DNA of 50,817 bases. Source: Deltaproteobacteria bacterium (lineage in GTDB: Bacteria; UBA10199; DSSB01; JACPFA01). This document shows, piece after piece, positions 1 to 50,817 of this stretch. The stretch is from assembly GCA_016183235.1 (NCBI GenBank), contig JACPFA010000023.1, positions 1 through 50,817 on the forward strand, given 5' to 3'. The notes under the pieces were generated by a model that searched no databases, was not told the DNA's origin, and saw only the letters and a list, made by a program, of their open reading frames with translations. Each line of letters begins with the position of its first letter. Position 1 is the stretch's first letter. The position numbers were made by a program, and so were the translations under genes.

Positions 1-1
1 A

Positions 2-631
2 AGTGGAGCTACAAGGCTAAAACCCCCAACCGCAGTGCCCGAGGTAGACCCTGAGGTAGCTAAAATTCAAGAGACCTATCGTATTAATCGTGGCCAGGCC
101 CAAGAAATCGTAAAACGTTTACGAAACATCAATGCCTCGGAGTTAACCCATAAAGAAAAACTTCAACGTATCATCATGGTACTCAGATCCAGTAATGTTG
201 CGCGCTTGAAAACACTGGCAGATGTCCTTGGATTATGGATGGAAGAACCAGGATCAACTAGTTTTGAAGAAATATTTGAAGGGGAGCTGCTTATTGATTT
301 GTTTGTAAAAGGTTTGGCCTATGCTCATACAGGGGTTCCCGTTCCACAAACTCCCGTTGCACTTACGGAAAAAACACCCCCACCCACTCCCGTAGTGCTT
401 CCAAAGGAATTGGCAAATCCGAGGAATGTAAAATTCCATGATCTGCTGAAAATTTGCACTCATTACTTCGGAAAACCTAGAAAAGCCGGTAGTCATAACA
501 CTTTCCCGACGCCGTGGGGTGAGCTATTAACTATCCAAAGCGATGGCAACACGGCTAAATCTTACCAGGTCAGACAAGTCCGTACAGCCATCACGAGATT
601 GATGGAAGCACAAAGCGAGGTTCATGATTGA
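2..631 (+). CDS. Partial protein with C-terminal HicA-like domain
   Basis: The reading frame is open to the left edge, so the N-terminus is missing; the GTG at 35 is probably an internal valine. The visible part has a helical region (nt 50-310), a Pro/Thr-rich linker (nt 330-405) and a C-terminal domain (nt 425-604) resembling HicA mRNA interferase: a DLLKI helix, a Gly-Ser-His motif at nt 488-496 (His is the catalytic residue in HicA) and the YQVRQVRTAI helix. HicA normally stands alone at 55-90 residues beside the antitoxin gene hicB. Here it is the tail of a longer protein, and the next gene is convergent citrate synthase, so no hicB follows. The domain call is from pattern only; RNase activity is inference. 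Confidence 0.6.
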   Translation, partial: SGATRLKPPTAVPEVDPEVAKIQETYRINRGQAQEIVKRLRNINASELTHKEKLQRIIMVLRSSNVARLKTLADVLGLWMEEPGSTSFEEIFEGELLIDLFVKGLAYAHTGVPVPQTPVALTEKTPPPTPVVLPKELANPRNVKFHDLLKICTHYFGKPRKAGSHNTFPTPWGELLTIQSDGNTAKSYQVRQVRTAITRLMEAQSEVHD

Positions 632-637
632 GATTCA

Positions 638-1927
638 TTATTTACGTTGATCGGTTGGAACGTAAGGGCTCTTTACATTACCAACGTAGATTTGCCTTGG
701 CCTACCAATCTTGGCGTTCTCTTCGATCATCTCTTTCCATTGGGCAATCCACCCTGGCAAACGACCCAAGGCAAACATCACCGTAAACATGTTCACGGGA
801 ATACCCATGGCTCGGTAAATGATGCCCGAATAAAAATCGACGTTGGGATAAAGTTTTCTTTCGATAAAATAAGAATCTTCTAAGGCAATCTTTTCTAAAT
901 TTTTCGCGATGTCGAGGATGGGGTCATCAACGCCTAATTTTTTCAGCACCAAATCACAGGCATTTTTAATGATCTTGGCCCGTGGGTCGTAATTTTTATA
1001 CACGCGATGCCCAAACCCAAATAATTTAAAAGAAGAGTTCTTATCTTTAGCCATCTCCATAAATTTTTTATAATTGCCACCCTCGGCTTGAATGAGTTCT
1101 AGCATCTCGATGACTTTTTGATTTGCACCACCATGTAATGGCCCCCACAAGGCCAAAATGGCTGCAGAAAGCGAGGCAAACAAATTGGCACGCGAAGAAC
1201 CCACCAAACGTACCGTGGAGGTGGAACAGTTTTGCTCGTGATCGGCGTGAAGAATCAAAAGAAGGTTCATGACCTTTTCTAAGTCAGGATCAACAACATA
1301 AGGTTCTGCTGGTACGCCGTACATCATGCGCAAAAAATTACCACAATAGCTCAAATCATTTTTTGGATAGATAATCGGCTGCCCAATGGATTTTTTATAG
1401 GCAAAGGCCGCGATGGTACGAACTTTGGAAAGCATACTGAGGATTAATGCATCGACCTTGTCTTTACTCAAATCAGGATCCAAAAATTGCGGATAGTAAG
1501 CCGACATGGCGCATACCACCGCACTCAAGGTTGCCATGGGATGAGTGTTGGGAGGTAAATCCGACAAAATGCGCAAGAGATCTTCATGAATCAATGAGTG
1601 GCGAGTCAACCCATTGCTAAACCAGGCCCGCTCTTTTTTAGTGGGGAGGTGCCCGTAAATCAGCAAATAAGACACTTCAACAAAGTCTGACTTTTCAGCC
1701 AAATCCTCGATGGGGATGCCACGATAACGCAAAATTCCCTTTTCACCATCGATGTAAGTGATGCCCGAAAGGCAAGAACCCGTGTTGGGATAACCAGGGT
1801 CTAAAGTGATATAGCCGGTTTTATCTCGAAGCGTTCGAATATCAATGCCTTTTTCATTTTCTGTCCCCACCACCACAGGAAATTCATAGGTCTTGCCTTC
1901 GATCTCAATTTTTGCTGTTGTTCCCAT
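638..1927 (-). CDS. gltA: Citrate synthase (type II)
   Basis: Condenses acetyl-CoA with oxaloacetate to citrate, the entry step of the TCA cycle, in the cytoplasm. At 429 residues it has the usual length of hexameric bacterial enzymes. The catalytic triad is visible: His265 in GPLHGGANQ, His307 in FGFGHRVYKNYDPRA and Asp364 in NVDFYSG. The ATG start at 1927 is preceded by a purine-rich GGTGAG. It is convergent with the HicA-tailed gene (6 bp between stops) and divergent from the 1217-residue gene. PEP carboxylase elsewhere in the window would supply oxaloacetate. Family call is certain; regulation is unknown. Confidence 0.97.
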   Translation of the reverse strand: MGTTAKIEIEGKTYEFPVVVGTENEKGIDIRTLRDKTGYITLDPGYPNTGSCLSGITYIDGEKGILRYRGIPIEDLAEKSDFVEVSYLLIYGHLPTKKERAWFSNGLTRHSLIHEDLLRILSDLPPNTHPMATLSAVVCAMSAYYPQFLDPDLSKDKVDALILSMLSKVRTIAAFAYKKSIGQPIIYPKNDLSYCGNFLRMMYGVPAEPYVVDPDLEKVMNLLLILHADHEQNCSTSTVRLVGSSRANLFASLSAAILALWGPLHGGANQKVIEMLELIQAEGGNYKKFMEMAKDKNSSFKLFGFGHRVYKNYDPRAKIIKNACDLVLKKLGVDDPILDIAKNLEKIALEDSYFIERKLYPNVDFYSGIIYRAMGIPVNMFTVMFALGRLPGWIAQWKEMIEENAKIGRPRQIYVGNVKSPYVPTDQRK

Positions 1928-2108
1928 AACTCACCGCCTTATGTTAAAGTTAAAATGATCAGCCAATTCGCTGATTTAGATCATAGCTTTCATGAATCAA
2001 AACTTCTTATTCATGATACGTAACGACTTAAGATGCAACCAATTTCAAACTAATTCGATAAAAAACAGATTTTGCCCTGGGGATCAATGATAAAGGTCAG
2101 GTCGCAAT
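1928..2108. promoter_or_regulatory. Divergent intergenic region with two inverted repeats
   Basis: This 181 bp gap separates the divergent starts of gltA and the 1217-residue gene and must hold both promoters. Two short dyads lie on the gltA side: ATCAGC/GCTGAT at 1958-1963 and 1970-1975, and TCATGAAT/ATTCATGA at 1990-1997 and 2009-2016. They have operator-like geometry, but no known site is recognised. Confidence 0.35.
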
Positions 2109-5100
2109 ATGAGCTTAACGGTCGAAACCCGTTCGCCCTTTGAAGATTTAGCTAGGCTGTACGATGCTGATCCAGCCTTTGTTGCACCCCGATTGCTAAG
2201 CCGAGCTGGCGATTTGAGCAACTCTAATTTAAGTGCCGCTTTATCTTTTTATGAATTTTTAGCCGAACGAGAACCGCATTCTTATTATGGAGCGATCGCT
2301 CGAAAAAAAATCGAAGACATCACAGGGTCGCAAGGGCTTACCTTTGGAAGGTTTGCATTCTTATCTAATGAAGCTCTAAAAAGTTTGGGTGACTACCGAA
2401 TTTCGGTACCTTGGTTGTTGGGAGGCCTGGCCTTCCCCATCGGTCGAGCCTTTGCCGGAAAAAAATGGTGGGGCACCTTAACCGGTTTGGGACTTGAAGT
2501 ACCCACCGTGACTTTATCAACCCACGGTCTGTTCAAACTTTCAGGCGCTGATGCCCCTGGCAACTTGGGGGATGACATGCTGCGTTTTGGCCTGGTGGCC
2601 TCGCTCTTTCGTGTTACTTCGCCGCTTGGCATTGGAGCATTTCGTTTAACCCATGGGGTGAATCCCGTCACTCAACTACCCGGGCGTTTTATTGCCCAAG
2701 CACCTTGGACTCGGCCTTTTTTTCAATACGGCACGCAATACAGCGCGCTGGTTACGGCTCACTCGATTGAAGCCAAAACCAAGCTGGTGCCTTCTGTGCC
2801 AGGTAGCAATCTCTGGGCTGAATCGTTTGTTTCTTTGGTTGAAATGAATCTGGCCGGTAGGGCCACCGGGGGAATCACTGAACCTTTCAATCGCCGCCTA
2901 TTAACCCGAAGCCATTTTTCTAAAAAAGGTTGGCCATGGAATTTTCGTTTACCTAGCGTTCCAAGACCTGCTCACCTGAGGCCAGCTTATGCAGGCGTTT
3001 TTTTGCCCGAACCGTTTCGGCGCCCTACCGTGATGGCCATGGCGGCGGGTGAAGGCGGTGGCCGTGGCTTAAGCGTCAGGCGCCTACGCCCAAACCGGAA
3101 GGCCGCACTTGCCATGTTACTCCGCACGGATTCACATCCGCGAATAAAATCCGTAGGCACTGACGATAATACCACTAACATTCGTGAGCGTTTGCTCAAA
3201 CAAATTACCGAGGTTGAACTAACTGCCGTAGAAGCCCTTTCAGGCAGGGCGCGCAGTCGCGAACTTGCTCGGCTGCTTTTCAAATATAACCCAACCCCAG
3301 AATTGATGGGCACCCTAACTACTCCAGGGGATAGCGATGGTTACACGGCACTACTTAATTTATTAATCGATTTTCACCTTCCTCTCTATAATAAAAGGCT
3401 TTATCTTGGGCCTGCTATCCTAAGCCAGACCCCTGAAGTTGAACTAAAGGCATACCGCAAAACCAAGATGGAACTAGATGCGGTTTGGAGACAAGATTGG
3501 CTTCAACTTTACACGGAATGGGAAGGCGTGGTTCGCACTGAGCTTGCTCGACAGTTTATCCATGAAAACCCAAGACAGACTAACAATACAACAGCAAGAG
3601 ATCAATTTGTCAGAAATAGATTACATCGAATTTATCTTCATGCCCTAGCCTTGAAATTTATGGATGACCATCCACAACTTCTTGCTTCGCTACCACGACC
3701 TCAACAAACTAGGCTTACCGCTTGTGATTTGGATCTTTGCCAATGGGTGGCCCAAACGGCAGACCTTGTGGATTATTCAAACCCTCTAGTCAATCGTCTA
3801 GGACGAGGCATGGATCTCATGGCAGAAGAAACTTCGGAGGCCTTTCGGCTTGAAGCCAAACGAGAGGCCGTAAGCTCAACCTTAGTGAGAATTCTTTTTT
3901 ATACTGATCATTTGAGCCAAGGGGCGGTGCCAGATGGAAAGGCCCTTCATCTGGCCCGCCAAAATTATCATTACTATGCAAGGAACATGGGCTTATTACC
4001 TGCCGCAGGTCGCATTCGTAGGCCTGACTTAAGAGATTGTGACCCACGAGCCTTTGTGAAACAAGAACGCGAAAGCCAAGTATTTGCTGGCAACGACCCT
4101 TTACTTTATCGTACCCTAGAAATAGCACGTCATATTCATAGGGGAGACCTGACCCCTTATCCTGCCAGCAAACACCAACTTAATTGGTTTATGGCTTCGA
4201 CCTTAGGTAGTACCCCGGAGCTACCCTATGTGCATTGGATGGTAAAACACCATCCTCATGTCCTTGCGGTGTTAGAAAGACCTGATGGAACTAAGGCGGC
4301 GCATTTTATGGTTGATCGTTTTCAAGCCAAGGAAACCAAGGCCTGGCTTAATTATAATCTGAGTACATTGGCCGAACGCGAGGCTTGGACTCCCCTAGAA
4401 ACCCGCGCGGCCTATGGTCTTTGTGATTTATTACAAAGGACCCCAAGCTTTCAAAAAATGCCGTCTGCACCAGCGTGGAGAAAGTTTCGTGCAATCTTTG
4501 AGGTAGATTTACAAACCCCCGCTGCTTTAACCAAAACGCTTGAAAGATTAGACGCCATTCGTGGCTACATACAAAAGCGATCTGAACCCGTTGAAACAGA
4601 GGTGACCGCGGAAATCGACGACCTTGAAACCAAGACTCTACAAACCCTTGCCCCTACTTACTCAAAATTAGGGGGCCGACGTTTACTATCACCCCCTCAA
4701 CTCCAAGCCTACCAAAGAAATCTTGTGGGCTTGGATGTTGCCTTTCAGGGTCTTGAAAAAGACCTCTTGGCCTTAGACCGTCGCATTGAGGCCAAATTAC
4801 TTGCGGCCAATCCAGAACTACAAGCCCCCATCTTAGATGAAGCCACTCGGGGCCAACGACAAGCACGTATGGCTGAGGCACACGCAACCCTTGATTTTTA
4901 TGAAACACTTATTCATAAAAATCAAAGCCCCGAAATCTCCGTTCAACACCGCCAGTCCCTCTCAGATGCCATCCATGAAACCCGAGGCTTGCTTCGCGAA
5001 TTCGAGGAAGGCTCGCTTGAAAATGAAGCCCTCTTAAGATTAGCCGAGGCAGAGCTGCCTAAAATTGATACAAGGATCCAACGCCGCCTCGAACGCAGCG

Positions 5101-5762
5101 AACTAGCCAGACCCGAGGATGCAGCCCCTAGTGCTGATGAGGGTGCTTCACCCATCCCTTGGGCCGAGTTATCAGCAACCGGTAAAGTCGCCCAATTGAG
5201 AGAAGAAGGGGTGGTATTTTATATCGCTCGCTCGCAAAACTCTTGCCATGCTTTAGACTTTCTTGAGGGCCTTGAACCCCCTAACCAAAATAAGATCTTA
5301 CGCATGGCTCATCTACTCGCCACCAGAGAAGTCAACCTAACCAAAGATCGTTTTCGAAAAATCAACGATACGGGAGCTGTTGACCTTTACGAAATTCGCG
5401 ACCCCGGCACGGCAGGATTAAGGGTATTTGTGACCCTCCACGAAGGCCGATGGTATTTGCTCAATGGATATTTTAAACGAGCTCAGGCCATCAATGCCCA
5501 AGAATTCAGCCGGGCGATCCGACTGGCTAAAGAAATTAATTCGCCCGGAAACCATCCAGAGCTTGAGGCCAAACAAAGGTTTATCACGATTCGCTTGTGG
5601 CAAGATCTTTCCAAGCAAGCAACGGCATTAAAACCGCAATTAGAGGGACTGCCTGAATTCGCCGAACTCTTCGCCCAACTTCAAGGCCCCTTTGAATCCC
5701 ATCACCTTACCAACGCCGACCTCGTCACTCTTGATGCTCGCCTAAACCAAATGCAACCATAG
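2109..5762 (+). CDS. Giant protein with C-terminal HigB/RelE-like domain
   Basis: A 1217-residue protein not recognised over most of its length. Residues about 35-65 look like a TPR-type helical hairpin. Residues about 95-190 are hydrophobic and Gly-rich, possibly membrane-associating. The middle (about 360-1000) is mostly helical and charged, with coiled-coil character near 830-1000. Residues about 1033-1145 read as a HigB/Gp49-type RelE-fold domain: a FLEGL helix, a KILRMAHLLA helix, YEIRD, then LRVFVTL and WYLLNGYFKR strands, and a final EFSRAIRLAKE helix. No signal peptide is seen at the N-terminus. No small antitoxin or immunity gene follows; next come an R1 repeat and a convergent tetR gene. 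Start is the ATG with AGG upstream. Function unknown. Confidence 0.75.
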   Translation: MSLTVETRSPFEDLARLYDADPAFVAPRLLSRAGDLSNSNLSAALSFYEFLAEREPHSYYGAIARKKIEDITGSQGLTFGRFAFLSNEALKSLGDYRISVPWLLGGLAFPIGRAFAGKKWWGTLTGLGLEVPTVTLSTHGLFKLSGADAPGNLGDDMLRFGLVASLFRVTSPLGIGAFRLTHGVNPVTQLPGRFIAQAPWTRPFFQYGTQYSALVTAHSIEAKTKLVPSVPGSNLWAESFVSLVEMNLAGRATGGITEPFNRRLLTRSHFSKKGWPWNFRLPSVPRPAHLRPAYAGVFLPEPFRRPTVMAMAAGEGGGRGLSVRRLRPNRKAALAMLLRTDSHPRIKSVGTDDNTTNIRERLLKQITEVELTAVEALSGRARSRELARLLFKYNPTPELMGTLTTPGDSDGYTALLNLLIDFHLPLYNKRLYLGPAILSQTPEVELKAYRKTKMELDAVWRQDWLQLYTEWEGVVRTELARQFIHENPRQTNNTTARDQFVRNRLHRIYLHALALKFMDDHPQLLASLPRPQQTRLTACDLDLCQWVAQTADLVDYSNPLVNRLGRGMDLMAEETSEAFRLEAKREAVSSTLVRILFYTDHLSQGAVPDGKALHLARQNYHYYARNMGLLPAAGRIRRPDLRDCDPRAFVKQERESQVFAGNDPLLYRTLEIARHIHRGDLTPYPASKHQLNWFMASTLGSTPELPYVHWMVKHHPHVLAVLERPDGTKAAHFMVDRFQAKETKAWLNYNLSTLAEREAWTPLETRAAYGLCDLLQRTPSFQKMPSAPAWRKFRAIFEVDLQTPAALTKTLERLDAIRGYIQKRSEPVETEVTAEIDDLETKTLQTLAPTYSKLGGRRLLSPPQLQAYQRNLVGLDVAFQGLEKDLLALDRRIEAKLLAANPELQAPILDEATRGQRQARMAEAHATLDFYETLIHKNQSPEISVQHRQSLSDAIHETRGLLREFEEGSLENEALLRLAEAELPKIDTRIQRRLERSELARPEDAAPSADEGASPIPWAELSATGKVAQLREEGVVFYIARSQNSCHALDFLEGLEPPNQNKILRMAHLLATREVNLTKDRFRKINDTGAVDLYEIRDPGTAGLRVFVTLHEGRWYLLNGYFKRAQAINAQEFSRAIRLAKEINSPGNHPELEAKQRFITIRLWQDLSKQATALKPQLEGLPEFAELFAQLQGPFESHHLTNADLVTLDARLNQMQP

Positions 5763-5781
5763 CCTATTATTGCAAACCCCT

Positions 5782-5866
5782 CTGTCATTGCGAACCCAGC
5801 GAGGTGAAGCAATCCCATCGGTTAGACAGAGGAGATTGCTTCGACCTGCTGGCCTCGCAATGACAG
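5782..5866. repeat. R1 palindromic repeat, complete copy
   Basis: An 85 bp imperfect palindrome beginning CTGTCATTGCGA and ending TCGCAATGACAG, with inner GAAGCAATC / GAGATTGCTTC arms. It lies 20 bp after the stop of the giant gene. It is one of several R1 copies in the window, resembling the REP/MITE-like intergenic repeats common in bacterial genomes. Confidence 0.9.
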
Positions 5867-5891
5867 ACATTGCAAACCCCTTCACGGTTCC

Positions 5892-5930
5892 CCTGTCATT
5901 GCGAACCCCTTCAGGGGTGAAGCAATCTCT
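5892..5930. repeat. R1 repeat, half copy
   Basis: A 39 bp left half of R1 (CCTGTCATTGCGAACCCC...AAGCAATCTCT). It ends 6 bp before the tetR stop codon and has its own short internal palindrome (CCCCTTCAGGGG). Confidence 0.8.
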
Positions 5931-5935
5931 AGCTG

Positions 5936-6598
5936 TTAACCCTTAAATAAATTATTAAGCAACAGCTCCATTTGTTTTTTGCGTTCTTGGAGCGCCGCTG
6001 CAGACAGCGGATGCTTACCCAACATGTCTTCTAGGGTTGGGGCATAGGCATAATAAAAAAAGGCTGCCCCTAATAAACTCACAATAATATGAGCGGGGTC
6101 AAGCTTGGCATCGAGTTCGCCCCTGCTTTGCGCTTGTTTAATAAGAAATTCGGTTTGGGCAAAAAGTGGGCCGCGCAATTCGGTCCAAATACTTCGTGAA
6201 ATCATCCCTCCCTCCAACACCTCCCACAGCAACAGCCGAACATAATTGGAATGCTGACTTAAAATATCGCACATCACTTCCATGGCCATGAGCAAAAGTT
6301 GTTTGGCATCTTGCGGCACTGAACCTTTTTTTCTTAAATGCTCGCGATAGAGTTGATCCATCCAATCTTTATATTGCCCCCAAAGTTCTACAAAGATGGC
6401 GCGATACAAACCCGACTTGTCGCCAAAGTAATGATAGATCATGCGCTTATTGACCTCCGCTGCCTTGACAATGGCACTAATCGGCGTGCCTTCATAGCCT
6501 TTGCTCGCAAACAGGCGAATAGACTCGCTTAAAATTTTAGCCTTGGTTTTGACGGGATCACGGGGTTTGGCAAGTGGTTTGTTTTTTTTTGCAGCCAT
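5936..6598 (-). CDS. TetR-family transcriptional regulator
   Basis: A 220-residue DNA-binding repressor-type protein. The N-terminal TetR helix-turn-helix is clear at about residues 18-65 (ILSESIRLFASKGYEGTPIS, then MIYHYFGDKSGLYRAIF). The first 15 residues are Lys-rich. The C-terminal half is the variable helical ligand-binding and dimerisation domain; the ligand cannot be read. It is divergent from apaG across a 68 bp gap, where autoregulation would be typical for the family. Its 3' side abuts R1 repeats. Confidence 0.9.
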   Translation of the reverse strand: MAAKKNKPLAKPRDPVKTKAKILSESIRLFASKGYEGTPISAIVKAAEVNKRMIYHYFGDKSGLYRAIFVELWGQYKDWMDQLYREHLRKKGSVPQDAKQLLLMAMEVMCDILSQHSNYVRLLLWEVLEGGMISRSIWTELRGPLFAQTEFLIKQAQSRGELDAKLDPAHIIVSLLGAAFFYYAYAPTLEDMLGKHPLSAAALQERKKQMELLLNNLFKG

Positions 6599-6666
6599 TG
6601 TGGCTTTGCACCTAATTTAAAAGGCCTTACTTTACAATTGAAGCTAAATCCATTAAGTCTTCATGC

Positions 6667-7053
6667 ATGTCTGAGGCTATAACCAAAGGTGTTCGAGTTC
6701 AAGTAAACAGTTTTTATGTCCCAGAACGATCCTACCCTGAAAAAAACGAATATTTTTTTGCTTACAACATCACCATCACAAATGAAGGCAAGCAAACGGT
6801 TCAGCTCATCAGTCGCCATTGGGTGATCACCGATGCCAATGGTAAAAAAGAAGAAGTGCAAGGCCCGGGCGTGGTGGGTGCACAACCCGTTTTAAAACCG
6901 GGCGAATCTTTTGATTATACCAGCTTTTGCCCCTTAAAAACTCCCTTGGGCACCATGCATGGCACTTATCAAATGGTCACCGAAACGGGTGAAAAATTTG
7001 ACGCCACCATTGCCCCGTTTACCTTGGCTCACACCCAAGTTACCCTTCATTGA
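6667..7053 (+). CDS. apaG: ApaG-family protein (DUF525)
   Basis: A 128-residue single-domain ApaG protein with a fibronectin-III-like beta-sandwich fold. Family signatures are visible: FAYNITITNEG, RHWVITDANG and GPGVVGAQPVLKPGESFDYTS (written here as motif positions 38-90), ending in a Gly-rich MHGTYQMV. ApaG affects Co2+/Mg2+ handling and diadenosine-tetraphosphate level in enterobacteria, but its biochemical role is not settled. It probably forms an operon with the isomerase gene 13 bp downstream. Confidence 0.93.
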   Translation: MSEAITKGVRVQVNSFYVPERSYPEKNEYFFAYNITITNEGKQTVQLISRHWVITDANGKKEEVQGPGVVGAQPVLKPGESFDYTSFCPLKTPLGTMHGTYQMVTETGEKFDATIAPFTLAHTQVTLH

Positions 7054-7066
7054 AATAGGATTTGCC

Positions 7067-8041
7067 ATGTACGATACCATCAAAAATTTCCCCAACCAAT
7101 TTGAAACCAGCCTTCACATCGTCGAAGAAACTGATTTTAGGCGCCTCAGCGGTTTTCAATTCCGCCAGCTTTATTATGCGGGCATGGGTGGTTCTTGTTT
7201 GGCCGCTGACTTGTTTAACGACCTTTACCCAAACGAATCAACTTTAACTATTTTGCGAGACTACCAAGTGCCCGCTACGGTCAATCAGCAAGACTTAGTC
7301 TTTGTCGCCTCATTTTCAGGCAAGACCGAAGAAACACTTTCAGCCATGGCCGATGCTTTGAAAAAAAAGGCATCTCTCTTGTGTTTAAGCCATGGTGGAA
7401 AATTAAAAGAGTTGGCTGAAAAAAATAATCTCACCTATCTTCCCATTCCCGATTGTATTCAGCCACGGTGTGCGGTTGGGCATTTTTTTGCAAGCATCTT
7501 CACCAGTCTGTATCGCTTGGGCAAGCTTAACCACCCCACAAGCTTACTGGTTGAATTAGCCGATTACCTGAGAAACAAACAAAACAACCTCGATCACAAA
7601 GGCAAACAACTCGCTGAAACCTTGGTGGGGAAAATCCCGCTGATCTACGGCCCTCCTCACTTGCAAGGCACCTGTCGTCTTTGGAAAATTAAAATCAACG
7701 AAAACGCCAAGGCCCCCAGTTTTTACAATGTTTTTCCCGAACTCAACCACAATGAAATGGTAGGTTTTACTCAAAATATGGCCGAATTTGCGATGGTGTG
7801 TCTCAAAAGCAGACTGATGCACCCCCGCATTCTTAAGCGCATGAAAATTATGGCTGAATTATTCGCTAAAAAAATTCCCGTGGTTTGGGTAGAATTAGAT
7901 GGAAAAACCTTTTTGGAAGAAACCTTCGAAGCCGTATGGTTAGCGGATTTCATGTCTTATTATTTAGCCAAGGCCTACCACATCGACCCAACCCCGGTTG
8001 AACTTGTTGAATCTTTTAAAAAGAAATTAGGCGAAGTCTAA
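7067..8041 (+). CDS. Bifunctional phosphoglucose/phosphomannose isomerase
   Basis: Interconverts glucose-6-P or mannose-6-P with fructose-6-P in the cytoplasm. Two SIS-type sugar-isomerase lobes: GMGGS at residues 39-43, SFSGKTEET at 82-90, and the ELNHNEMVGF segment (Glu225-Glu230), which carries active-site residues in this family. Length 324 residues matches the short archaeal/bacterial PGI/PMI family. The frame is open farther upstream into apaG, but the ATG at 7067 with AGGA six bases before it is the likely start. Sits 13 bp after apaG. Confidence 0.9.
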   Translation: MYDTIKNFPNQFETSLHIVEETDFRRLSGFQFRQLYYAGMGGSCLAADLFNDLYPNESTLTILRDYQVPATVNQQDLVFVASFSGKTEETLSAMADALKKKASLLCLSHGGKLKELAEKNNLTYLPIPDCIQPRCAVGHFFASIFTSLYRLGKLNHPTSLLVELADYLRNKQNNLDHKGKQLAETLVGKIPLIYGPPHLQGTCRLWKIKINENAKAPSFYNVFPELNHNEMVGFTQNMAEFAMVCLKSRLMHPRILKRMKIMAELFAKKIPVVWVELDGKTFLEETFEAVWLADFMSYYLAKAYHIDPTPVELVESFKKKLGEV

Positions 8042-8086
8042 AGTTGGCATTGTTTTTGTATTCCTTTCATGACGAAAGGAGGCTTT

Positions 8087-8605
8087 ATGCCACGCTTACA
8101 ATTTCCCCTACCAGGGATTGATTCACTCGAAATCCGTAATACCCCAGGCTCACCCAAAAAAGGTGGGTTGTTTGGTTACACCCGCAGTGGGGGTAAAAAG
8201 TTTCACGCTGGGGTTGATTTGAAAGCACCATTGGGCACCTCGGTCGTTGCCGCTGGGGGAGGCAAGGTTGTTTACGCGGGGTGGGCCAAAGGCTACGGCA
8301 ATGTGGTTTATATTGCCCACGCTAACAACCTACAAACCCGCTACGCTCATTTACAAACTCTGAATGTTGAAACCAATCAATGGATCGAACAGGGCGAACT
8401 CATTGGCACGGTTGGAAAAACCGGAAATGCCGCCGGCAAGTCCATCAAACCCCATCTCCACTTTGAAGTACGTACCCTCAATGAACAAAACTCTGTGCCA
8501 CAAGATCCTCTCCCTTTTCTTTACAAACCAAGGATGGGGGGAAGTTCGTTTTTAACGAGAGATGCCGACCGAGAAGCTCAATGGAAAAAATTGGGCGGGG
8601 TATAG
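8087..8605 (+). CDS. M23-family metallopeptidase (LytM/peptidoglycan hydrolase type)
   Basis: A 172-residue protein that is almost only an M23 domain. The zinc and catalytic residues are present: His40 and Asp44 in HAGVD, His88 in RYAHLQ, and His123/His125 in HLHFEV. This family cleaves peptidoglycan cross-bridges or stems. The start at 8087 is set by AAAGGAGG just upstream; an ATG at 8069 would put that ribosome site inside the gene. No signal peptide is visible with either start, which is odd for a wall hydrolase. Confidence 0.9.
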   Translation: MPRLQFPLPGIDSLEIRNTPGSPKKGGLFGYTRSGGKKFHAGVDLKAPLGTSVVAAGGGKVVYAGWAKGYGNVVYIAHANNLQTRYAHLQTLNVETNQWIEQGELIGTVGKTGNAAGKSIKPHLHFEVRTLNEQNSVPQDPLPFLYKPRMGGSSFLTRDADREAQWKKLGGV

Positions 8606-8617
8606 GGTTTACGTTTT

Positions 8618-8685
8618 CTGTCATCCCCGCGAAGCATGCCCTCGACCCCGATCGGGGTCGAGGGCATGCTTCGCGGGGATGACAG
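8618..8685. repeat. R8 element: perfect 68 bp palindrome
   Basis: The two 34 bp halves (CTGTCATCCCCGCGAAGC... to the centre GATC) are exact reverse complements with no spacer. It lies between convergent genes, so a bidirectional terminator role is possible, although no T-tract follows. The flank 8681-8708 is identical (reverse orientation) to the flank of a second R8 copy at 42102-42129. Confidence 0.95.
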
Positions 8686-8705
8686 CCTATTTAAAAGTTA
8701 AAACA

Positions 8706-9332
8706 CTAAAGTTCCTTAAAACTTGCGATGACCGAATTGAGCACATTTTTTTGAGAGACAAACTTGGAGTAAAGCGTCCAGGCAATGATTTGATAATAAT
8801 TTTTGGAAGACTCAACCGTGGTATGTAAATACCCAAGTTTTACATTTTCAAACGTAGCAATAATTTCATATTGAATGGCCGAAAAACCACCAACTGTGAT
8901 TTTAAAAGGCCCCTGTTCATTGATCGCAGTCAGCGCACTTTTCAAACTATCTCGCGTGGTATCAGAATGTTTTTGAATATCCATGTTCTCAAAATCAGCC
9001 CGTGACTCAGTGAGAACCGCCACGTACATAATGGACGCTCGGTTTCCGGCTTGAAGCTCTGCCTTTTCATTAAGGCTAGAAATAGGAATCCAACCTTCGG
9101 GCAAGGTAATTTGCGACTGCCCATCGGAGGCCTTCAAAATATTTCCATTGAGGGTTTGGGTTTGAGATTCGGATTTAAGCCCATCATGATGAGCAGGTTG
9201 ATCTATTTTAGCTTTGTCCTTCTTTTGAAAAATTTTAGGCACCAACAGGGCAAGGGGATTTTTACAACCCAGCAATGCCCCCACAACAATACCCACGCAC
9301 AAGATTTTTAGTTTTATCACTTTAAAACCCAA
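8706..9332 (-). CDS. Predicted lipoprotein, unknown function
   Basis: A protein of up to 208 residues with a hydrophobic N-terminus and a lipobox (ALLGC), so probably a membrane-anchored periplasmic lipoprotein. The mature part starts with a charged linker, followed by an alpha/beta region (LPEGWIPIS, then GGFSAIQYEI, YYQIIAWT, VIASFKEL) that recalls PsbP/DUF-type lipoproteins; this is not firm. The start is TTG at 9332 or GTG at 9320, both with weak ribosome sites. It follows the FKBP gene by 3 bp and is likely co-transcribed. Its TAG stop is provided by the end of the R8 flank. Confidence 0.75.
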   Translation of the reverse strand: MGFKVIKLKILCVGIVVGALLGCKNPLALLVPKIFQKKDKAKIDQPAHHDGLKSESQTQTLNGNILKASDGQSQITLPEGWIPISSLNEKAELQAGNRASIMYVAVLTESRADFENMDIQKHSDTTRDSLKSALTAINEQGPFKITVGGFSAIQYEIIATFENVKLGYLHTTVESSKNYYQIIAWTLYSKFVSQKNVLNSVIASFKEL

Positions 9333-9335
9333 GAT

Positions 9336-9764
9336 TTATTTCACACCTAACAATTCAACTTCAAAGAGCAACGTCGCATTGGGAGGAATAACATTACCTG
9401 CACCATTCGCGCCATAACCTAACTGAGGGGGGATTTTTAAAAGTCGCTTGCCACCGATTTTCATGCCCGCAACACCTTTGTCCCACCCTGCAATCACTTG
9501 CCCTACGCCTAGCAAAAATTCAAAGGGCTGGCCGCGATCAACCGAACTATCAAACTTGTTACCTTTATTTCCATTTTGGTCTAACCAACCCGTATAGTGC
9601 ACGGTTACTTTTTTGCCCGAACTGGCCTCAACACCCGTTCCAAGTTTTAAATCAGTATATTTTAAGCCATCGGGCATAGTGACCTCTTTATTAAGGGTGG
9701 CGGCATAAACAGATGCCGGCAAAACTAAACAAACCAATAAAACTAAAGTAAGTTGACGCATCAT
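9336..9764 (-). CDS. FKBP-type peptidyl-prolyl cis-trans isomerase, exported
   Basis: A 142-residue protein with a signal peptide (LVLLVCLVLPASVYA) and one complete FKBP domain: VTVHYTGWL, FDSS, PFEFLLG, VIAGWDKGVAGMKIGGKR, IPPQLGYGA and LLFEVELL. It assists proline isomerisation during folding of secreted proteins in the periplasm. The start at 9764 is chosen because GGAGGA lies 7 bases before it; a TTG 15 bases upstream overlaps that site. It leads a two-gene unit with the downstream lipoprotein. Confidence 0.95.
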   Translation of the reverse strand: MMRQLTLVLLVCLVLPASVYAATLNKEVTMPDGLKYTDLKLGTGVEASSGKKVTVHYTGWLDQNGNKGNKFDSSVDRGQPFEFLLGVGQVIAGWDKGVAGMKIGGKRLLKIPPQLGYGANGAGNVIPPNATLLFEVELLGVK

Positions 9765-9854
9765 GAATTTTTCCTCCAAATTTTAGATAGGCCACCTTAA
9801 CTTAGCCCATAGAAAACTGTCAACGAACATCAGACTTTTATCTTCCAATTATCT

Positions 9855-9885
9855 CCACGTCTTTTCGAGGTAGGGAGAGGCCAAT
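9855..9885. repeat. R2 repeat, solo arm
   Basis: A 31 bp piece (CCACGTCTTTTCGAGGTAGG...) identical to the outer left arm of the two full R2 elements at 28557 and 50315. The matching right arm is absent, so this looks like a decayed or solo copy. Confidence 0.85.
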
Positions 9886-9903
9886 TAATGATTAAATGTA
9901 AAA

Positions 9904-10791
9904 TCACAAATCATGGGGATTACTCTTCACAAATTCCTCGAGTGACTCCAGATACTCCGTCGGAATACCTTGAGGAGATGGCGAGGAGTACAGATCGCTG
10001 AACGCGAACAGAATCCAACTTCCTAGGTTCCAGTCTGCATCAGGATACGTAGCCTTATTAGTATACATCCCCTTGAGTTCTTCTATTTCACGCATGATAA
10101 CATCGGGAGGAAGTTTTCTTAATTTGATAAGGTAACCAAGCACCTCATTTACGGTGTCGTGAGAACCTTTTCTCGCTTTGTCAACCCATGCTTGGCGCAT
10201 ACTCCTTACCTCTTGGAAACGCTCATCCTCCAATGCAACCCAACATTCTTCATGCGAACAAAGAATTCCCCCAATCCTTAAGGCTCGATGTCCGTAAGGT
10301 ATTTTCATTCCGGCTGAAAGAGGACGACTGCCGGCAGCAAAAAGAACTGCCTCTCTCAGAAAATCGGGCTGAAACCCATTTAGCTCATTACTAAGCAAAA
10401 GATGGGCCTCTGCCAATCCGATTACACAATTATAGTCGCGCGGGGAGAGGAGCGCTTCAAGGCTTTCCCTCACTTTTGTGGAGATCTCAGGATGTTTTCG
10501 TTCGAGCAGCGAAAGAATTGCCGCCGCACGTGTTGCCGTGACTTGGACCATGTCGCAGGCCAAGTCATTAATAAAGGCTCGTTGTCCTTCTGGGTCCTCC
10601 GGAACCGCCAACCGAAAGACATCAATGACCTCAGGAGGATTGGTAGTAAGAGAACGCTTTTGTTCTTCAGGAAGGGGCTCACATTTTAACCGACGATGTG
10701 GTGGGTCTACCGGTGGGGGAGAGGAAGATATTGGTTTGGGTGGTGCCATGAAGCTTAATTCTATCATAATCAGACTTTGTTTGACCATCAT
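9904..10791 (-). CDS. Hypothetical protein, soluble, helical
   Basis: Up to 295 residues, not recognised. The N-terminal 40 residues are Pro/Ser-rich and disordered-looking. The rest is predominantly helical (AAAILSLLERKHPEISTKV, EVLGYLIKLRKLPPDVIMRE) with scattered Cys but no motif. Starts at codon 1, 2 or 15 are possible (MAPPKPISS begins at codon 15). It is divergent from the exported protein at 10831 across a short gap. Confidence 0.6.
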   Translation of the reverse strand: MMVKQSLIMIELSFMAPPKPISSSPPPVDPPHRRLKCEPLPEEQKRSLTTNPPEVIDVFRLAVPEDPEGQRAFINDLACDMVQVTATRAAAILSLLERKHPEISTKVRESLEALLSPRDYNCVIGLAEAHLLLSNELNGFQPDFLREAVLFAAGSRPLSAGMKIPYGHRALRIGGILCSHEECWVALEDERFQEVRSMRQAWVDKARKGSHDTVNEVLGYLIKLRKLPPDVIMREIEELKGMYTNKATYPDADWNLGSWILFAFSDLYSSPSPQGIPTEYLESLEEFVKSNPHDL

Positions 10792-10830
10792 CTTATGAAT
10801 TGTTAAGATTAGGACGAGAGAGGAGTGCTC

Positions 10831-11118
10831 ATGAAAAAGATTGTCTTTGTGGTGTTTTTTTTAATCGGTTTTTCAACTCTGGTACGAGCTGAGAACAGTT
10901 GTTTTGAATGGGAATTTAATACGATTGATCAAAAGATTGGAAAATGCACCAATCAAAATTATGAAATCTTAGCCATTCAAGGCGGCCCCTTACCCCTCAT
11001 TTGTACCAACATGACCTATCCCTTGTATTGGAGCTGTTTTAACATTCACAAATTTGATGGCACTGCCAGCGCCGACCTTGATCTTGAAGACGCTGCAACG
11101 GTTGCTTGTGGCTGTTAA
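10831..11118 (+). CDS. Small exported Cys-containing protein
   Basis: A 95-residue protein with a clear signal peptide (MKKIVFVVFFLIGFSTLVRA) and a mature part of about 75 residues with six or more Cys, suggesting disulfides in the periplasm. Start is the ATG after AGGAG; a GTG two codons upstream overlaps the ribosome site. The end overlaps the next gene's likely start by about 11 bp, suggesting translational coupling. No family recognised. Confidence 0.7.
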   Translation: MKKIVFVVFFLIGFSTLVRAENSCFEWEFNTIDQKIGKCTNQNYEILAIQGGPLPLICTNMTYPLYWSCFNIHKFDGTASADLDLEDAATVACGC

Positions 11119-12451
11119 ACTTTTTTATTTCTTACTCGTTTTTTGCCTGCTTCATGTGGGTTGTTCAGGTAGCCCTCTTTCTCAAGCTTGTCTGCACTCC
11201 ACGCTTTCATCTTCTGAACTCGCCAGTTATGCCGTGATTCATTGGCAAACCGATGCTGCTGAACTAACCACCACCAGTGATGCCAGTGGCAATTATCAAT
11301 TATGTGGCACCTTTCCAGCAAATAGCCAAATCACCTCACAAGTTTGTGTAGATAGCCCCATCCCCGAAAATAATGAATTAACCAATTGCAGCCCTTTAAA
11401 TTTTGAAACCCAAGCCGAAAATTCTACCCTCGACTTAAGTTTAAATTTTGAGGCTAAAATTTCTTCGGAGTCTCAGAACGACGTTGGATTGCCTGAAAAG
11501 ATTTTGCCGGCCCTGGCTCTCGATCGCATAGAAACAGACGACTCAGGTAAATTAATTTACAACAGCAACAAGAGCCCTCAAAAATCAGAAGAGGGCGCGC
11601 GCAATTTTCATAGTACCGCCCAACTCCCTGCCCCTAATTTTGAAGTAGGCCAAGGCGCTATTGTCATTGCCTCTTTTGAGCTACTCTACGACTATGAAAG
11701 CCAAGGGGCGCTTTTGCAATCGCTCACTCATTTAAACCTCAAAGAATTAACTCAGGCGTTGAATAATTTAAATGGCACGGCTCAAAATTTAACCGATAAA
11801 CGCCTCTATTTTGGTGAAGGGTTGGGCGAAATTAAAGGCGGCCCTTATAGCAATGTAAGAATTTATATCACCCCTACCCTAGGGCAAAATCTGTGCAGCC
11901 AAACCGAAACCTCGGTTAGTTTAGATGGTAGCGTGAGTGAAAATTTAGTGAAAAAATTTCTACAAAATAATCTCGTCCTAGCTGATTTGCCAAATCAAAA
12001 TAGCGCCCTTGAACAAACTTTTATCAACGCTGTTCAAAACAAAGGGGGCGTTAATGGCGGGATTATTCCTGGCCCCTTTTTAAGCCCTAGTGGCCTTAAA
12101 AGTGAATTTTATAACACAAGTGTTAAAGACAATAAAAATACCGGTGGCATTGGCAAGGTTTATTACAAAAATTTACCGGCCTGGGACGCTGATCAAATTT
12201 CTCAAAATCAATTTTTATTTAGTCTTTTAATAATCGAAAGTGATGAAGGGAAATTTAATGATTTGATCGCCTGTTTTGAAGGAATCGATTTTTATAAATT
12301 AGTAAAAAATCCCACCACCACCCTCACCCTCAACAATGCCACATTTTTAGATGCGCAAGGGGCCAAACCTTTTGTATTATCCAATCCCAATTTAAATTAT
12401 ACCGCAGCGATCACCTTTGCTTATCAAGAAAATCTTGATCCTAATCTCTAA
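11108..12451 (+). CDS. Predicted lipoprotein with carboxypeptidase-like N-terminal domain
   Basis: About 447 residues. The N-terminus is hydrophobic and ends in LLHVGCSG, a slightly imperfect lipobox. Next comes a segment (YAVIHWQTDAAELTTTSDAS, then GNYQLCG) resembling carboxypeptidase-regulatory-like beta-sandwich domains. The remainder has no recognised fold. The frame opens at 11054, but the GTG at 11108, overlapping the end of the upstream exported gene, gives a proper export signal and is preferred. Likely co-transcribed with that gene. Confidence 0.65.
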   Translation: MAVKLFYFLLVFCLLHVGCSGSPLSQACLHSTLSSSELASYAVIHWQTDAAELTTTSDASGNYQLCGTFPANSQITSQVCVDSPIPENNELTNCSPLNFETQAENSTLDLSLNFEAKISSESQNDVGLPEKILPALALDRIETDDSGKLIYNSNKSPQKSEEGARNFHSTAQLPAPNFEVGQGAIVIASFELLYDYESQGALLQSLTHLNLKELTQALNNLNGTAQNLTDKRLYFGEGLGEIKGGPYSNVRIYITPTLGQNLCSQTETSVSLDGSVSENLVKKFLQNNLVLADLPNQNSALEQTFINAVQNKGGVNGGIIPGPFLSPSGLKSEFYNTSVKDNKNTGGIGKVYYKNLPAWDADQISQNQFLFSLLIIESDEGKFNDLIACFEGIDFYKLVKNPTTTLTLNNATFLDAQGAKPFVLSNPNLNYTAAITFAYQENLDPNL

Positions 12452-12469
12452 GAGCGTTAGGGTGCTGCC

Positions 12470-13261
12470 ATGCAGGCCTATCTTGATTTGCTCAATACAA
12501 TTTTAACCCAAGGCGAAAAACGCAGCGATCGCACCGGGGTGGGAACCTTTAGCCTCTTTGGTTATCAAATGCGTTTTAATTTAAAAGATGGCTTCCCCTT
12601 GGTCACCACCAAAAAATGTCATTTGCGTTCGATTATTCACGAGTTGCTTTGGTTTTTAAAAGGCGAGACCAACGTTCAATATCTGCATGATAACAAAGTC
12701 ACAATTTGGGATGAATGGGTTGATAAAAATGGCAATTTAGGGCCCATCTATGGTTTTCAATGGCGGTCTTGGGGTGGCAATCGCACGCTCGATCAAATCA
12801 CTCAAACACTTGAACAAATCAAATCCAACCCCACCTCTCGCAGGCTGATTGTCAGCGCTTGGAACGTGGCGGATCTTGATAAAATGGCGCTGCCCCCTTG
12901 CCATGCCCTTTTCCAATTTTATGTTCATCAAGATGAAACGCTATCTTGTCAACTCTACCAACGCAGTGCCGATGTGTTTTTAGGGGTTCCCTTTAATATT
13001 GCAAGTTATGCCTTATTAACTTTAATGGTCGCCCAAGTCTGCGGGCTTAAACCAGGCTCGTTTGTGCATACCTTCGGCGATGTACATCTTTATCTCAATC
13101 ACCTTGAACAAGCTAAATTACAACTCACCCGCTCCCCTCGCTCCTTGCCAACCATGAAACTTAATTCTAACGTAAAATCTATTTTTGATTTCAAATACGA
13201 AGACTTTACTCTAGAAAATTACGACCCCCACCCCGCCATTGCAGCTCCCATCGCTATATGA
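12470..13261 (+). CDS. thyA: Thymidylate synthase
   Basis: Methylates dUMP to dTMP using methylene-tetrahydrofolate, giving dihydrofolate. It has 263 residues (E. coli 264). Signatures: [11 protein letters not shown] at the N-terminus, the catalytic Cys144-His145 in [12 protein letters not shown], and [20 protein letters not shown]. It overlaps folA by four bases (ATGA), so the enzyme that makes dihydrofolate and the one that recycles it are translationally coupled. Confidence 0.98.
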
Positions 13262-13749
13262 AGCTATCCATTTTAGTCGCCACCAGTCTCAACAATGTCA
13301 TAGGTTACCAAAACAAATTGCCCTGGCACCTTCCTGAAGACCTCAAACACTTTAAAGAAATCACTTTAGGTCATAGCATCGTCATGGGGAGAAAAACTTT
13401 TTTATCCATAGGTAAGCCGCTACCAGAACGAACCAATCTAATTTTAACTCGCAACCCCAAATTTAGCGCTGACGGGATTGAGATCGTCGGCAGTTTTGAT
13501 GAACTCCTGCAAAAATATCATTCAACCGAAGAATTTTTTGTGATCGGTGGCGCCGAAATTTACCAACAAAGCCTCCCCTACGTGCAAAAAATCTACCGCA
13601 CCCTAATCCACCAAGCATTCCCCGGCGACACTTTTTTCCCCACAATTGATTGGAACCAAGATTATCAAATCATCGACCAAACCCCTATCCTCACCTCAAA
13701 ATCTAACAACTTAAAATATCAATTCATCGCCTATTTAAAGAAGCAATAG
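13258..13749 (+). CDS. folA: Dihydrofolate reductase
   Basis: Reduces dihydrofolate to tetrahydrofolate with NADPH. It has 163 residues with the family landmarks [19 protein letters not shown] (acidic Asp in PED), [22 protein letters not shown] and [12 protein letters not shown]. Its start overlaps thyA's stop. The last codons (KKQ-stop) form the tip of a long inverted repeat whose other arm is the last codons of convergent msrB. Confidence 0.97.
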
Positions 13750-14000
13750 CCGTGAGGGCGAGCAAGCTTTTGCAGCCCATCGCTCCAACGCATGCGCCTC
13801 AGGACAGGGTCCGCGCCGGGGCCCCCAATGCGAGCTAGCCGTTATGTACTTTCTGTCATTGCGAGCCCAACGGGCGTGGCAATCTCACCGGTTAAACAGA
13901 AGAGATTGCTTCGGCTGGCTGGCCTCGCAATGACAGAGGGGGCCCCGCCGCTGGAGCGCCGGGCTGCAAAAGCTTGCTCGCCCTCACGGCTATTGCTTCT
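13739..14000. repeat. 262 bp nested palindrome joining the folA and msrB ends
   Basis: Perfect 40 bp arms at 13739-13778 and 13961-14000 (AGAAGCAATAGCCGTGAGGG... and its complement). Inside lies an R9 module (13776-13841, CCCATCGCTCC...GCTAGCCG) and a complete R1 copy (13853-13936). The arms include the last three sense codons' bases and stop codons of both convergent genes. As RNA it would form a very strong hairpin and could end transcription from both sides. Confidence 0.95.
13853..13936. repeat. R1 palindromic repeat inside the folA-msrB palindrome
   Basis: An 84 bp R1 copy: CTGTCATTGCGAGCCC...GGCAATCTC and GAGATTGCTTCGG...TCGCAATGACAG. It forms the tip region of the larger hairpin. Confidence 0.9.
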
Positions 14001-14331
14001 TTAATTGCAAAGCTGTCGAATTGATACAATAGCGAACGCCGGCAGGCTTGGGCCCATCCGGAAACACATGCCCAAGATGCGCATCACAAGCCCCACAGCG
14101 CACCTCAACACGCCGCATCCCATGACTCATATCTTCACGAGTCACCACATTACTTTTTGCAATGGCCTGAAAAAAACTAGGCCACCCGGTGCTTGAATCA
14201 AATTTATGTTCTGAGCTAAACAGTGGCGCCTCACAACAAACGCAATGGTACATCCCAGTTTCGTGACAATCGTAATATTTCCCCGAAAAAGGTGGATCGG
14301 TGTTGTTGCTTTTATAATTTTTTTTTGTCAT
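13990..14331 (-). CDS. msrB: Peptide-methionine (R)-S-oxide reductase
   Basis: Repairs methionine-R-sulfoxide in proteins. It has 113 residues, close to a minimal MsrB. Zinc cysteines are Cys30/Cys33 (HCVCC) and Cys79/Cys82 (RCGAC); the catalytic residue is Cys102 in RYCINS. The GWPSFF motif is present. ATG at 14331 is preferred, with GGGAG just upstream; a GTG two codons earlier is less likely. Convergent with folA, with which it shares the palindrome arms. Confidence 0.96.
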
Positions 14332-14343
14332 AAGCACTCCCTT

Positions 14344-14661
14344 ATGGAATTTTGGATTTACAAAATCGGATTGCTAGCCTCAATTGTCTTACCTTTTTTT
14401 AATATCCCCCTCATGGCTCGCATGATCAAGCGAAAATCTTCCCAAGATTTAAGCCTCGTTTGGCTGTTAGGAGTTTTCATTTGTATTCTTTTGATGGGAC
14501 CCGCCGCATGGACCAGCAGCGATTTTATTTTTAAAATCTTCAGTATTCTTAACTTGATTTTCTTCACTGGGGTCACCTTGCTTGCCCTATGGTTTAGGCA
14601 AACGAAGTATTTAAATAATGATTGCAAGTCAAAACAGGCAGATCTAAAATCCAAAGGATAG
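14344..14661 (+). CDS. PQ-loop / SemiSWEET-like membrane protein
   Basis: A 105-residue protein with three predicted membrane helices and one PQ-loop-like segment between helices 1 and 2 ([19 protein letters not shown]), where the usual Pro-Gln is Ile-Pro. Such half-transporters dimerise to move small sugars or similar solutes; the substrate cannot be told. The frame opens upstream at 14245, antisense to msrB, but ATG 14344 fits the first helix. Divergent from msrB with only 12 bp between starts. Confidence 0.7.
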
Positions 14662-14702
14662 CGTCAACCCTTACTAGTCCACCAACCACGGGGGAGTTTT
14701 TT

Positions 14703-17700
14703 ATGCCCGTTTACCTTAAGAAACTTGCTTTCTTATCGCTCTTTTTAATCACAACCTTACTGACAGGGATTGTACAAAGCACTCCCTTAAATCCTGAAGC
14801 TGTCCCTACCGAACTAAAGCCATGGGTAGAATGGGCCCTTCATGACCGACCCGAGGCCCTGTGCCCCTTCAACTCACAAAGTACAAGGGTTTGCGAGTGG
14901 GGCGCCTCCCGCATTCAATTAGATTTATCAAACAACGATGGAAGTTTTAAACAACACGCCACTCTTTTTCAAGATGGTTGGGTCACTCTACCCGGCGACG
15001 ATCACTATTGGCCGCAAGAAGTGCGGGTGAATGGCCAAGCCTTGGGCGCGCTCTCTTATGGCAATTTACCTCAAATTTTCCTTAAAAAGGGTAGCTACGA
15101 AATTACGGGTAGATTTTTTTGGGATTCGCTACCCGATTCGCTCACCCTACCTGATGAGGCTGGCATTGTGAGAGTTTCGATCAATGGTAAACCTGAATCT
15201 TTTCCTTATATCAATGCAGATGGGAAATTATGGTTAGGAGAAAATGAAACTGGGGTTGCCTCGCAAGAAGACACGCTTGATATTCGCATTAATCGCAAAC
15301 TCACTGATTCTATTCCCATGGTCATGACCACTCACTTAGATATTCGAGTGTCAGGAAAAAACCGCGAACTCATTCTTGAAAATATTCTACTCCCCGGTTT
15401 TATCGCCTTATCGAGCTCGAGTGACTTAGCCAATCAAATTGAAACCGATGGCCGGTTGCGCATTCAATTGCGACCAGGCAATTGGACAGTTGAAGTACAA
15501 GCCCGCCACGACGGGCCCATCAACGATTTGACCTTACCCAAACCTACCAACCCTGAACTAGCCATCGATGAGATTTGGGTCTTTGAGGCTCAAAACCAAT
15601 TGCGCCTCGCCAAAGTGGAAGGTGCACCTTCGGTCGATCCTGAACAAACCACCTTACCCGATGCGTGGAAAAATTTGCCAGCCTATCAATTGGTTCCAGG
15701 AGCAAATTTTAAGATTGTAGAACACCGCCGAGGTGGTAATCCAAACCCCGATCAGCTTCAACTACACCGGCGGATCTGGCTTGATTTTGATGGCAAAGGT
15801 TATAGTTTTCAAGACACCCTTTCAGGCACCTTAAGCCAAAGTTGGCGCCTTGATGTTAATGCCCCACTTAAATTAGGGCGCATTACCGTCAATGGGGAAC
15901 CTCAATTGATTACCCAAACCAATGGGCAAAAATCAGGGTTTGAGGTACGCGAAGGTAGCATTCGGGTTTCTTCAGATAGCCGCCTAGATAGTGCACAACG
16001 CAAGTTACTCGCCACGGGCTGGGATCACAACTTCCAACAACTTTCTGGCGAATTACATCTACCACCAGGCTGGCGCCTCATAGCCACAGCCGGGATTGAT
16101 GAAGCCACTGGCACTTGGGTCGGTAGCTGGACACTGCTAGATTTATTTATTGTGTTAATGGTTGCTCTCATCTTCTTAAAACTATGGGGGATCCGTTGGG
16201 GCATACTCGCCTTATTAGGCATGATTTTAACTTTCAAAGAAGCGGGTGCCCCCCAATACCTATGGTTGTTGATTCTCGTTGGGCAAGTTTTTCTGAGAAT
16301 TATTGCCCAAGGTTGGTTAAAGAAATTTTTCAAGGCCTACAAATTTGCAACCCTGCTTGCCCTCATTTTAGTAACCACTCCTTTTATGGTCAAACAGGTC
16401 CGCCAAGGGATTTACCCTGTTTTAGGAAACACCCTGCCGCCGGGTTATTCACAATTTTATAATTATAGGGCACAAGCACCTGACACCGAGATCTTGAATG
16501 ACAACATCCCCATGGGTGGGGCCTATAAACCCAATGAAGCCTTTCAACCACAAGACTTTGGCAAAAAAGATTCGCCTCCCAATCTTAATGTAGAACAAAA
16601 AGCGCTACCCATGACTACCACGGGCGAGAAGGAAGAAGACCAATTCCAAGCTCAAGATAATACCGGCTATGCCCGTTCTTTTAAGCGCAAGACTCTCTTG
16701 CTCAATCAAGTCAAATACAAACCCGGCGCTAAAGTTCAAACGGGGCCTGGCTTACCCAATTGGGAATGGAAGGTTTTGCTCCTCAAGTGGAATGGCCCGG
16801 TGCAAAAAGATGCCCAAATTAAACTTTGGCTGATGGGCCCAACCACGCATCTTATCTTGGTCTTTTTTCAATTATTCTTACTCATCGTGCTCATCCTTCG
16901 CTTGTTGGAATTGCCCGATCAATATGGAGGAACCTGGGTGAAAGCTAAAATTCCTTTCTTTCTCATACCGCTTGTTTTTATCTTAACGACCACCCTACAA
17001 ACCCCTAAGGCCTTAGCCGATCTCCCCAATAATGAATTGCTCACCCAACTGGCTGACCGTCTAACTGAGACTCCAAGCTGTTTTCCCAACTGTGCAACTG
17101 TGTCACACATGCAGATCAGTGCCCAAGGCGATCAGCTCGTCCTTACTTTAAAAGTATCGGTGGCAGCACCCACGGCGATTGCGCTACCCGGCAATCTTAG
17201 TGATTGGAGCCCCCAAGAAGTTACCACCAACGCACCGACTAACCCCGCACTACGTCGAGATGATGATAATAATGGCCTGCTTTGGCTGCAAGTTTCCCCG
17301 GGTGTCAATGAGATCACCCTGAAAGGAGCCCTTCCCAATAGGAGCCAGGTCAACCTCACCCTCCCAACCCAACCTTTCCAAGTTCACAGCAATTTATCAG
17401 GTTGGAAGATTGACGGCCTTAAAGAAAATGGCCAGGTGGGAGAAAATATTCAATTGAGTAGGCTCAGCCCGAGCACGGCGACACAATCACTACAACCCGG
17501 CAATTACCCACCCTTTGTTGAAGTAGAACGTCACCTTTATATTGGCCTCGTGTGGAAACTCGAAACCAAAATTCGTCGGGTAAGCCCCATTGGTTCACCC
17601 ATCTTTTTAGAAGTGCCCCTTTTGCCCGGTGAGTCTATCACAACGTCAGATATTAAAGTTGATAAAGGCAAAGCACTCATCACCTTAGGGGCGCAAAATT

Positions 17701-18863
17701 CCCAATTCGAGTGGGAATCGGTCTTGCAAGAAACCCCTGATTTAGAACTCATTGCCAATCAAAGCTCGAATTACGTTGAAATTTGGAGGGCCGAAGCCAG
17801 CCCCATTTGGCATTTAGCTTTTGAAGGCATTCCCCCCATTCACACCCAAGACCCTGTAGGCTTAAGGATCCCTGAATGGCGCCCGTGGTCGCAAGAAAAA
17901 GTCCGTTTGCACTTTTCTCGACCTGAAGCGCTCGCTGGGCAAACTTTAACGATCGATCAAAGCAAACTTATTGTTCGGCCTGGCCTTCGTTCTAGCGAAA
18001 ACACCCTTAGTTTTAGCGTGCGCAGCAGCTTGGGTGGCCAGCACAGCATCACCTTACCCAACGGTTCGGTTTTAAAATCTGTTTCGATTGATGGCAATAC
18101 TCAACCCATTGGCATGGACCAAAACAAAATCACCCTCCCCCTCAAACCAGGTGCTCAAAACTTTGAAATCGCCTGGAGCCAAAATCAAGGCATGAACTTT
18201 TTCTTTCGCAACCCCAAGATCGATTTAGGAAACCCTAATGTCAACGCTTCGATCAATGTTGAGGTGGGAGTCGGGCGTTGGGTCCTCTGGGCCGGTGGGC
18301 CAATGATGGGCCCTGCGGTTTTATTCTGGAGTTACCTTATTATTCTGGCCATCTTTGCGTTTGCGTTGAGTCGTTTATCGATCACTCCCATCAAAAGCTA
18401 TGAATGGTTACTCTTAGGCTTAGGCCTTACCCAGATTCCCATCTGGGCTTCTATCATTATTGTGGGCTGGCTGTTATTTTTGGGCTTGCGAAAAAAGAAG
18501 ACCGACATCAACCCTTATGTGTTTGATCTGCGCCAATTAGTGATTATCGGATGGACCTTTATCAGTTTGCTTCTCTTACTTTATTCCATCGAACAAGGTT
18601 TGCTAGGTCATCCCGACATGCAAATTGTTGGCAACGGGTCCAACAGCTCTTATCTTAATTGGTTTCAAGATCGCACCACCGGGGTTCTACCCACGAGTTG
18701 GATTATTTCTGTGCCTTTATATGTTTACCGTATTGCTATGTTGTTGTGGGCCTTGTGGCTAAGTTTTGCCTTATTGAGATGGGTTCGTTGGGGTTGGCAA
18801 TGCTTTACCGAAGGTGGTGCCTGGAGATCGCTAACAACAACTAAAGCCGCTCCACACCCATAA
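14703..18863 (+). CDS. Very large exported membrane protein with duplicated beta-rich region
   Basis: 1386 residues, family not recognised. It has a signal peptide (residues 1-30), a beta-rich extracytoplasmic region (30-475), a cluster of about three membrane helices (477-570), a short outer loop, two more helices (716-765, the second ending in a cleavage-like ALA), a second beta-rich region (770-1200) and four C-terminal helices (about 1207-1363). The two beta-rich regions resemble each other: LPGDDHYWPQEVRVN in the first against LPGNLSDWSPQEVTTN in the second, and later KKGSYEIT...LTLP against SPGVNEIT...LTLP. ATG 14703 follows GGGGGAG. Its end overlaps convergent ino1 by 23 bp. A cell-envelope role is inferred only from topology. 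Confidence 0.85.
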   Translation: MPVYLKKLAFLSLFLITTLLTGIVQSTPLNPEAVPTELKPWVEWALHDRPEALCPFNSQSTRVCEWGASRIQLDLSNNDGSFKQHATLFQDGWVTLPGDDHYWPQEVRVNGQALGALSYGNLPQIFLKKGSYEITGRFFWDSLPDSLTLPDEAGIVRVSINGKPESFPYINADGKLWLGENETGVASQEDTLDIRINRKLTDSIPMVMTTHLDIRVSGKNRELILENILLPGFIALSSSSDLANQIETDGRLRIQLRPGNWTVEVQARHDGPINDLTLPKPTNPELAIDEIWVFEAQNQLRLAKVEGAPSVDPEQTTLPDAWKNLPAYQLVPGANFKIVEHRRGGNPNPDQLQLHRRIWLDFDGKGYSFQDTLSGTLSQSWRLDVNAPLKLGRITVNGEPQLITQTNGQKSGFEVREGSIRVSSDSRLDSAQRKLLATGWDHNFQQLSGELHLPPGWRLIATAGIDEATGTWVGSWTLLDLFIVLMVALIFLKLWGIRWGILALLGMILTFKEAGAPQYLWLLILVGQVFLRIIAQGWLKKFFKAYKFATLLALILVTTPFMVKQVRQGIYPVLGNTLPPGYSQFYNYRAQAPDTEILNDNIPMGGAYKPNEAFQPQDFGKKDSPPNLNVEQKALPMTTTGEKEEDQFQAQDNTGYARSFKRKTLLLNQVKYKPGAKVQTGPGLPNWEWKVLLLKWNGPVQKDAQIKLWLMGPTTHLILVFFQLFLLIVLILRLLELPDQYGGTWVKAKIPFFLIPLVFILTTTLQTPKALADLPNNELLTQLADRLTETPSCFPNCATVSHMQISAQGDQLVLTLKVSVAAPTAIALPGNLSDWSPQEVTTNAPTNPALRRDDDNNGLLWLQVSPGVNEITLKGALPNRSQVNLTLPTQPFQVHSNLSGWKIDGLKENGQVGENIQLSRLSPSTATQSLQPGNYPPFVEVERHLYIGLVWKLETKIRRVSPIGSPIFLEVPLLPGESITTSDIKVDKGKALITLGAQNSQFEWESVLQETPDLELIANQSSNYVEIWRAEASPIWHLAFEGIPPIHTQDPVGLRIPEWRPWSQEKVRLHFSRPEALAGQTLTIDQSKLIVRPGLRSSENTLSFSVRSSLGGQHSITLPNGSVLKSVSIDGNTQPIGMDQNKITLPLKPGAQNFEIAWSQNQGMNFFFRNPKIDLGNPNVNASINVEVGVGRWVLWAGGPMMGPAVLFWSYLIILAIFAFALSRLSITPIKSYEWLLLGLGLTQIPIWASIIIVGWLLFLGLRKKKTDINPYVFDLRQLVIIGWTFISLLLLLYSIEQGLLGHPDMQIVGNGSNSSYLNWFQDRTTGVLPTSWIISVPLYVYRIAMLLWALWLSFALLRWVRWGWQCFTEGGAWRSLTTTKAAPHP

Positions 18864-20130
18864 TTTCGCACATCTTTTGCTTAAGCTGAAACTCTTGGGT
18901 AAAAAGATTGTGCTCAGGGTAGTGCCCATTGATGATCAAGGGTGATTTATAAAAGAAAGATAACCATTCTTGAATCCCCACAAGACCTGCCCTGTGGCTT
19001 AAGTCCATCAACAGCGCCAAATCTAAAACTAACGGTGCAGCCAAAATAGAATCACGACACAAGAAATCGACTTTTAGTTGCATGGGCATGCCTAACCAAC
19101 CCAAGATATCTAAATTATCCCAACCTTCTTTGTTATCACCACGGGGAGGGTAATAATTAATGCGCACCTTGTGATAAAGATTGCCATAAAGATCGGGGTA
19201 AAGATCAGGGCGTAAAATACTGTCTAATACCGATAATTTTGAAATTTCTTTGGTCTTAAAATTTTCAGGATCGTCTAAAACTTCACCATCGCGGTTGCCC
19301 AAAATATTATTAGAAAACCAGCCGGTCAACCCCAAGTAGCGAGCGGCTATGCCAGGTGCCAAAATCGTTTTAAGTAAAGTTTGGCCGGTTTTTAAATCTT
19401 TCCCCGAAACAGGCACTTTCTGCAATTCTGCTAACTCAAGTAAGGCAGGGCAATCGGTGGTAAGATTAGGCGCCCCATTCGAATAGCCCATGCCCATTTT
19501 CATGGCCGCATAGGCATAGATCATACTCGGAGGAATTGAAGGGTCACTGTTTTTTAACCCCTCTTCAAACTTACTCAAGCTACGGTGAGCCTCCGTGATT
19601 TCGCAATAGGCCTCCGTCGAGGCACACCAAACCATGGTTAGCCGATCGCATTTAAACCGACTTTTGAATTGATCCATGTCTTTCATCAGGCTTTCGGCCA
19701 AAGCCATTTTATTAGCGCCCGATTTGACATGGGAACCATGCAGCTTACGACAATAATTCGAATCAAAAACCGCCGGCATCGGGTCGGTATTGCTAAGATC
19801 GTCTTTAATTTTATCTAATAAATCGCGTGGAATGACCCCAGCTTTAATGGCAGCTTCATAGCCATTATCGGGAAAGATATCCCAAGCACCGTAGACTAAG
19901 TCGTCAACACCGGCTAAGGGCAAAAATTCTTTGTAGGGAATATATTTTTTATTCTTACCTTGGCCTAAATCTAACATGCCCATTTGGGTTAATGACCCAA
20001 TGGGTTTACGTAGTTTCTTTTTAGCGGATTCAACCCCTGCGATAAAAGTTGTGGATACAGCACCCAAACCAACCAACAAGACACCCAATTTACCCTTGGA
20101 TGGCTTGATTTGTTTTGCTTCAATGGTCAT
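18841..20130 (-). CDS. ino1: Inositol-3-phosphate synthase
   Basis: Converts glucose-6-phosphate to 1L-myo-inositol-3-phosphate (NAD-dependent), the first step to inositol lipids or compatible solutes. It has 429 residues. Visible signatures: a Rossmann GLGAVSTT near the N-terminus, VWCASTEAY, NGAPNLTTDCPALLELA (split across residues 225-245), GKDLKTGQTLLKT and the KVDFLCRDSILAAPLVLDLA helix (residues 372-391). Tail-to-tail overlap of 23 bp with the large membrane protein gene. Common in archaea, actinobacteria and some Gram-negatives. Confidence 0.93.
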   Translation of the reverse strand: MTIEAKQIKPSKGKLGVLLVGLGAVSTTFIAGVESAKKKLRKPIGSLTQMGMLDLGQGKNKKYIPYKEFLPLAGVDDLVYGAWDIFPDNGYEAAIKAGVIPRDLLDKIKDDLSNTDPMPAVFDSNYCRKLHGSHVKSGANKMALAESLMKDMDQFKSRFKCDRLTMVWCASTEAYCEITEAHRSLSKFEEGLKNSDPSIPPSMIYAYAAMKMGMGYSNGAPNLTTDCPALLELAELQKVPVSGKDLKTGQTLLKTILAPGIAARYLGLTGWFSNNILGNRDGEVLDDPENFKTKEISKLSVLDSILRPDLYPDLYGNLYHKVRINYYPPRGDNKEGWDNLDILGWLGMPMQLKVDFLCRDSILAAPLVLDLALLMDLSHRAGLVGIQEWLSFFYKSPLIINGHYPEHNLFTQEFQLKQKMCEIMGVERL

Positions 20131-20246
20131 TCATTAGCCTCAATAGTTTTCACGGAACAGCACTTGAGCGGGGAGCTATAACTCATGGCCCACACTCTCG
20201 CAATCAAAAAATGTGAGCATTAGAGTTAAGCAACGGCAATGATTAC

Positions 20247-22145
20247 TCAAAGATTTCCTGGAGTTGTTGCAGCACGCACCATAAGATCACTAATTCTTTT
20301 GCTCAAACCCTTAGGATTGGTAAGTTCGGCCCCCTCCGTTAACAAGGCCTGATCTAAGAGTAATTGAACATAATCGGCAAATTGCGCACTGGTATGATCG
20401 CTCTCATAAAGCCTTTGTAAAACTTCTAAAAGAGGATGGTTAGGGTTAATCTCCAAAATCTTTTTTTGCACTGGCACGGCTTGGCCCAAAGATTTTAACA
20501 TTTGTTCCATTTGTGGAGTTAGCGTGCCCGTCTCGGCCACCAAACAACAAACACTATCTGTTAAGCGAGGAGAAAATCTTACTTCTTTAACTTGAGCCTC
20601 TAATTTTTCACCGATCGCCTTGAGTAGATCTTTATATTTCTTACCTTGTTCTTTTAAATTTTCTTCAACCGACTTTTTTTCTTCTTCGGTATGCAAATCA
20701 ATGGCCTCATGGCTAATCGACTTAATGGGTTTTTCCTGATAGTTGGTTAAAGAACCCATGACCCATTGATCTACAGGGTCCATCATCAATAAAACCTCTA
20801 CCTCTTTGGCTTTGAAGGCCTCTAATTGGGGAGTTGCTAAGGCCTTCGTTCTGTTTTCAGCAATGAGATAATAAATTTCTTTTTGGGTTGGTTTCATCCC
20901 TTCTAAATATTGTTTTAAAGACTTGTATTGGCCGGTTTCGGTTTGAGTAGTTTCAAATAATAACAAATCAGCAATTTTGTCTCGTTGTTCACTATCAAAG
21001 TGAAGCCCTTCCTTTAAAACTTTGCCAAACTGCGCGTAAAATTGTTCGTATTCCTTGCGATTTTGCTCCATCCACTCAGCCAGATTGCCTAACACTTTAC
21101 GAACCAAATTCTTTTTGATCTTTTCTAGGCGTGGATCTTCTTGGATCATCTCACGGGATACATTTAAGGTTAAGTCACCACAATCCACCACCCCCTTTAA
21201 AAATCGTAAGTAAGGAGGAATGAGTTTTTTGCAATCCTCCATAATAAATACGCGATTAATATAGAGTTGCAGCCCACTATTAAATTCTGGGGAATAAAGA
21301 TCCAGCGGCGCATGGGCAGAAATATAAATAAGGGCTTTAAATTCTAGGGTGCCTTCGCCCCGATAATGAATCACCCGCAGGGGATCTTGAAAATCGTGAC
21401 TCAAATGTTTGTAAAATTCATGATATTCTTTCGCTTCAATTTCGGAGGGTGATTTTAACCAAATGGCCTTGCGGGAATTCAAAACCTCTTCGGTTTCTTT
21501 GCCATCTTTTTTAGTCACCAATGCAATGGGATGCTCAATAAAATCAGAATATTTTTTGACCACCCCCCTTAAAGTAAATTCTTCTAAAAAATTGAGGGCG
21601 TCTTCTTTAAGATACAAGATTACTTCGGTTCCGCGAGCAAATTTGCCGGTAGGTTCGATCTCAAAATTGCCTTGGCCCTGCGATGCCCACTGACAGCCTC
21701 TGGTCTGGGCCTTGCGAGTTTTTACCACCACCCGATCCGACACAATAAAAGCCGAATAAAACCCAACCCCAAACTGCCCAATAAAATCCATCGACGACAA
21801 TTCTTGTGTACCTTTGAGTTGTTGCAGAAAAGTTTTGGTGCCTGAGCGAGCAATGGTTCCCAAATGCTCCCGCAATTCTTGTTCATCCATTCCACAACCA
21901 TTGTCTGTAATGGTTAAAGTTTTGGCCTCTGCATTAGGAATAATCGAAATTTTATATTCTTGGCTTTTTTCTTCTAACAATTCAGGCTTAGTGAGGGCCT
22001 CAAAACGGATTTTATCGATGGCATCACTGGCATTCGAAATCAATTCGCGTAAAAAGATCTCGCGATTAGAATATAAAGAGTGCGTGACTAAGTTTAAAAG
22101 TTCTTTAACATCGGCTTGAAATTCAAAAGAAGATTTTTCAGACAT
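20247..22145 (-). CDS. htpG: Molecular chaperone HtpG (Hsp90)
   Basis: A 632-residue ATP-dependent chaperone, matching the bacterial Hsp90 length. GHKL ATPase motifs: SNASDAIDKIRFEAL, DNGCGMDEQEL and GQFGVGFYSAF. The middle-domain GVVDCGDLTLNVSREMIQ (about residues 318-335) carries the catalytic Arg loop. Stands alone; the small exported gene lies 14 bp upstream on the same strand and may be co-transcribed. Confidence 0.98.
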   Translation of the reverse strand: MSEKSSFEFQADVKELLNLVTHSLYSNREIFLRELISNASDAIDKIRFEALTKPELLEEKSQEYKISIIPNAEAKTLTITDNGCGMDEQELREHLGTIARSGTKTFLQQLKGTQELSSMDFIGQFGVGFYSAFIVSDRVVVKTRKAQTRGCQWASQGQGNFEIEPTGKFARGTEVILYLKEDALNFLEEFTLRGVVKKYSDFIEHPIALVTKKDGKETEEVLNSRKAIWLKSPSEIEAKEYHEFYKHLSHDFQDPLRVIHYRGEGTLEFKALIYISAHAPLDLYSPEFNSGLQLYINRVFIMEDCKKLIPPYLRFLKGVVDCGDLTLNVSREMIQEDPRLEKIKKNLVRKVLGNLAEWMEQNRKEYEQFYAQFGKVLKEGLHFDSEQRDKIADLLLFETTQTETGQYKSLKQYLEGMKPTQKEIYYLIAENRTKALATPQLEAFKAKEVEVLLMMDPVDQWVMGSLTNYQEKPIKSISHEAIDLHTEEEKKSVEENLKEQGKKYKDLLKAIGEKLEAQVKEVRFSPRLTDSVCCLVAETGTLTPQMEQMLKSLGQAVPVQKKILEINPNHPLLEVLQRLYESDHTSAQFADYVQLLLDQALLTEGAELTNPKGLSKRISDLMVRAATTPGNL

Positions 22146-22159
22146 GATAAGATTACCTG

Positions 22160-22447
22160 CTAATTTGTTGGGATTGATTCAGTATAGGGGCAAACAATTT
22201 CTTTTTTGGCCTCGGCTGCAGCCCATCCTGCCCAATAATCCGATTCCGTTCCAATTTTGTTTTCGTTTTTTTCAAGGCCTGCACATTGTTTAAAAAACGT
22301 CGTTTGCTTGGCTGTATCCGCCGTATGCCCCACTACTTTGGCCTTATAGCCAAAGGCCCAACAAGTACATTCATCGGGTTGCTTGGCTTGTAAGTTTGCT
22401 CCACAAAAAAATAATGTCATTGCGAGCGCAAGCGAAGCAATCTTCAT
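22160..22447 (-). CDS. Small exported protein whose signal peptide is encoded by an R1 repeat
   Basis: A 95-residue protein with a signal peptide (MKIASLALAMTLFFCGANLQ, then A) and a mature Cys-containing part of about 74 residues (ECTCWAFGYKAK...WAGWAAAEAKKEIVCPYTE) of unknown function. The start at 22447 has AAGGA six bases upstream; an ATG six codons earlier (MQGIKM) is also possible. Codons 1-11 coincide with a half R1 repeat, which reads KIASLALAMT in this frame. It lies just upstream of htpG on the same strand. Confidence 0.7.
   Translation of the reverse strand: MKIASLALAMTLFFCGANLQAKQPDECTCWAFGYKAKVVGHTADTAKQTTFFKQCAGLEKNENKIGTESDYWAGWAAAEAKKEIVCPYTESIPTN
22415..22447. repeat. R1 half copy inside a coding start
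   Basis: On the plus strand TGTCATTGCGAGCGCAAGCG, then AAGCAATCTTCA, the same sequence family as the intergenic R1 arms. It covers the first codons of the small exported gene on the minus strand. Confidence 0.85.
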
Positions 22448-22525
22448 TTTTATTCCTTGCATTTGCACCTCGATTTTACTTAAACCTTTGCCCTTACTAA
22501 TAATGCCGATGCATGAAAAGTCAAT

Positions 22526-22621
22526 ACCTCTATTTTCCATTTTCTAATGCCATTTTCTAAAATTTTCGCATTGGAAAATAGAAAATCGAAAATAGAGGAA
22601 AAATTTTCTTGCGAAAATTTT
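22526..22621. repeat. AT-rich palindromes upstream of tRNA-Ala
   Basis: Arms CCTCTATTTTCCATTTTC (22526-22543) and its complement with one mismatch (22580-22597), followed at once by a second hairpin AAAAATTTTC / GAAAATTTTT (about 22599-22621) ending 1 bp before the tRNA. Could mark a processing or termination site; no known element is recognised. Confidence 0.7.
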
Positions 22622-22622
22622 T

Positions 22623-22695
22623 GGGGCGGTAGCTCAGCTGGGAGAGCGTCTGGTTCGCAATCAGAAGGTCGGGAGTTCGATCCTCCTCCGCTCCA
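22623..22695 (+). tRNA. tRNA-Ala (anticodon CGC)
   Basis: A 73-base cloverleaf: acceptor GGGGCGG/CCGCTCC with a G3-U70 wobble, the alanine identity element; D-arm TAGCTCAGCTGGGAGAGC; anticodon loop TTCGCAA giving CGC; T-loop TTCGATC; discriminator A at 22695. CCA is not encoded. Reads GCG codons. Confidence 0.95.
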
Positions 22696-22701
22696 TTAAT
22701 A

Positions 22702-22730
22702 TTCGAGGGGTGACCCCATCTCCCCTCGAA
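22702..22730. terminator. Possible terminator hairpin after tRNA-Ala
   Basis: Arms TTCGAGGGG (22702-22710) and CCCCTCGAA (22722-22730) with an 11-base loop, 6 bp after the tRNA. There is no run of T after it, so intrinsic termination is uncertain. The rest of the gap to 22907 shows only a further weak dyad (GCCGAGC/GCTCGGC near 22790-22825). Confidence 0.4.
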
Positions 22731-22907
22731 CTCCCCATTGTTCTACTGATCTATGTCAACCACTCCATTACCTAGCCACCTGCCGCATCGCCGAGCTGCG
22801 CGAAGTAAATTCGTCTCCGCTCGGCTATATATAAATTAACATATTTAAAAAACTTGCCTTCACATGGCAGGAAATGGTCTAATGGTCTGAACAACCCAGG
22901 GGGTCTC

Positions 22908-23453
22908 ATGAAAAAATTGATTGTTTTATTGCTAGCCATCGCAGGCTCTGTCCTCACTACAAACTCAAGCTATGCTGACGACACCGAAGCTCAAGCAAAA
23001 AAGTTTTGTGGGAAGAATAAGCCTTGTGTTAGCGCCTACTTAAGGGCAAAGTATTACCAGGATGAACTAAAAAAATGTAAGGCCAAATCTACGTCTCCAG
23101 CCCTTCCGAGCATTCCTCCTCCAAGTCAAGCCCCGATCCCTGCAACTTCGCCTATGCCCAACACTGGGGACAGTTGTAACTTTACCCTGGTTACGAAGGC
23201 TGAAATTCTTGTCAAAATTCAATCAATGGACAAAGACCCACTCTCGGCTGAAACAATTGCTGCTTTAAAGGCAGGGTGTGCTGCTTCTTCTGTCGATCAA
23301 CAAAAATTTATAGATGGTTTTCTTTGCGACATTCACGCCTACACAACTTTCAGTAATGACGCTGACATTATTGAGGCGGTTGACAACCTTGAACATGTCG
23401 ATACCGATAGTTTTGGAAAAGAAGATCAATGTTCTGAAATTAATGCTCTCTAA
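22908..23453 (+). CDS. Small exported protein, unknown function
   Basis: 181 residues with a clear signal peptide (MKKLIVLLLAIAGSVLTTNS, cleaved near SYA-DD). The mature protein has an N-terminal Lys/Cys-rich helical part, a Pro/Ser-rich linker (about residues 65-85) and a C-terminal helical domain with several Cys. Start ATG 22908 follows GGGGG; an upstream in-frame start gives no signal peptide at the terminus. Ends 5 bp from the convergent lipoprotein gene. No family recognised. Confidence 0.7.
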   Translation: MKKLIVLLLAIAGSVLTTNSSYADDTEAQAKKFCGKNKPCVSAYLRAKYYQDELKKCKAKSTSPALPSIPPPSQAPIPATSPMPNTGDSCNFTLVTKAEILVKIQSMDKDPLSAETIAALKAGCAASSVDQQKFIDGFLCDIHAYTTFSNDADIIEAVDNLEHVDTDSFGKEDQCSEINAL

Positions 23454-23458
23454 GATTA

Positions 23459-25501
23459 CTAGTTCGATTGTATCATCTCAGCAAGTTCTCGGCGCGCCGC
23501 TTCCCAAACTTGCGGGTCGTTGTTCCAACTAAGATCCGTTAACACCCACGTGGGGTCGGTTGAATCGTTCACCCCATATTCCCACAAAACTTGCGGAATC
23601 ATGGCTTCAACAAGAGCCGCTACCTTTGCAGGGTCAATCGCCGCTGCCATGGTTAGGTAATCCACATCTTGAATACCTCGACGCCAATGTTTGAGCCGCA
23701 AACTCGCAATCGGGCCCAACACTTCATAAGATTCTTCAGGAAAAACTTTATCGGTGCCAGGATAAAAGAACACGCCATCACCATTGGTATAATTCCAGCC
23801 CGTCTCTCCGGCTATGGGATCCACAGAACTCGTGGTCCCAAAAGTTTTAGCCTGTTTAAAAACATTGGTCTGCCCAGCACCGGCTTGAAAATTATTATAA
23901 TAGGTCGATTCCCAAATAAACCAACGATTAATCTGCTTTTTATATTGCCCCCAGGCCAATTCACGCAAGGCAATACCATCATCTTCAATGCAAAGCGAGC
24001 CCGAAGCTGGCCGCTTACCATTGTATAAAAAGATTTTTTTGGTGGGATGGTTTTTATAATAAGTAAGCGTTGGTTCCCATTCGGCTGGTATGCCCACGGT
24101 AATCGTTGAGGCTGGAATATCTAAACTGGGGGTATTTTGTTTGGCATCAGGTGCCCAAATTGTTGCAAAGCTGGGCATAAGCTTGCCCGGGCCGGGGTTC
24201 GATTTTATCCAACCCGCCCACTGCTCAATCTGGGCAAAATTTGAACTCTCATCAATGAGGTATAAAAAATATTCGGTTTCGGGGGCATTTGCCTTAAACC
24301 AATTCACCCAATTATTGGTATGCAACCACATCCCAGCTTGCCCCTCATTCTGCCAAGACCAAGTACTATAAGTTCCAATCGAAAAAACATTATTGCCTAC
24401 CCCAAGACCTGGGCCATCGTATCCATGGGCCTTGGTAAATAAATTTCCATTTAAACGAGGCAGCCAGTCAGGCCGGGGGGCATCGATATTCCACGGCTCT
24501 TCTCCAAAATTAGCATCAATCAAAGAAATTTTGTGACGATGGGCCAGTAAAAAATGCCGATCCCTTACCAATTTTAAATCAAAAACTTTTGATGAGTCAC
24601 TCGGAAAGGGTTCTCCGACGTACCGCTGATTCACATCCCCATAACCTAGGTGAAGCATGGTTTTAGAATTGGGAACATCGGGCAAAGTAAAATTATAAAC
24701 CTTGAGTTGCACCGGGATTTCGTAAGTGAGTAGGCCACCTTCATAAATTAAAATATTGCCCCAATAAATTCCTGCCGGAGTTTCTTTAGGGATATAAAGA
24801 TCTACCCAAATACTTTGGTTTTTCCCTTTGCCTATTGAAAATAAATTATTCCATTCCAAGGGCACTGCAATATCGGGATAAAACTTGTCGTGGTCGGGCC
24901 TGTCTTGCCACAAGCCCTGCCCCGCCCCTTCACCGGTATAGGGCCTTTGCATTCGCTCAGGAAGATGCCGTTCATCATACCACTCATAAGAAAATTTACT
25001 TAAACCTTTGATCGGTAAATATCTAACATAGAATAGCTCTATGTTTCTCCCCACCCAATTATAAACTCCATCACCGCTGACCGGCTGTGAAGTAATCTTG
25101 AACCCCTCCGGGCCGGTCAATTCGGCTAGAGAAACTTTGATATCGGGAACATCAAGCTTTGCCGATTCAAGAATCAAATTAAAGGCAACCACTTCATTTT
25201 TGGCACCAAAGATTTGGATCTTTTGCCCATCCCATACGCTATTCAAAACATTTTGGGGATTTCCATTCGCCCGCAATTCTTCTTGCGTGACTTTATCTTC
25301 ACCCGTGTTGGCCCACACCGCACTTAATTTTGTGTTAGCAGAAATTTTAGTGACCGGAAGGGCATCATTATTAGGCTCATCACTACTCGGCTCAGCCGCA
25401 CCACAACCTAAGCAGGCTAAACACAAAACCAACGCCCAGCATTTTTTTATAAAATACACCGACTTAAAAGCCCACCTCACATCTTTCTTTTCGGCTGCCA
25501 C
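23459..25501 (-). CDS. DUF4091-type (GH123-like) lipoprotein
   Basis: About 680 residues. N-terminal hydrophobic stretch with lipobox (CLACLGCG), so probably anchored at the cell surface or periplasmic membrane. The C-terminal third matches DUF4091: LRLKHWRRGIQDVDYLTMAA is the hallmark strand-helix. The middle has the barrel-like pattern of GH123-like glycoside hydrolases (SIWVDLYIPKETPAGIYWG, YFLYLIDESSNF). The glycan substrate is unknown. The start codon is GTG; a shorter GTG start is possible. It is divergent from the hydrolase gene, 18 bp apart. Confidence 0.8.
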   Translation of the reverse strand: MAAEKKDVRWAFKSVYFIKKCWALVLCLACLGCGAAEPSSDEPNNDALPVTKISANTKLSAVWANTGEDKVTQEELRANGNPQNVLNSVWDGQKIQIFGAKNEVVAFNLILESAKLDVPDIKVSLAELTGPEGFKITSQPVSGDGVYNWVGRNIELFYVRYLPIKGLSKFSYEWYDERHLPERMQRPYTGEGAGQGLWQDRPDHDKFYPDIAVPLEWNNLFSIGKGKNQSIWVDLYIPKETPAGIYWGNILIYEGGLLTYEIPVQLKVYNFTLPDVPNSKTMLHLGYGDVNQRYVGEPFPSDSSKVFDLKLVRDRHFLLAHRHKISLIDANFGEEPWNIDAPRPDWLPRLNGNLFTKAHGYDGPGLGVGNNVFSIGTYSTWSWQNEGQAGMWLHTNNWVNWFKANAPETEYFLYLIDESSNFAQIEQWAGWIKSNPGPGKLMPSFATIWAPDAKQNTPSLDIPASTITVGIPAEWEPTLTYYKNHPTKKIFLYNGKRPASGSLCIEDDGIALRELAWGQYKKQINRWFIWESTYYNNFQAGAGQTNVFKQAKTFGTTSSVDPIAGETGWNYTNGDGVFFYPGTDKVFPEESYEVLGPIASLRLKHWRRGIQDVDYLTMAAAIDPAKVAALVEAMIPQVLWEYGVNDSTDPTWVLTDLSWNNDPQVWEAARRELAEMIQSN

Positions 25502-25519
25502 GATGATAAGGTTGCGTCA

Positions 25520-26371
25520 ATGGAATTTGCAACCCCGCTTTTACAAAATGAAATTGAGTCTTACCTCGAGCTTAAATTCGATGCCTTCTACCTATTGGGC
25601 CGAAGCGTCGCCGGTATCGAAACGGTCATTACCATCCCCCAGCTTGACTTAACCTTTGACACCGGCAGGGCCCCCACTTTTGCCTATCCCATGAATCACC
25701 TAGCCCTTTCCCATTGGCACTTAGACCACGCCGGTGGTTTAGCCTACTACTTGGGTTTGCGCCGCTTGGCCTCATTGCCTGCGCTTAATATCATCGTTCC
25801 ATCCACGAAAGTAGCAGCTACTCAAAATTATTTAGAAGGGCTCAAACAGGTCTGCGAAAGCAAAATTGAATTTAAAGTCTTAGATGCCGCAAACAGCTTG
25901 CGGCTTAGAAGGGACATTCTACTAACTTCTATTCCTTCTTATCATTGCGTGCCTAGCTGCGGCTATTTAATCTTGCAACACAAAAAGAAATTAAAACCAG
26001 AATATAAAAATTTAAGTGAAGCTGAAATTAAGGCCCTAAAAATGCAAGGCACCCCAATTGAAACCATCGAATCCATCCCCTTATTAGCCTATTCTGGCGA
26101 CACCAAGGGTGAATTTTTTGCCACCCCCGCCAGCACTGCCCAATATTTGATGATGGAATGTTCTTTTTTTGGAGATCTCTCCGAATATGACAAAGTTCGC
26201 CACTACGGCCACACCCACATCCTCGACTGGAAAAATTTTGCCGATCAAATTCAAAGCCAACACATCATTATGATCCACACCAGTCAACGCTATTCCAAAA
26301 AAGAAATCGAACTCGCCTGTCAAAAAAATTTACCTAAACATTTATTAGATCGACTGATTATTCTTCGATAA
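25520..26371 (+). CDS. Metallo-beta-lactamase-fold hydrolase, RNase Z-like
   Basis: 283 residues. Zinc motif SHWHLDHAGG (His65, His67, Asp69, His70), then SYHCVPSCGY, LAYSGDT and an MMECSF...YGHTHI stretch. This order resembles the short tRNase Z-like proteins of plants and some bacteria (HVIPS-GY and GHTH motifs), which process tRNA 3' ends. Several tRNAs in this window lack encoded CCA, consistent with a need for tRNase Z, but the substrate is inferred. Start ATG 25520 has AAGG upstream. Its end overlaps the convergent toxin gene by 14 bp. Confidence 0.8.
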   Translation: MEFATPLLQNEIESYLELKFDAFYLLGRSVAGIETVITIPQLDLTFDTGRAPTFAYPMNHLALSHWHLDHAGGLAYYLGLRRLASLPALNIIVPSTKVAATQNYLEGLKQVCESKIEFKVLDAANSLRLRRDILLTSIPSYHCVPSCGYLILQHKKKLKPEYKNLSEAEIKALKMQGTPIETIESIPLLAYSGDTKGEFFATPASTAQYLMMECSFFGDLSEYDKVRHYGHTHILDWKNFADQIQSQHIIMIHTSQRYSKKEIELACQKNLPKHLLDRLIILR

Positions 26372-26666
26372 ATGGGTGGATTTTAGTCAGTGGAGCCATT
26401 TGATGAGCACCATGAAATACGGTGAGAATGGCAACTTCTTTACCTAGTTTATAGATCACCCGATAATTACCTATAATGATTTCCCGAATTTCTTCCCGTT
26501 TTAGCTCAGGAACGACACGCCCTGATCTAGGAAATTTCTTAAGACGAGTAACTTTTTTTCTTACCGATTCTGCCCACTTTAAAGCAGCTTTCTTCTTATC
26601 AAGAGCAACGATTTCTGTAATATGAAGGAGATCTTTGAAGGCTTTTGGCGACCAAGTAATTTTCAC
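26358..26666 (-). CDS. RelE/ParE-family toxin
   Basis: A 102-residue toxin of a type II toxin-antitoxin pair. The ParE/RelE pattern is clear: WSPKAFKDLLHI, helix with AALKWAESV, FPRSGRVVPEL, REIIIGNYRVIYKL and LTVFHGAHQM. ParE members poison DNA gyrase while RelE members cut ribosome-bound mRNA; the VPEL-YRVIYK pattern is nearer ParE. It starts inside the antitoxin stop (ATGA overlap). Confidence 0.92.
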   Translation of the reverse strand: MKITWSPKAFKDLLHITEIVALDKKKAALKWAESVRKKVTRLKKFPRSGRVVPELKREEIREIIIGNYRVIYKLGKEVAILTVFHGAHQMAPLTKIHPFIEE

Positions 26667-26944
26667 AATCTTTCCAAACGAGCAAAAAGATTTTTGAATA
26701 TTTCTTCGTGAGAAATGCCTTTACCACTCTCAATTTCCTCTTCCCCCTTAGCAATGGCTGCAAACAAGTCCCTTTCATATTGAATTTTCTCATAAACTTG
26801 AGGGCTTAACACTACTGCGGCAGAATGACCATTCTGAGTCAACACAACCGTACGTTTTTTCTTATGAATTTCCTGAAGATAATCAGCAGTTTTCTTTCTA
26901 AACTCCGAAACAGAAATAATATCTTCAGCTAAATTTGGTTTCAT
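26663..26944 (-). CDS. Phd/YefM-family antitoxin
   Basis: 93 residues. The N-terminal part (ISVSEFRKKTADYLQEI, VVLTQNGHSAAVVLSP) is the Phd/YefM DNA-binding fold; the C-terminal helix would bind the toxin. Start ATG 26944 with AAAGGA upstream is chosen over an upstream in-frame codon. Antitoxin-first order and 4 bp overlap are typical, and autorepression is expected for this family. Confidence 0.93.
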   Translation of the reverse strand: MKPNLAEDIISVSEFRKKTADYLQEIHKKKRTVVLTQNGHSAAVVLSPQVYEKIQYERDLFAAIAKGEEEIESGKGISHEEIFKNLFARLERL

Positions 26945-27019
26945 TAAAAATCCTTTAAAAGTTCTTAAAAACACCTTTAAAATACTCTTTTGAAAGTCAA
27001 TAGTCAAGATTCAATACTT

Positions 27020-27451
27020 CTAATCCAAAAATCGATCCTGCAGATCAGAGGTTGGGGTCATGCAGGTTTCTTTTTTACCAAAATAACGGTACCTGTATTT
27101 AGAAATCAATCGATAAAAGATATTTCGAATGCCTTCCGGAATAAAGATGAAAATATAGCCAAGCCTCAACCATCCACCCATCGTTCTAGCAATATGAAGC
27201 CCGGCTGAAGATTTTAAATAACACTGGTCTTTCTCTAAAAAAATCATCGTATTTAATTCACTATCTGGAAGCCCCAGCGCTTCAAGGATGGCCTGGCCGG
27301 CCTTAGACTGTAACGAAGCAAAATAAAATTTTTTATGAGGGTCTCTTTTAATAATAAACTGCACCCAAAAATTACACAAATTACAAACCCCATCGAAAAA
27401 AACGATGGGTCGATGAATATCCTTAAAATAATTTGGAACCTCTATGTGCAT
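27020..27451 (-). CDS. DCC-family thiol-disulfide oxidoreductase-like protein (DUF393)
   Basis: 143 residues with the DUF393 hallmark DGVCNLCN (Asp20, Cys23, Cys26) near the N-terminus, a following KRDPHKKFYFASLQS and the C-terminal YRYRYFGKK. A thioredoxin-like fold is known for the family; substrates are not. Single gene between the toxin-antitoxin pair and the divergent sulfate operon. Confidence 0.93.
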   Translation of the reverse strand: MHIEVPNYFKDIHRPIVFFDGVCNLCNFWVQFIIKRDPHKKFYFASLQSKAGQAILEALGLPDSELNTMIFLEKDQCYLKSSAGLHIARTMGGWLRLGYIFIFIPEGIRNIFYRLISKYRYRYFGKKETCMTPTSDLQDRFLD

Positions 27452-27508
27452 ACTTTAGAATGATAAAAAATTGTAATTCAACATGACATGTGGTTTTAGG
27501 GTAATCTT

Positions 27509-28528
27509 ATGTTAAACAAACTATTCCACTATGGGGTACTGATAGCAAGTCTCCTCGTCATTTCATGTACTCAAGCTAACAACAAAGGAATCATTCGACT
27601 GCTGAATGTTTCTTACGACCCTACGCGCGAGTTGTATCAAGAAATCAATACGGCTTTTGCAAAACAATGGTTGGAAAAAACGCAGCAAACGATCAAGATC
27701 GATCAATCCCATGGTGGCTCTGGCAAGCAAGCTCGTTCGGTCATTGATGGGCTTGAGGCAGACATTGTAACGCTGGCTTTGGCCTACGACATTGACAGCA
27801 TCGCACAAAAAGCAAAAATTTTGCCAGCCGACTGGCAAAATCGTTTACCCAATAATAGTTCACCTTATACTTCAACGATTGTTTTCTTAGTTAGAAAAGG
27901 CAATCCCAAGGGGATTCAAGACTGGAGCGATCTGGTAAAACCAGGGATTGCGGTGATTACCCCCAATCCCAAAACCTCGGGTGGTGCCAGGTGGAATTAT
28001 TTGGCCGCCTGGGGTTATGCCTTAAAAAACAATAGCAACGACGAGGCTAAGGCCAAAGAATTCATCGGCCAACTTTTTAAAAACGTCCCCGTTTTAGATT
28101 CCGGGGCTCGTGGCTCCACCACGACTTTTATTGAACGCAATCTTGGCGACGTACTGATCGCCTGGGAAAACGAAGCCTTGCTGGTGAGTAAAAAATTAAG
28201 CCCAGGGCAATTTGATATTGTCACCCCTTCTATCAGCATCTTGGCCGAACCCCCGGTCACCTTAGTCGATAAAAATGTCGACCGTCACAACACACGTGAA
28301 GTCGCAAAAGCCTATCTTGATTTCCTTTATACCGATGCAGCCCAGGAAGTCATTGCCAAGAACTATTACCGGCCCCAATCAGCCACCGTAGCAGCAAAGT
28401 ACGCTGCTCAATTTCCCAAAACTACACTTTTGACAATTGGCCATGACTTTGGAGGCTGGCAACAAACCCAGAACAAACACTTTGCCGACGGAGGAATCTT
28501 CGACCAGATTTACCAACCCGGCAAATAA
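27509..28528 (+). CDS. sbp: Sulfate-binding protein of the ABC importer
   Basis: A 339-residue extracytoplasmic solute-binding protein for sulfate or thiosulfate. The N-terminus has a lipobox (LLVISC), so it is membrane-anchored rather than freely periplasmic. Family motifs: [25 protein letters not shown] (anion-binding loop), [12 protein letters not shown] and [16 protein letters not shown]. It feeds CysTWA, whose genes follow after a 523 bp block of palindromic repeats. Confidence 0.95.
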
Positions 28529-28556
28529 AAAATCGCTCCTATTATTTACAATTAGG

Positions 28557-28764
28557 GCCACGTCTTTTCGAGGTAGGGAGAGGTCAAGGGAGAGCCCGCG
28601 CCCGGTTGGCCTAGTCGGGCTTAAAAATTTTTTGTTTTTGATTGAATTAGAGTATTCCTTCGTCATCCTCTAATTCAAAAAAACAATAAAATTTTTAAGC
28701 CCTCTTACGGCCGCCCTCCTGCGCTGAAAGGCTCTCCCTTGGCCTCTCCCTACCTCGAAAAGAC
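28557..28764. repeat. R2 palindromic element with shared core
   Basis: Outer arms GCCACGTCTTTTCGAGGTAG... (from 28557) and GGCTCTCCCTTGG...CTACCTCGAAAAGAC (to 28764), the same as in the 50.3 kb R2. Inside are arms GGGCTTAAAAATTTT / AAAATTTTTAAGCCC and a core TTGAATTAGAG-loop-CTCTAATTCAA that is also the core of the otherwise different element at 44891-45108. The right flank CAAATATTTGAGAAAT is also shared with the 50.3 kb copy. Confidence 0.9.
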
Positions 28765-28790
28765 TTCTTCTCAAATATTTGAGAAATGTG

Positions 28791-28980
28791 AAAAGTTTTA
28801 CTGAAGTTGGCTGAAGCTGGAAGGGGTTTGTCCCTGTCGCTTCGCTCAGGGTAAACTCCGGCTTTCACCACTATGGCTATATAGCCGTGAAAGCCGAGAC
28901 TTTGAGTGCGCCCAGGGGCCGTAACCCCTGGGGCGACTCAGGACCCCTGGAAGCTTCTGCCGACTTCAGTAAAACTTTTT
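28791..28980. repeat. R4 multi-hairpin element, copy 1
   Basis: A 190 bp element whose inner ~150 bp is nearly the same as 40770-40920. Inner hairpins include CTCCGGCTTTCAC/GTGAAAGCCGAG and CCCAGGGG/CCCCTGGG. Outer arms AAAAGTTTTACTGAAGT (28791-28807) and its exact complement (28963-28979) differ from copy 2's arms. With R2 it fills the whole sbp-cysT gap; the remaining 70 bp contains only the cysT ribosome site. Confidence 0.9.
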
Positions 28981-29051
28981 AGATGCGGCAATATGCAAAT
29001 GAAATAAGAAATTTCCTTTCTTCTCGAGGGTAAAAAGATTATGAGGTTGCT

Positions 29052-29873
29052 ATGCAATTTTCGTGGAAAAAGCCCAGCATTCTGCCCGGTTTTAAGTTAA
29101 CGCTCGGGTATAGTTTGTTTTATTTGTCGTTGCTCGTGCTTATTCCACTCTCTACCTTATTCCTCAAATCAGCTTCCCTCCATTGGGCAGACTTTTGGGA
29201 AATAATTACCGCACCAAGGGTATTAGCCGCCTATCGCTTAAGTTTGCTAACCGCACTCATCGCAGCAGCCGTTAATACAGTTTTTGGTTTATTATTAGCC
29301 TGGGTTTTAACTCGCTATTCTTTTCCAGGAAAACGCATTATGGATAGTCTCGTTGATCTCCCCTTTGCCTTGCCTACAGCCGTGGCTGGCATTACCTTAA
29401 CAACCTTATACGCCCCGAATGGGTTGATCGGAAAATATCTGGCGGCCCTCGGGATTAACGCGGCCTACACACCCCTAGGCATCATCCTAGCCTTAACCTT
29501 TATTAGTCTGCCCTTTGTTGTGCGTACGGTGCAACCCGTCCTCGAAACCCTCGACCCCGACATGGAAGAGGCCTCCGCTTGCCTAGGCGCAAAACGCCTC
29601 GCCACTTTTTTTTATATTATTCTCCCCCAACTCAGGCCTGCCTTATTCACCGGTTTTTCCTTAGCCTTTGCCAGGGCCTTGGGTGAATATGGATCGGTGG
29701 TTTTTATTTCGGGGAATATGCCTTTTAAAACCGAAATGACTCCGTTACTTATCATGACCAAATTAGAACAATTCGATTACACCGGCGCTACTTCCATCGC
29801 GGTGGTCATGTTATTATTTTCTTTTCTTATCCTTATGACGATTAACCTCATGAATTGGAAACTCGCAAAATGA
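29052..29873 (+). CDS. cysT: Sulfate ABC transporter permease CysT
   Basis: 273 residues, about six membrane helices with the binding-protein-dependent transport fold. The EAA-type loop that docks the ATPase is seen as EEASACLGAKRLATFFYIIL (near residue 175). Forms a heterodimer channel with CysW in the inner membrane. Start ATG 29052 has GAGG upstream. Its stop overlaps the next gene's ATG (ATGA). Confidence 0.95.
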   Translation: MQFSWKKPSILPGFKLTLGYSLFYLSLLVLIPLSTLFLKSASLHWADFWEIITAPRVLAAYRLSLLTALIAAAVNTVFGLLLAWVLTRYSFPGKRIMDSLVDLPFALPTAVAGITLTTLYAPNGLIGKYLAALGINAAYTPLGIILALTFISLPFVVRTVQPVLETLDPDMEEASACLGAKRLATFFYIILPQLRPALFTGFSLAFARALGEYGSVVFISGNMPFKTEMTPLLIMTKLEQFDYTGATSIAVVMLLFSFLILMTINLMNWKLAK

Positions 29874-30715
29874 GGCAAAATCATAATTTGATACAACCCA
29901 AACAAAAATGGCTGCACGGCTTTTGGTTCATTCTTGCTTTGAGTTTCTTTTCACTATTTATTTTAGTGCCGCTTTTTGCCGTTTTTTCAAACGCCTTATC
30001 CAAAGGTTGGCAATTATATTTTCATTCTATTGCCGAACCCGACGCGATGGCCTCCATCAAATTAACTTTACTAACCGCTAGCATCAGCATCCCACTCAAT
30101 TTAATTTTTGGCTTCGCGGCTTCTTGGGCCATTGCCAAATTTGATTTTGTGGGGAAAAAATTTCTTATCACACTGATTGATTTACCTTTCAGCGTTTCAC
30201 CGGTTATTTCGGGTATGATCTTTGTGTTGCTCTTTGGTGCTCAAGGTTACTTAGGCCCCTGGCTCATGGCCCACAATATTAAAATTATCTTCACCCCTTT
30301 CGCTATTATCATTGCAACGTTATTTGTCACCTTCCCCTTTGTCGCACGGGAATTAATCCCTTTGATGGAATCACTCGGTAACGATCAAGAAGAAGCGGCC
30401 CTAACCTTAGGCGCTTCCGCTTGGCAGACATTTTTTCATGTCACCTTGCCTAACGTTAAATGGGCCTTGCTTTACGGAGTCATTTTGTTAAATGCCCGTG
30501 CGATGGGTGAATTTGGGGCAGTTTCCGTGGTGTCAGGTCATATTCGGGGGCACACCAACACCATGCCCTTGCATGTAGAAATTCTTTACAACGAATATGA
30601 CTTTGTAGGGGCCTTTGCTGTAGCAAGTTTGCTGGCTTTATTAGCTTTGTTCACCATTGTTGCCAAAAGCTTAGTAGAGTGGAAGTCCAATATTAAAAGG
30701 GAAGTTCTGGCATGA
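29870..30715 (+). CDS. cysW: Sulfate ABC transporter permease CysW
   Basis: 281 residues, partner of CysT. Six membrane helices; EAA-type loop EEAALTLGASAWQTFFHVTL. The ATG at 29870 overlapping the cysT stop is preferred to the TTG five codons earlier. It ends with a 4 bp overlap with cysA, so cysT, cysW and cysA are translationally coupled. Confidence 0.95.
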   Translation: MRQNHNLIQPKQKWLHGFWFILALSFFSLFILVPLFAVFSNALSKGWQLYFHSIAEPDAMASIKLTLLTASISIPLNLIFGFAASWAIAKFDFVGKKFLITLIDLPFSVSPVISGMIFVLLFGAQGYLGPWLMAHNIKIIFTPFAIIIATLFVTFPFVARELIPLMESLGNDQEEAALTLGASAWQTFFHVTLPNVKWALLYGVILLNARAMGEFGAVSVVSGHIRGHTNTMPLHVEILYNEYDFVGAFAVASLLALLALFTIVAKSLVEWKSNIKREVLA

Positions 30716-31749
30716 GCATTTTTGTCTCTAAATTAGAAAAGAAGTTTAACAAATTTATCGCCGTACGCAATGTAACCTTTCAAGTAGAAGACGGAGAATT
30801 TGTCACCCTGCTTGGCCCTTCGGGCTCAGGCAAATCAACGATTTTACGCTGTATTGCAGGCCTAGAAAAACCTGAGTCTGGGCACATTCAAATCAATGGC
30901 GAAGATGTAACCGGCGTTTCGGTGCAAGATCGCAAAGTGGGTTTTGTTTTCCAACACTATGCCCTCTTTAGCCACATGACCGTGGGTGAAAATATCGGTT
31001 TCGGCTTGAAAGTAAAAGGCACCCACAAAAAAGATCGGCAAGCCCGAATTGATGAGCTCATTGATTTATTTGAATTGGAGGGCTTTGAAAATCGCCTCCC
31101 CTCGCAGCTCTCCGGGGGCCAACGCCAGCGGGTGGCCTTAGCCAGGGCTTTAGCGCCCGAGCCTAAATTACTTTTGCTCGACGAACCCTTTGGCGCACTC
31201 GATACTCGCTTGCGCAAAGAACTGCGCACATGGATAAAGGCCCTGCATGATCGCATTCGCCTAACCACCGTCATGGTCACGCACGATCAAGATGAAGCCT
31301 TGGAACTTTCCAACCGAATTGTGGTGATTAATAAAGGCCTAGTAGAACAAGACGACAGCCCGTGGGCCATTTTTAATAAACCAGCCTCGGAATTTGTCGC
31401 TAAATTTGTAGGCGAAACCAATCAAGTCACAGGCACGGCTTATAATCAATTGATCGAGTGGGGCCCTTTTAAATTTTGGGCACCCCATGTACCGGATGGC
31501 AAAAAGGCCATTGTCTTATTTCGACCCAACGATGTTTATGTAAGTTCTCGTGCCGAAGAGGGTTCTGCACCTGGCACCATTCAATCCCTTCAGTTTCTCG
31601 GTGCTTTGGATTGTTTAGAAATAAAATTAGAAAATCAATTTGTTGTCATGGCCTACGTACCCAAAGGCGTAGCTGAACAAAGCCGTTTTTCGGTAGGCAA
31701 ACACATCCATGTGAGCATCACGACTGCCCATGTGTTTGAAACAAAATAA
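30712..31749 (+). CDS. cysA: Sulfate ABC transporter ATP-binding protein
   Basis: 345 residues. Walker A GPSGSGKST, Q-loop FVFQHYALFSHMTV, signature LSGGQRQRVALARAL, Walker B LLLLDEPFGALD and switch VTHDQDEAL are all intact. The C-terminal ~100 residues form the TOBE-like regulatory domain typical of CysA. It energises sulfate uptake at the inner face of the membrane. Confidence 0.96.
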   Translation: MSIFVSKLEKKFNKFIAVRNVTFQVEDGEFVTLLGPSGSGKSTILRCIAGLEKPESGHIQINGEDVTGVSVQDRKVGFVFQHYALFSHMTVGENIGFGLKVKGTHKKDRQARIDELIDLFELEGFENRLPSQLSGGQRQRVALARALAPEPKLLLLDEPFGALDTRLRKELRTWIKALHDRIRLTTVMVTHDQDEALELSNRIVVINKGLVEQDDSPWAIFNKPASEFVAKFVGETNQVTGTAYNQLIEWGPFKFWAPHVPDGKKAIVLFRPNDVYVSSRAEEGSAPGTIQSLQFLGALDCLEIKLENQFVVMAYVPKGVAEQSRFSVGKHIHVSITTAHVFETK

Positions 31750-31764
31750 TCGCAAGGAGCAAAC

Positions 31765-32409
31765 ATGTATCCACGGAACATCCTCTCAATCCTTGCCTTA
31801 CTTTGGCTAGTCATACTGTCGCCTAGGGTAGGCAACCCAGACCCTGCCACAAAAACAGGAGCTGTCTTGGCTGAATTTGAAAAACTCATGGCCATGCAAT
31901 GTAATGTCACTCAATTTGGGATCTCAACGCCACTCGAAGCTCGTATCTTAAAAAACATCCCCTATGCCATTGTAGGTCGACCCTTTACTTCACCTGAACT
32001 GACCGAGCTCTTTAATAAAGACGATGGCTGGTATAAACCTGGCTCTTCTTCAGACGTTAAAATAAAGCCAGAACATGAGGCCTGTATTACTCGGCTACAA
32101 AAGCGCGAAGATCAACTTCGCCGCTCTGTCAAAATGGATGCGGAAGTAGAAAGGGTTTTTATACGTGACCCAAAGATTTTTCTTGGCCTACGAGCTTATC
32201 CCAAGGCCACTTACAAAACTACAAATACTACCTTTGAGAAAGGCAAACATTGGCAATGGAGTGCCATCGATATTTCTCCGGGTTCTTGCGGAGGGGATGG
32301 TAGCCCCAATCAGCGGGGAGACTGTGCAGGCATCATGATTTCATGCGAACTACCGGAGAATATCAATGACTTAAAATTTCTTCATTGTGAAATTATTCCG
32401 TTTGGTTAA
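31765..32409 (+). CDS. Exported protein with YARHG-like domain
   Basis: 214 residues with an N-terminal signal or anchor (ILSILALLWLVILS). Residues about 58-95 follow the YARHG pattern: ARILKNIPYAIVGRPFTSPE, then LFNKDDGWYKP. YARHG domains are extracellular and may bind cell-wall or surface ligands; the function is not established. The C-terminal part has four Cys (SCGGDG, DCAGIMISCEL), probably paired. It has a good AAGGAG site and lies 15 bp after cysA, so it may be read from the sulfate operon although nothing links it to sulfate. Confidence 0.7.
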   Translation: MYPRNILSILALLWLVILSPRVGNPDPATKTGAVLAEFEKLMAMQCNVTQFGISTPLEARILKNIPYAIVGRPFTSPELTELFNKDDGWYKPGSSSDVKIKPEHEACITRLQKREDQLRRSVKMDAEVERVFIRDPKIFLGLRAYPKATYKTTNTTFEKGKHWQWSAIDISPGSCGGDGSPNQRGDCAGIMISCELPENINDLKFLHCEIIPFG

Positions 32410-32444
32410 TCCTAATCGCAAAAATCCGAAAGTTGAGCTTAAAA

Positions 32445-32516
32445 GCCCCTGTAGCTCAGTGGATAGAGCATTGGCCTCCGAAGCCATGTGCAGGTGTTCG
32501 ATTCACCTCAGGGGCA
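32445..32516 (+). tRNA. tRNA-Arg (anticodon CCG)
   Basis: A 72-base cloverleaf: acceptor GCCCCTG/CAGGGGC, D-arm GCTC-AGTGGATA-GAGC, anticodon loop CTCCGAA (CCG), T-arm AGGTG-TTCGATT-CACCT, discriminator A. The outer anticodon-stem pair is T-T, a mismatch. CCA is not encoded. Reads CGG codons. Confidence 0.92.
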
Positions 32517-32545
32517 CAAAGTTTAATATGGCTCTGCCACTATCA

Positions 32546-33613
32546 TTAATTTTTCAGAACTCGATAACGAGTACTTCTGCCTAAACCAATGCGTTCGATT
32601 TTTTTAAAACTTAAGAGTCGATCCATCACTTGGTTAATCGTAGGGCGTGCAATGCCTGTTTTCTGAACAACCTCTCGAGGGGAAGCTTCTTCAACCGTTT
32701 GGAGATGCCGCCAAACCGCTAACTGTTTTATGGAAAGAAGTTTCTCAATGTTTTCATCCGACAAGAGTTTAACTGCCATTTGAGATTGTTTCAGGGTAAT
32801 GGTCAAAAAGAACTGTAACCATGAAACAATATTCTCTTTCTTTGTCTTAATTGTTTTCTGACTTTTGCGTAATGCAAGATAATAATCAGGTTTATTATCT
32901 TCGATCAATTTCTCGTGCGAAACATACGGCATGTAAAGATACCCTGCTTTTAAAAAAAGCAGGTTAGTGACTACTCTTGAGACTCTTCCGTTTCCATCTT
33001 GGAATGGATGAATGTTTAAAAACTCTACAATGAAATTACCGATTATTAGCAAAGGATGATATAACTTTTGTTGTAAAGCTTTTTCAGTCCACTCTACCAA
33101 TTCGTGCATCTCTTTAGGTGTTAGATAAGCAGGTGTTGTATTAAACAAAATGCCGATAGACTGACCTGCTTCGTTAATCATATGAGCTTTATTTTCCCGT
33201 TTCTTATATTCACCACAATGAGTCTGATCTTTTGAAACATATTTGAGTAATTCGTGATGGAAATGTTTAATCGAACTTTCTGAAAATCTTAATCCTCGCC
33301 AAGCCTCAAAGACATTTTGCAATAATTCATAATAACCTTTGACCTCTTGTTTGTCCCGATCAGCGAATTTCTGAACAGAAATGCCTCGCATTAATCGCTC
33401 AATATCTGCGTCTGAAAGTCTGGCTCCCTCAATTCGGGTAGAAGCCCCCGTGGATGTTACCAATACGGATCTCTTCAATCGTCCAAGCACTTGCGGACTA
33501 AGCTTAGCACCCGCAATCCACTGCCCCTTACATTCATCAATTCCGGTTATAAGAGACCAACAAGCTTGTGGAATACTTTTGAGTCGCTTATCAAAAGAAT
33601 GTAAACGTTTCAT
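32546..33613 (-). CDS. Fic-family protein (AMPylase-type) with winged-helix C-terminus
   Basis: 355 residues. The Fic core motif HPFQDGNGRVSR (His202-Arg213) is intact, which in active members transfers AMP to hydroxyl groups of target proteins. An N-terminal inhibitory helix motif STRIEG (Ser58, Glu62) is also intact, so this is a class II, self-inhibited Fic protein. The last ~80 residues resemble a winged helix (EASPREVVQKTGIARPTINQ). ATG 33613 is preferred to an upstream TTG; no strong ribosome site. Lies next to tRNA-Arg, tail to tail. Confidence 0.93.
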   Translation of the reverse strand: MKRLHSFDKRLKSIPQACWSLITGIDECKGQWIAGAKLSPQVLGRLKRSVLVTSTGASTRIEGARLSDADIERLMRGISVQKFADRDKQEVKGYYELLQNVFEAWRGLRFSESSIKHFHHELLKYVSKDQTHCGEYKKRENKAHMINEAGQSIGILFNTTPAYLTPKEMHELVEWTEKALQQKLYHPLLIIGNFIVEFLNIHPFQDGNGRVSRVVTNLLFLKAGYLYMPYVSHEKLIEDNKPDYYLALRKSQKTIKTKKENIVSWLQFFLTITLKQSQMAVKLLSDENIEKLLSIKQLAVWRHLQTVEEASPREVVQKTGIARPTINQVMDRLLSFKKIERIGLGRSTRYRVLKN

Positions 33614-33666
33614 ATATTTCAACTATATAAGATTATATAAAATTAACAAGTTTTTTACTTACTAAC

Positions 33667-33830
33667 AAGTCCTCTGTATAGGCTACATCTTGCTTCGGCT
33701 TATGGGCTGCGAGCGCGTCAGATTTCGCAAAAAGTCCTCGACGTACCTTAGGGTACGCCTGCGGGCTTTTTGCTCATCTTCCTTCTCTCGCCACATAATC
33801 CTCGCAATCTGTAGCCTATACAGAGGACTT
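33667..33830. repeat. 164 bp palindrome running into the antiporter start
   Basis: Perfect 21 bp arms AAGTCCTCTGTATAGGCTAC(A) at 33667-33687 and 33810-33830. A nested pair GCAAAAAGTCC/GGGCTTTTTGC lies at 33727-33737 and 33763-33773, with a small CGTACC/GGTACG tip. The right arm's AGAGGA is the only ribosome-site candidate for the antiporter gene. Confidence 0.93.
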
Positions 33831-35299
33831 TGCTGACTGAATACATTCTACTAGGTATTTCCGTTCTCTTATTATTGAGCGTTATCGCCAGCAAAGTATC
33901 AGCACGGCTGGGCGTCCCTGCCCTACTTATATTTTTGGGTATCGGCATGCTGGCGGGTTCTGATGGGCTGGGTGGTATTCATTTTGATGATCCTGGTTTA
34001 GCTCAATCGATTGGCGTTATCGCCCTTGCCTTTATTCTTTTTTCAGGGGGCTTAGATACTTCCTGGAAAACAGTTCGCCCTGTGCTTTGGAAAGGATTTT
34101 CTCTTTCCACCCTAGGCGTGCTCCTTTCAACCCTTCTCGTGGGTGTATTTGCAAAGTTCTTGCTTAAATTTTCGTGGACCGAAGGTTTACTGCTCGGTGC
34201 CATCGTTTCAGCTACCGATGCTGCCGCTGTTTTTACCATTTTACGCTCAAAAAATATTGGTTTAAAAACTCACCTCCGGCCACTCTTAGAACTCGAATCA
34301 GGAAGCAACGACCCTATGGCTGTCTTTCTCACCATAGGATTCATTACACTTCTAGCCTATCCTAACACCTCTATTGCAAACTTACTAAGCATGTTCCTTC
34401 ACCAAATGATCGTGGGGGCCGTCTTGGGTTACGGTCTTGCTAAAATGGTCCTTTTCTTAATCAATCAATTAAAATTGGAATATGAAGGGCTTTATCCCGT
34501 CTTGTCACTCACCCTGGTTCTTTTAGTTTACAGTTTAACGGCTTCTCTCGGTGGCAATGGTTTTCTTGCGGTTTATGTGGCGGGCCTCATGATGGGAAAT
34601 ACTGATTTTATCCACAAGAAAAGTCTACTCCGTTTCCATGATGGTTTAGCGTGGCTCATGCAGATTGCAATGTTCCTTGCCCTGGGCCTCTTGGTATTTC
34701 CTACTCAACTCATGCCCATTGCAGGGGCAGGTTTTATTATTTCGACATTTTTAATCGTCGTCGCCCGTCCAGCAAGCGTTTTGATAAGCCTTCTTTTCTC
34801 CAAAATGAATGTTAGAGAAAAAGCATTCGTTTCTTGGGTAGGCTTGCGCGGAGCGGTGCCCATTATCTTGGCCACTTTTCCCCTCGTAGCCAAAATCCCT
34901 AGGGCCGATTTCTTTTTTAATTTGGTCTTCTTTATCGTGTTAACTTCGAGTTTACTCCAGGGAGGAACTGTCCCCTTGATGGCAAGGTGTTTAAAAGTCA
35001 CCGCGCCTCTAGAAAAAAAGCGTCGTTACCCCATCGAGTTTGAGCAACTGGAAGGCGCCGCTACCAACTTAGTGGAATATATCATCCCCTATCATTCAAA
35101 CATTGTAGGCAAAAAAATCGTAGAACTGGGCCTCCCCGAAGATAGTCTCATCACCTTGATTTGTCGCAACGAAGAATTTATCGTGCCCAGCGGGGCAACC
35201 CCACTCGATGGTGGTGATGTAGTCCTAACCTTGGTCAACGACCGCAACGCTTCCGAGGTAAATAGAATTTTTTCCGAACCAAAAAACGCTCAGCACTAG
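33830..35299 (+). CDS. CPA-type cation/proton antiporter with TrkA-C domain
   Basis: About 489 residues. Residues 1-390 hold about 12-13 membrane helices; the ion-site motifs are SATDAAAVF and LELESGSNDPMAVFL (Asn-Asp pair), as in K+(Na+)/H+ antiporters of the NhaP2/CvrA type. The C-terminal ~75 residues (NIVGKKIVELGLPEDSLITL, GDVVLTLV) form a TrkA-C regulatory domain facing the cytoplasm. No ATG is available at the N-terminus; TTG 33830 or CTG 33833 would serve, right behind the palindrome's AGAGGA. Stop overlaps that of the convergent His-rich gene. Confidence 0.93.
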   Translation: MLTEYILLGISVLLLLSVIASKVSARLGVPALLIFLGIGMLAGSDGLGGIHFDDPGLAQSIGVIALAFILFSGGLDTSWKTVRPVLWKGFSLSTLGVLLSTLLVGVFAKFLLKFSWTEGLLLGAIVSATDAAAVFTILRSKNIGLKTHLRPLLELESGSNDPMAVFLTIGFITLLAYPNTSIANLLSMFLHQMIVGAVLGYGLAKMVLFLINQLKLEYEGLYPVLSLTLVLLVYSLTASLGGNGFLAVYVAGLMMGNTDFIHKKSLLRFHDGLAWLMQIAMFLALGLLVFPTQLMPIAGAGFIISTFLIVVARPASVLISLLFSKMNVREKAFVSWVGLRGAVPIILATFPLVAKIPRADFFFNLVFFIVLTSSLLQGGTVPLMARCLKVTAPLEKKRRYPIEFEQLEGAATNLVEYIIPYHSNIVGKKIVELGLPEDSLITLICRNEEFIVPSGATPLDGGDVVLTLVNDRNASEVNRIFSEPKNAQH

Positions 35300-35652
35300 T
35301 CACCTTTAATAATTACATGCTCCGCGTAGGGCCGATCATAATAAGGGGTTTCAACCAAAACCGGGCTAACGCCACCTATTTTGATGCTACCCGGTAATTT
35401 AACTCCAAATCTCCAAACCCCTGCATCCAACCAAAGATATTGTTTGCGCACCGGGCTATAGTAGACCTGATAACTGGGATAATAATAATAACGATGCACC
35501 ACTTTTTTATGATGATGGTGATGGTGGTGTTTTTTAACACGATAACCATGAGCTGGGGCCCATGGGGGAGGATCCGCATAACTGGTATGAACTAAGCCTA
35601 ACGATAAACCAAAAATTCCTAATAAAAAACCTATTAAAATAAAACGCCGCAT
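35296..35652 (-). CDS. Exported His-rich small protein
   Basis: 118 residues with a signal peptide (FILIGFLLGIFGLSLGLVHT, then SYA). The mature N-terminus is Pro-rich (DPPPWAPAHGY), then a run of seven His flanked by Lys, then Tyr-rich YYYYPSYQVYY. Such proteins often bind Ni, Zn or Cu, which is inference. Start at 35652 has AAGGAGGTG upstream; an upstream in-frame start is less likely. Tail-to-tail with the antiporter. Confidence 0.75.
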   Translation of the reverse strand: MRRFILIGFLLGIFGLSLGLVHTSYADPPPWAPAHGYRVKKHHHHHHHKKVVHRYYYYPSYQVYYSPVRKQYLWLDAGVWRFGVKLPGSIKIGGVSPVLVETPYYDRPYAEHVIIKGD

Positions 35653-35892
35653 AAAACACCTCCTTATTGCCTTCCGCCTGGCATGGTAACTCAACAGAAA
35701 GTTAAATCAACCACAGAACCCATCTTTCAAGAATTTTAAGAACTTTAAGACTTGGCATGGGTTTTATTTTGCACCATGACTTCGCCAAAAATAGCACCCT
35801 ATTTATAACTATTTGAATTTATTAATTAAAAAATTTTATTATTTTTATTTTAGCCCTCGGCTTATGTACAGAATAAAGTTATAATTTTATTT

Positions 35893-38046
35893 ATGCAGGT
35901 GGGGGAAGGTTTAAGGAAGGGGACCTCGGGGCAAGAGTGGGTATGGATCCTCTTTGTCTTTTGTATTTTACCTACCAAAGTTTTTGCTCTCGAAGTCAAC
36001 GGTAATATCTCTTCCGATACCACATGGTCAGCAAGCGATAGCCCGGTCAACATCAATGTAAGCAACTTTGAAGTTGAAAGCGGTGCAACACTTACCATCG
36101 ATGCTGGGGTGACGGTTCGTGTCCCATCAAGCGGTCATATCACGATCACGGGCACCCTGGTTGCCAATGGCACCTCATCACAAAATATCACTTTTACCCC
36201 TCAATCGGGAACATGGGAATATATCGACTTTACCAATAGCGCATGCACTCCCAACAATAATGCAATTTATTGGACCAATTTTAACAGCATGTCCTACGAT
36301 TCTGTCTCACCCTTCATTGTTTCCAATACCAATTTAACAATGGAAAATAGTGCGATCACGGCAACAGGCTCTGCCATCTATTTAGTGAGAACCTACGCCA
36401 ATCACATTATCAATCAATGCGATGGATCTGTAATCTTACGCAACAATCAACTCAACTTTACCACCAGCAGTTCGTCAAGTTATCGCAGTGCTGCTATTTA
36501 TATTGACGGCACCGATTTAACTTTGAGTGGCAACACCATCACCGTCACTTCCAGTGGTACTTCAGGGATTGCAGGAGTGTATCTGAATAGCAGTAATACT
36601 TTAGGTTATAATGTTAGTATTGATTCCAACACCATCAATGTCGAAGCTACCAACAGCTCGATGGAATACACCTCAGGGATTTATTTTAATTCGGGCGCTT
36701 CTGGAAATCCCACCAACAATACACTTACGATTCAAGGTAAAGCCATCACTTATGGAATCTATAAGGGAAGCGGATCTATTTCGGGCAATACCCTCACGGT
36801 GAGTTCGAATAGTTCGAGAGGCACCTATACCTATGGAATCTACTCTAGTTCCGCGTCTCAAGACGATTCCGTCAGCAATAATCAGGTTACTGTAAGTGCA
36901 GCCAATGGAAATACCTATGGTATTTATGGGCAAGCTTCTACTTTTTCAAAAAATCGCGTCATTGCAAATTTGAATTTATCTGGAAGCTACGGAAGCCTTT
37001 CGGGAATTTACAATAGGTATTATGCCACGACGATTATCAATAATAGTGTATCTCTGGGTACCACGGATGCCAGCATTTACACATGTGGGATTTGCGTAGG
37101 GACTCATTATGCAGAACACACTCTAACCATAAAAAATAATGCCTTAATGGGTGATGGCGGCACACATTCAACCGGGATTTACAATGGTAGTGAAAATGTC
37201 ACCGCTAATAATACTTATAACTTAGTATATAACTTTGCCACAGCCTATGATGGCACAAGTGCTGGAACCGGCTCGCTTTCAAGTGATCCACTGTTTGTGG
37301 ATGCAGATTCTGATTTACGTTTACAAGAAGGCTCTCCGGCCATTGATGCAGGCGATTGGGATGACGATGTTGGAAGTGAACCCGCCAATCATGGTGGTCG
37401 AATTAATATGGGTGCCGATGGTGGCATGAGTTCTGCTCGAAATTCTTCGGTAAGAATTATTGCACCAGAAATTACCACAAATGATGGCAATGATTATTCG
37501 ACAACCAATCCAAGCATTACCCTCACCGGTCGCACCGCAAAAACAACGACCACGATACTTCTCAATGGTAGCGTCATCAGCACAGAAGACTTAACCCTTG
37601 AATATACGGCAGGAGAAAGCTCGTGGACCTATTCCGGAACACTCACCGAAGGACTCAATACTTTTTCTTTTACAGCAAGAGACCAAGACGACAATACGAG
37701 TAATGCTGCCAGTATTAATATAACCTATACAATAGACGCTTCACCTAGCCCAACTCCAACCCCAACTCCCGAACCCACCGAAACACCAGAAACCCCTGAT
37801 AACCCTGAAACCCCTGATACTCCAGGGACACCCGGCACTGAAGGAGAAGACGGAGGCTCGCAAATGGACGCCACCAGCGCGGCAGGTGGATGCTCACTAG
37901 CAAATCCTGTTCATGAATTTGAACCCTCAATGTTTTGGCTTGTCTTTACCTTGGCTGCTTTTCTCTTTTCATCTCTTCGAGAATCCACTATTGAATGGCC
38001 TTATGAGAAAAATCCCCGCAGTGATGGCCACTCAACACCCCGATAA
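35893..38046 (+). CDS. Exported right-handed beta-helix protein with C-terminal anchor
   Basis: 717 residues. N-terminal signal peptide (WVWILFVFCILPTKVFA). Residues about 35-490 are Asn/Ser/Thr-rich with many repeated short strands (SGNTITV, NNQVTVS, IYNNS-type), typical of a parallel beta-helix. Residues about 525-615 look like an Ig-type beta-sandwich. A Pro/Thr/Glu linker (about 617-650) leads to GGCSL, a hydrophobic helix (MFWLVFTLAAFLFSS) and a polar tail. This tripartite end resembles C-terminal sorting signals with a Cys, so surface anchoring is inferred. No ribosome site is seen; a TATAAT lies 7 bp before the ATG. The end overlaps ppcA by 44 bp. Confidence 0.82.
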   Translation: MQVGEGLRKGTSGQEWVWILFVFCILPTKVFALEVNGNISSDTTWSASDSPVNINVSNFEVESGATLTIDAGVTVRVPSSGHITITGTLVANGTSSQNITFTPQSGTWEYIDFTNSACTPNNNAIYWTNFNSMSYDSVSPFIVSNTNLTMENSAITATGSAIYLVRTYANHIINQCDGSVILRNNQLNFTTSSSSSYRSAAIYIDGTDLTLSGNTITVTSSGTSGIAGVYLNSSNTLGYNVSIDSNTINVEATNSSMEYTSGIYFNSGASGNPTNNTLTIQGKAITYGIYKGSGSISGNTLTVSSNSSRGTYTYGIYSSSASQDDSVSNNQVTVSAANGNTYGIYGQASTFSKNRVIANLNLSGSYGSLSGIYNRYYATTIINNSVSLGTTDASIYTCGICVGTHYAEHTLTIKNNALMGDGGTHSTGIYNGSENVTANNTYNLVYNFATAYDGTSAGTGSLSSDPLFVDADSDLRLQEGSPAIDAGDWDDDVGSEPANHGGRINMGADGGMSSARNSSVRIIAPEITTNDGNDYSTTNPSITLTGRTAKTTTTILLNGSVISTEDLTLEYTAGESSWTYSGTLTEGLNTFSFTARDQDDNTSNAASINITYTIDASPSPTPTPTPEPTETPETPDNPETPDTPGTPGTEGEDGGSQMDATSAAGGCSLANPVHEFEPSMFWLVFTLAAFLFSSLRESTIEWPYEKNPRSDGHSTPR

Positions 38047-39520
38047 TTCCCACCCTCCACATTGGGGCCATGCCCCCTTTATTTCAACCCTGCATGAAAT
38101 CGAAGAATGTTACCATGTCTTCTCTGATTTAGAATGCGACGAATACATGTGGGACTGGGAAGGCAAATTTGTCGACGAAGCGGTCATCGATCGCCTGTTC
38201 AATGTTTACAGCGAATATTTTGGCAAGCATCAATTAGGAAAAGAAAAATTTCTCACCTTTCGTATCCCCAATTTATGGAACGAAAAAGGCATGCGGGTAG
38301 CCCGTGCCTTCATGAGCATCATCACGGCCGCTCATATTGCCAAAGAATATAAAGTACACTGCCCCCCACTTTTTGAAGTGATCTTGCCCATGACCACTAA
38401 GGCAGAACAACTGCTCACCATTTTGAAAAAATTTAATCAAAGCATTCTTTATGAACGGTCTATTTTTGAAAAGGCATCTATCCCCAAAAATCATTTAGAA
38501 ATGATCCCCCTAATTGAAGGTAGTGTGACGCTGATGGAGTCGCACAAAATTCTCACTCAATACGTAAAAGGGCACCAAGCTTTGTATGGTTTTAAGCCTA
38601 AATACTTACGCCCTTTCATCGCCCGCTCCGACCCAGCCCTCGACGCAGGCTTTATTCCCGCCACCCTTTCGGCACGAGCCGCCATTAGTGAATATTATCG
38701 CTTTGCTGAAGAATCAAAAATTCATGTCTTTCCTATTCTAGGCGTAGGCGGTGGCCATTTTCGCGGTGGTTTATCCCCTTACACAATTGAACGTTTCTTA
38801 GAACTTTATGGCGGCATTCGCACCGTAACTTTACAATCCGCTTTCATCTACGATCACCCCCTAACAACCGTAAAAGCTGCCATTCACAGGCTAAAAGCTG
38901 CCTTACCGCGCAGTCGCCCGACACGTTTTACCAATTCAGAATTAAAAACCATTTTTAAGTTGAGTGAAATTTTTTCTGATCAATACCGCCCGGTTGTGCA
39001 AAGCTTAGCAACTATGATCAACGATATTGCCCGTTATATTCCACGCCATCGCGAGCGTATCGCTCATACCGGCCATTTTGGTTATTCGCGCAAGGTAGGA
39101 AGTCAGCAAGTCAATCTCCCCCGGGCCATAACTTTTGCCGGTGTCTTTTATTCATTGGGCATTCCACCCATGTTTATTGGCTCCGGCCGAGGTTTAAAAG
39201 AAATCATCAAACGAGGCTTTGAAAAAGATTTTCAAAAATTTATTCCTGGTTTGGAGCGCGATTTTGTTACGGCTGGCTTTTTTCTCAATCGTGAAAATCT
39301 AAAGTTTCTGGGCAAAAAAAATATGGCCTGGCAAGCCATTGAAAAAGACATTGCCTTTATCGAAGAATATTTAGGGGTCAAGTTAGGCCCTGCCCGTTCC
39401 GAACATTTTATTCATCGCAATTTAACCAGCAATATCTACCATTATTGGAAACAAGCCAAAGAAAAAGAAATCCCAGAAGAAATCCTCCACGCCGCTAGGG
39501 TGAGAAGATTCATTGGATAA
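38003..39520 (+). CDS. ppcA: Phosphoenolpyruvate carboxylase, archaeal type
   Basis: Carboxylates PEP with bicarbonate to oxaloacetate, refilling the TCA cycle. The length (505 residues) is that of the archaeal-type enzyme, about half of the usual bacterial form. The N-terminal IPAVMATQHPDN is the family hallmark, followed by ECYHVFSDLECDEYMWDWEG, ALYGFKPKYLRPFIARSDPA and GIPPMFIGSGRGLKE. ATG 38003 is chosen, though it lies inside the preceding gene. Found in archaea and a scatter of bacteria. Confidence 0.94.
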   Translation: MRKIPAVMATQHPDNSHPPHWGHAPFISTLHEIEECYHVFSDLECDEYMWDWEGKFVDEAVIDRLFNVYSEYFGKHQLGKEKFLTFRIPNLWNEKGMRVARAFMSIITAAHIAKEYKVHCPPLFEVILPMTTKAEQLLTILKKFNQSILYERSIFEKASIPKNHLEMIPLIEGSVTLMESHKILTQYVKGHQALYGFKPKYLRPFIARSDPALDAGFIPATLSARAAISEYYRFAEESKIHVFPILGVGGGHFRGGLSPYTIERFLELYGGIRTVTLQSAFIYDHPLTTVKAAIHRLKAALPRSRPTRFTNSELKTIFKLSEIFSDQYRPVVQSLATMINDIARYIPRHRERIAHTGHFGYSRKVGSQQVNLPRAITFAGVFYSLGIPPMFIGSGRGLKEIIKRGFEKDFQKFIPGLERDFVTAGFFLNRENLKFLGKKNMAWQAIEKDIAFIEEYLGVKLGPARSEHFIHRNLTSNIYHYWKQAKEKEIPEEILHAARVRRFIG

Positions 39521-39532
39521 TAATGATATTTG

Positions 39533-39759
39533 AAAATTTTGTAATGCCTCAGCTTTAGGGGTTTAGCTTTCCGAAACCCTTTGCGCGAGAGCGACGAGTC
39601 ATGAGCGCTTAAAAAACATATGGTTTGTAGAAGTTAGGGTATGACCAGAGGGAATACACTAACTTCCAAACAAACCAATGTTTTTTAAGTGCGAATACGA
39701 GGAGCGGAGCGCGGGTTGAGGAAAGTTAAACCCCTAAAGCTGAGGCATTACAAAATTTT
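39533..39759. repeat. 227 bp nested palindrome after ppcA
   Basis: Perfect 33 bp arms at 39533-39565 and 39727-39759 (AAAATTTTGTAATGCCTCAG...). A second nested pair lies inside (GCGCTTAAAAAACAT at 39605-39619 with ATGTTTTTTAAGTGCG at 39678-39693). It fills most of the 316 bp gap to the histone gene and begins 13 bp after the ppcA stop; nothing else is seen there apart from the histone ribosome site. Confidence 0.93.
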
Positions 39760-39836
39760 AATAATATTATTTGTCATCTCTGCTTTACTTCATTAGTATC
39801 CATCTTTTACTAAACCTCATGAAGGAAGGAGTTTTC

Positions 39837-40052
39837 ATGGAAAATCCAAATACCACTGGGGCCGAATCAGCAGAAACCCTAGTTGTTGTTTCGAGGGTGA
39901 AAAAATTTGTTCGTGATCAGTCTGGCCTTAACACCAGCCAATGCACCATTGACGCACTTTCTAACCTGGTCTCCCAGGCAATTGAAAAGGCCATTGGAAA
40001 TGCCAAGAATGACGGTCGCAAAACCGTTATGGGCAGAGATTTTGGCGCCTAA
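39837..40052 (+). CDS. Histone-fold protein (bacterial histone)
   Basis: 71 residues. After a short polar N-terminus, TLVVVSRVKKFVRDQS fits histone helix 1, the long TIDALSNLVSQAIEKAIGNA stretch fits helix 2, and GRKTVMGRDF fits the loop and helix-3 start that in archaeal histones reads GRKTIKAED; the Arg-Thr/Asp pair is conserved. The chain stops after two more residues, so helix 3 is nearly absent. Small single histones of this kind bind DNA in Bdellovibrio and Leptospira. GGAAGGAG precedes the ATG, suggesting strong expression. Convergent with the LOG gene (9 bp apart). Family call by eye. Confidence 0.82.
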   Translation: MENPNTTGAESAETLVVVSRVKKFVRDQSGLNTSQCTIDALSNLVSQAIEKAIGNAKNDGRKTVMGRDFGA

Positions 40053-40061
40053 TTCTAGCAC

Positions 40062-40640
40062 CTAACCTACAAGGCCGCTGACTTTTTTGAGTTTAGGCGC
40101 CTGAAAGCTTTCAAATTTAGCCAGCAGCAATTTTGGGTCTTTATCAATAAGTAGTAAGGCATGGTGCTTTTTCTTGATGAACTGTTCACCCACGGCATGC
40201 TTTAAAAATTCCACTAACTTGTCATAATAATGAGCGACATTTAACAACCCACAGGGTTTGATATGCAGCCCGAGTTGTGCCCAGGTAAGAATTTCAAATA
40301 ATTCTTCAAAGGTACCAAGCCCGCCCGGCAAGGCAATAAAGCCATCCGAAAGCTCAGTCATGAGCGCTTTGCGAGCGTGCATTGATTCTACGACTTTGAG
40401 ATCAGATAAATTGGGGTGCGCGATTTCTTTTTTCGCCAATACCTTGGGAATAATCCCAATAACTTCCCCCCCTACCTCCAAAGCAGCATCAGCCACCTCT
40501 CCCATCATCCCAATGCTAGCCCCACCATAAACCAACCCTATGCCTTCTTCGGCCAAGAGCGTTCCAATTTGACGAGCAGCTTTTAAGTAGGCTGGGTTTG
40601 TCCCCGGGTTTGACCCACAAAATACACAAATTCGTTTCAT
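40062..40640 (-). CDS. LOG-family nucleotide phosphoribohydrolase
   Basis: 192 residues. Conserved motifs VYGGASIGMMGEVA, ESMHARK (residues 86-91) and PGGLGTFEE (105-113) define the LOG family (TIGR00730), whose active members release free base from nucleoside 5'-monophosphates (cytokinin activation in plants; housekeeping AMP cleavage in bacteria). Cytoplasmic. Start at 40640 fits. Stands alone between the convergent histone gene and a palindrome. Confidence 0.95.
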   Translation of the reverse strand: MKRICVFCGSNPGTNPAYLKAARQIGTLLAEEGIGLVYGGASIGMMGEVADAALEVGGEVIGIIPKVLAKKEIAHPNLSDLKVVESMHARKALMTELSDGFIALPGGLGTFEELFEILTWAQLGLHIKPCGLLNVAHYYDKLVEFLKHAVGEQFIKKKHHALLLIDKDPKLLLAKFESFQAPKLKKVSGLVG

Positions 40641-40740
40641 TAAGGTCCCAAAAAACCTTTCTTTTAAGTTTGGCCCTTCTTTAAATTATACCGAAATCAC
40701 CCCCAACAGGCAAATGCTATTAATGTATTGAAATTATTAG

Positions 40741-40949
40741 GTTTATTTTAAAAAGTTTTTTGAAAAGTCGGCTGAGGCTGGAAGGGGTTTGTCCCTGTCG
40801 CTTCGCTCAGGGTAAACTCCGGCTTTCACCTCTATGGCTATATAACCGTGAAAGCCGAGACTTTGAGTGCGCCCAGGGGCCGTAACCCCTGGGCGACACG
40901 GACCCCTGGAAGCCTCTGCCGACTTTTCAAAAAACTTTTTAAAATAAAC
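40741..40949. repeat. R4 multi-hairpin element, copy 2
   Basis: A 209 bp element with perfect 32 bp outer arms at 40741-40772 and 40918-40949 (GTTTATTTTAAAAAGTTTTT...). Its inner ~150 bp is nearly identical to 28808-28962, but its outer arms are unrelated to those of that copy. The right arm touches the TAG stop codon of the capA gene. It accounts for most of the 308 bp gap; 40641-40740 shows only a plain AT-rich stretch. Confidence 0.93.
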
Positions 40950-42100
40950 TATTTATCAAGCTGCCAGGCAATTTGTTCAGCGTTGTAAATGTATTCATGA
41001 ATATCTTTATTCTGTTTCAAAAATAATTCCCGGGCATCTTTGATTGACTGAACAAACTTAAAGGGAAGCTCCCCCCCAAAAAATTCTTTGTCTTTCTCGT
41101 ATTGCGCAACAGGCAATATATAAAATCGATGCCTACCCTCTTCATAAGGGTCATAAACCCAGGTTAAGTAATAGCCACTCTGCTTGATCTTCGCTAGCCC
41201 CCCAACTTTTTCCAACACAACTTTTACCATCGCCGCCCCATCTCGATAACGATCCCGCTGATTCGAAACAAAATTGCCTAACGAATTAACCACCAATACT
41301 TCTTTACCTTTGTGATTAAACTTTTCCATTTTCTGCAACACATGAGGATGAGAACCCATCACCCAATCGGCCCCTTCGTCTAAACAAAATTGAGCCAAAT
41401 CTTTTTGTTCTTGATTAGGCTCACGCTGATATTCCACCCCCCAATGAAAAAACACGATGATTTTATCAGGCAATTTTAGTTTAGCTAGGGTCAGGTCTTT
41501 TTTTATTTGATCGCGGTCAATCAGATTAACAATATTAGGCTCAGGGATGGGCAAGCCATTGGTGCCATAAGTATAATTCAACACCGCCAAACGAATCCCA
41601 TTCTTCTCAATGATTAAGGGGTATTGTTTTTCTCTTTGTTTTTGATTTTTAAAAGTACCCGTGTGAATAATTTTAGCCTTATCCAACGCCTCTAAAGTAC
41701 CCTCAATGCCTTTTTTACCCCGATCACAAGAATGGTTGTTGGCAGTTACTAAATAATCAACCCCAGCATTTTTTAACCCGCTCGCCAACTCACTCGGCGC
41801 ACTAAACTGCGGGTACCCTTTATAGGGTTTCCCCCCAAAGGTCAGTTCTAAGTTGCCGATCACAACATCCGTTGCTTCAAAAATAGATTTTACGTATTTT
41901 AAACTATCATCATAAGAATAAGTTTGGGTTTTAGGATCATAGGCCGCTTGAATTTGGGGGTCATGTTGCATGATATCACCCACAAACAATAAAGAAAGTT
42001 GACTAATGGTTTGCTTCTTAGACTCTGCAACCGCACAAGCCGAAAGCAAGAACACCAAAAAACATAAGCCTAATTTTTGAAAAGATCGTTTTATTTTCAT
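40949..42100 (-). CDS. CapA-family lipoprotein (PGA_cap metallophosphatase-like)
   Basis: 383 residues with signal and lipobox (LVFLLSAC). The CapA domain shows LLFVGDIMQHD, VIGNLELTFGG, TANNHSCDRGKKGIEGT, FFHWGVEYQREPN and MGSHPHVLQ, the metal-binding pattern of calcineurin-like phosphatases. CapA proteins are tied to poly-gamma-glutamate capsule export, but isolated members like this one have unknown substrates. No cap genes are nearby. Its upstream region is an R8 repeat that begins 2 bp before the ATG, so no ordinary ribosome site is present. Confidence 0.88.
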   Translation of the reverse strand: MKIKRSFQKLGLCFLVFLLSACAVAESKKQTISQLSLLFVGDIMQHDPQIQAAYDPKTQTYSYDDSLKYVKSIFEATDVVIGNLELTFGGKPYKGYPQFSAPSELASGLKNAGVDYLVTANNHSCDRGKKGIEGTLEALDKAKIIHTGTFKNQKQREKQYPLIIEKNGIRLAVLNYTYGTNGLPIPEPNIVNLIDRDQIKKDLTLAKLKLPDKIIVFFHWGVEYQREPNQEQKDLAQFCLDEGADWVMGSHPHVLQKMEKFNHKGKEVLVVNSLGNFVSNQRDRYRDGAAMVKVVLEKVGGLAKIKQSGYYLTWVYDPYEEGRHRFYILPVAQYEKDKEFFGGELPFKFVQSIKDARELFLKQNKDIHEYIYNAEQIAWQLDK

Positions 42101-42101
42101 A

Positions 42102-42236
42102 TAGTGTTTTAACTTTTAAATAGGCTGTCATCCCCGCGAAGGCGGGGATCCAGTTCTGTAAGTAGGGCTAAGCACTGGATCCCCGCTTTCGCGAGGATGA
42201 CAGAAAACATACTATCAAAAAGTTAAAATACTATAG
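42102..42236. repeat. R8 palindromic element, second copy with long flanks
   Basis: Palindrome CTGTCATCCCCGCGAAGGCG...CGAGGATGACAG (core 42125-42212) with outer arms TAGTGTTTTAACTTTT (from 42102) and AAAGTTAAAATACTATAG (to 42236). The left flank of 28 bp is identical, inverted, to 8681-8708. It lies directly upstream of capA. Confidence 0.93.
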
Positions 42237-42338
42237 TTATTTATTTTTAACCGAAACAACTGAAATTTGTCTACCGCCTCAAAAAATTAATTTAATTCTT
42301 TGCAAAAAATTTGCTAGATTATTTTCTGGGAGGTTTGC

Positions 42339-42707
42339 ATGAAAGTTCTCATCAACTTTTTTTTGATGGCGAGTTTTGCCCTGGGGTTTTCGGCCTGTGC
42401 TGGGCACCCTTGCAGGTCTATTTCTATGAGTAGTGACTGGAAACCCCTTAGCATGCCGCTCGGTGGTGCCGCCGTTTGCCAATCAAACAACGAAAAGTTA
42501 CAAATGCATTACAAAGGCGCTGTGTCTGCCGTAAGCCTTAAAATGATGAAACATTTTGAAGGGCTCGGTTTCCAAAGAACCGAACAAGACCAAGGCGAAG
42601 ATACTTTCTTTATGAAAATTTCAAAAGATAGTTTGGCCTTAAGCGTTGATGTTTACGATTGGGATAATGGTTCAGGGGTCATGATAAAACCCGCCAAGCA
42701 GTATTAG
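42339..42707 (+). CDS. Small predicted lipoprotein
   Basis: 122 residues with a signal and lipobox (LGFSACAG), so anchored to a membrane. The mature ~100 residues form an alpha/beta-looking domain (LQMHYKGAVSAVSLKMMKHF, LALSVDVYDWDNGSGV) of unknown function. Strong GGGAGG ribosome site 6 bases before the ATG. Located just before tRNA-Phe. Confidence 0.75.
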   Translation: MKVLINFFLMASFALGFSACAGHPCRSISMSSDWKPLSMPLGGAAVCQSNNEKLQMHYKGAVSAVSLKMMKHFEGLGFQRTEQDQGEDTFFMKISKDSLALSVDVYDWDNGSGVMIKPAKQY

Positions 42708-42751
42708 ATTGACAGAGCTTGTTCTGTTTCCTATTAACCCTAGCTCATTTA

Positions 42752-42824
<73 letters not shown>

Positions 42825-42826
42825 CT

Positions 42827-43285
42827 TTATTCACCCTCTTCTTCCCCTTCTTCTTCATCGTCAACAAAAGCCCCTTCTTGACCTTGCTGTCTTTCCTCTT
42901 CTTCCAATCGTTCTAAGCGGCGTTTTGCTTTGCGCTCTACATAGGCCTGATGGTCTTCTTCGGCCAAGGTTTTAAAGTGCCACTCCAGGTCATCCATCCC
43001 CAACACCGCTGCTAACAAACGTAGATATCTTGGATTATTAGTAGAATTACTCACATCCAGTAAATTAGAAGGAAATAAGATCCCATCCCCAAATACCTTA
43101 AAGGCACCTCCCATAAATTGGTTAGGTTTAGTGCCAATTTGAGGCGGAAGCTTACCTTCAAAACCATCGCCTTTTTCAAGGGCCGTTTTACTAATTTCTT
43201 TAGCCGTTTTTTTGGCTACCGTTGGATCAAGGGGCAACGGGCCTTGCCCAACCCCTATGGGTTTAGGACCTTTTATTTCAACCAT
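42827..43285 (-). CDS. Hypothetical protein with acidic tail
   Basis: 152 residues, not recognised. The N-terminal half is Gly/Pro/Lys-rich (IKGPKPIGVGQGPLPLDP). The second half has a helix (YLRLLAAVLGMDDLEWHFKT), a basic coiled segment (YVERKAKRRLERLEEEER) and an extremely acidic end (DDEEEGEEEGE). No signal peptide. It runs toward tRNA-Phe, ending 2 bp away. Same strand as two other small unknown genes upstream, from which an R1 repeat separates it. Confidence 0.6.
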   Translation of the reverse strand: MVEIKGPKPIGVGQGPLPLDPTVAKKTAKEISKTALEKGDGFEGKLPPQIGTKPNQFMGGAFKVFGDGILFPSNLLDVSNSTNNPRYLRLLAAVLGMDDLEWHFKTLAEEDHQAYVERKAKRRLERLEEEERQQGQEGAFVDDEEEGEEEGE

Positions 43286-43329
43286 ATAGGTAGAATATCA
43301 AATAAGCCCTTGAATACCAATCGAAAAAG

Positions 43330-43395
43330 CTGTCATTGCGAGCCCAATGGGCGTGGCAATCTCACCGGTTAAACATTAAAGATTGTTTTACTTCA
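43330..43395. repeat. R1 repeat, diverged copy
   Basis: The left half matches the 13853 copy almost base for base (CTGTCATTGCGAGCCCAATG, ...GGCAATCTCACCGGTTAAAC); the right half has decayed to AAAGATTGTTTTACTTC. Confidence 0.8.
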
Positions 43396-43403
43396 AAGGG
43401 GCT

Positions 43404-43676
43404 TTATTTCTTCGGTTTATGTTTTTCTTGATGTCGGTAGGTATCTTGAATACTGGAAAGCCGTTTCAAATCTTCATCGGTAATATTCATATCTTCGTGG
43501 CCTTCGATCCCGGTTTCTTTGGCATGCTTAATGGCGGTGGCCATGACGCGATAAACTTTATCATCAAAACCAGCATAGGCCAATTCGTAGGCTCGATCGA
43601 GAACCCGTTGTTGTTTATCTCGAGGGAGTCGACGAAACGCAATTTCAAATTCTTCTAAGTTTTTAAATTGCACCAT
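43404..43676 (-). CDS. Small conserved-looking helical protein
   Basis: 90 residues, soluble and mostly helical (LEEFEIAFRRLPRDKQQRVL, KVYRVMATAIKHAKETG), charged, with a Lys/His-rich end. Not recognised. It begins 7 bp after the stop of the 107-residue gene on the same strand, so the two are likely one transcript. No membrane segment or catalytic motif. Confidence 0.6.
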   Translation of the reverse strand: MVQFKNLEEFEIAFRRLPRDKQQRVLDRAYELAYAGFDDKVYRVMATAIKHAKETGIEGHEDMNITDEDLKRLSSIQDTYRHQEKHKPKK

Positions 43677-43683
43677 AAGAGAA

Positions 43684-44007
43684 TTAATCTAAACCAATCA
43701 CTTCCGTAAAGGCTTGGCTGGCAACAGCTACAGGATCAACACCATTCTCCCCCCAACGTGCCGCATGACCTTTGACATCAGCGCTCACTCCATTGGAAGT
43801 CAAAACCAAGGGAGCAGCTTGGGGACCATATACTCCACCAACTTTCCCTGTTCCCTGGTATTTTGCAAATCCCGGAACTGGTTTATTAAAACCCGTTTTA
43901 GGAGGGATTGCCACTCCCTCACGTTGCACAGGCGGTAGTGTAGTAATTTGTCCTTGATCACTTATGGGTAAAGATGGCTTCGCCCATTTAACATCATTTG
44001 CTACCAT
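43684..44007 (-). CDS. Small Gly/Pro-rich protein, unknown
   Basis: 107 residues rich in Gly, Pro, Val and Ala (VPGFAKYQGTGKVGGVYGPQ), with little predicted helix except the end (DPVAVASQAFTEVIGLD). No signal peptide. First gene of a probable two- or three-gene unit with the next two small unknowns. Low complexity makes the function unreadable; coding is supported by the tight spacing and long open frame. Confidence 0.5.
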   Translation of the reverse strand: MVANDVKWAKPSLPISDQGQITTLPPVQREGVAIPPKTGFNKPVPGFAKYQGTGKVGGVYGPQAAPLVLTSNGVSADVKGHAARWGENGVDPVAVASQAFTEVIGLD

Positions 44008-44274
44008 AAATACATTCTCCCAATTTATCTTTTAAAATTCAACTTTTATAATCCCGCTTAGAATTCCCTAGAAACCCCATACCTCTCGCGGTTTTATTAA
44101 AGCAATTCTTATGCCAAGGCGCGTTAACAAAAATAACTTTCCTATTTTATATTATCTTTCGCGTGGATACGTTTGTTGTGAAAAACCAGAAAATACCCCT
44201 AAAATCTTTAAATGGGGTAAAAAGTCTCCAAAGTACACTAGAAATCGAGTGAAATTAGGACTATACACCCCAAA

Positions 44275-44871
44275 ATGTCTCATTATGAACGCCAAGACCA
44301 TTACTACCGAAAGGCCAAAGCACAAGGCCTCCCCAGCCGAGCCAGTTTTAAGATTGAGGAGCTCTTAAAAAGGTATCCCCTGGTTAAACCTAACTTTTGG
44401 GTGATGGACCTGGGAGCCGCCCCGGGGGGCTGGACCGTCTTTTTAACCAAGTGCGTTGGAAATCTCGGTTGCGTGATCGCCTGCGATCTAGAACCCTTGT
44501 CACAAACTAAACCAACCAATTTAGAATTTATTCAAGGCGACCTCACCCACCCCAGCATCGAACAAAAAATAAACCAATATTTGGGCACAAGAAAAATAGA
44601 TTCTATATTTTCAGACATGTCACCCAAACTATCCGGCATTCAATTTAAAGACGCCTTTTTGTCATTTGAATTAGCATCACTCGCTTTCCGCTACGCCCAA
44701 AAATATTTAAAAAAAGGCGGCTCACTCGTTTTTAAAATTTTCCCAGGAAAAGAAAGCGACGAATTTTGCAAACAACTCAAAACCCATTTTGAAAAAGTCC
44801 ACATTATACGCCCCAAAGCCACCCGCACCACCAGCCGTGAACAATATGTGGTATGTTTGAATTTTATCTGA
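44275..44871 (+). CDS. rlmE: 23S rRNA 2'-O-ribose U2552 methyltransferase
   Basis: 198 residues (E. coli 209). FtsJ/RrmJ fold: SAM-binding MDLGAAPGGWTVFL, and the Lys-Asp-Lys-Glu catalytic tetrad as Lys26 (RASFKIEEL), Asp114 (FSDMSP), Lys154 (LVFKIFPG) and Glu189 (TSREQYVV). It methylates the A-loop of 23S rRNA late in large-subunit assembly. Start ATG 44275 gives the usual N-terminus. Single gene followed by a long palindrome. Confidence 0.96.
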   Translation: MSHYERQDHYYRKAKAQGLPSRASFKIEELLKRYPLVKPNFWVMDLGAAPGGWTVFLTKCVGNLGCVIACDLEPLSQTKPTNLEFIQGDLTHPSIEQKINQYLGTRKIDSIFSDMSPKLSGIQFKDAFLSFELASLAFRYAQKYLKKGGSLVFKIFPGKESDEFCKQLKTHFEKVHIIRPKATRTTSREQYVVCLNFI

Positions 44872-44890
44872 ACCTATATTTAAATGATAT

Positions 44891-45108
44891 AAAAAGTCTT
44901 CTTAAAGGGCTGCAAGGGGGCAGCTTGAGAACCTGTAGCACAGGAGTGAAGGCGTAGGAGGTCAAAAAAATCCTATTATTTTTTTGAATTAGAGGACGAC
45001 AGAGGAGTACTCTAATTCAACCAAAAATAAAGGATTTTTTTGGCCGAGTAGGCTTCACGGGTGCGGGTTCTCAAGCTGCCCTCTTGCAGCCCTTTAAGAA
45101 GACTTTTT
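44891..45108. repeat. 218 bp nested palindrome with the R2-type core
   Basis: Outer arms of 43 bp at 44891-44933 and 45066-45108 (AAAAAGTCTTCTTAAAGGGC... and complement, one mismatch). The core TTGAATTAGAG-loop-CTCTAATTCAA is the same as in the 28.6 kb R2 element, in reverse. The right flank AGGTGCGGTGATTTGCAGAT is like AGATGCGGCAATATGCAAAT after R4 copy 1. Together with R1 halves it fills the 345 bp gap before glpB. Confidence 0.93.
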
Positions 45109-45148
45109 AGGTGCGGTGATTTGCAGATGAATTGAAGAACGAAAAGGA

Positions 45149-45216
45149 AGATTGCCACGCTCGCAAACGGTGCTCGCTCGCAATGACATAGAGCCCTACT
45201 GGGTTCACAATGACAT
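45149..45216. repeat. Two R1 half copies next to glpB
   Basis: AGATTGCCACGCTCGC...CGCAATGACAT (45149-45189) and a second right half TACTGGGTTCACAATGACAT ending exactly at the glpB stop codon (45217). Both are in the right-half orientation. Confidence 0.75.
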
Positions 45217-46557
45217 TTATAAAAAGTTTTTAGCGTTCTTGCCTGCGACTTGGCCAGTGACAATGGCCACCCCCGCCCCACACCGCTCAAACGCAAAATC
45301 CGCCCCGCCAATCACTGCCCCGGCTGAAAATAAATTCTCAAAGGCCACATCCCCATCTTCGGATAAAGGTTGAGTTTGAGCGTTGATTCTAACCCCTACC
45401 GAATTAAAAGGCTGCCTTTCTTGCACGTGAGCATGGGCAAGGCGCATGGAAGATAAGGCCTGCACCGGTTGGTCTTTATAAAAGAGAGGTAAATGAAAAA
45501 TGGGTTCTAAAAATTTTTGCTGATGCTGAATACCATTGCCAATAAATTTACCCGTTGCAAGAATGACGGCCTTAACAGGAATTTTAATCACGCTGTCATC
45601 TAGCTGAACATCCAAATATTTAATTCTACGGCTTAAGTGTTCAAAACCTACCACTTTGCCTTCAATAATGTCGATATTATGGCTATTCATATATCGATTA
45701 ATAGCATTCTCGAGCCTTAAGCCCGGAATACTCACCGGCAAAGCTAATGATTCGGCACATTGCAAACCCGTTATTTGATTAAGCGCTTCTACAATAAGCC
45801 TGGAATTTTGAACCCCAAGAATCGGTGGCAACAAGAGATGAGAGTAAACCTTGCCTTCTAAATAAGAAACAATGGCTTTCCCAAATTTTACAAAATTTTC
45901 TTCTTTATCTAAATAGTGGGCTAATTCAGCCGGGCTCAAATTGGTTCGCCCTTCAAAACCCGGCATTTCCATTTCTAAATAACCGGTGAAAGAAATCGGT
46001 GGGTCGGCTTGTTTTTCCAAAAAAATTTCTAAGGCATCTCGAATAAACCTAGCTTGAAATGGGGCATAACCACGAACCCCTGCAACTAACAATTTGGCTT
46101 CTTTAAGCTCACTGATAGAAATGCCCCCTTGGCTTGCCTGCACCCAGGCGGTGGATTTTAAAGTACCCATGGGGGTAAGAAAAATTTTATTTTGATTTTC
46201 TACTCCCATCATGCGCAAAGGAAGTTGGTCGCTAGCATTGGCCACGGCCTGATGAACATATTGATAAAATGAGTTGCTTTCGTGCCCCGCAGCTAAAATA
46301 GCATAAGGGTGAAATTCATTTTTCTTGATGAGATTAAAGATGTTGTGACTAATGGGTTTTAAGTCTTGCCACGCATCATAAGATGAACGATTGAGATCAT
46401 CGGCAATATCCCAGGCCCCACTCGAAATCCCGGAGGCCCCAGGGGATACCTTAACAAGTTTAACCTTGGCACCCAGTTCAGCCAATTCAATCGCGGCTGC
46501 AAAGGCTGCTATTCCTCCACCTATAATCACAATGTAAGGGCCGTTATGATTTTCCAT
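45217..46557 (-). CDS. glpB: Anaerobic glycerol-3-phosphate dehydrogenase subunit B
   Basis: 446 residues (E. coli 419). N-terminal FAD motif IVIIGGGIAAFAAAIELAEL, SSGAWDIADD and a C-terminal second flavin region (GDVAFENLFSAGAVIGGADF). GlpB pairs with GlpA to oxidise glycerol-3-phosphate to DHAP and pass electrons on, normally via the iron-sulfur subunit GlpC to the quinone pool. It starts 2 bp after glpA. No glpC follows; the next sequence is repeats and convergent rlmE. Confidence 0.92.
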   Translation of the reverse strand: MENHNGPYIVIIGGGIAAFAAAIELAELGAKVKLVKVSPGASGISSGAWDIADDLNRSSYDAWQDLKPISHNIFNLIKKNEFHPYAILAAGHESNSFYQYVHQAVANASDQLPLRMMGVENQNKIFLTPMGTLKSTAWVQASQGGISISELKEAKLLVAGVRGYAPFQARFIRDALEIFLEKQADPPISFTGYLEMEMPGFEGRTNLSPAELAHYLDKEENFVKFGKAIVSYLEGKVYSHLLLPPILGVQNSRLIVEALNQITGLQCAESLALPVSIPGLRLENAINRYMNSHNIDIIEGKVVGFEHLSRRIKYLDVQLDDSVIKIPVKAVILATGKFIGNGIQHQQKFLEPIFHLPLFYKDQPVQALSSMRLAHAHVQERQPFNSVGVRINAQTQPLSEDGDVAFENLFSAGAVIGGADFAFERCGAGVAIVTGQVAGKNAKNFL

Positions 46558-46559
46558 AG

Positions 46560-48194
46560 TTAGATTTGGTCAATACATCCCATCCCATAGTACATAAAGC
46601 TTGCCAGCTCGCTTTGAGCCAGTTGTTCACCTTGTAAAACAGGCACGGTTTCTTTCCATTTATTTTGTAAAAATAAATTAACTTCTTTAAAAACTCGCAA
46701 AGGCTCCCAGCCTAGTTCTTCACCCAAGATGACTGCCGCTAAAAAAACACAATCATTGCCCCCACAAACCCCAATGGAAAAACGAGTGCGCCGCCTCAAA
46801 TCCTCTAAGCTACGACAAAATTCAGAACGTACCGCATAACGTATTTCGGCTGCCATGACCGGTTCGCACTGACAGATTCGGTTGGCATTCGAAGGCTGCA
46901 CTCCCAGAAGCGACAAAACTTTTTTTGCCAAGGTGCCATGTCTAAAGGTTAGCCGTTCAACCGTTAAAGCATCGAGGTCGTGAAGTTTAGCTAAAGCCTC
47001 GATATTAAGTGCAGCATCACCCCCTGGCAGAGGCTCCTCATGGGTGTGACAAACGGCCTGCAGGCTAAGCTTTTGACAAATCAAGTCGGTGGCCTCTTCG
47101 GCCAAAATTCGATAACTGGCCAGTTTACCGCCAATGACACTCACCAAGCCTGCCACTGCATCTTGGGTTTCATGATCGATGATCCAATGTTCTCGCGACA
47201 GATCATCCTCGTATAGCCCACGGCGGTAAAGGGTTGGCCTCACCCCCGCCCAGGCTCGCAACATGCGGGCTTGCCGAATCCGAGGAAAAACTCTTTCTAC
47301 CCCTTCTAAAAGATATTCCACTTCGTCTTCTAAAATAGGAATATCCCCAGGGTCGCCAAAATAATCATCATCGGTGGTGCCTAAAATCGTGGTGTTTTGA
47401 TGAGGCATGATAAAGATGGTCCTCCCATCAATGGCTTGAGTCATAATAGCGGTATTGAGAAACCTCCCCTCAAAGGTGATATGCACCCCCTTCGTAGGTC
47501 GCACCTTGATCTCTACACCCGCCAACCTAGCAAGCTTCGAGGCCCAGGGGCCGGTAGCATTAAAAATAATTTTACTGCGATATTCTTCACAGGTTCCTTT
47601 AAGTAAATCTTTTACTTTTACCCCAACTACGGCACCGCTTTCTAAAATAAGCCCTAGCACCTGCGTATGATTTTTTAAGGTAGCCCCATGTTCATGGGCC
47701 GAAAGCGCATTGAGCAATGACAAACGCGGGCTATCAATGCCAAATTCATCAAAGGTTACTGCACCCGTTATATCAGGGGATAAATCGGGCTCTAATTTTA
47801 AGGCTTCTTCCCTGCTCAATCGCAAATGAGGTTTGGCATTTTTCCAACGGCCAAAACGATCATAGGCTCTAAAATAGGCATCGAGTAATGCTAGTCTCCA
47901 TTTCGATCGCTTATGGTCTGGTTTAAGAATTGGAAAGATGAAGGGAATTCTGAAAATTAAATGCGGCGCGATTTTTTGAATGTATCCACTATCGATCGAA
48001 GAAAGTTGAGTGGTTTTAAGATCGCTCGTTAAATAACGAGCCCCACCATGAATCATCTGACTATTATTGCCGCTGGCAGCACAGGCAAAATCATCGCGTT
48101 CGATCAACAAGGTTTTAACCCCACGCATGGCGGCATCTCGGGCTATACCACAACCATTCACCCCGCCACCGATGACGATCAAATCAAATTCCAC
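46560..48194 (-). CDS. glpA: Anaerobic glycerol-3-phosphate dehydrogenase subunit A
   Basis: 544 residues (E. coli 542). FAD motif LIVIGGGVNGCGIARDAAMR, substrate region NATGPWASKLARLAGV and GTTDDDYFGDPGDI. The C-terminal BFD-type [2Fe-2S] domain has the Cys pattern CQC...C...CGGNDC (from nt 46890 to 46760). Cytoplasmic catalytic subunit that works with GlpB. Lies 186 bp downstream of aspS on the same strand, with a palindrome between. Confidence 0.95.
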   Translation of the reverse strand: MEFDLIVIGGGVNGCGIARDAAMRGVKTLLIERDDFACAASGNNSQMIHGGARYLTSDLKTTQLSSIDSGYIQKIAPHLIFRIPFIFPILKPDHKRSKWRLALLDAYFRAYDRFGRWKNAKPHLRLSREEALKLEPDLSPDITGAVTFDEFGIDSPRLSLLNALSAHEHGATLKNHTQVLGLILESGAVVGVKVKDLLKGTCEEYRSKIIFNATGPWASKLARLAGVEIKVRPTKGVHITFEGRFLNTAIMTQAIDGRTIFIMPHQNTTILGTTDDDYFGDPGDIPILEDEVEYLLEGVERVFPRIRQARMLRAWAGVRPTLYRRGLYEDDLSREHWIIDHETQDAVAGLVSVIGGKLASYRILAEEATDLICQKLSLQAVCHTHEEPLPGGDAALNIEALAKLHDLDALTVERLTFRHGTLAKKVLSLLGVQPSNANRICQCEPVMAAEIRYAVRSEFCRSLEDLRRRTRFSIGVCGGNDCVFLAAVILGEELGWEPLRVFKEVNLFLQNKWKETVPVLQGEQLAQSELASFMYYGMGCIDQI

Positions 48195-48222
48195 TGGGAC
48201 ACCTCTAAGAATTTGGATTTTT

Positions 48223-48371
48223 GGGGACCTCTAAAAAGGGCCCAGATGCAAGGCGCCCGCAAAGACGCGACCGGAGCGTATATGAAAATACGTGAGGATC
48301 GCGACTTTGTGGGCAATCCTTCGCTTGCGCTCTGGACAGGCTCTGCAGATGGGCCATTTTTAGAGGTCCCC
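48223..48371. repeat. 149 bp imperfect palindrome between aspS and glpA
   Basis: Outer arms GGGGACCTCTAAAAAGGGCC (48223 on) and GGGCCATTTTTAGAGGTCCC (to 48371) with few mismatches, plus a nested pair GCCCGCAAAGACGCGACC / CGCGACTTTGTGGGC around a GTATATGAAAATAC tip. It lies in the transcript between the two genes. Confidence 0.88.
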
Positions 48372-48380
48372 ATGGGGTGA

Positions 48381-50165
48381 TTAAACCTTTTGATTAATTT
48401 TAAGATGTAACTCTACTAACTGTTCAGGATCGACGGCACTTGGGGCATCAGAAAGTAAACAGGCAGCTTTTTGTGTTTTAGGAAAGGCAATCACATCACG
48501 AATCGATTCTGCCCCGCTCATCAGCATGATAAGCCGATCTAACCCAAAGGCAATCCCGCCATGCGGTGGGGCCCCGTATTGAAACGCCTCTAATAAAAAT
48601 CCAAATTTACTTTGAGCTTCTTCTTTACTGATCCCCAAAATCTCAAACACCTTAGCCTGCACTTCAGATTGATGAATACGAATCGAGCCCCCACCAATTT
48701 CATTGCCATTAAGCACTAAATCATAAGCATTAGCTTTGGCTTTTAAAGGCGCTTCGGCAAAGGTTTCCAAAAATTCTTTTTTGGGAGCGGTAAAGGGATG
48801 ATGCAGGGCAACATGCCGCTTGATCTTTTCATCATATTCAAACATGGGAAAATCAACCACCCACACAAAACTCAAAACCTTAGGATCGATCAACCCAAGT
48901 TTTTCAGCCAATTTTTTACGTAATTGCCCTAGACTATCGTTAACGACCTTAGGACGATCTGCTACAAAAAAAACCAAATCGCCGACTTCAAGTTTTAGCT
49001 TTTCTTGTAATTGCTTTTTTTCCGTTTCACTAAAAAATTTCACAATAGGAGACTGCCATTCTTGAGGTAGTACTTTAATGTAAGCCAGGCCCTTAGCCCC
49101 ATAAATCGCAACCAATTTCGTTAGCTCATCAATTTCGCTGCGGGACAGGTCGGCTTTGCCTTTTAAATTTAAGGCCTTAATGATGCCTTGTTTGGCAATC
49201 ACATCCGCAAAAACTTTGAATTGAGTTTGGTTAAAAATCGAAGTGATATTTTGAAGTGTCAGGTCATAACGAACATCGGGGGCATCTAAACCATACTTAT
49301 CAATGGCTTCATCATAGCTGATACGAGGAAAGGGAATTTGAAGTTGAACCCCTAAAGCCTCTTGCCACATCGTCGCCACCAAACCCTCCATCATGGCAAG
49401 AATATCTTCTTGGTTGACAAAACTCATTTCAATGTCGATTTGAGTAAACTCAGGTTGACGGTCGGCCCGCAAGTCTTCGTCGCGAAAACAGCGGGCTATT
49501 TGAAAATAACGATCCATCCCCGAAACCATCAACAATTGCTTGAACAATTGCGGCGATTGGGGAAGGGCAAAAAATTTGCCTGGATGCACCCGTGAAGGCA
49601 CTAAATAATCCCTGGCCCCTTCTGGGGTACTTTTGGTTAAGAAGGGAGTTTCAATTTCTAAAAAGTTATGCCGGGCTAAATAATTGCGAGCGGCCATAGC
49701 GACTTTATGGCGCAATACTAAGTTGTGATTCATCACGGGCCGTCTTAAATCTAAATAGCGATATTTTAAACGCAGGTCTTCAGCGACATTCAATTCATTT
49801 AACACTTCGAAAGGCGGATTTTTGGCAGGATTAAACACCTCAAACTCTTCAATCAACACTTCAATTTCGCCAGTAGCTAATTTGGGATTAGCCATACCTT
49901 CAGGCCGTTTAGCCACCCGCCCTTTAACCCCCATCACATATTCACTACGCAAATGCTTAGCTAACTCATGCACTTTAGAATCAACCTCGGGATTAAACAC
50001 AATTTGAGTCATTCCATACCGATCACGAAAATCCACAAACATCACCTGGCCATGATCACGCCGGGTGTCTACCCAACCAAAAAGTACTACCGTTTTACCT
50101 TCGTCTTGGCTCGTTAGCTCTCCACAAGAATGCGTACGCTTGTATTCATGAATAAATCGGCCCAT
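48381..50165 (-). CDS. aspS: Aspartyl-tRNA synthetase
   Basis: 594 residues, bacterial type (E. coli 590). N-terminal OB anticodon-binding domain (VVLFGWVDTRRDHGQVMFVD), class II motif 2 (FRDEDLRADRQPEFTQIDIE), an inserted GAD domain in the middle (about residues 300-410) and motif 3 (GIAFGLDRLIMLMSG). It charges tRNA-Asp; whether it also charges tRNA-Asn cannot be judged here. AAGGAG precedes the ATG at 50165. Confidence 0.98.
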   Translation of the reverse strand: MGRFIHEYKRTHSCGELTSQDEGKTVVLFGWVDTRRDHGQVMFVDFRDRYGMTQIVFNPEVDSKVHELAKHLRSEYVMGVKGRVAKRPEGMANPKLATGEIEVLIEEFEVFNPAKNPPFEVLNELNVAEDLRLKYRYLDLRRPVMNHNLVLRHKVAMAARNYLARHNFLEIETPFLTKSTPEGARDYLVPSRVHPGKFFALPQSPQLFKQLLMVSGMDRYFQIARCFRDEDLRADRQPEFTQIDIEMSFVNQEDILAMMEGLVATMWQEALGVQLQIPFPRISYDEAIDKYGLDAPDVRYDLTLQNITSIFNQTQFKVFADVIAKQGIIKALNLKGKADLSRSEIDELTKLVAIYGAKGLAYIKVLPQEWQSPIVKFFSETEKKQLQEKLKLEVGDLVFFVADRPKVVNDSLGQLRKKLAEKLGLIDPKVLSFVWVVDFPMFEYDEKIKRHVALHHPFTAPKKEFLETFAEAPLKAKANAYDLVLNGNEIGGGSIRIHQSEVQAKVFEILGISKEEAQSKFGFLLEAFQYGAPPHGGIAFGLDRLIMLMSGAESIRDVIAFPKTQKAACLLSDAPSAVDPEQLVELHLKINQKV

Positions 50166-50187
50166 AGTGCTCCTTATCTCTATATCT

Positions 50188-50226
50188 CTGTCATTGCGAG
50201 GCCCTGCAGGGGCCGTGGCAATCTCA
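50188..50226. repeat. R1 repeat, half copy
   Basis: CTGTCATTGCGAGGCCCTGC...GGCCGTGGCAATCTCA, the left half of R1, 22 bp upstream of aspS. Confidence 0.8.
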
Positions 50227-50314
50227 GTCAGCTAGCCTAAGCAAAAAGTCAAAACCATTACTAGTGAATATTTTAGCCAGTTAAGGAATCTTTCCTTTAT
50301 CGCCTACAAATCGA

Positions 50315-50535
50315 GCCACGTCTTTTCGAGGTAGGGAGAGGCCAATGGAGAGCCCGCGCCCGGTCGGACTAAGGAGGGTCTCTGTCATTGCGAGCGAGCC
50401 CCGTTGGCGAGCGTGGCAATCTCCAACATTTTAAAACTGAAGATTGCTTCACCCTGCTGGGTTCGCAATGACAGAAACTATCATAGGCCGACCGGGCGCG
50501 GGCTCTCCCTTGGCCTCTCCCTACCTCGAAAAGAC
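50315..50535. repeat. R2 element with a complete R1 in its loop
   Basis: R2 outer arms at 50315-50367 (GCCACGTCTTTTCGAGGTAG...CCCGCGCCCGGTCGG) and 50488-50535 (CCGACCGGGCGCGGGCTCTC...GAAAAGAC). A complete 93 bp R1 copy (50382-50474) sits in the loop, in place of the TTGAATTAGAG core of the 28.6 kb R2. Confidence 0.93.
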
Positions 50536-50603
50536 TTTCTGCAAATATTTGAGAAATATGAAAAGAGAGTAAAGTGACTTTGAAGGTGAGGTGGTTTTGC
50601 CGA

Positions 50604-50729
50604 CCCATCGCTCCTTCGCAAAGCCTCAGGACAGGGTCCGCGGTGGGGCCCCCATGCGGGCTAGCCGGCATGGAAAGCCGAGGCCCGCCTCTGGGCGGGA
50701 ACGCGGAAGGATTCCATGCCGGCTAGCCC
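50604..50729. repeat. R9 module and adjoining palindrome at the right end
   Basis: 50604-50667 matches the R9 module inside the folA-msrB palindrome (shared GCCTCAGGACAGGGTCCGCG, GGGGCCCCCA). A palindrome GGGCTAGCCGGCATGGAA / its complement spans 50658-50675 and 50712-50729, with a GCCCGCC/GGGCGGG tip. The last 88 bp carry a small dyad GCAACAAA/TTTGTTGC (50793-50812) and no gene. The 652 bp after aspS is therefore essentially all repeats. Confidence 0.85.
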
Positions 50730-50817
50730 CATGAGAAGATATGGATGACCTCAGCACTTGCCACCGGGCGCTGGTTAGCCCAATAAGAGAGTGCAACAAA
50801 ATGGTTTGTTGCAACAA

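Follow-up and report, generated by a model that had tools for sequence, protein, structure and literature searches.

A palindromic REP as the probable source of half a signal-peptide core in a candidate small exported protein, with further cases in other genes

In the 50,817-nt stretch of DNA analysed here (the window) we observed a REP of the CGTC/TGTC superfamily lying in frame near the start of a small gene, P0001. The explanation we favour, and consider probable, is that a mobile REP landed at the 5' end of an exported-protein gene and is translated there as half of the core of a Sec signal peptide. The features of this region are the following.

22160..22447, minus strand: open reading frame P0001, 95 aa, MKIASLALAMTLFFCGANLQA followed by KQPDEC..., a candidate small exported protein (open reading frame list; codon score)
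22385..22447, minus strand: predicted Sec signal peptide MKIASLALAMTLFFCGANLQA, with probable cleavage after LQA (heuristic signal-peptide score positive)
22163..22384, minus strand: mature part, 74 aa, four cysteines, without known homologue (homologue searches, codon score)
22415..22443, plus strand: single REP unit TGTCATTGCGAGCGCAAGCGAAGCAATCT, CGTC/TGTC superfamily, read antisense as IASLALAMT
22453..22458, minus strand: Shine-Dalgarno-like AAGGAA, 5 nt ahead of the ATG and outside the repeat (sequence)
22497..22524, minus strand: possible weak promoter TTGACT-16-TATTAG upstream of P0001 (sequence; unreported by the consensus scan)
20247..22145, minus strand: htpG (Hsp90), directly downstream of P0001 after a 14-nt gap, same strand (NF003555, E 8e-222)

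The gene that the original prediction had placed at 22160-22447 was confirmed as an open reading frame, with the correction that it is read from the minus strand (full translation MKIASLALAMTLFFCGANLQAKQPDECTCWAFGYKAKVVGHTADTAKQTTFFKQCAGLEKNENKIGTESDYWAGWAAAEAKKEIVCPYTESIPTN). It lies opposite a tRNA-Ala gene, and the promoter consensus scan returned none on the minus strand of this region. Elsewhere in the window, positions 22908-23453 on the plus strand hold an orphan exported-protein candidate (MKKLIVLLLAIAGSVLTTNSSYADDTEAQ..., 181 aa) belonging to no Pfam or NCBIfam family.

The repeat in the N-terminus of P0001 is real and in frame, as had been proposed. The unit at 22415-22443 is a 29-mer with a shuffle expectation of 0.00, and the exact pattern CATTGCGAG-N0-14-GAAGCAATC was matched 147 times in the 2.61 Mb genome, compared to 0 in the reversed control. 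It was first described as a half repeat making up the first 11 codons, but it is one complete REP unit that runs from the last part of codon 2 through codon 11, with only codons 3-11 (IASLALAMT in the minus-strand reading) being repeat. The family is dispersed through the genome with consensus ends TGTCATTGCGAG...GAAGCAATCT, and 106 copies of a sister form with the ending GTGGCAATC were counted. A relaxed pattern gave 324-327 units in 219 clusters, as singletons and inverted dimers, within 786 kb of stretches chosen around repeat copies. Other members of the family within the window are listed below.

5783..5927, both strands: cluster of three intergenic REP units (5783-5814 plus, 5834-5865 minus, 5894-5927 plus)
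13854..13935, both strands: inverted REP dimer (13854-13884 plus, 13904-13935 minus)
43331..43361, plus strand: single REP unit
45150..45188, minus strand: long REP unit
50189..50473, both strands: three REP units (50189-50223 plus, 50383-50421 plus, 50442-50473 minus)

All units within the window start with TGTC, in agreement with the terminal CGTC (often TGTC or CCTC) of the superfamily. They measure 28-39 nt with outer arms ATTGC/GCAAT, where the superfamily is described as a 20-40 nt palindrome with a stem starting AT, and the high copy number and dispersal as singletons and inverted dimers also agree. Compared to the uninterrupted 8-9 bp stem of the superfamily, the copy at 22415-22443 pairs over its outer 5 bp, is interrupted in its inner part, and its RNA fold favours other pairs; folding around it was no better than in shuffles (z +0.5). 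A literature search with the repeat sequence itself gave nothing on repeats among the papers listed. Two further kinds of repeat were observed in the window: a perfect palindrome with 34-nt arms at 8618-8685 (CTGTCATCCCCGCGAAGCATGCCCTCGACCCCGA), which is of another type (compare 8669-8708 and 42102-42141, 100% inverted), and MITE-like elements of about 200-230 bp at 28562-28764, 50320-50535, 44890-45109, 39533-39759 and 40741-40949, bounded by 35-52 nt inverted repeats with >90% complementarity.

The division of labour between repeat and gene was determined from the unit's boundaries. Flank counts show that conservation stops at AATCT/C, and the P0001 unit ends with AATCT at 22443; the ATG at 22445-22447 is therefore outside the REP, by one base, and the repeat does not supply the start codon as had been suggested. 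The idea that the repeat reads as a signal peptide holds for the first half of the h-region, formed by the roughly nine REP residues IASLALAMT, while the second half and the c-region (LFFCGANLQA) are ordinary non-repeat sequence. P0001 passes a home-made signal-peptide rule (charged n-region, uncharged hydrophobic 10-mer, and small-x-small or lipobox) as MK / IASLALAMTLFFCGA / NLQA. Its score is positive with the REP residues and negative either when they are removed or when the protein is started from Met10, which lies inside the REP, is the only later in-frame start, and has neither a ribosome site nor a charged n-region. We conclude that the REP supplies about half of the core, and neither the start codon nor the cleavage site. 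From the sequence we infer that P0001 is translated from the ATG at 22445-22447, exported, and cleaved after LQA. In the mechanism we propose, a REP of the superfamily would have inserted at the 5' end of this small exported-protein gene upstream of htpG and would be translated as the first half of the Sec core, while P0001 itself would provide, immediately ahead of the REP, the start codon and ribosome site and, immediately after it, the end of the core and the cleavage site.

This explanation depends on P0001 being a gene, and the rival that best survives is that it is not: an ordinary intergenic REP would lie between tRNA-Ala and htpG, with the hydrophobic frame of the repeat happening to follow an ATG. 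Pfam, NCBIfam, the PDB, 46 class genomes and the contigs of GTDB r220 were searched for homologues of P0001 and gave none, so conservation of the mature part lacks support and P0001 may not be a real gene; the absence itself says little, because this genome is the sole member of its family among those searched. Small open reading frames that start from a REP are common and mostly spurious: among the listed ATG+REP openings in the frame of P0001 across bacteria, 3 of 62 extend >60 aa beyond the repeat, and the other 59 are short and surely spurious, a fair warning about P0001. Against this stands the codon usage of the non-repeat part, which favours coding. In shadow frames, 0.5% of stretches score as high, and all five alternative frames of this part are negative. 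The score corresponds to the 21st percentile of true coding stretches and, at +8.7 compared to a median of -5.7, ranks 103rd among 459 small leftover open reading frames. The ribosome-binding site, the short gap to htpG and the plausible cleavage site in non-repeat sequence also speak for a gene, as does the presence of the same arrangement in genes of known families. An AlphaFold model of P0001 alone had a mean pLDDT of 54. Taken together we consider P0001 likely to be a real gene for an exported protein, and the absence of a gene rather unlikely.

Further cases were sought as coding open reading frames with a REP inside the stretch from the start codon to the predicted cleavage site, provided that no later start beyond the REP would itself give a signal peptide. 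In this genome eight genes were retained, P0001 being one; the others are as follows.

TPM-domain protein (L112): KKKIATLALAMTLLFIPQFVHA (PF04536, E 2e-33)
TolB: MKNLF, a REP dimer of about 24 residues, and VFFAMTLLLLLIATPAKA followed by EIYILIDQ
SurA: MKKCIP[CHCEAKPKQS]QRISF...
SLT transglycosylase
TPR protein: MKRSLFNIG[VIASASEAI]FLLFFLFLPPQLARA
868-aa protein: MQKNLKP[MSLRAQAKQS]SLFLLLFFLFFPITQIQA
lipoprotein: [TTG]KKFFLIIRM[NVIASASVAI]FFSTLLGC

In the 868-aa protein, the preceding base and the TG of the unit form an ATG at the edge of the element, the one arrangement in which a REP could supply the start. The TPM gene lacks a conventional ATG nearby; translation would begin either at a TTG located 34 codons ahead of the mature part or at an ATG about 40 codons ahead of it. 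TolB and L077 have an ATG after the REPs as a weaker, uncharged alternative start. Four candidates (L050, L089, L113, L418) were dropped, being either explained by a start further downstream or false calls, and L028:4429 was left uncounted since its frame also continues from the preceding gene. The latter belongs to the 868-aa frame (L028:2497-5100, G000:C15), where a second in-frame REP (4429-4457) lies between a C-terminal-anchor-like stretch (GGCSL...LLLALLMTLL) and a signal-peptide-like one (FLFTSAFFLLLPLPTQA), ahead of a barrel-like protein; two exported genes were apparently joined here through a REP. In L112:2325-2441 (G000:C38), the remainder of the TPM N-terminus upstream of the REP is a second repeat-like sequence (GGATGACGTCATGCCGGACTTTGATCCGGCATCC), so that this signal peptide looks repeat-derived along its entire front part.

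These genes bear on a second rival, that the REP founded P0001, an orphan frame having become exported once the repeat gave it a hydrophobic N-terminus, which is gene birth and not insertion. P0001 is an orphan, LFFCGANLQA alone scores as no signal peptide, and in L112 a repeat pair forms the whole front half of the signal peptide, all of which are consistent with such a birth. In TolB, SurA and the TPM gene, however, the repeats entered established exported genes, the codon usage of P0001 is already adapted, and a repeat-free ancestor of P0001 is not available. Insertion is the more probable path for P0001, and we regard gene birth as improbable. It is very unlikely that the REP is transcribed and left untranslated, with a later start and a role as a 5' RNA control element of P0001 or htpG, since although Di Nocera et al. 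(PMC3733652) judged most N-terminal REPs of P. putida, C. koseri and S. maltophilia in this way, the sole later start is Met10, the region's RNA shows no unusual folding, and the other seven cases in this genome are also without a downstream start competent for a signal peptide.

Relatives with and without the repeat were compared. The TolB of 19 relatives begins with a plain signal peptide, in most cases 17-23 aa long, that stops at the same point and lacks the REP dimer (e.g. MKRRLSLALFAFLLLLPLSSQA followed by AIYILIDQ). The TPM relatives mostly have normal signal peptides. Exceptions are G018, whose n-region is encoded by a REP, and G005, whose n-region holds a different palindromic repeat. 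In the latter orthologue (L251, G005:C204), that repeat, CCCCCCTCTTAATTTAAGAGGGGG, is read in frame in the signal peptide as PPLNLRGG. The search for other in-frame copies at gene starts, as proposed originally, extends beyond this genome: two other genomes of the class (G035, G021) add at least 7 cases. By an automated rule, G035 had 5 signal-peptide and 7 internal REP events, with one more signal-peptide case found by eye (L386, whose core is wholly REP, GIASSLLLLAMT). G021 had 3 signal-peptide and 16 internal events by the same rule, with 2 signal-peptide events remaining after removal of L418, judged a false positive of the automated criterion. In three near-identical G035 genes (L340, L377, L378), REP dimers occupy one shared position between two domains (KIVIAEGVIARPEGPKQS...KAGYTVLVIDDD), reflecting either REP insertion before duplication or repeated contig ends. 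One case comes from another phylum. A scan of 84,980 species for ATGAA followed by a P0001-type REP gave many phyla among the matches listed, including an Ignavibacteriales MAG in which MKIASLTLAMTIFVALSFSQG heads a protein of 1244 aa whose type-IX sorting domain scores above cut-off. This T9SS substrate reads MKIASLxLAMT in the same register as P0001 and, as judged from its sequence, is an independent repeat of the P0001 arrangement.

The in-gene REPs of this genome are concentrated in signal peptides. Of 521 predicted genes (mean 308 aa), 155 scored positive for a signal peptide, and about 2.5% of coding residues lie in one. With counts that rest on the home-made rule and partly manual event lists, such that the order of magnitude matters and not the digits, 8 of 22 in-frame REP events fell in signal peptides compared to about 2.5% expected by length (p ~4e-8), as did 8 of 10 N-terminal events compared to 30% of genes with a signal peptide (p ~0.0015). 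A short subtype also stood out. Units of 27-29 nt were found in signal peptides in 8 of 48 instances and at other coding positions in 9 of 48, while the longer units gave 2 and 12 of 279, respectively (Fisher, 4.5e-6 and 2.7e-8). The exact core CATTGCGAGCGCAAGCGNNGCAATC has 8 copies in the genome, 5 of which are solitary units in signal peptides, P0001 included; the remaining 3 lie within inverted REP pairs outside signal peptides.

The reading frames of the repeat may explain this location. Some are positively charged (SLRAxAKQS, CHCExxxKQS/RSNL) and would suit an n-region; hydrophobic frames with little or no charge (VIASASxAI, IASLxLAMT) would suit a core. REP insertions in signal peptides would outlast those elsewhere in genes because signal peptides are defined by physical character and not by exact sequence. 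In TolB-like cases the repeat would only lengthen the n-region, while in P0001, the TPM protein and the Ignavibacteriales protein it would form part of the core and be needed for export. A broader proposal is that REPs are a recurring source of export signals, with the short 28-nt subtype preferentially kept in signal peptides, P0001-like frames having gained their signal peptide from a REP, and repeats seeding new exported proteins; we hold this only tentatively and think it unlikely in full. N-terminal palindromic repeats in genes are usually dismissed as untranslated or as annotation errors, and here they lie inside the signal peptides of TolB and SurA. Signal peptides thus appear as a measurable hot spot accepting REP insertions, and insertion as a testable route for rebuilding or acquiring export signals. 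Gene callers may trim or mis-start genes with N-terminal REPs.

The CGTC-tagged REP superfamily and its in-gene copies were described by Di Nocera et al. (2013, PMC3733652), who excluded proteins <120 aa and regarded many N-terminal copies as untranslated. The repeats found here resemble that superfamily in their ends (TGTC ATTGC...GCAAT), their 25-40 nt palindromes, their occurrence as singles and inverted dimers, their occasional in-frame copies and their presence in several phyla. They differ in that signal peptides are the enriched in-gene location, copies at such sites being undescribed in the available text of the survey. The literature searched, a collection lacking most subscription journals, held no account of REPs that recur in signal peptides. 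Published examples exist of in-gene REPs and of one signal peptide made by a mobile element; recurrence inside signal peptides appears undescribed. The original prediction's likening of the repeat to Rickettsia palindromic elements was apt, as some of these (RPE-4 and RPE-6) are assigned to the CGTC superfamily in that survey (PMC3733652). Both are palindromic repeats translated in frame within protein genes. Classical Rickettsia elements are palindromes of 105-146 bp (PMC2229807, PMC3733652), which the 28-nt unit is not, and the closest relatives among the genomes compared share none of the Rickettsia traits tested; here, units of 28-38 nt land in signal peptides as n-region extension or core. 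The nearest published signal peptide is that of Yersinia YPO1552, partly made by the RU-2/YPAL MITE (Delihas 2007, PMC2759123). That is a single case in which an unrelated 168-bp element forms the first 30 of 41 residues, whereas here a 28-nt REP occurs in many independent genes of several genomes and two phyla.
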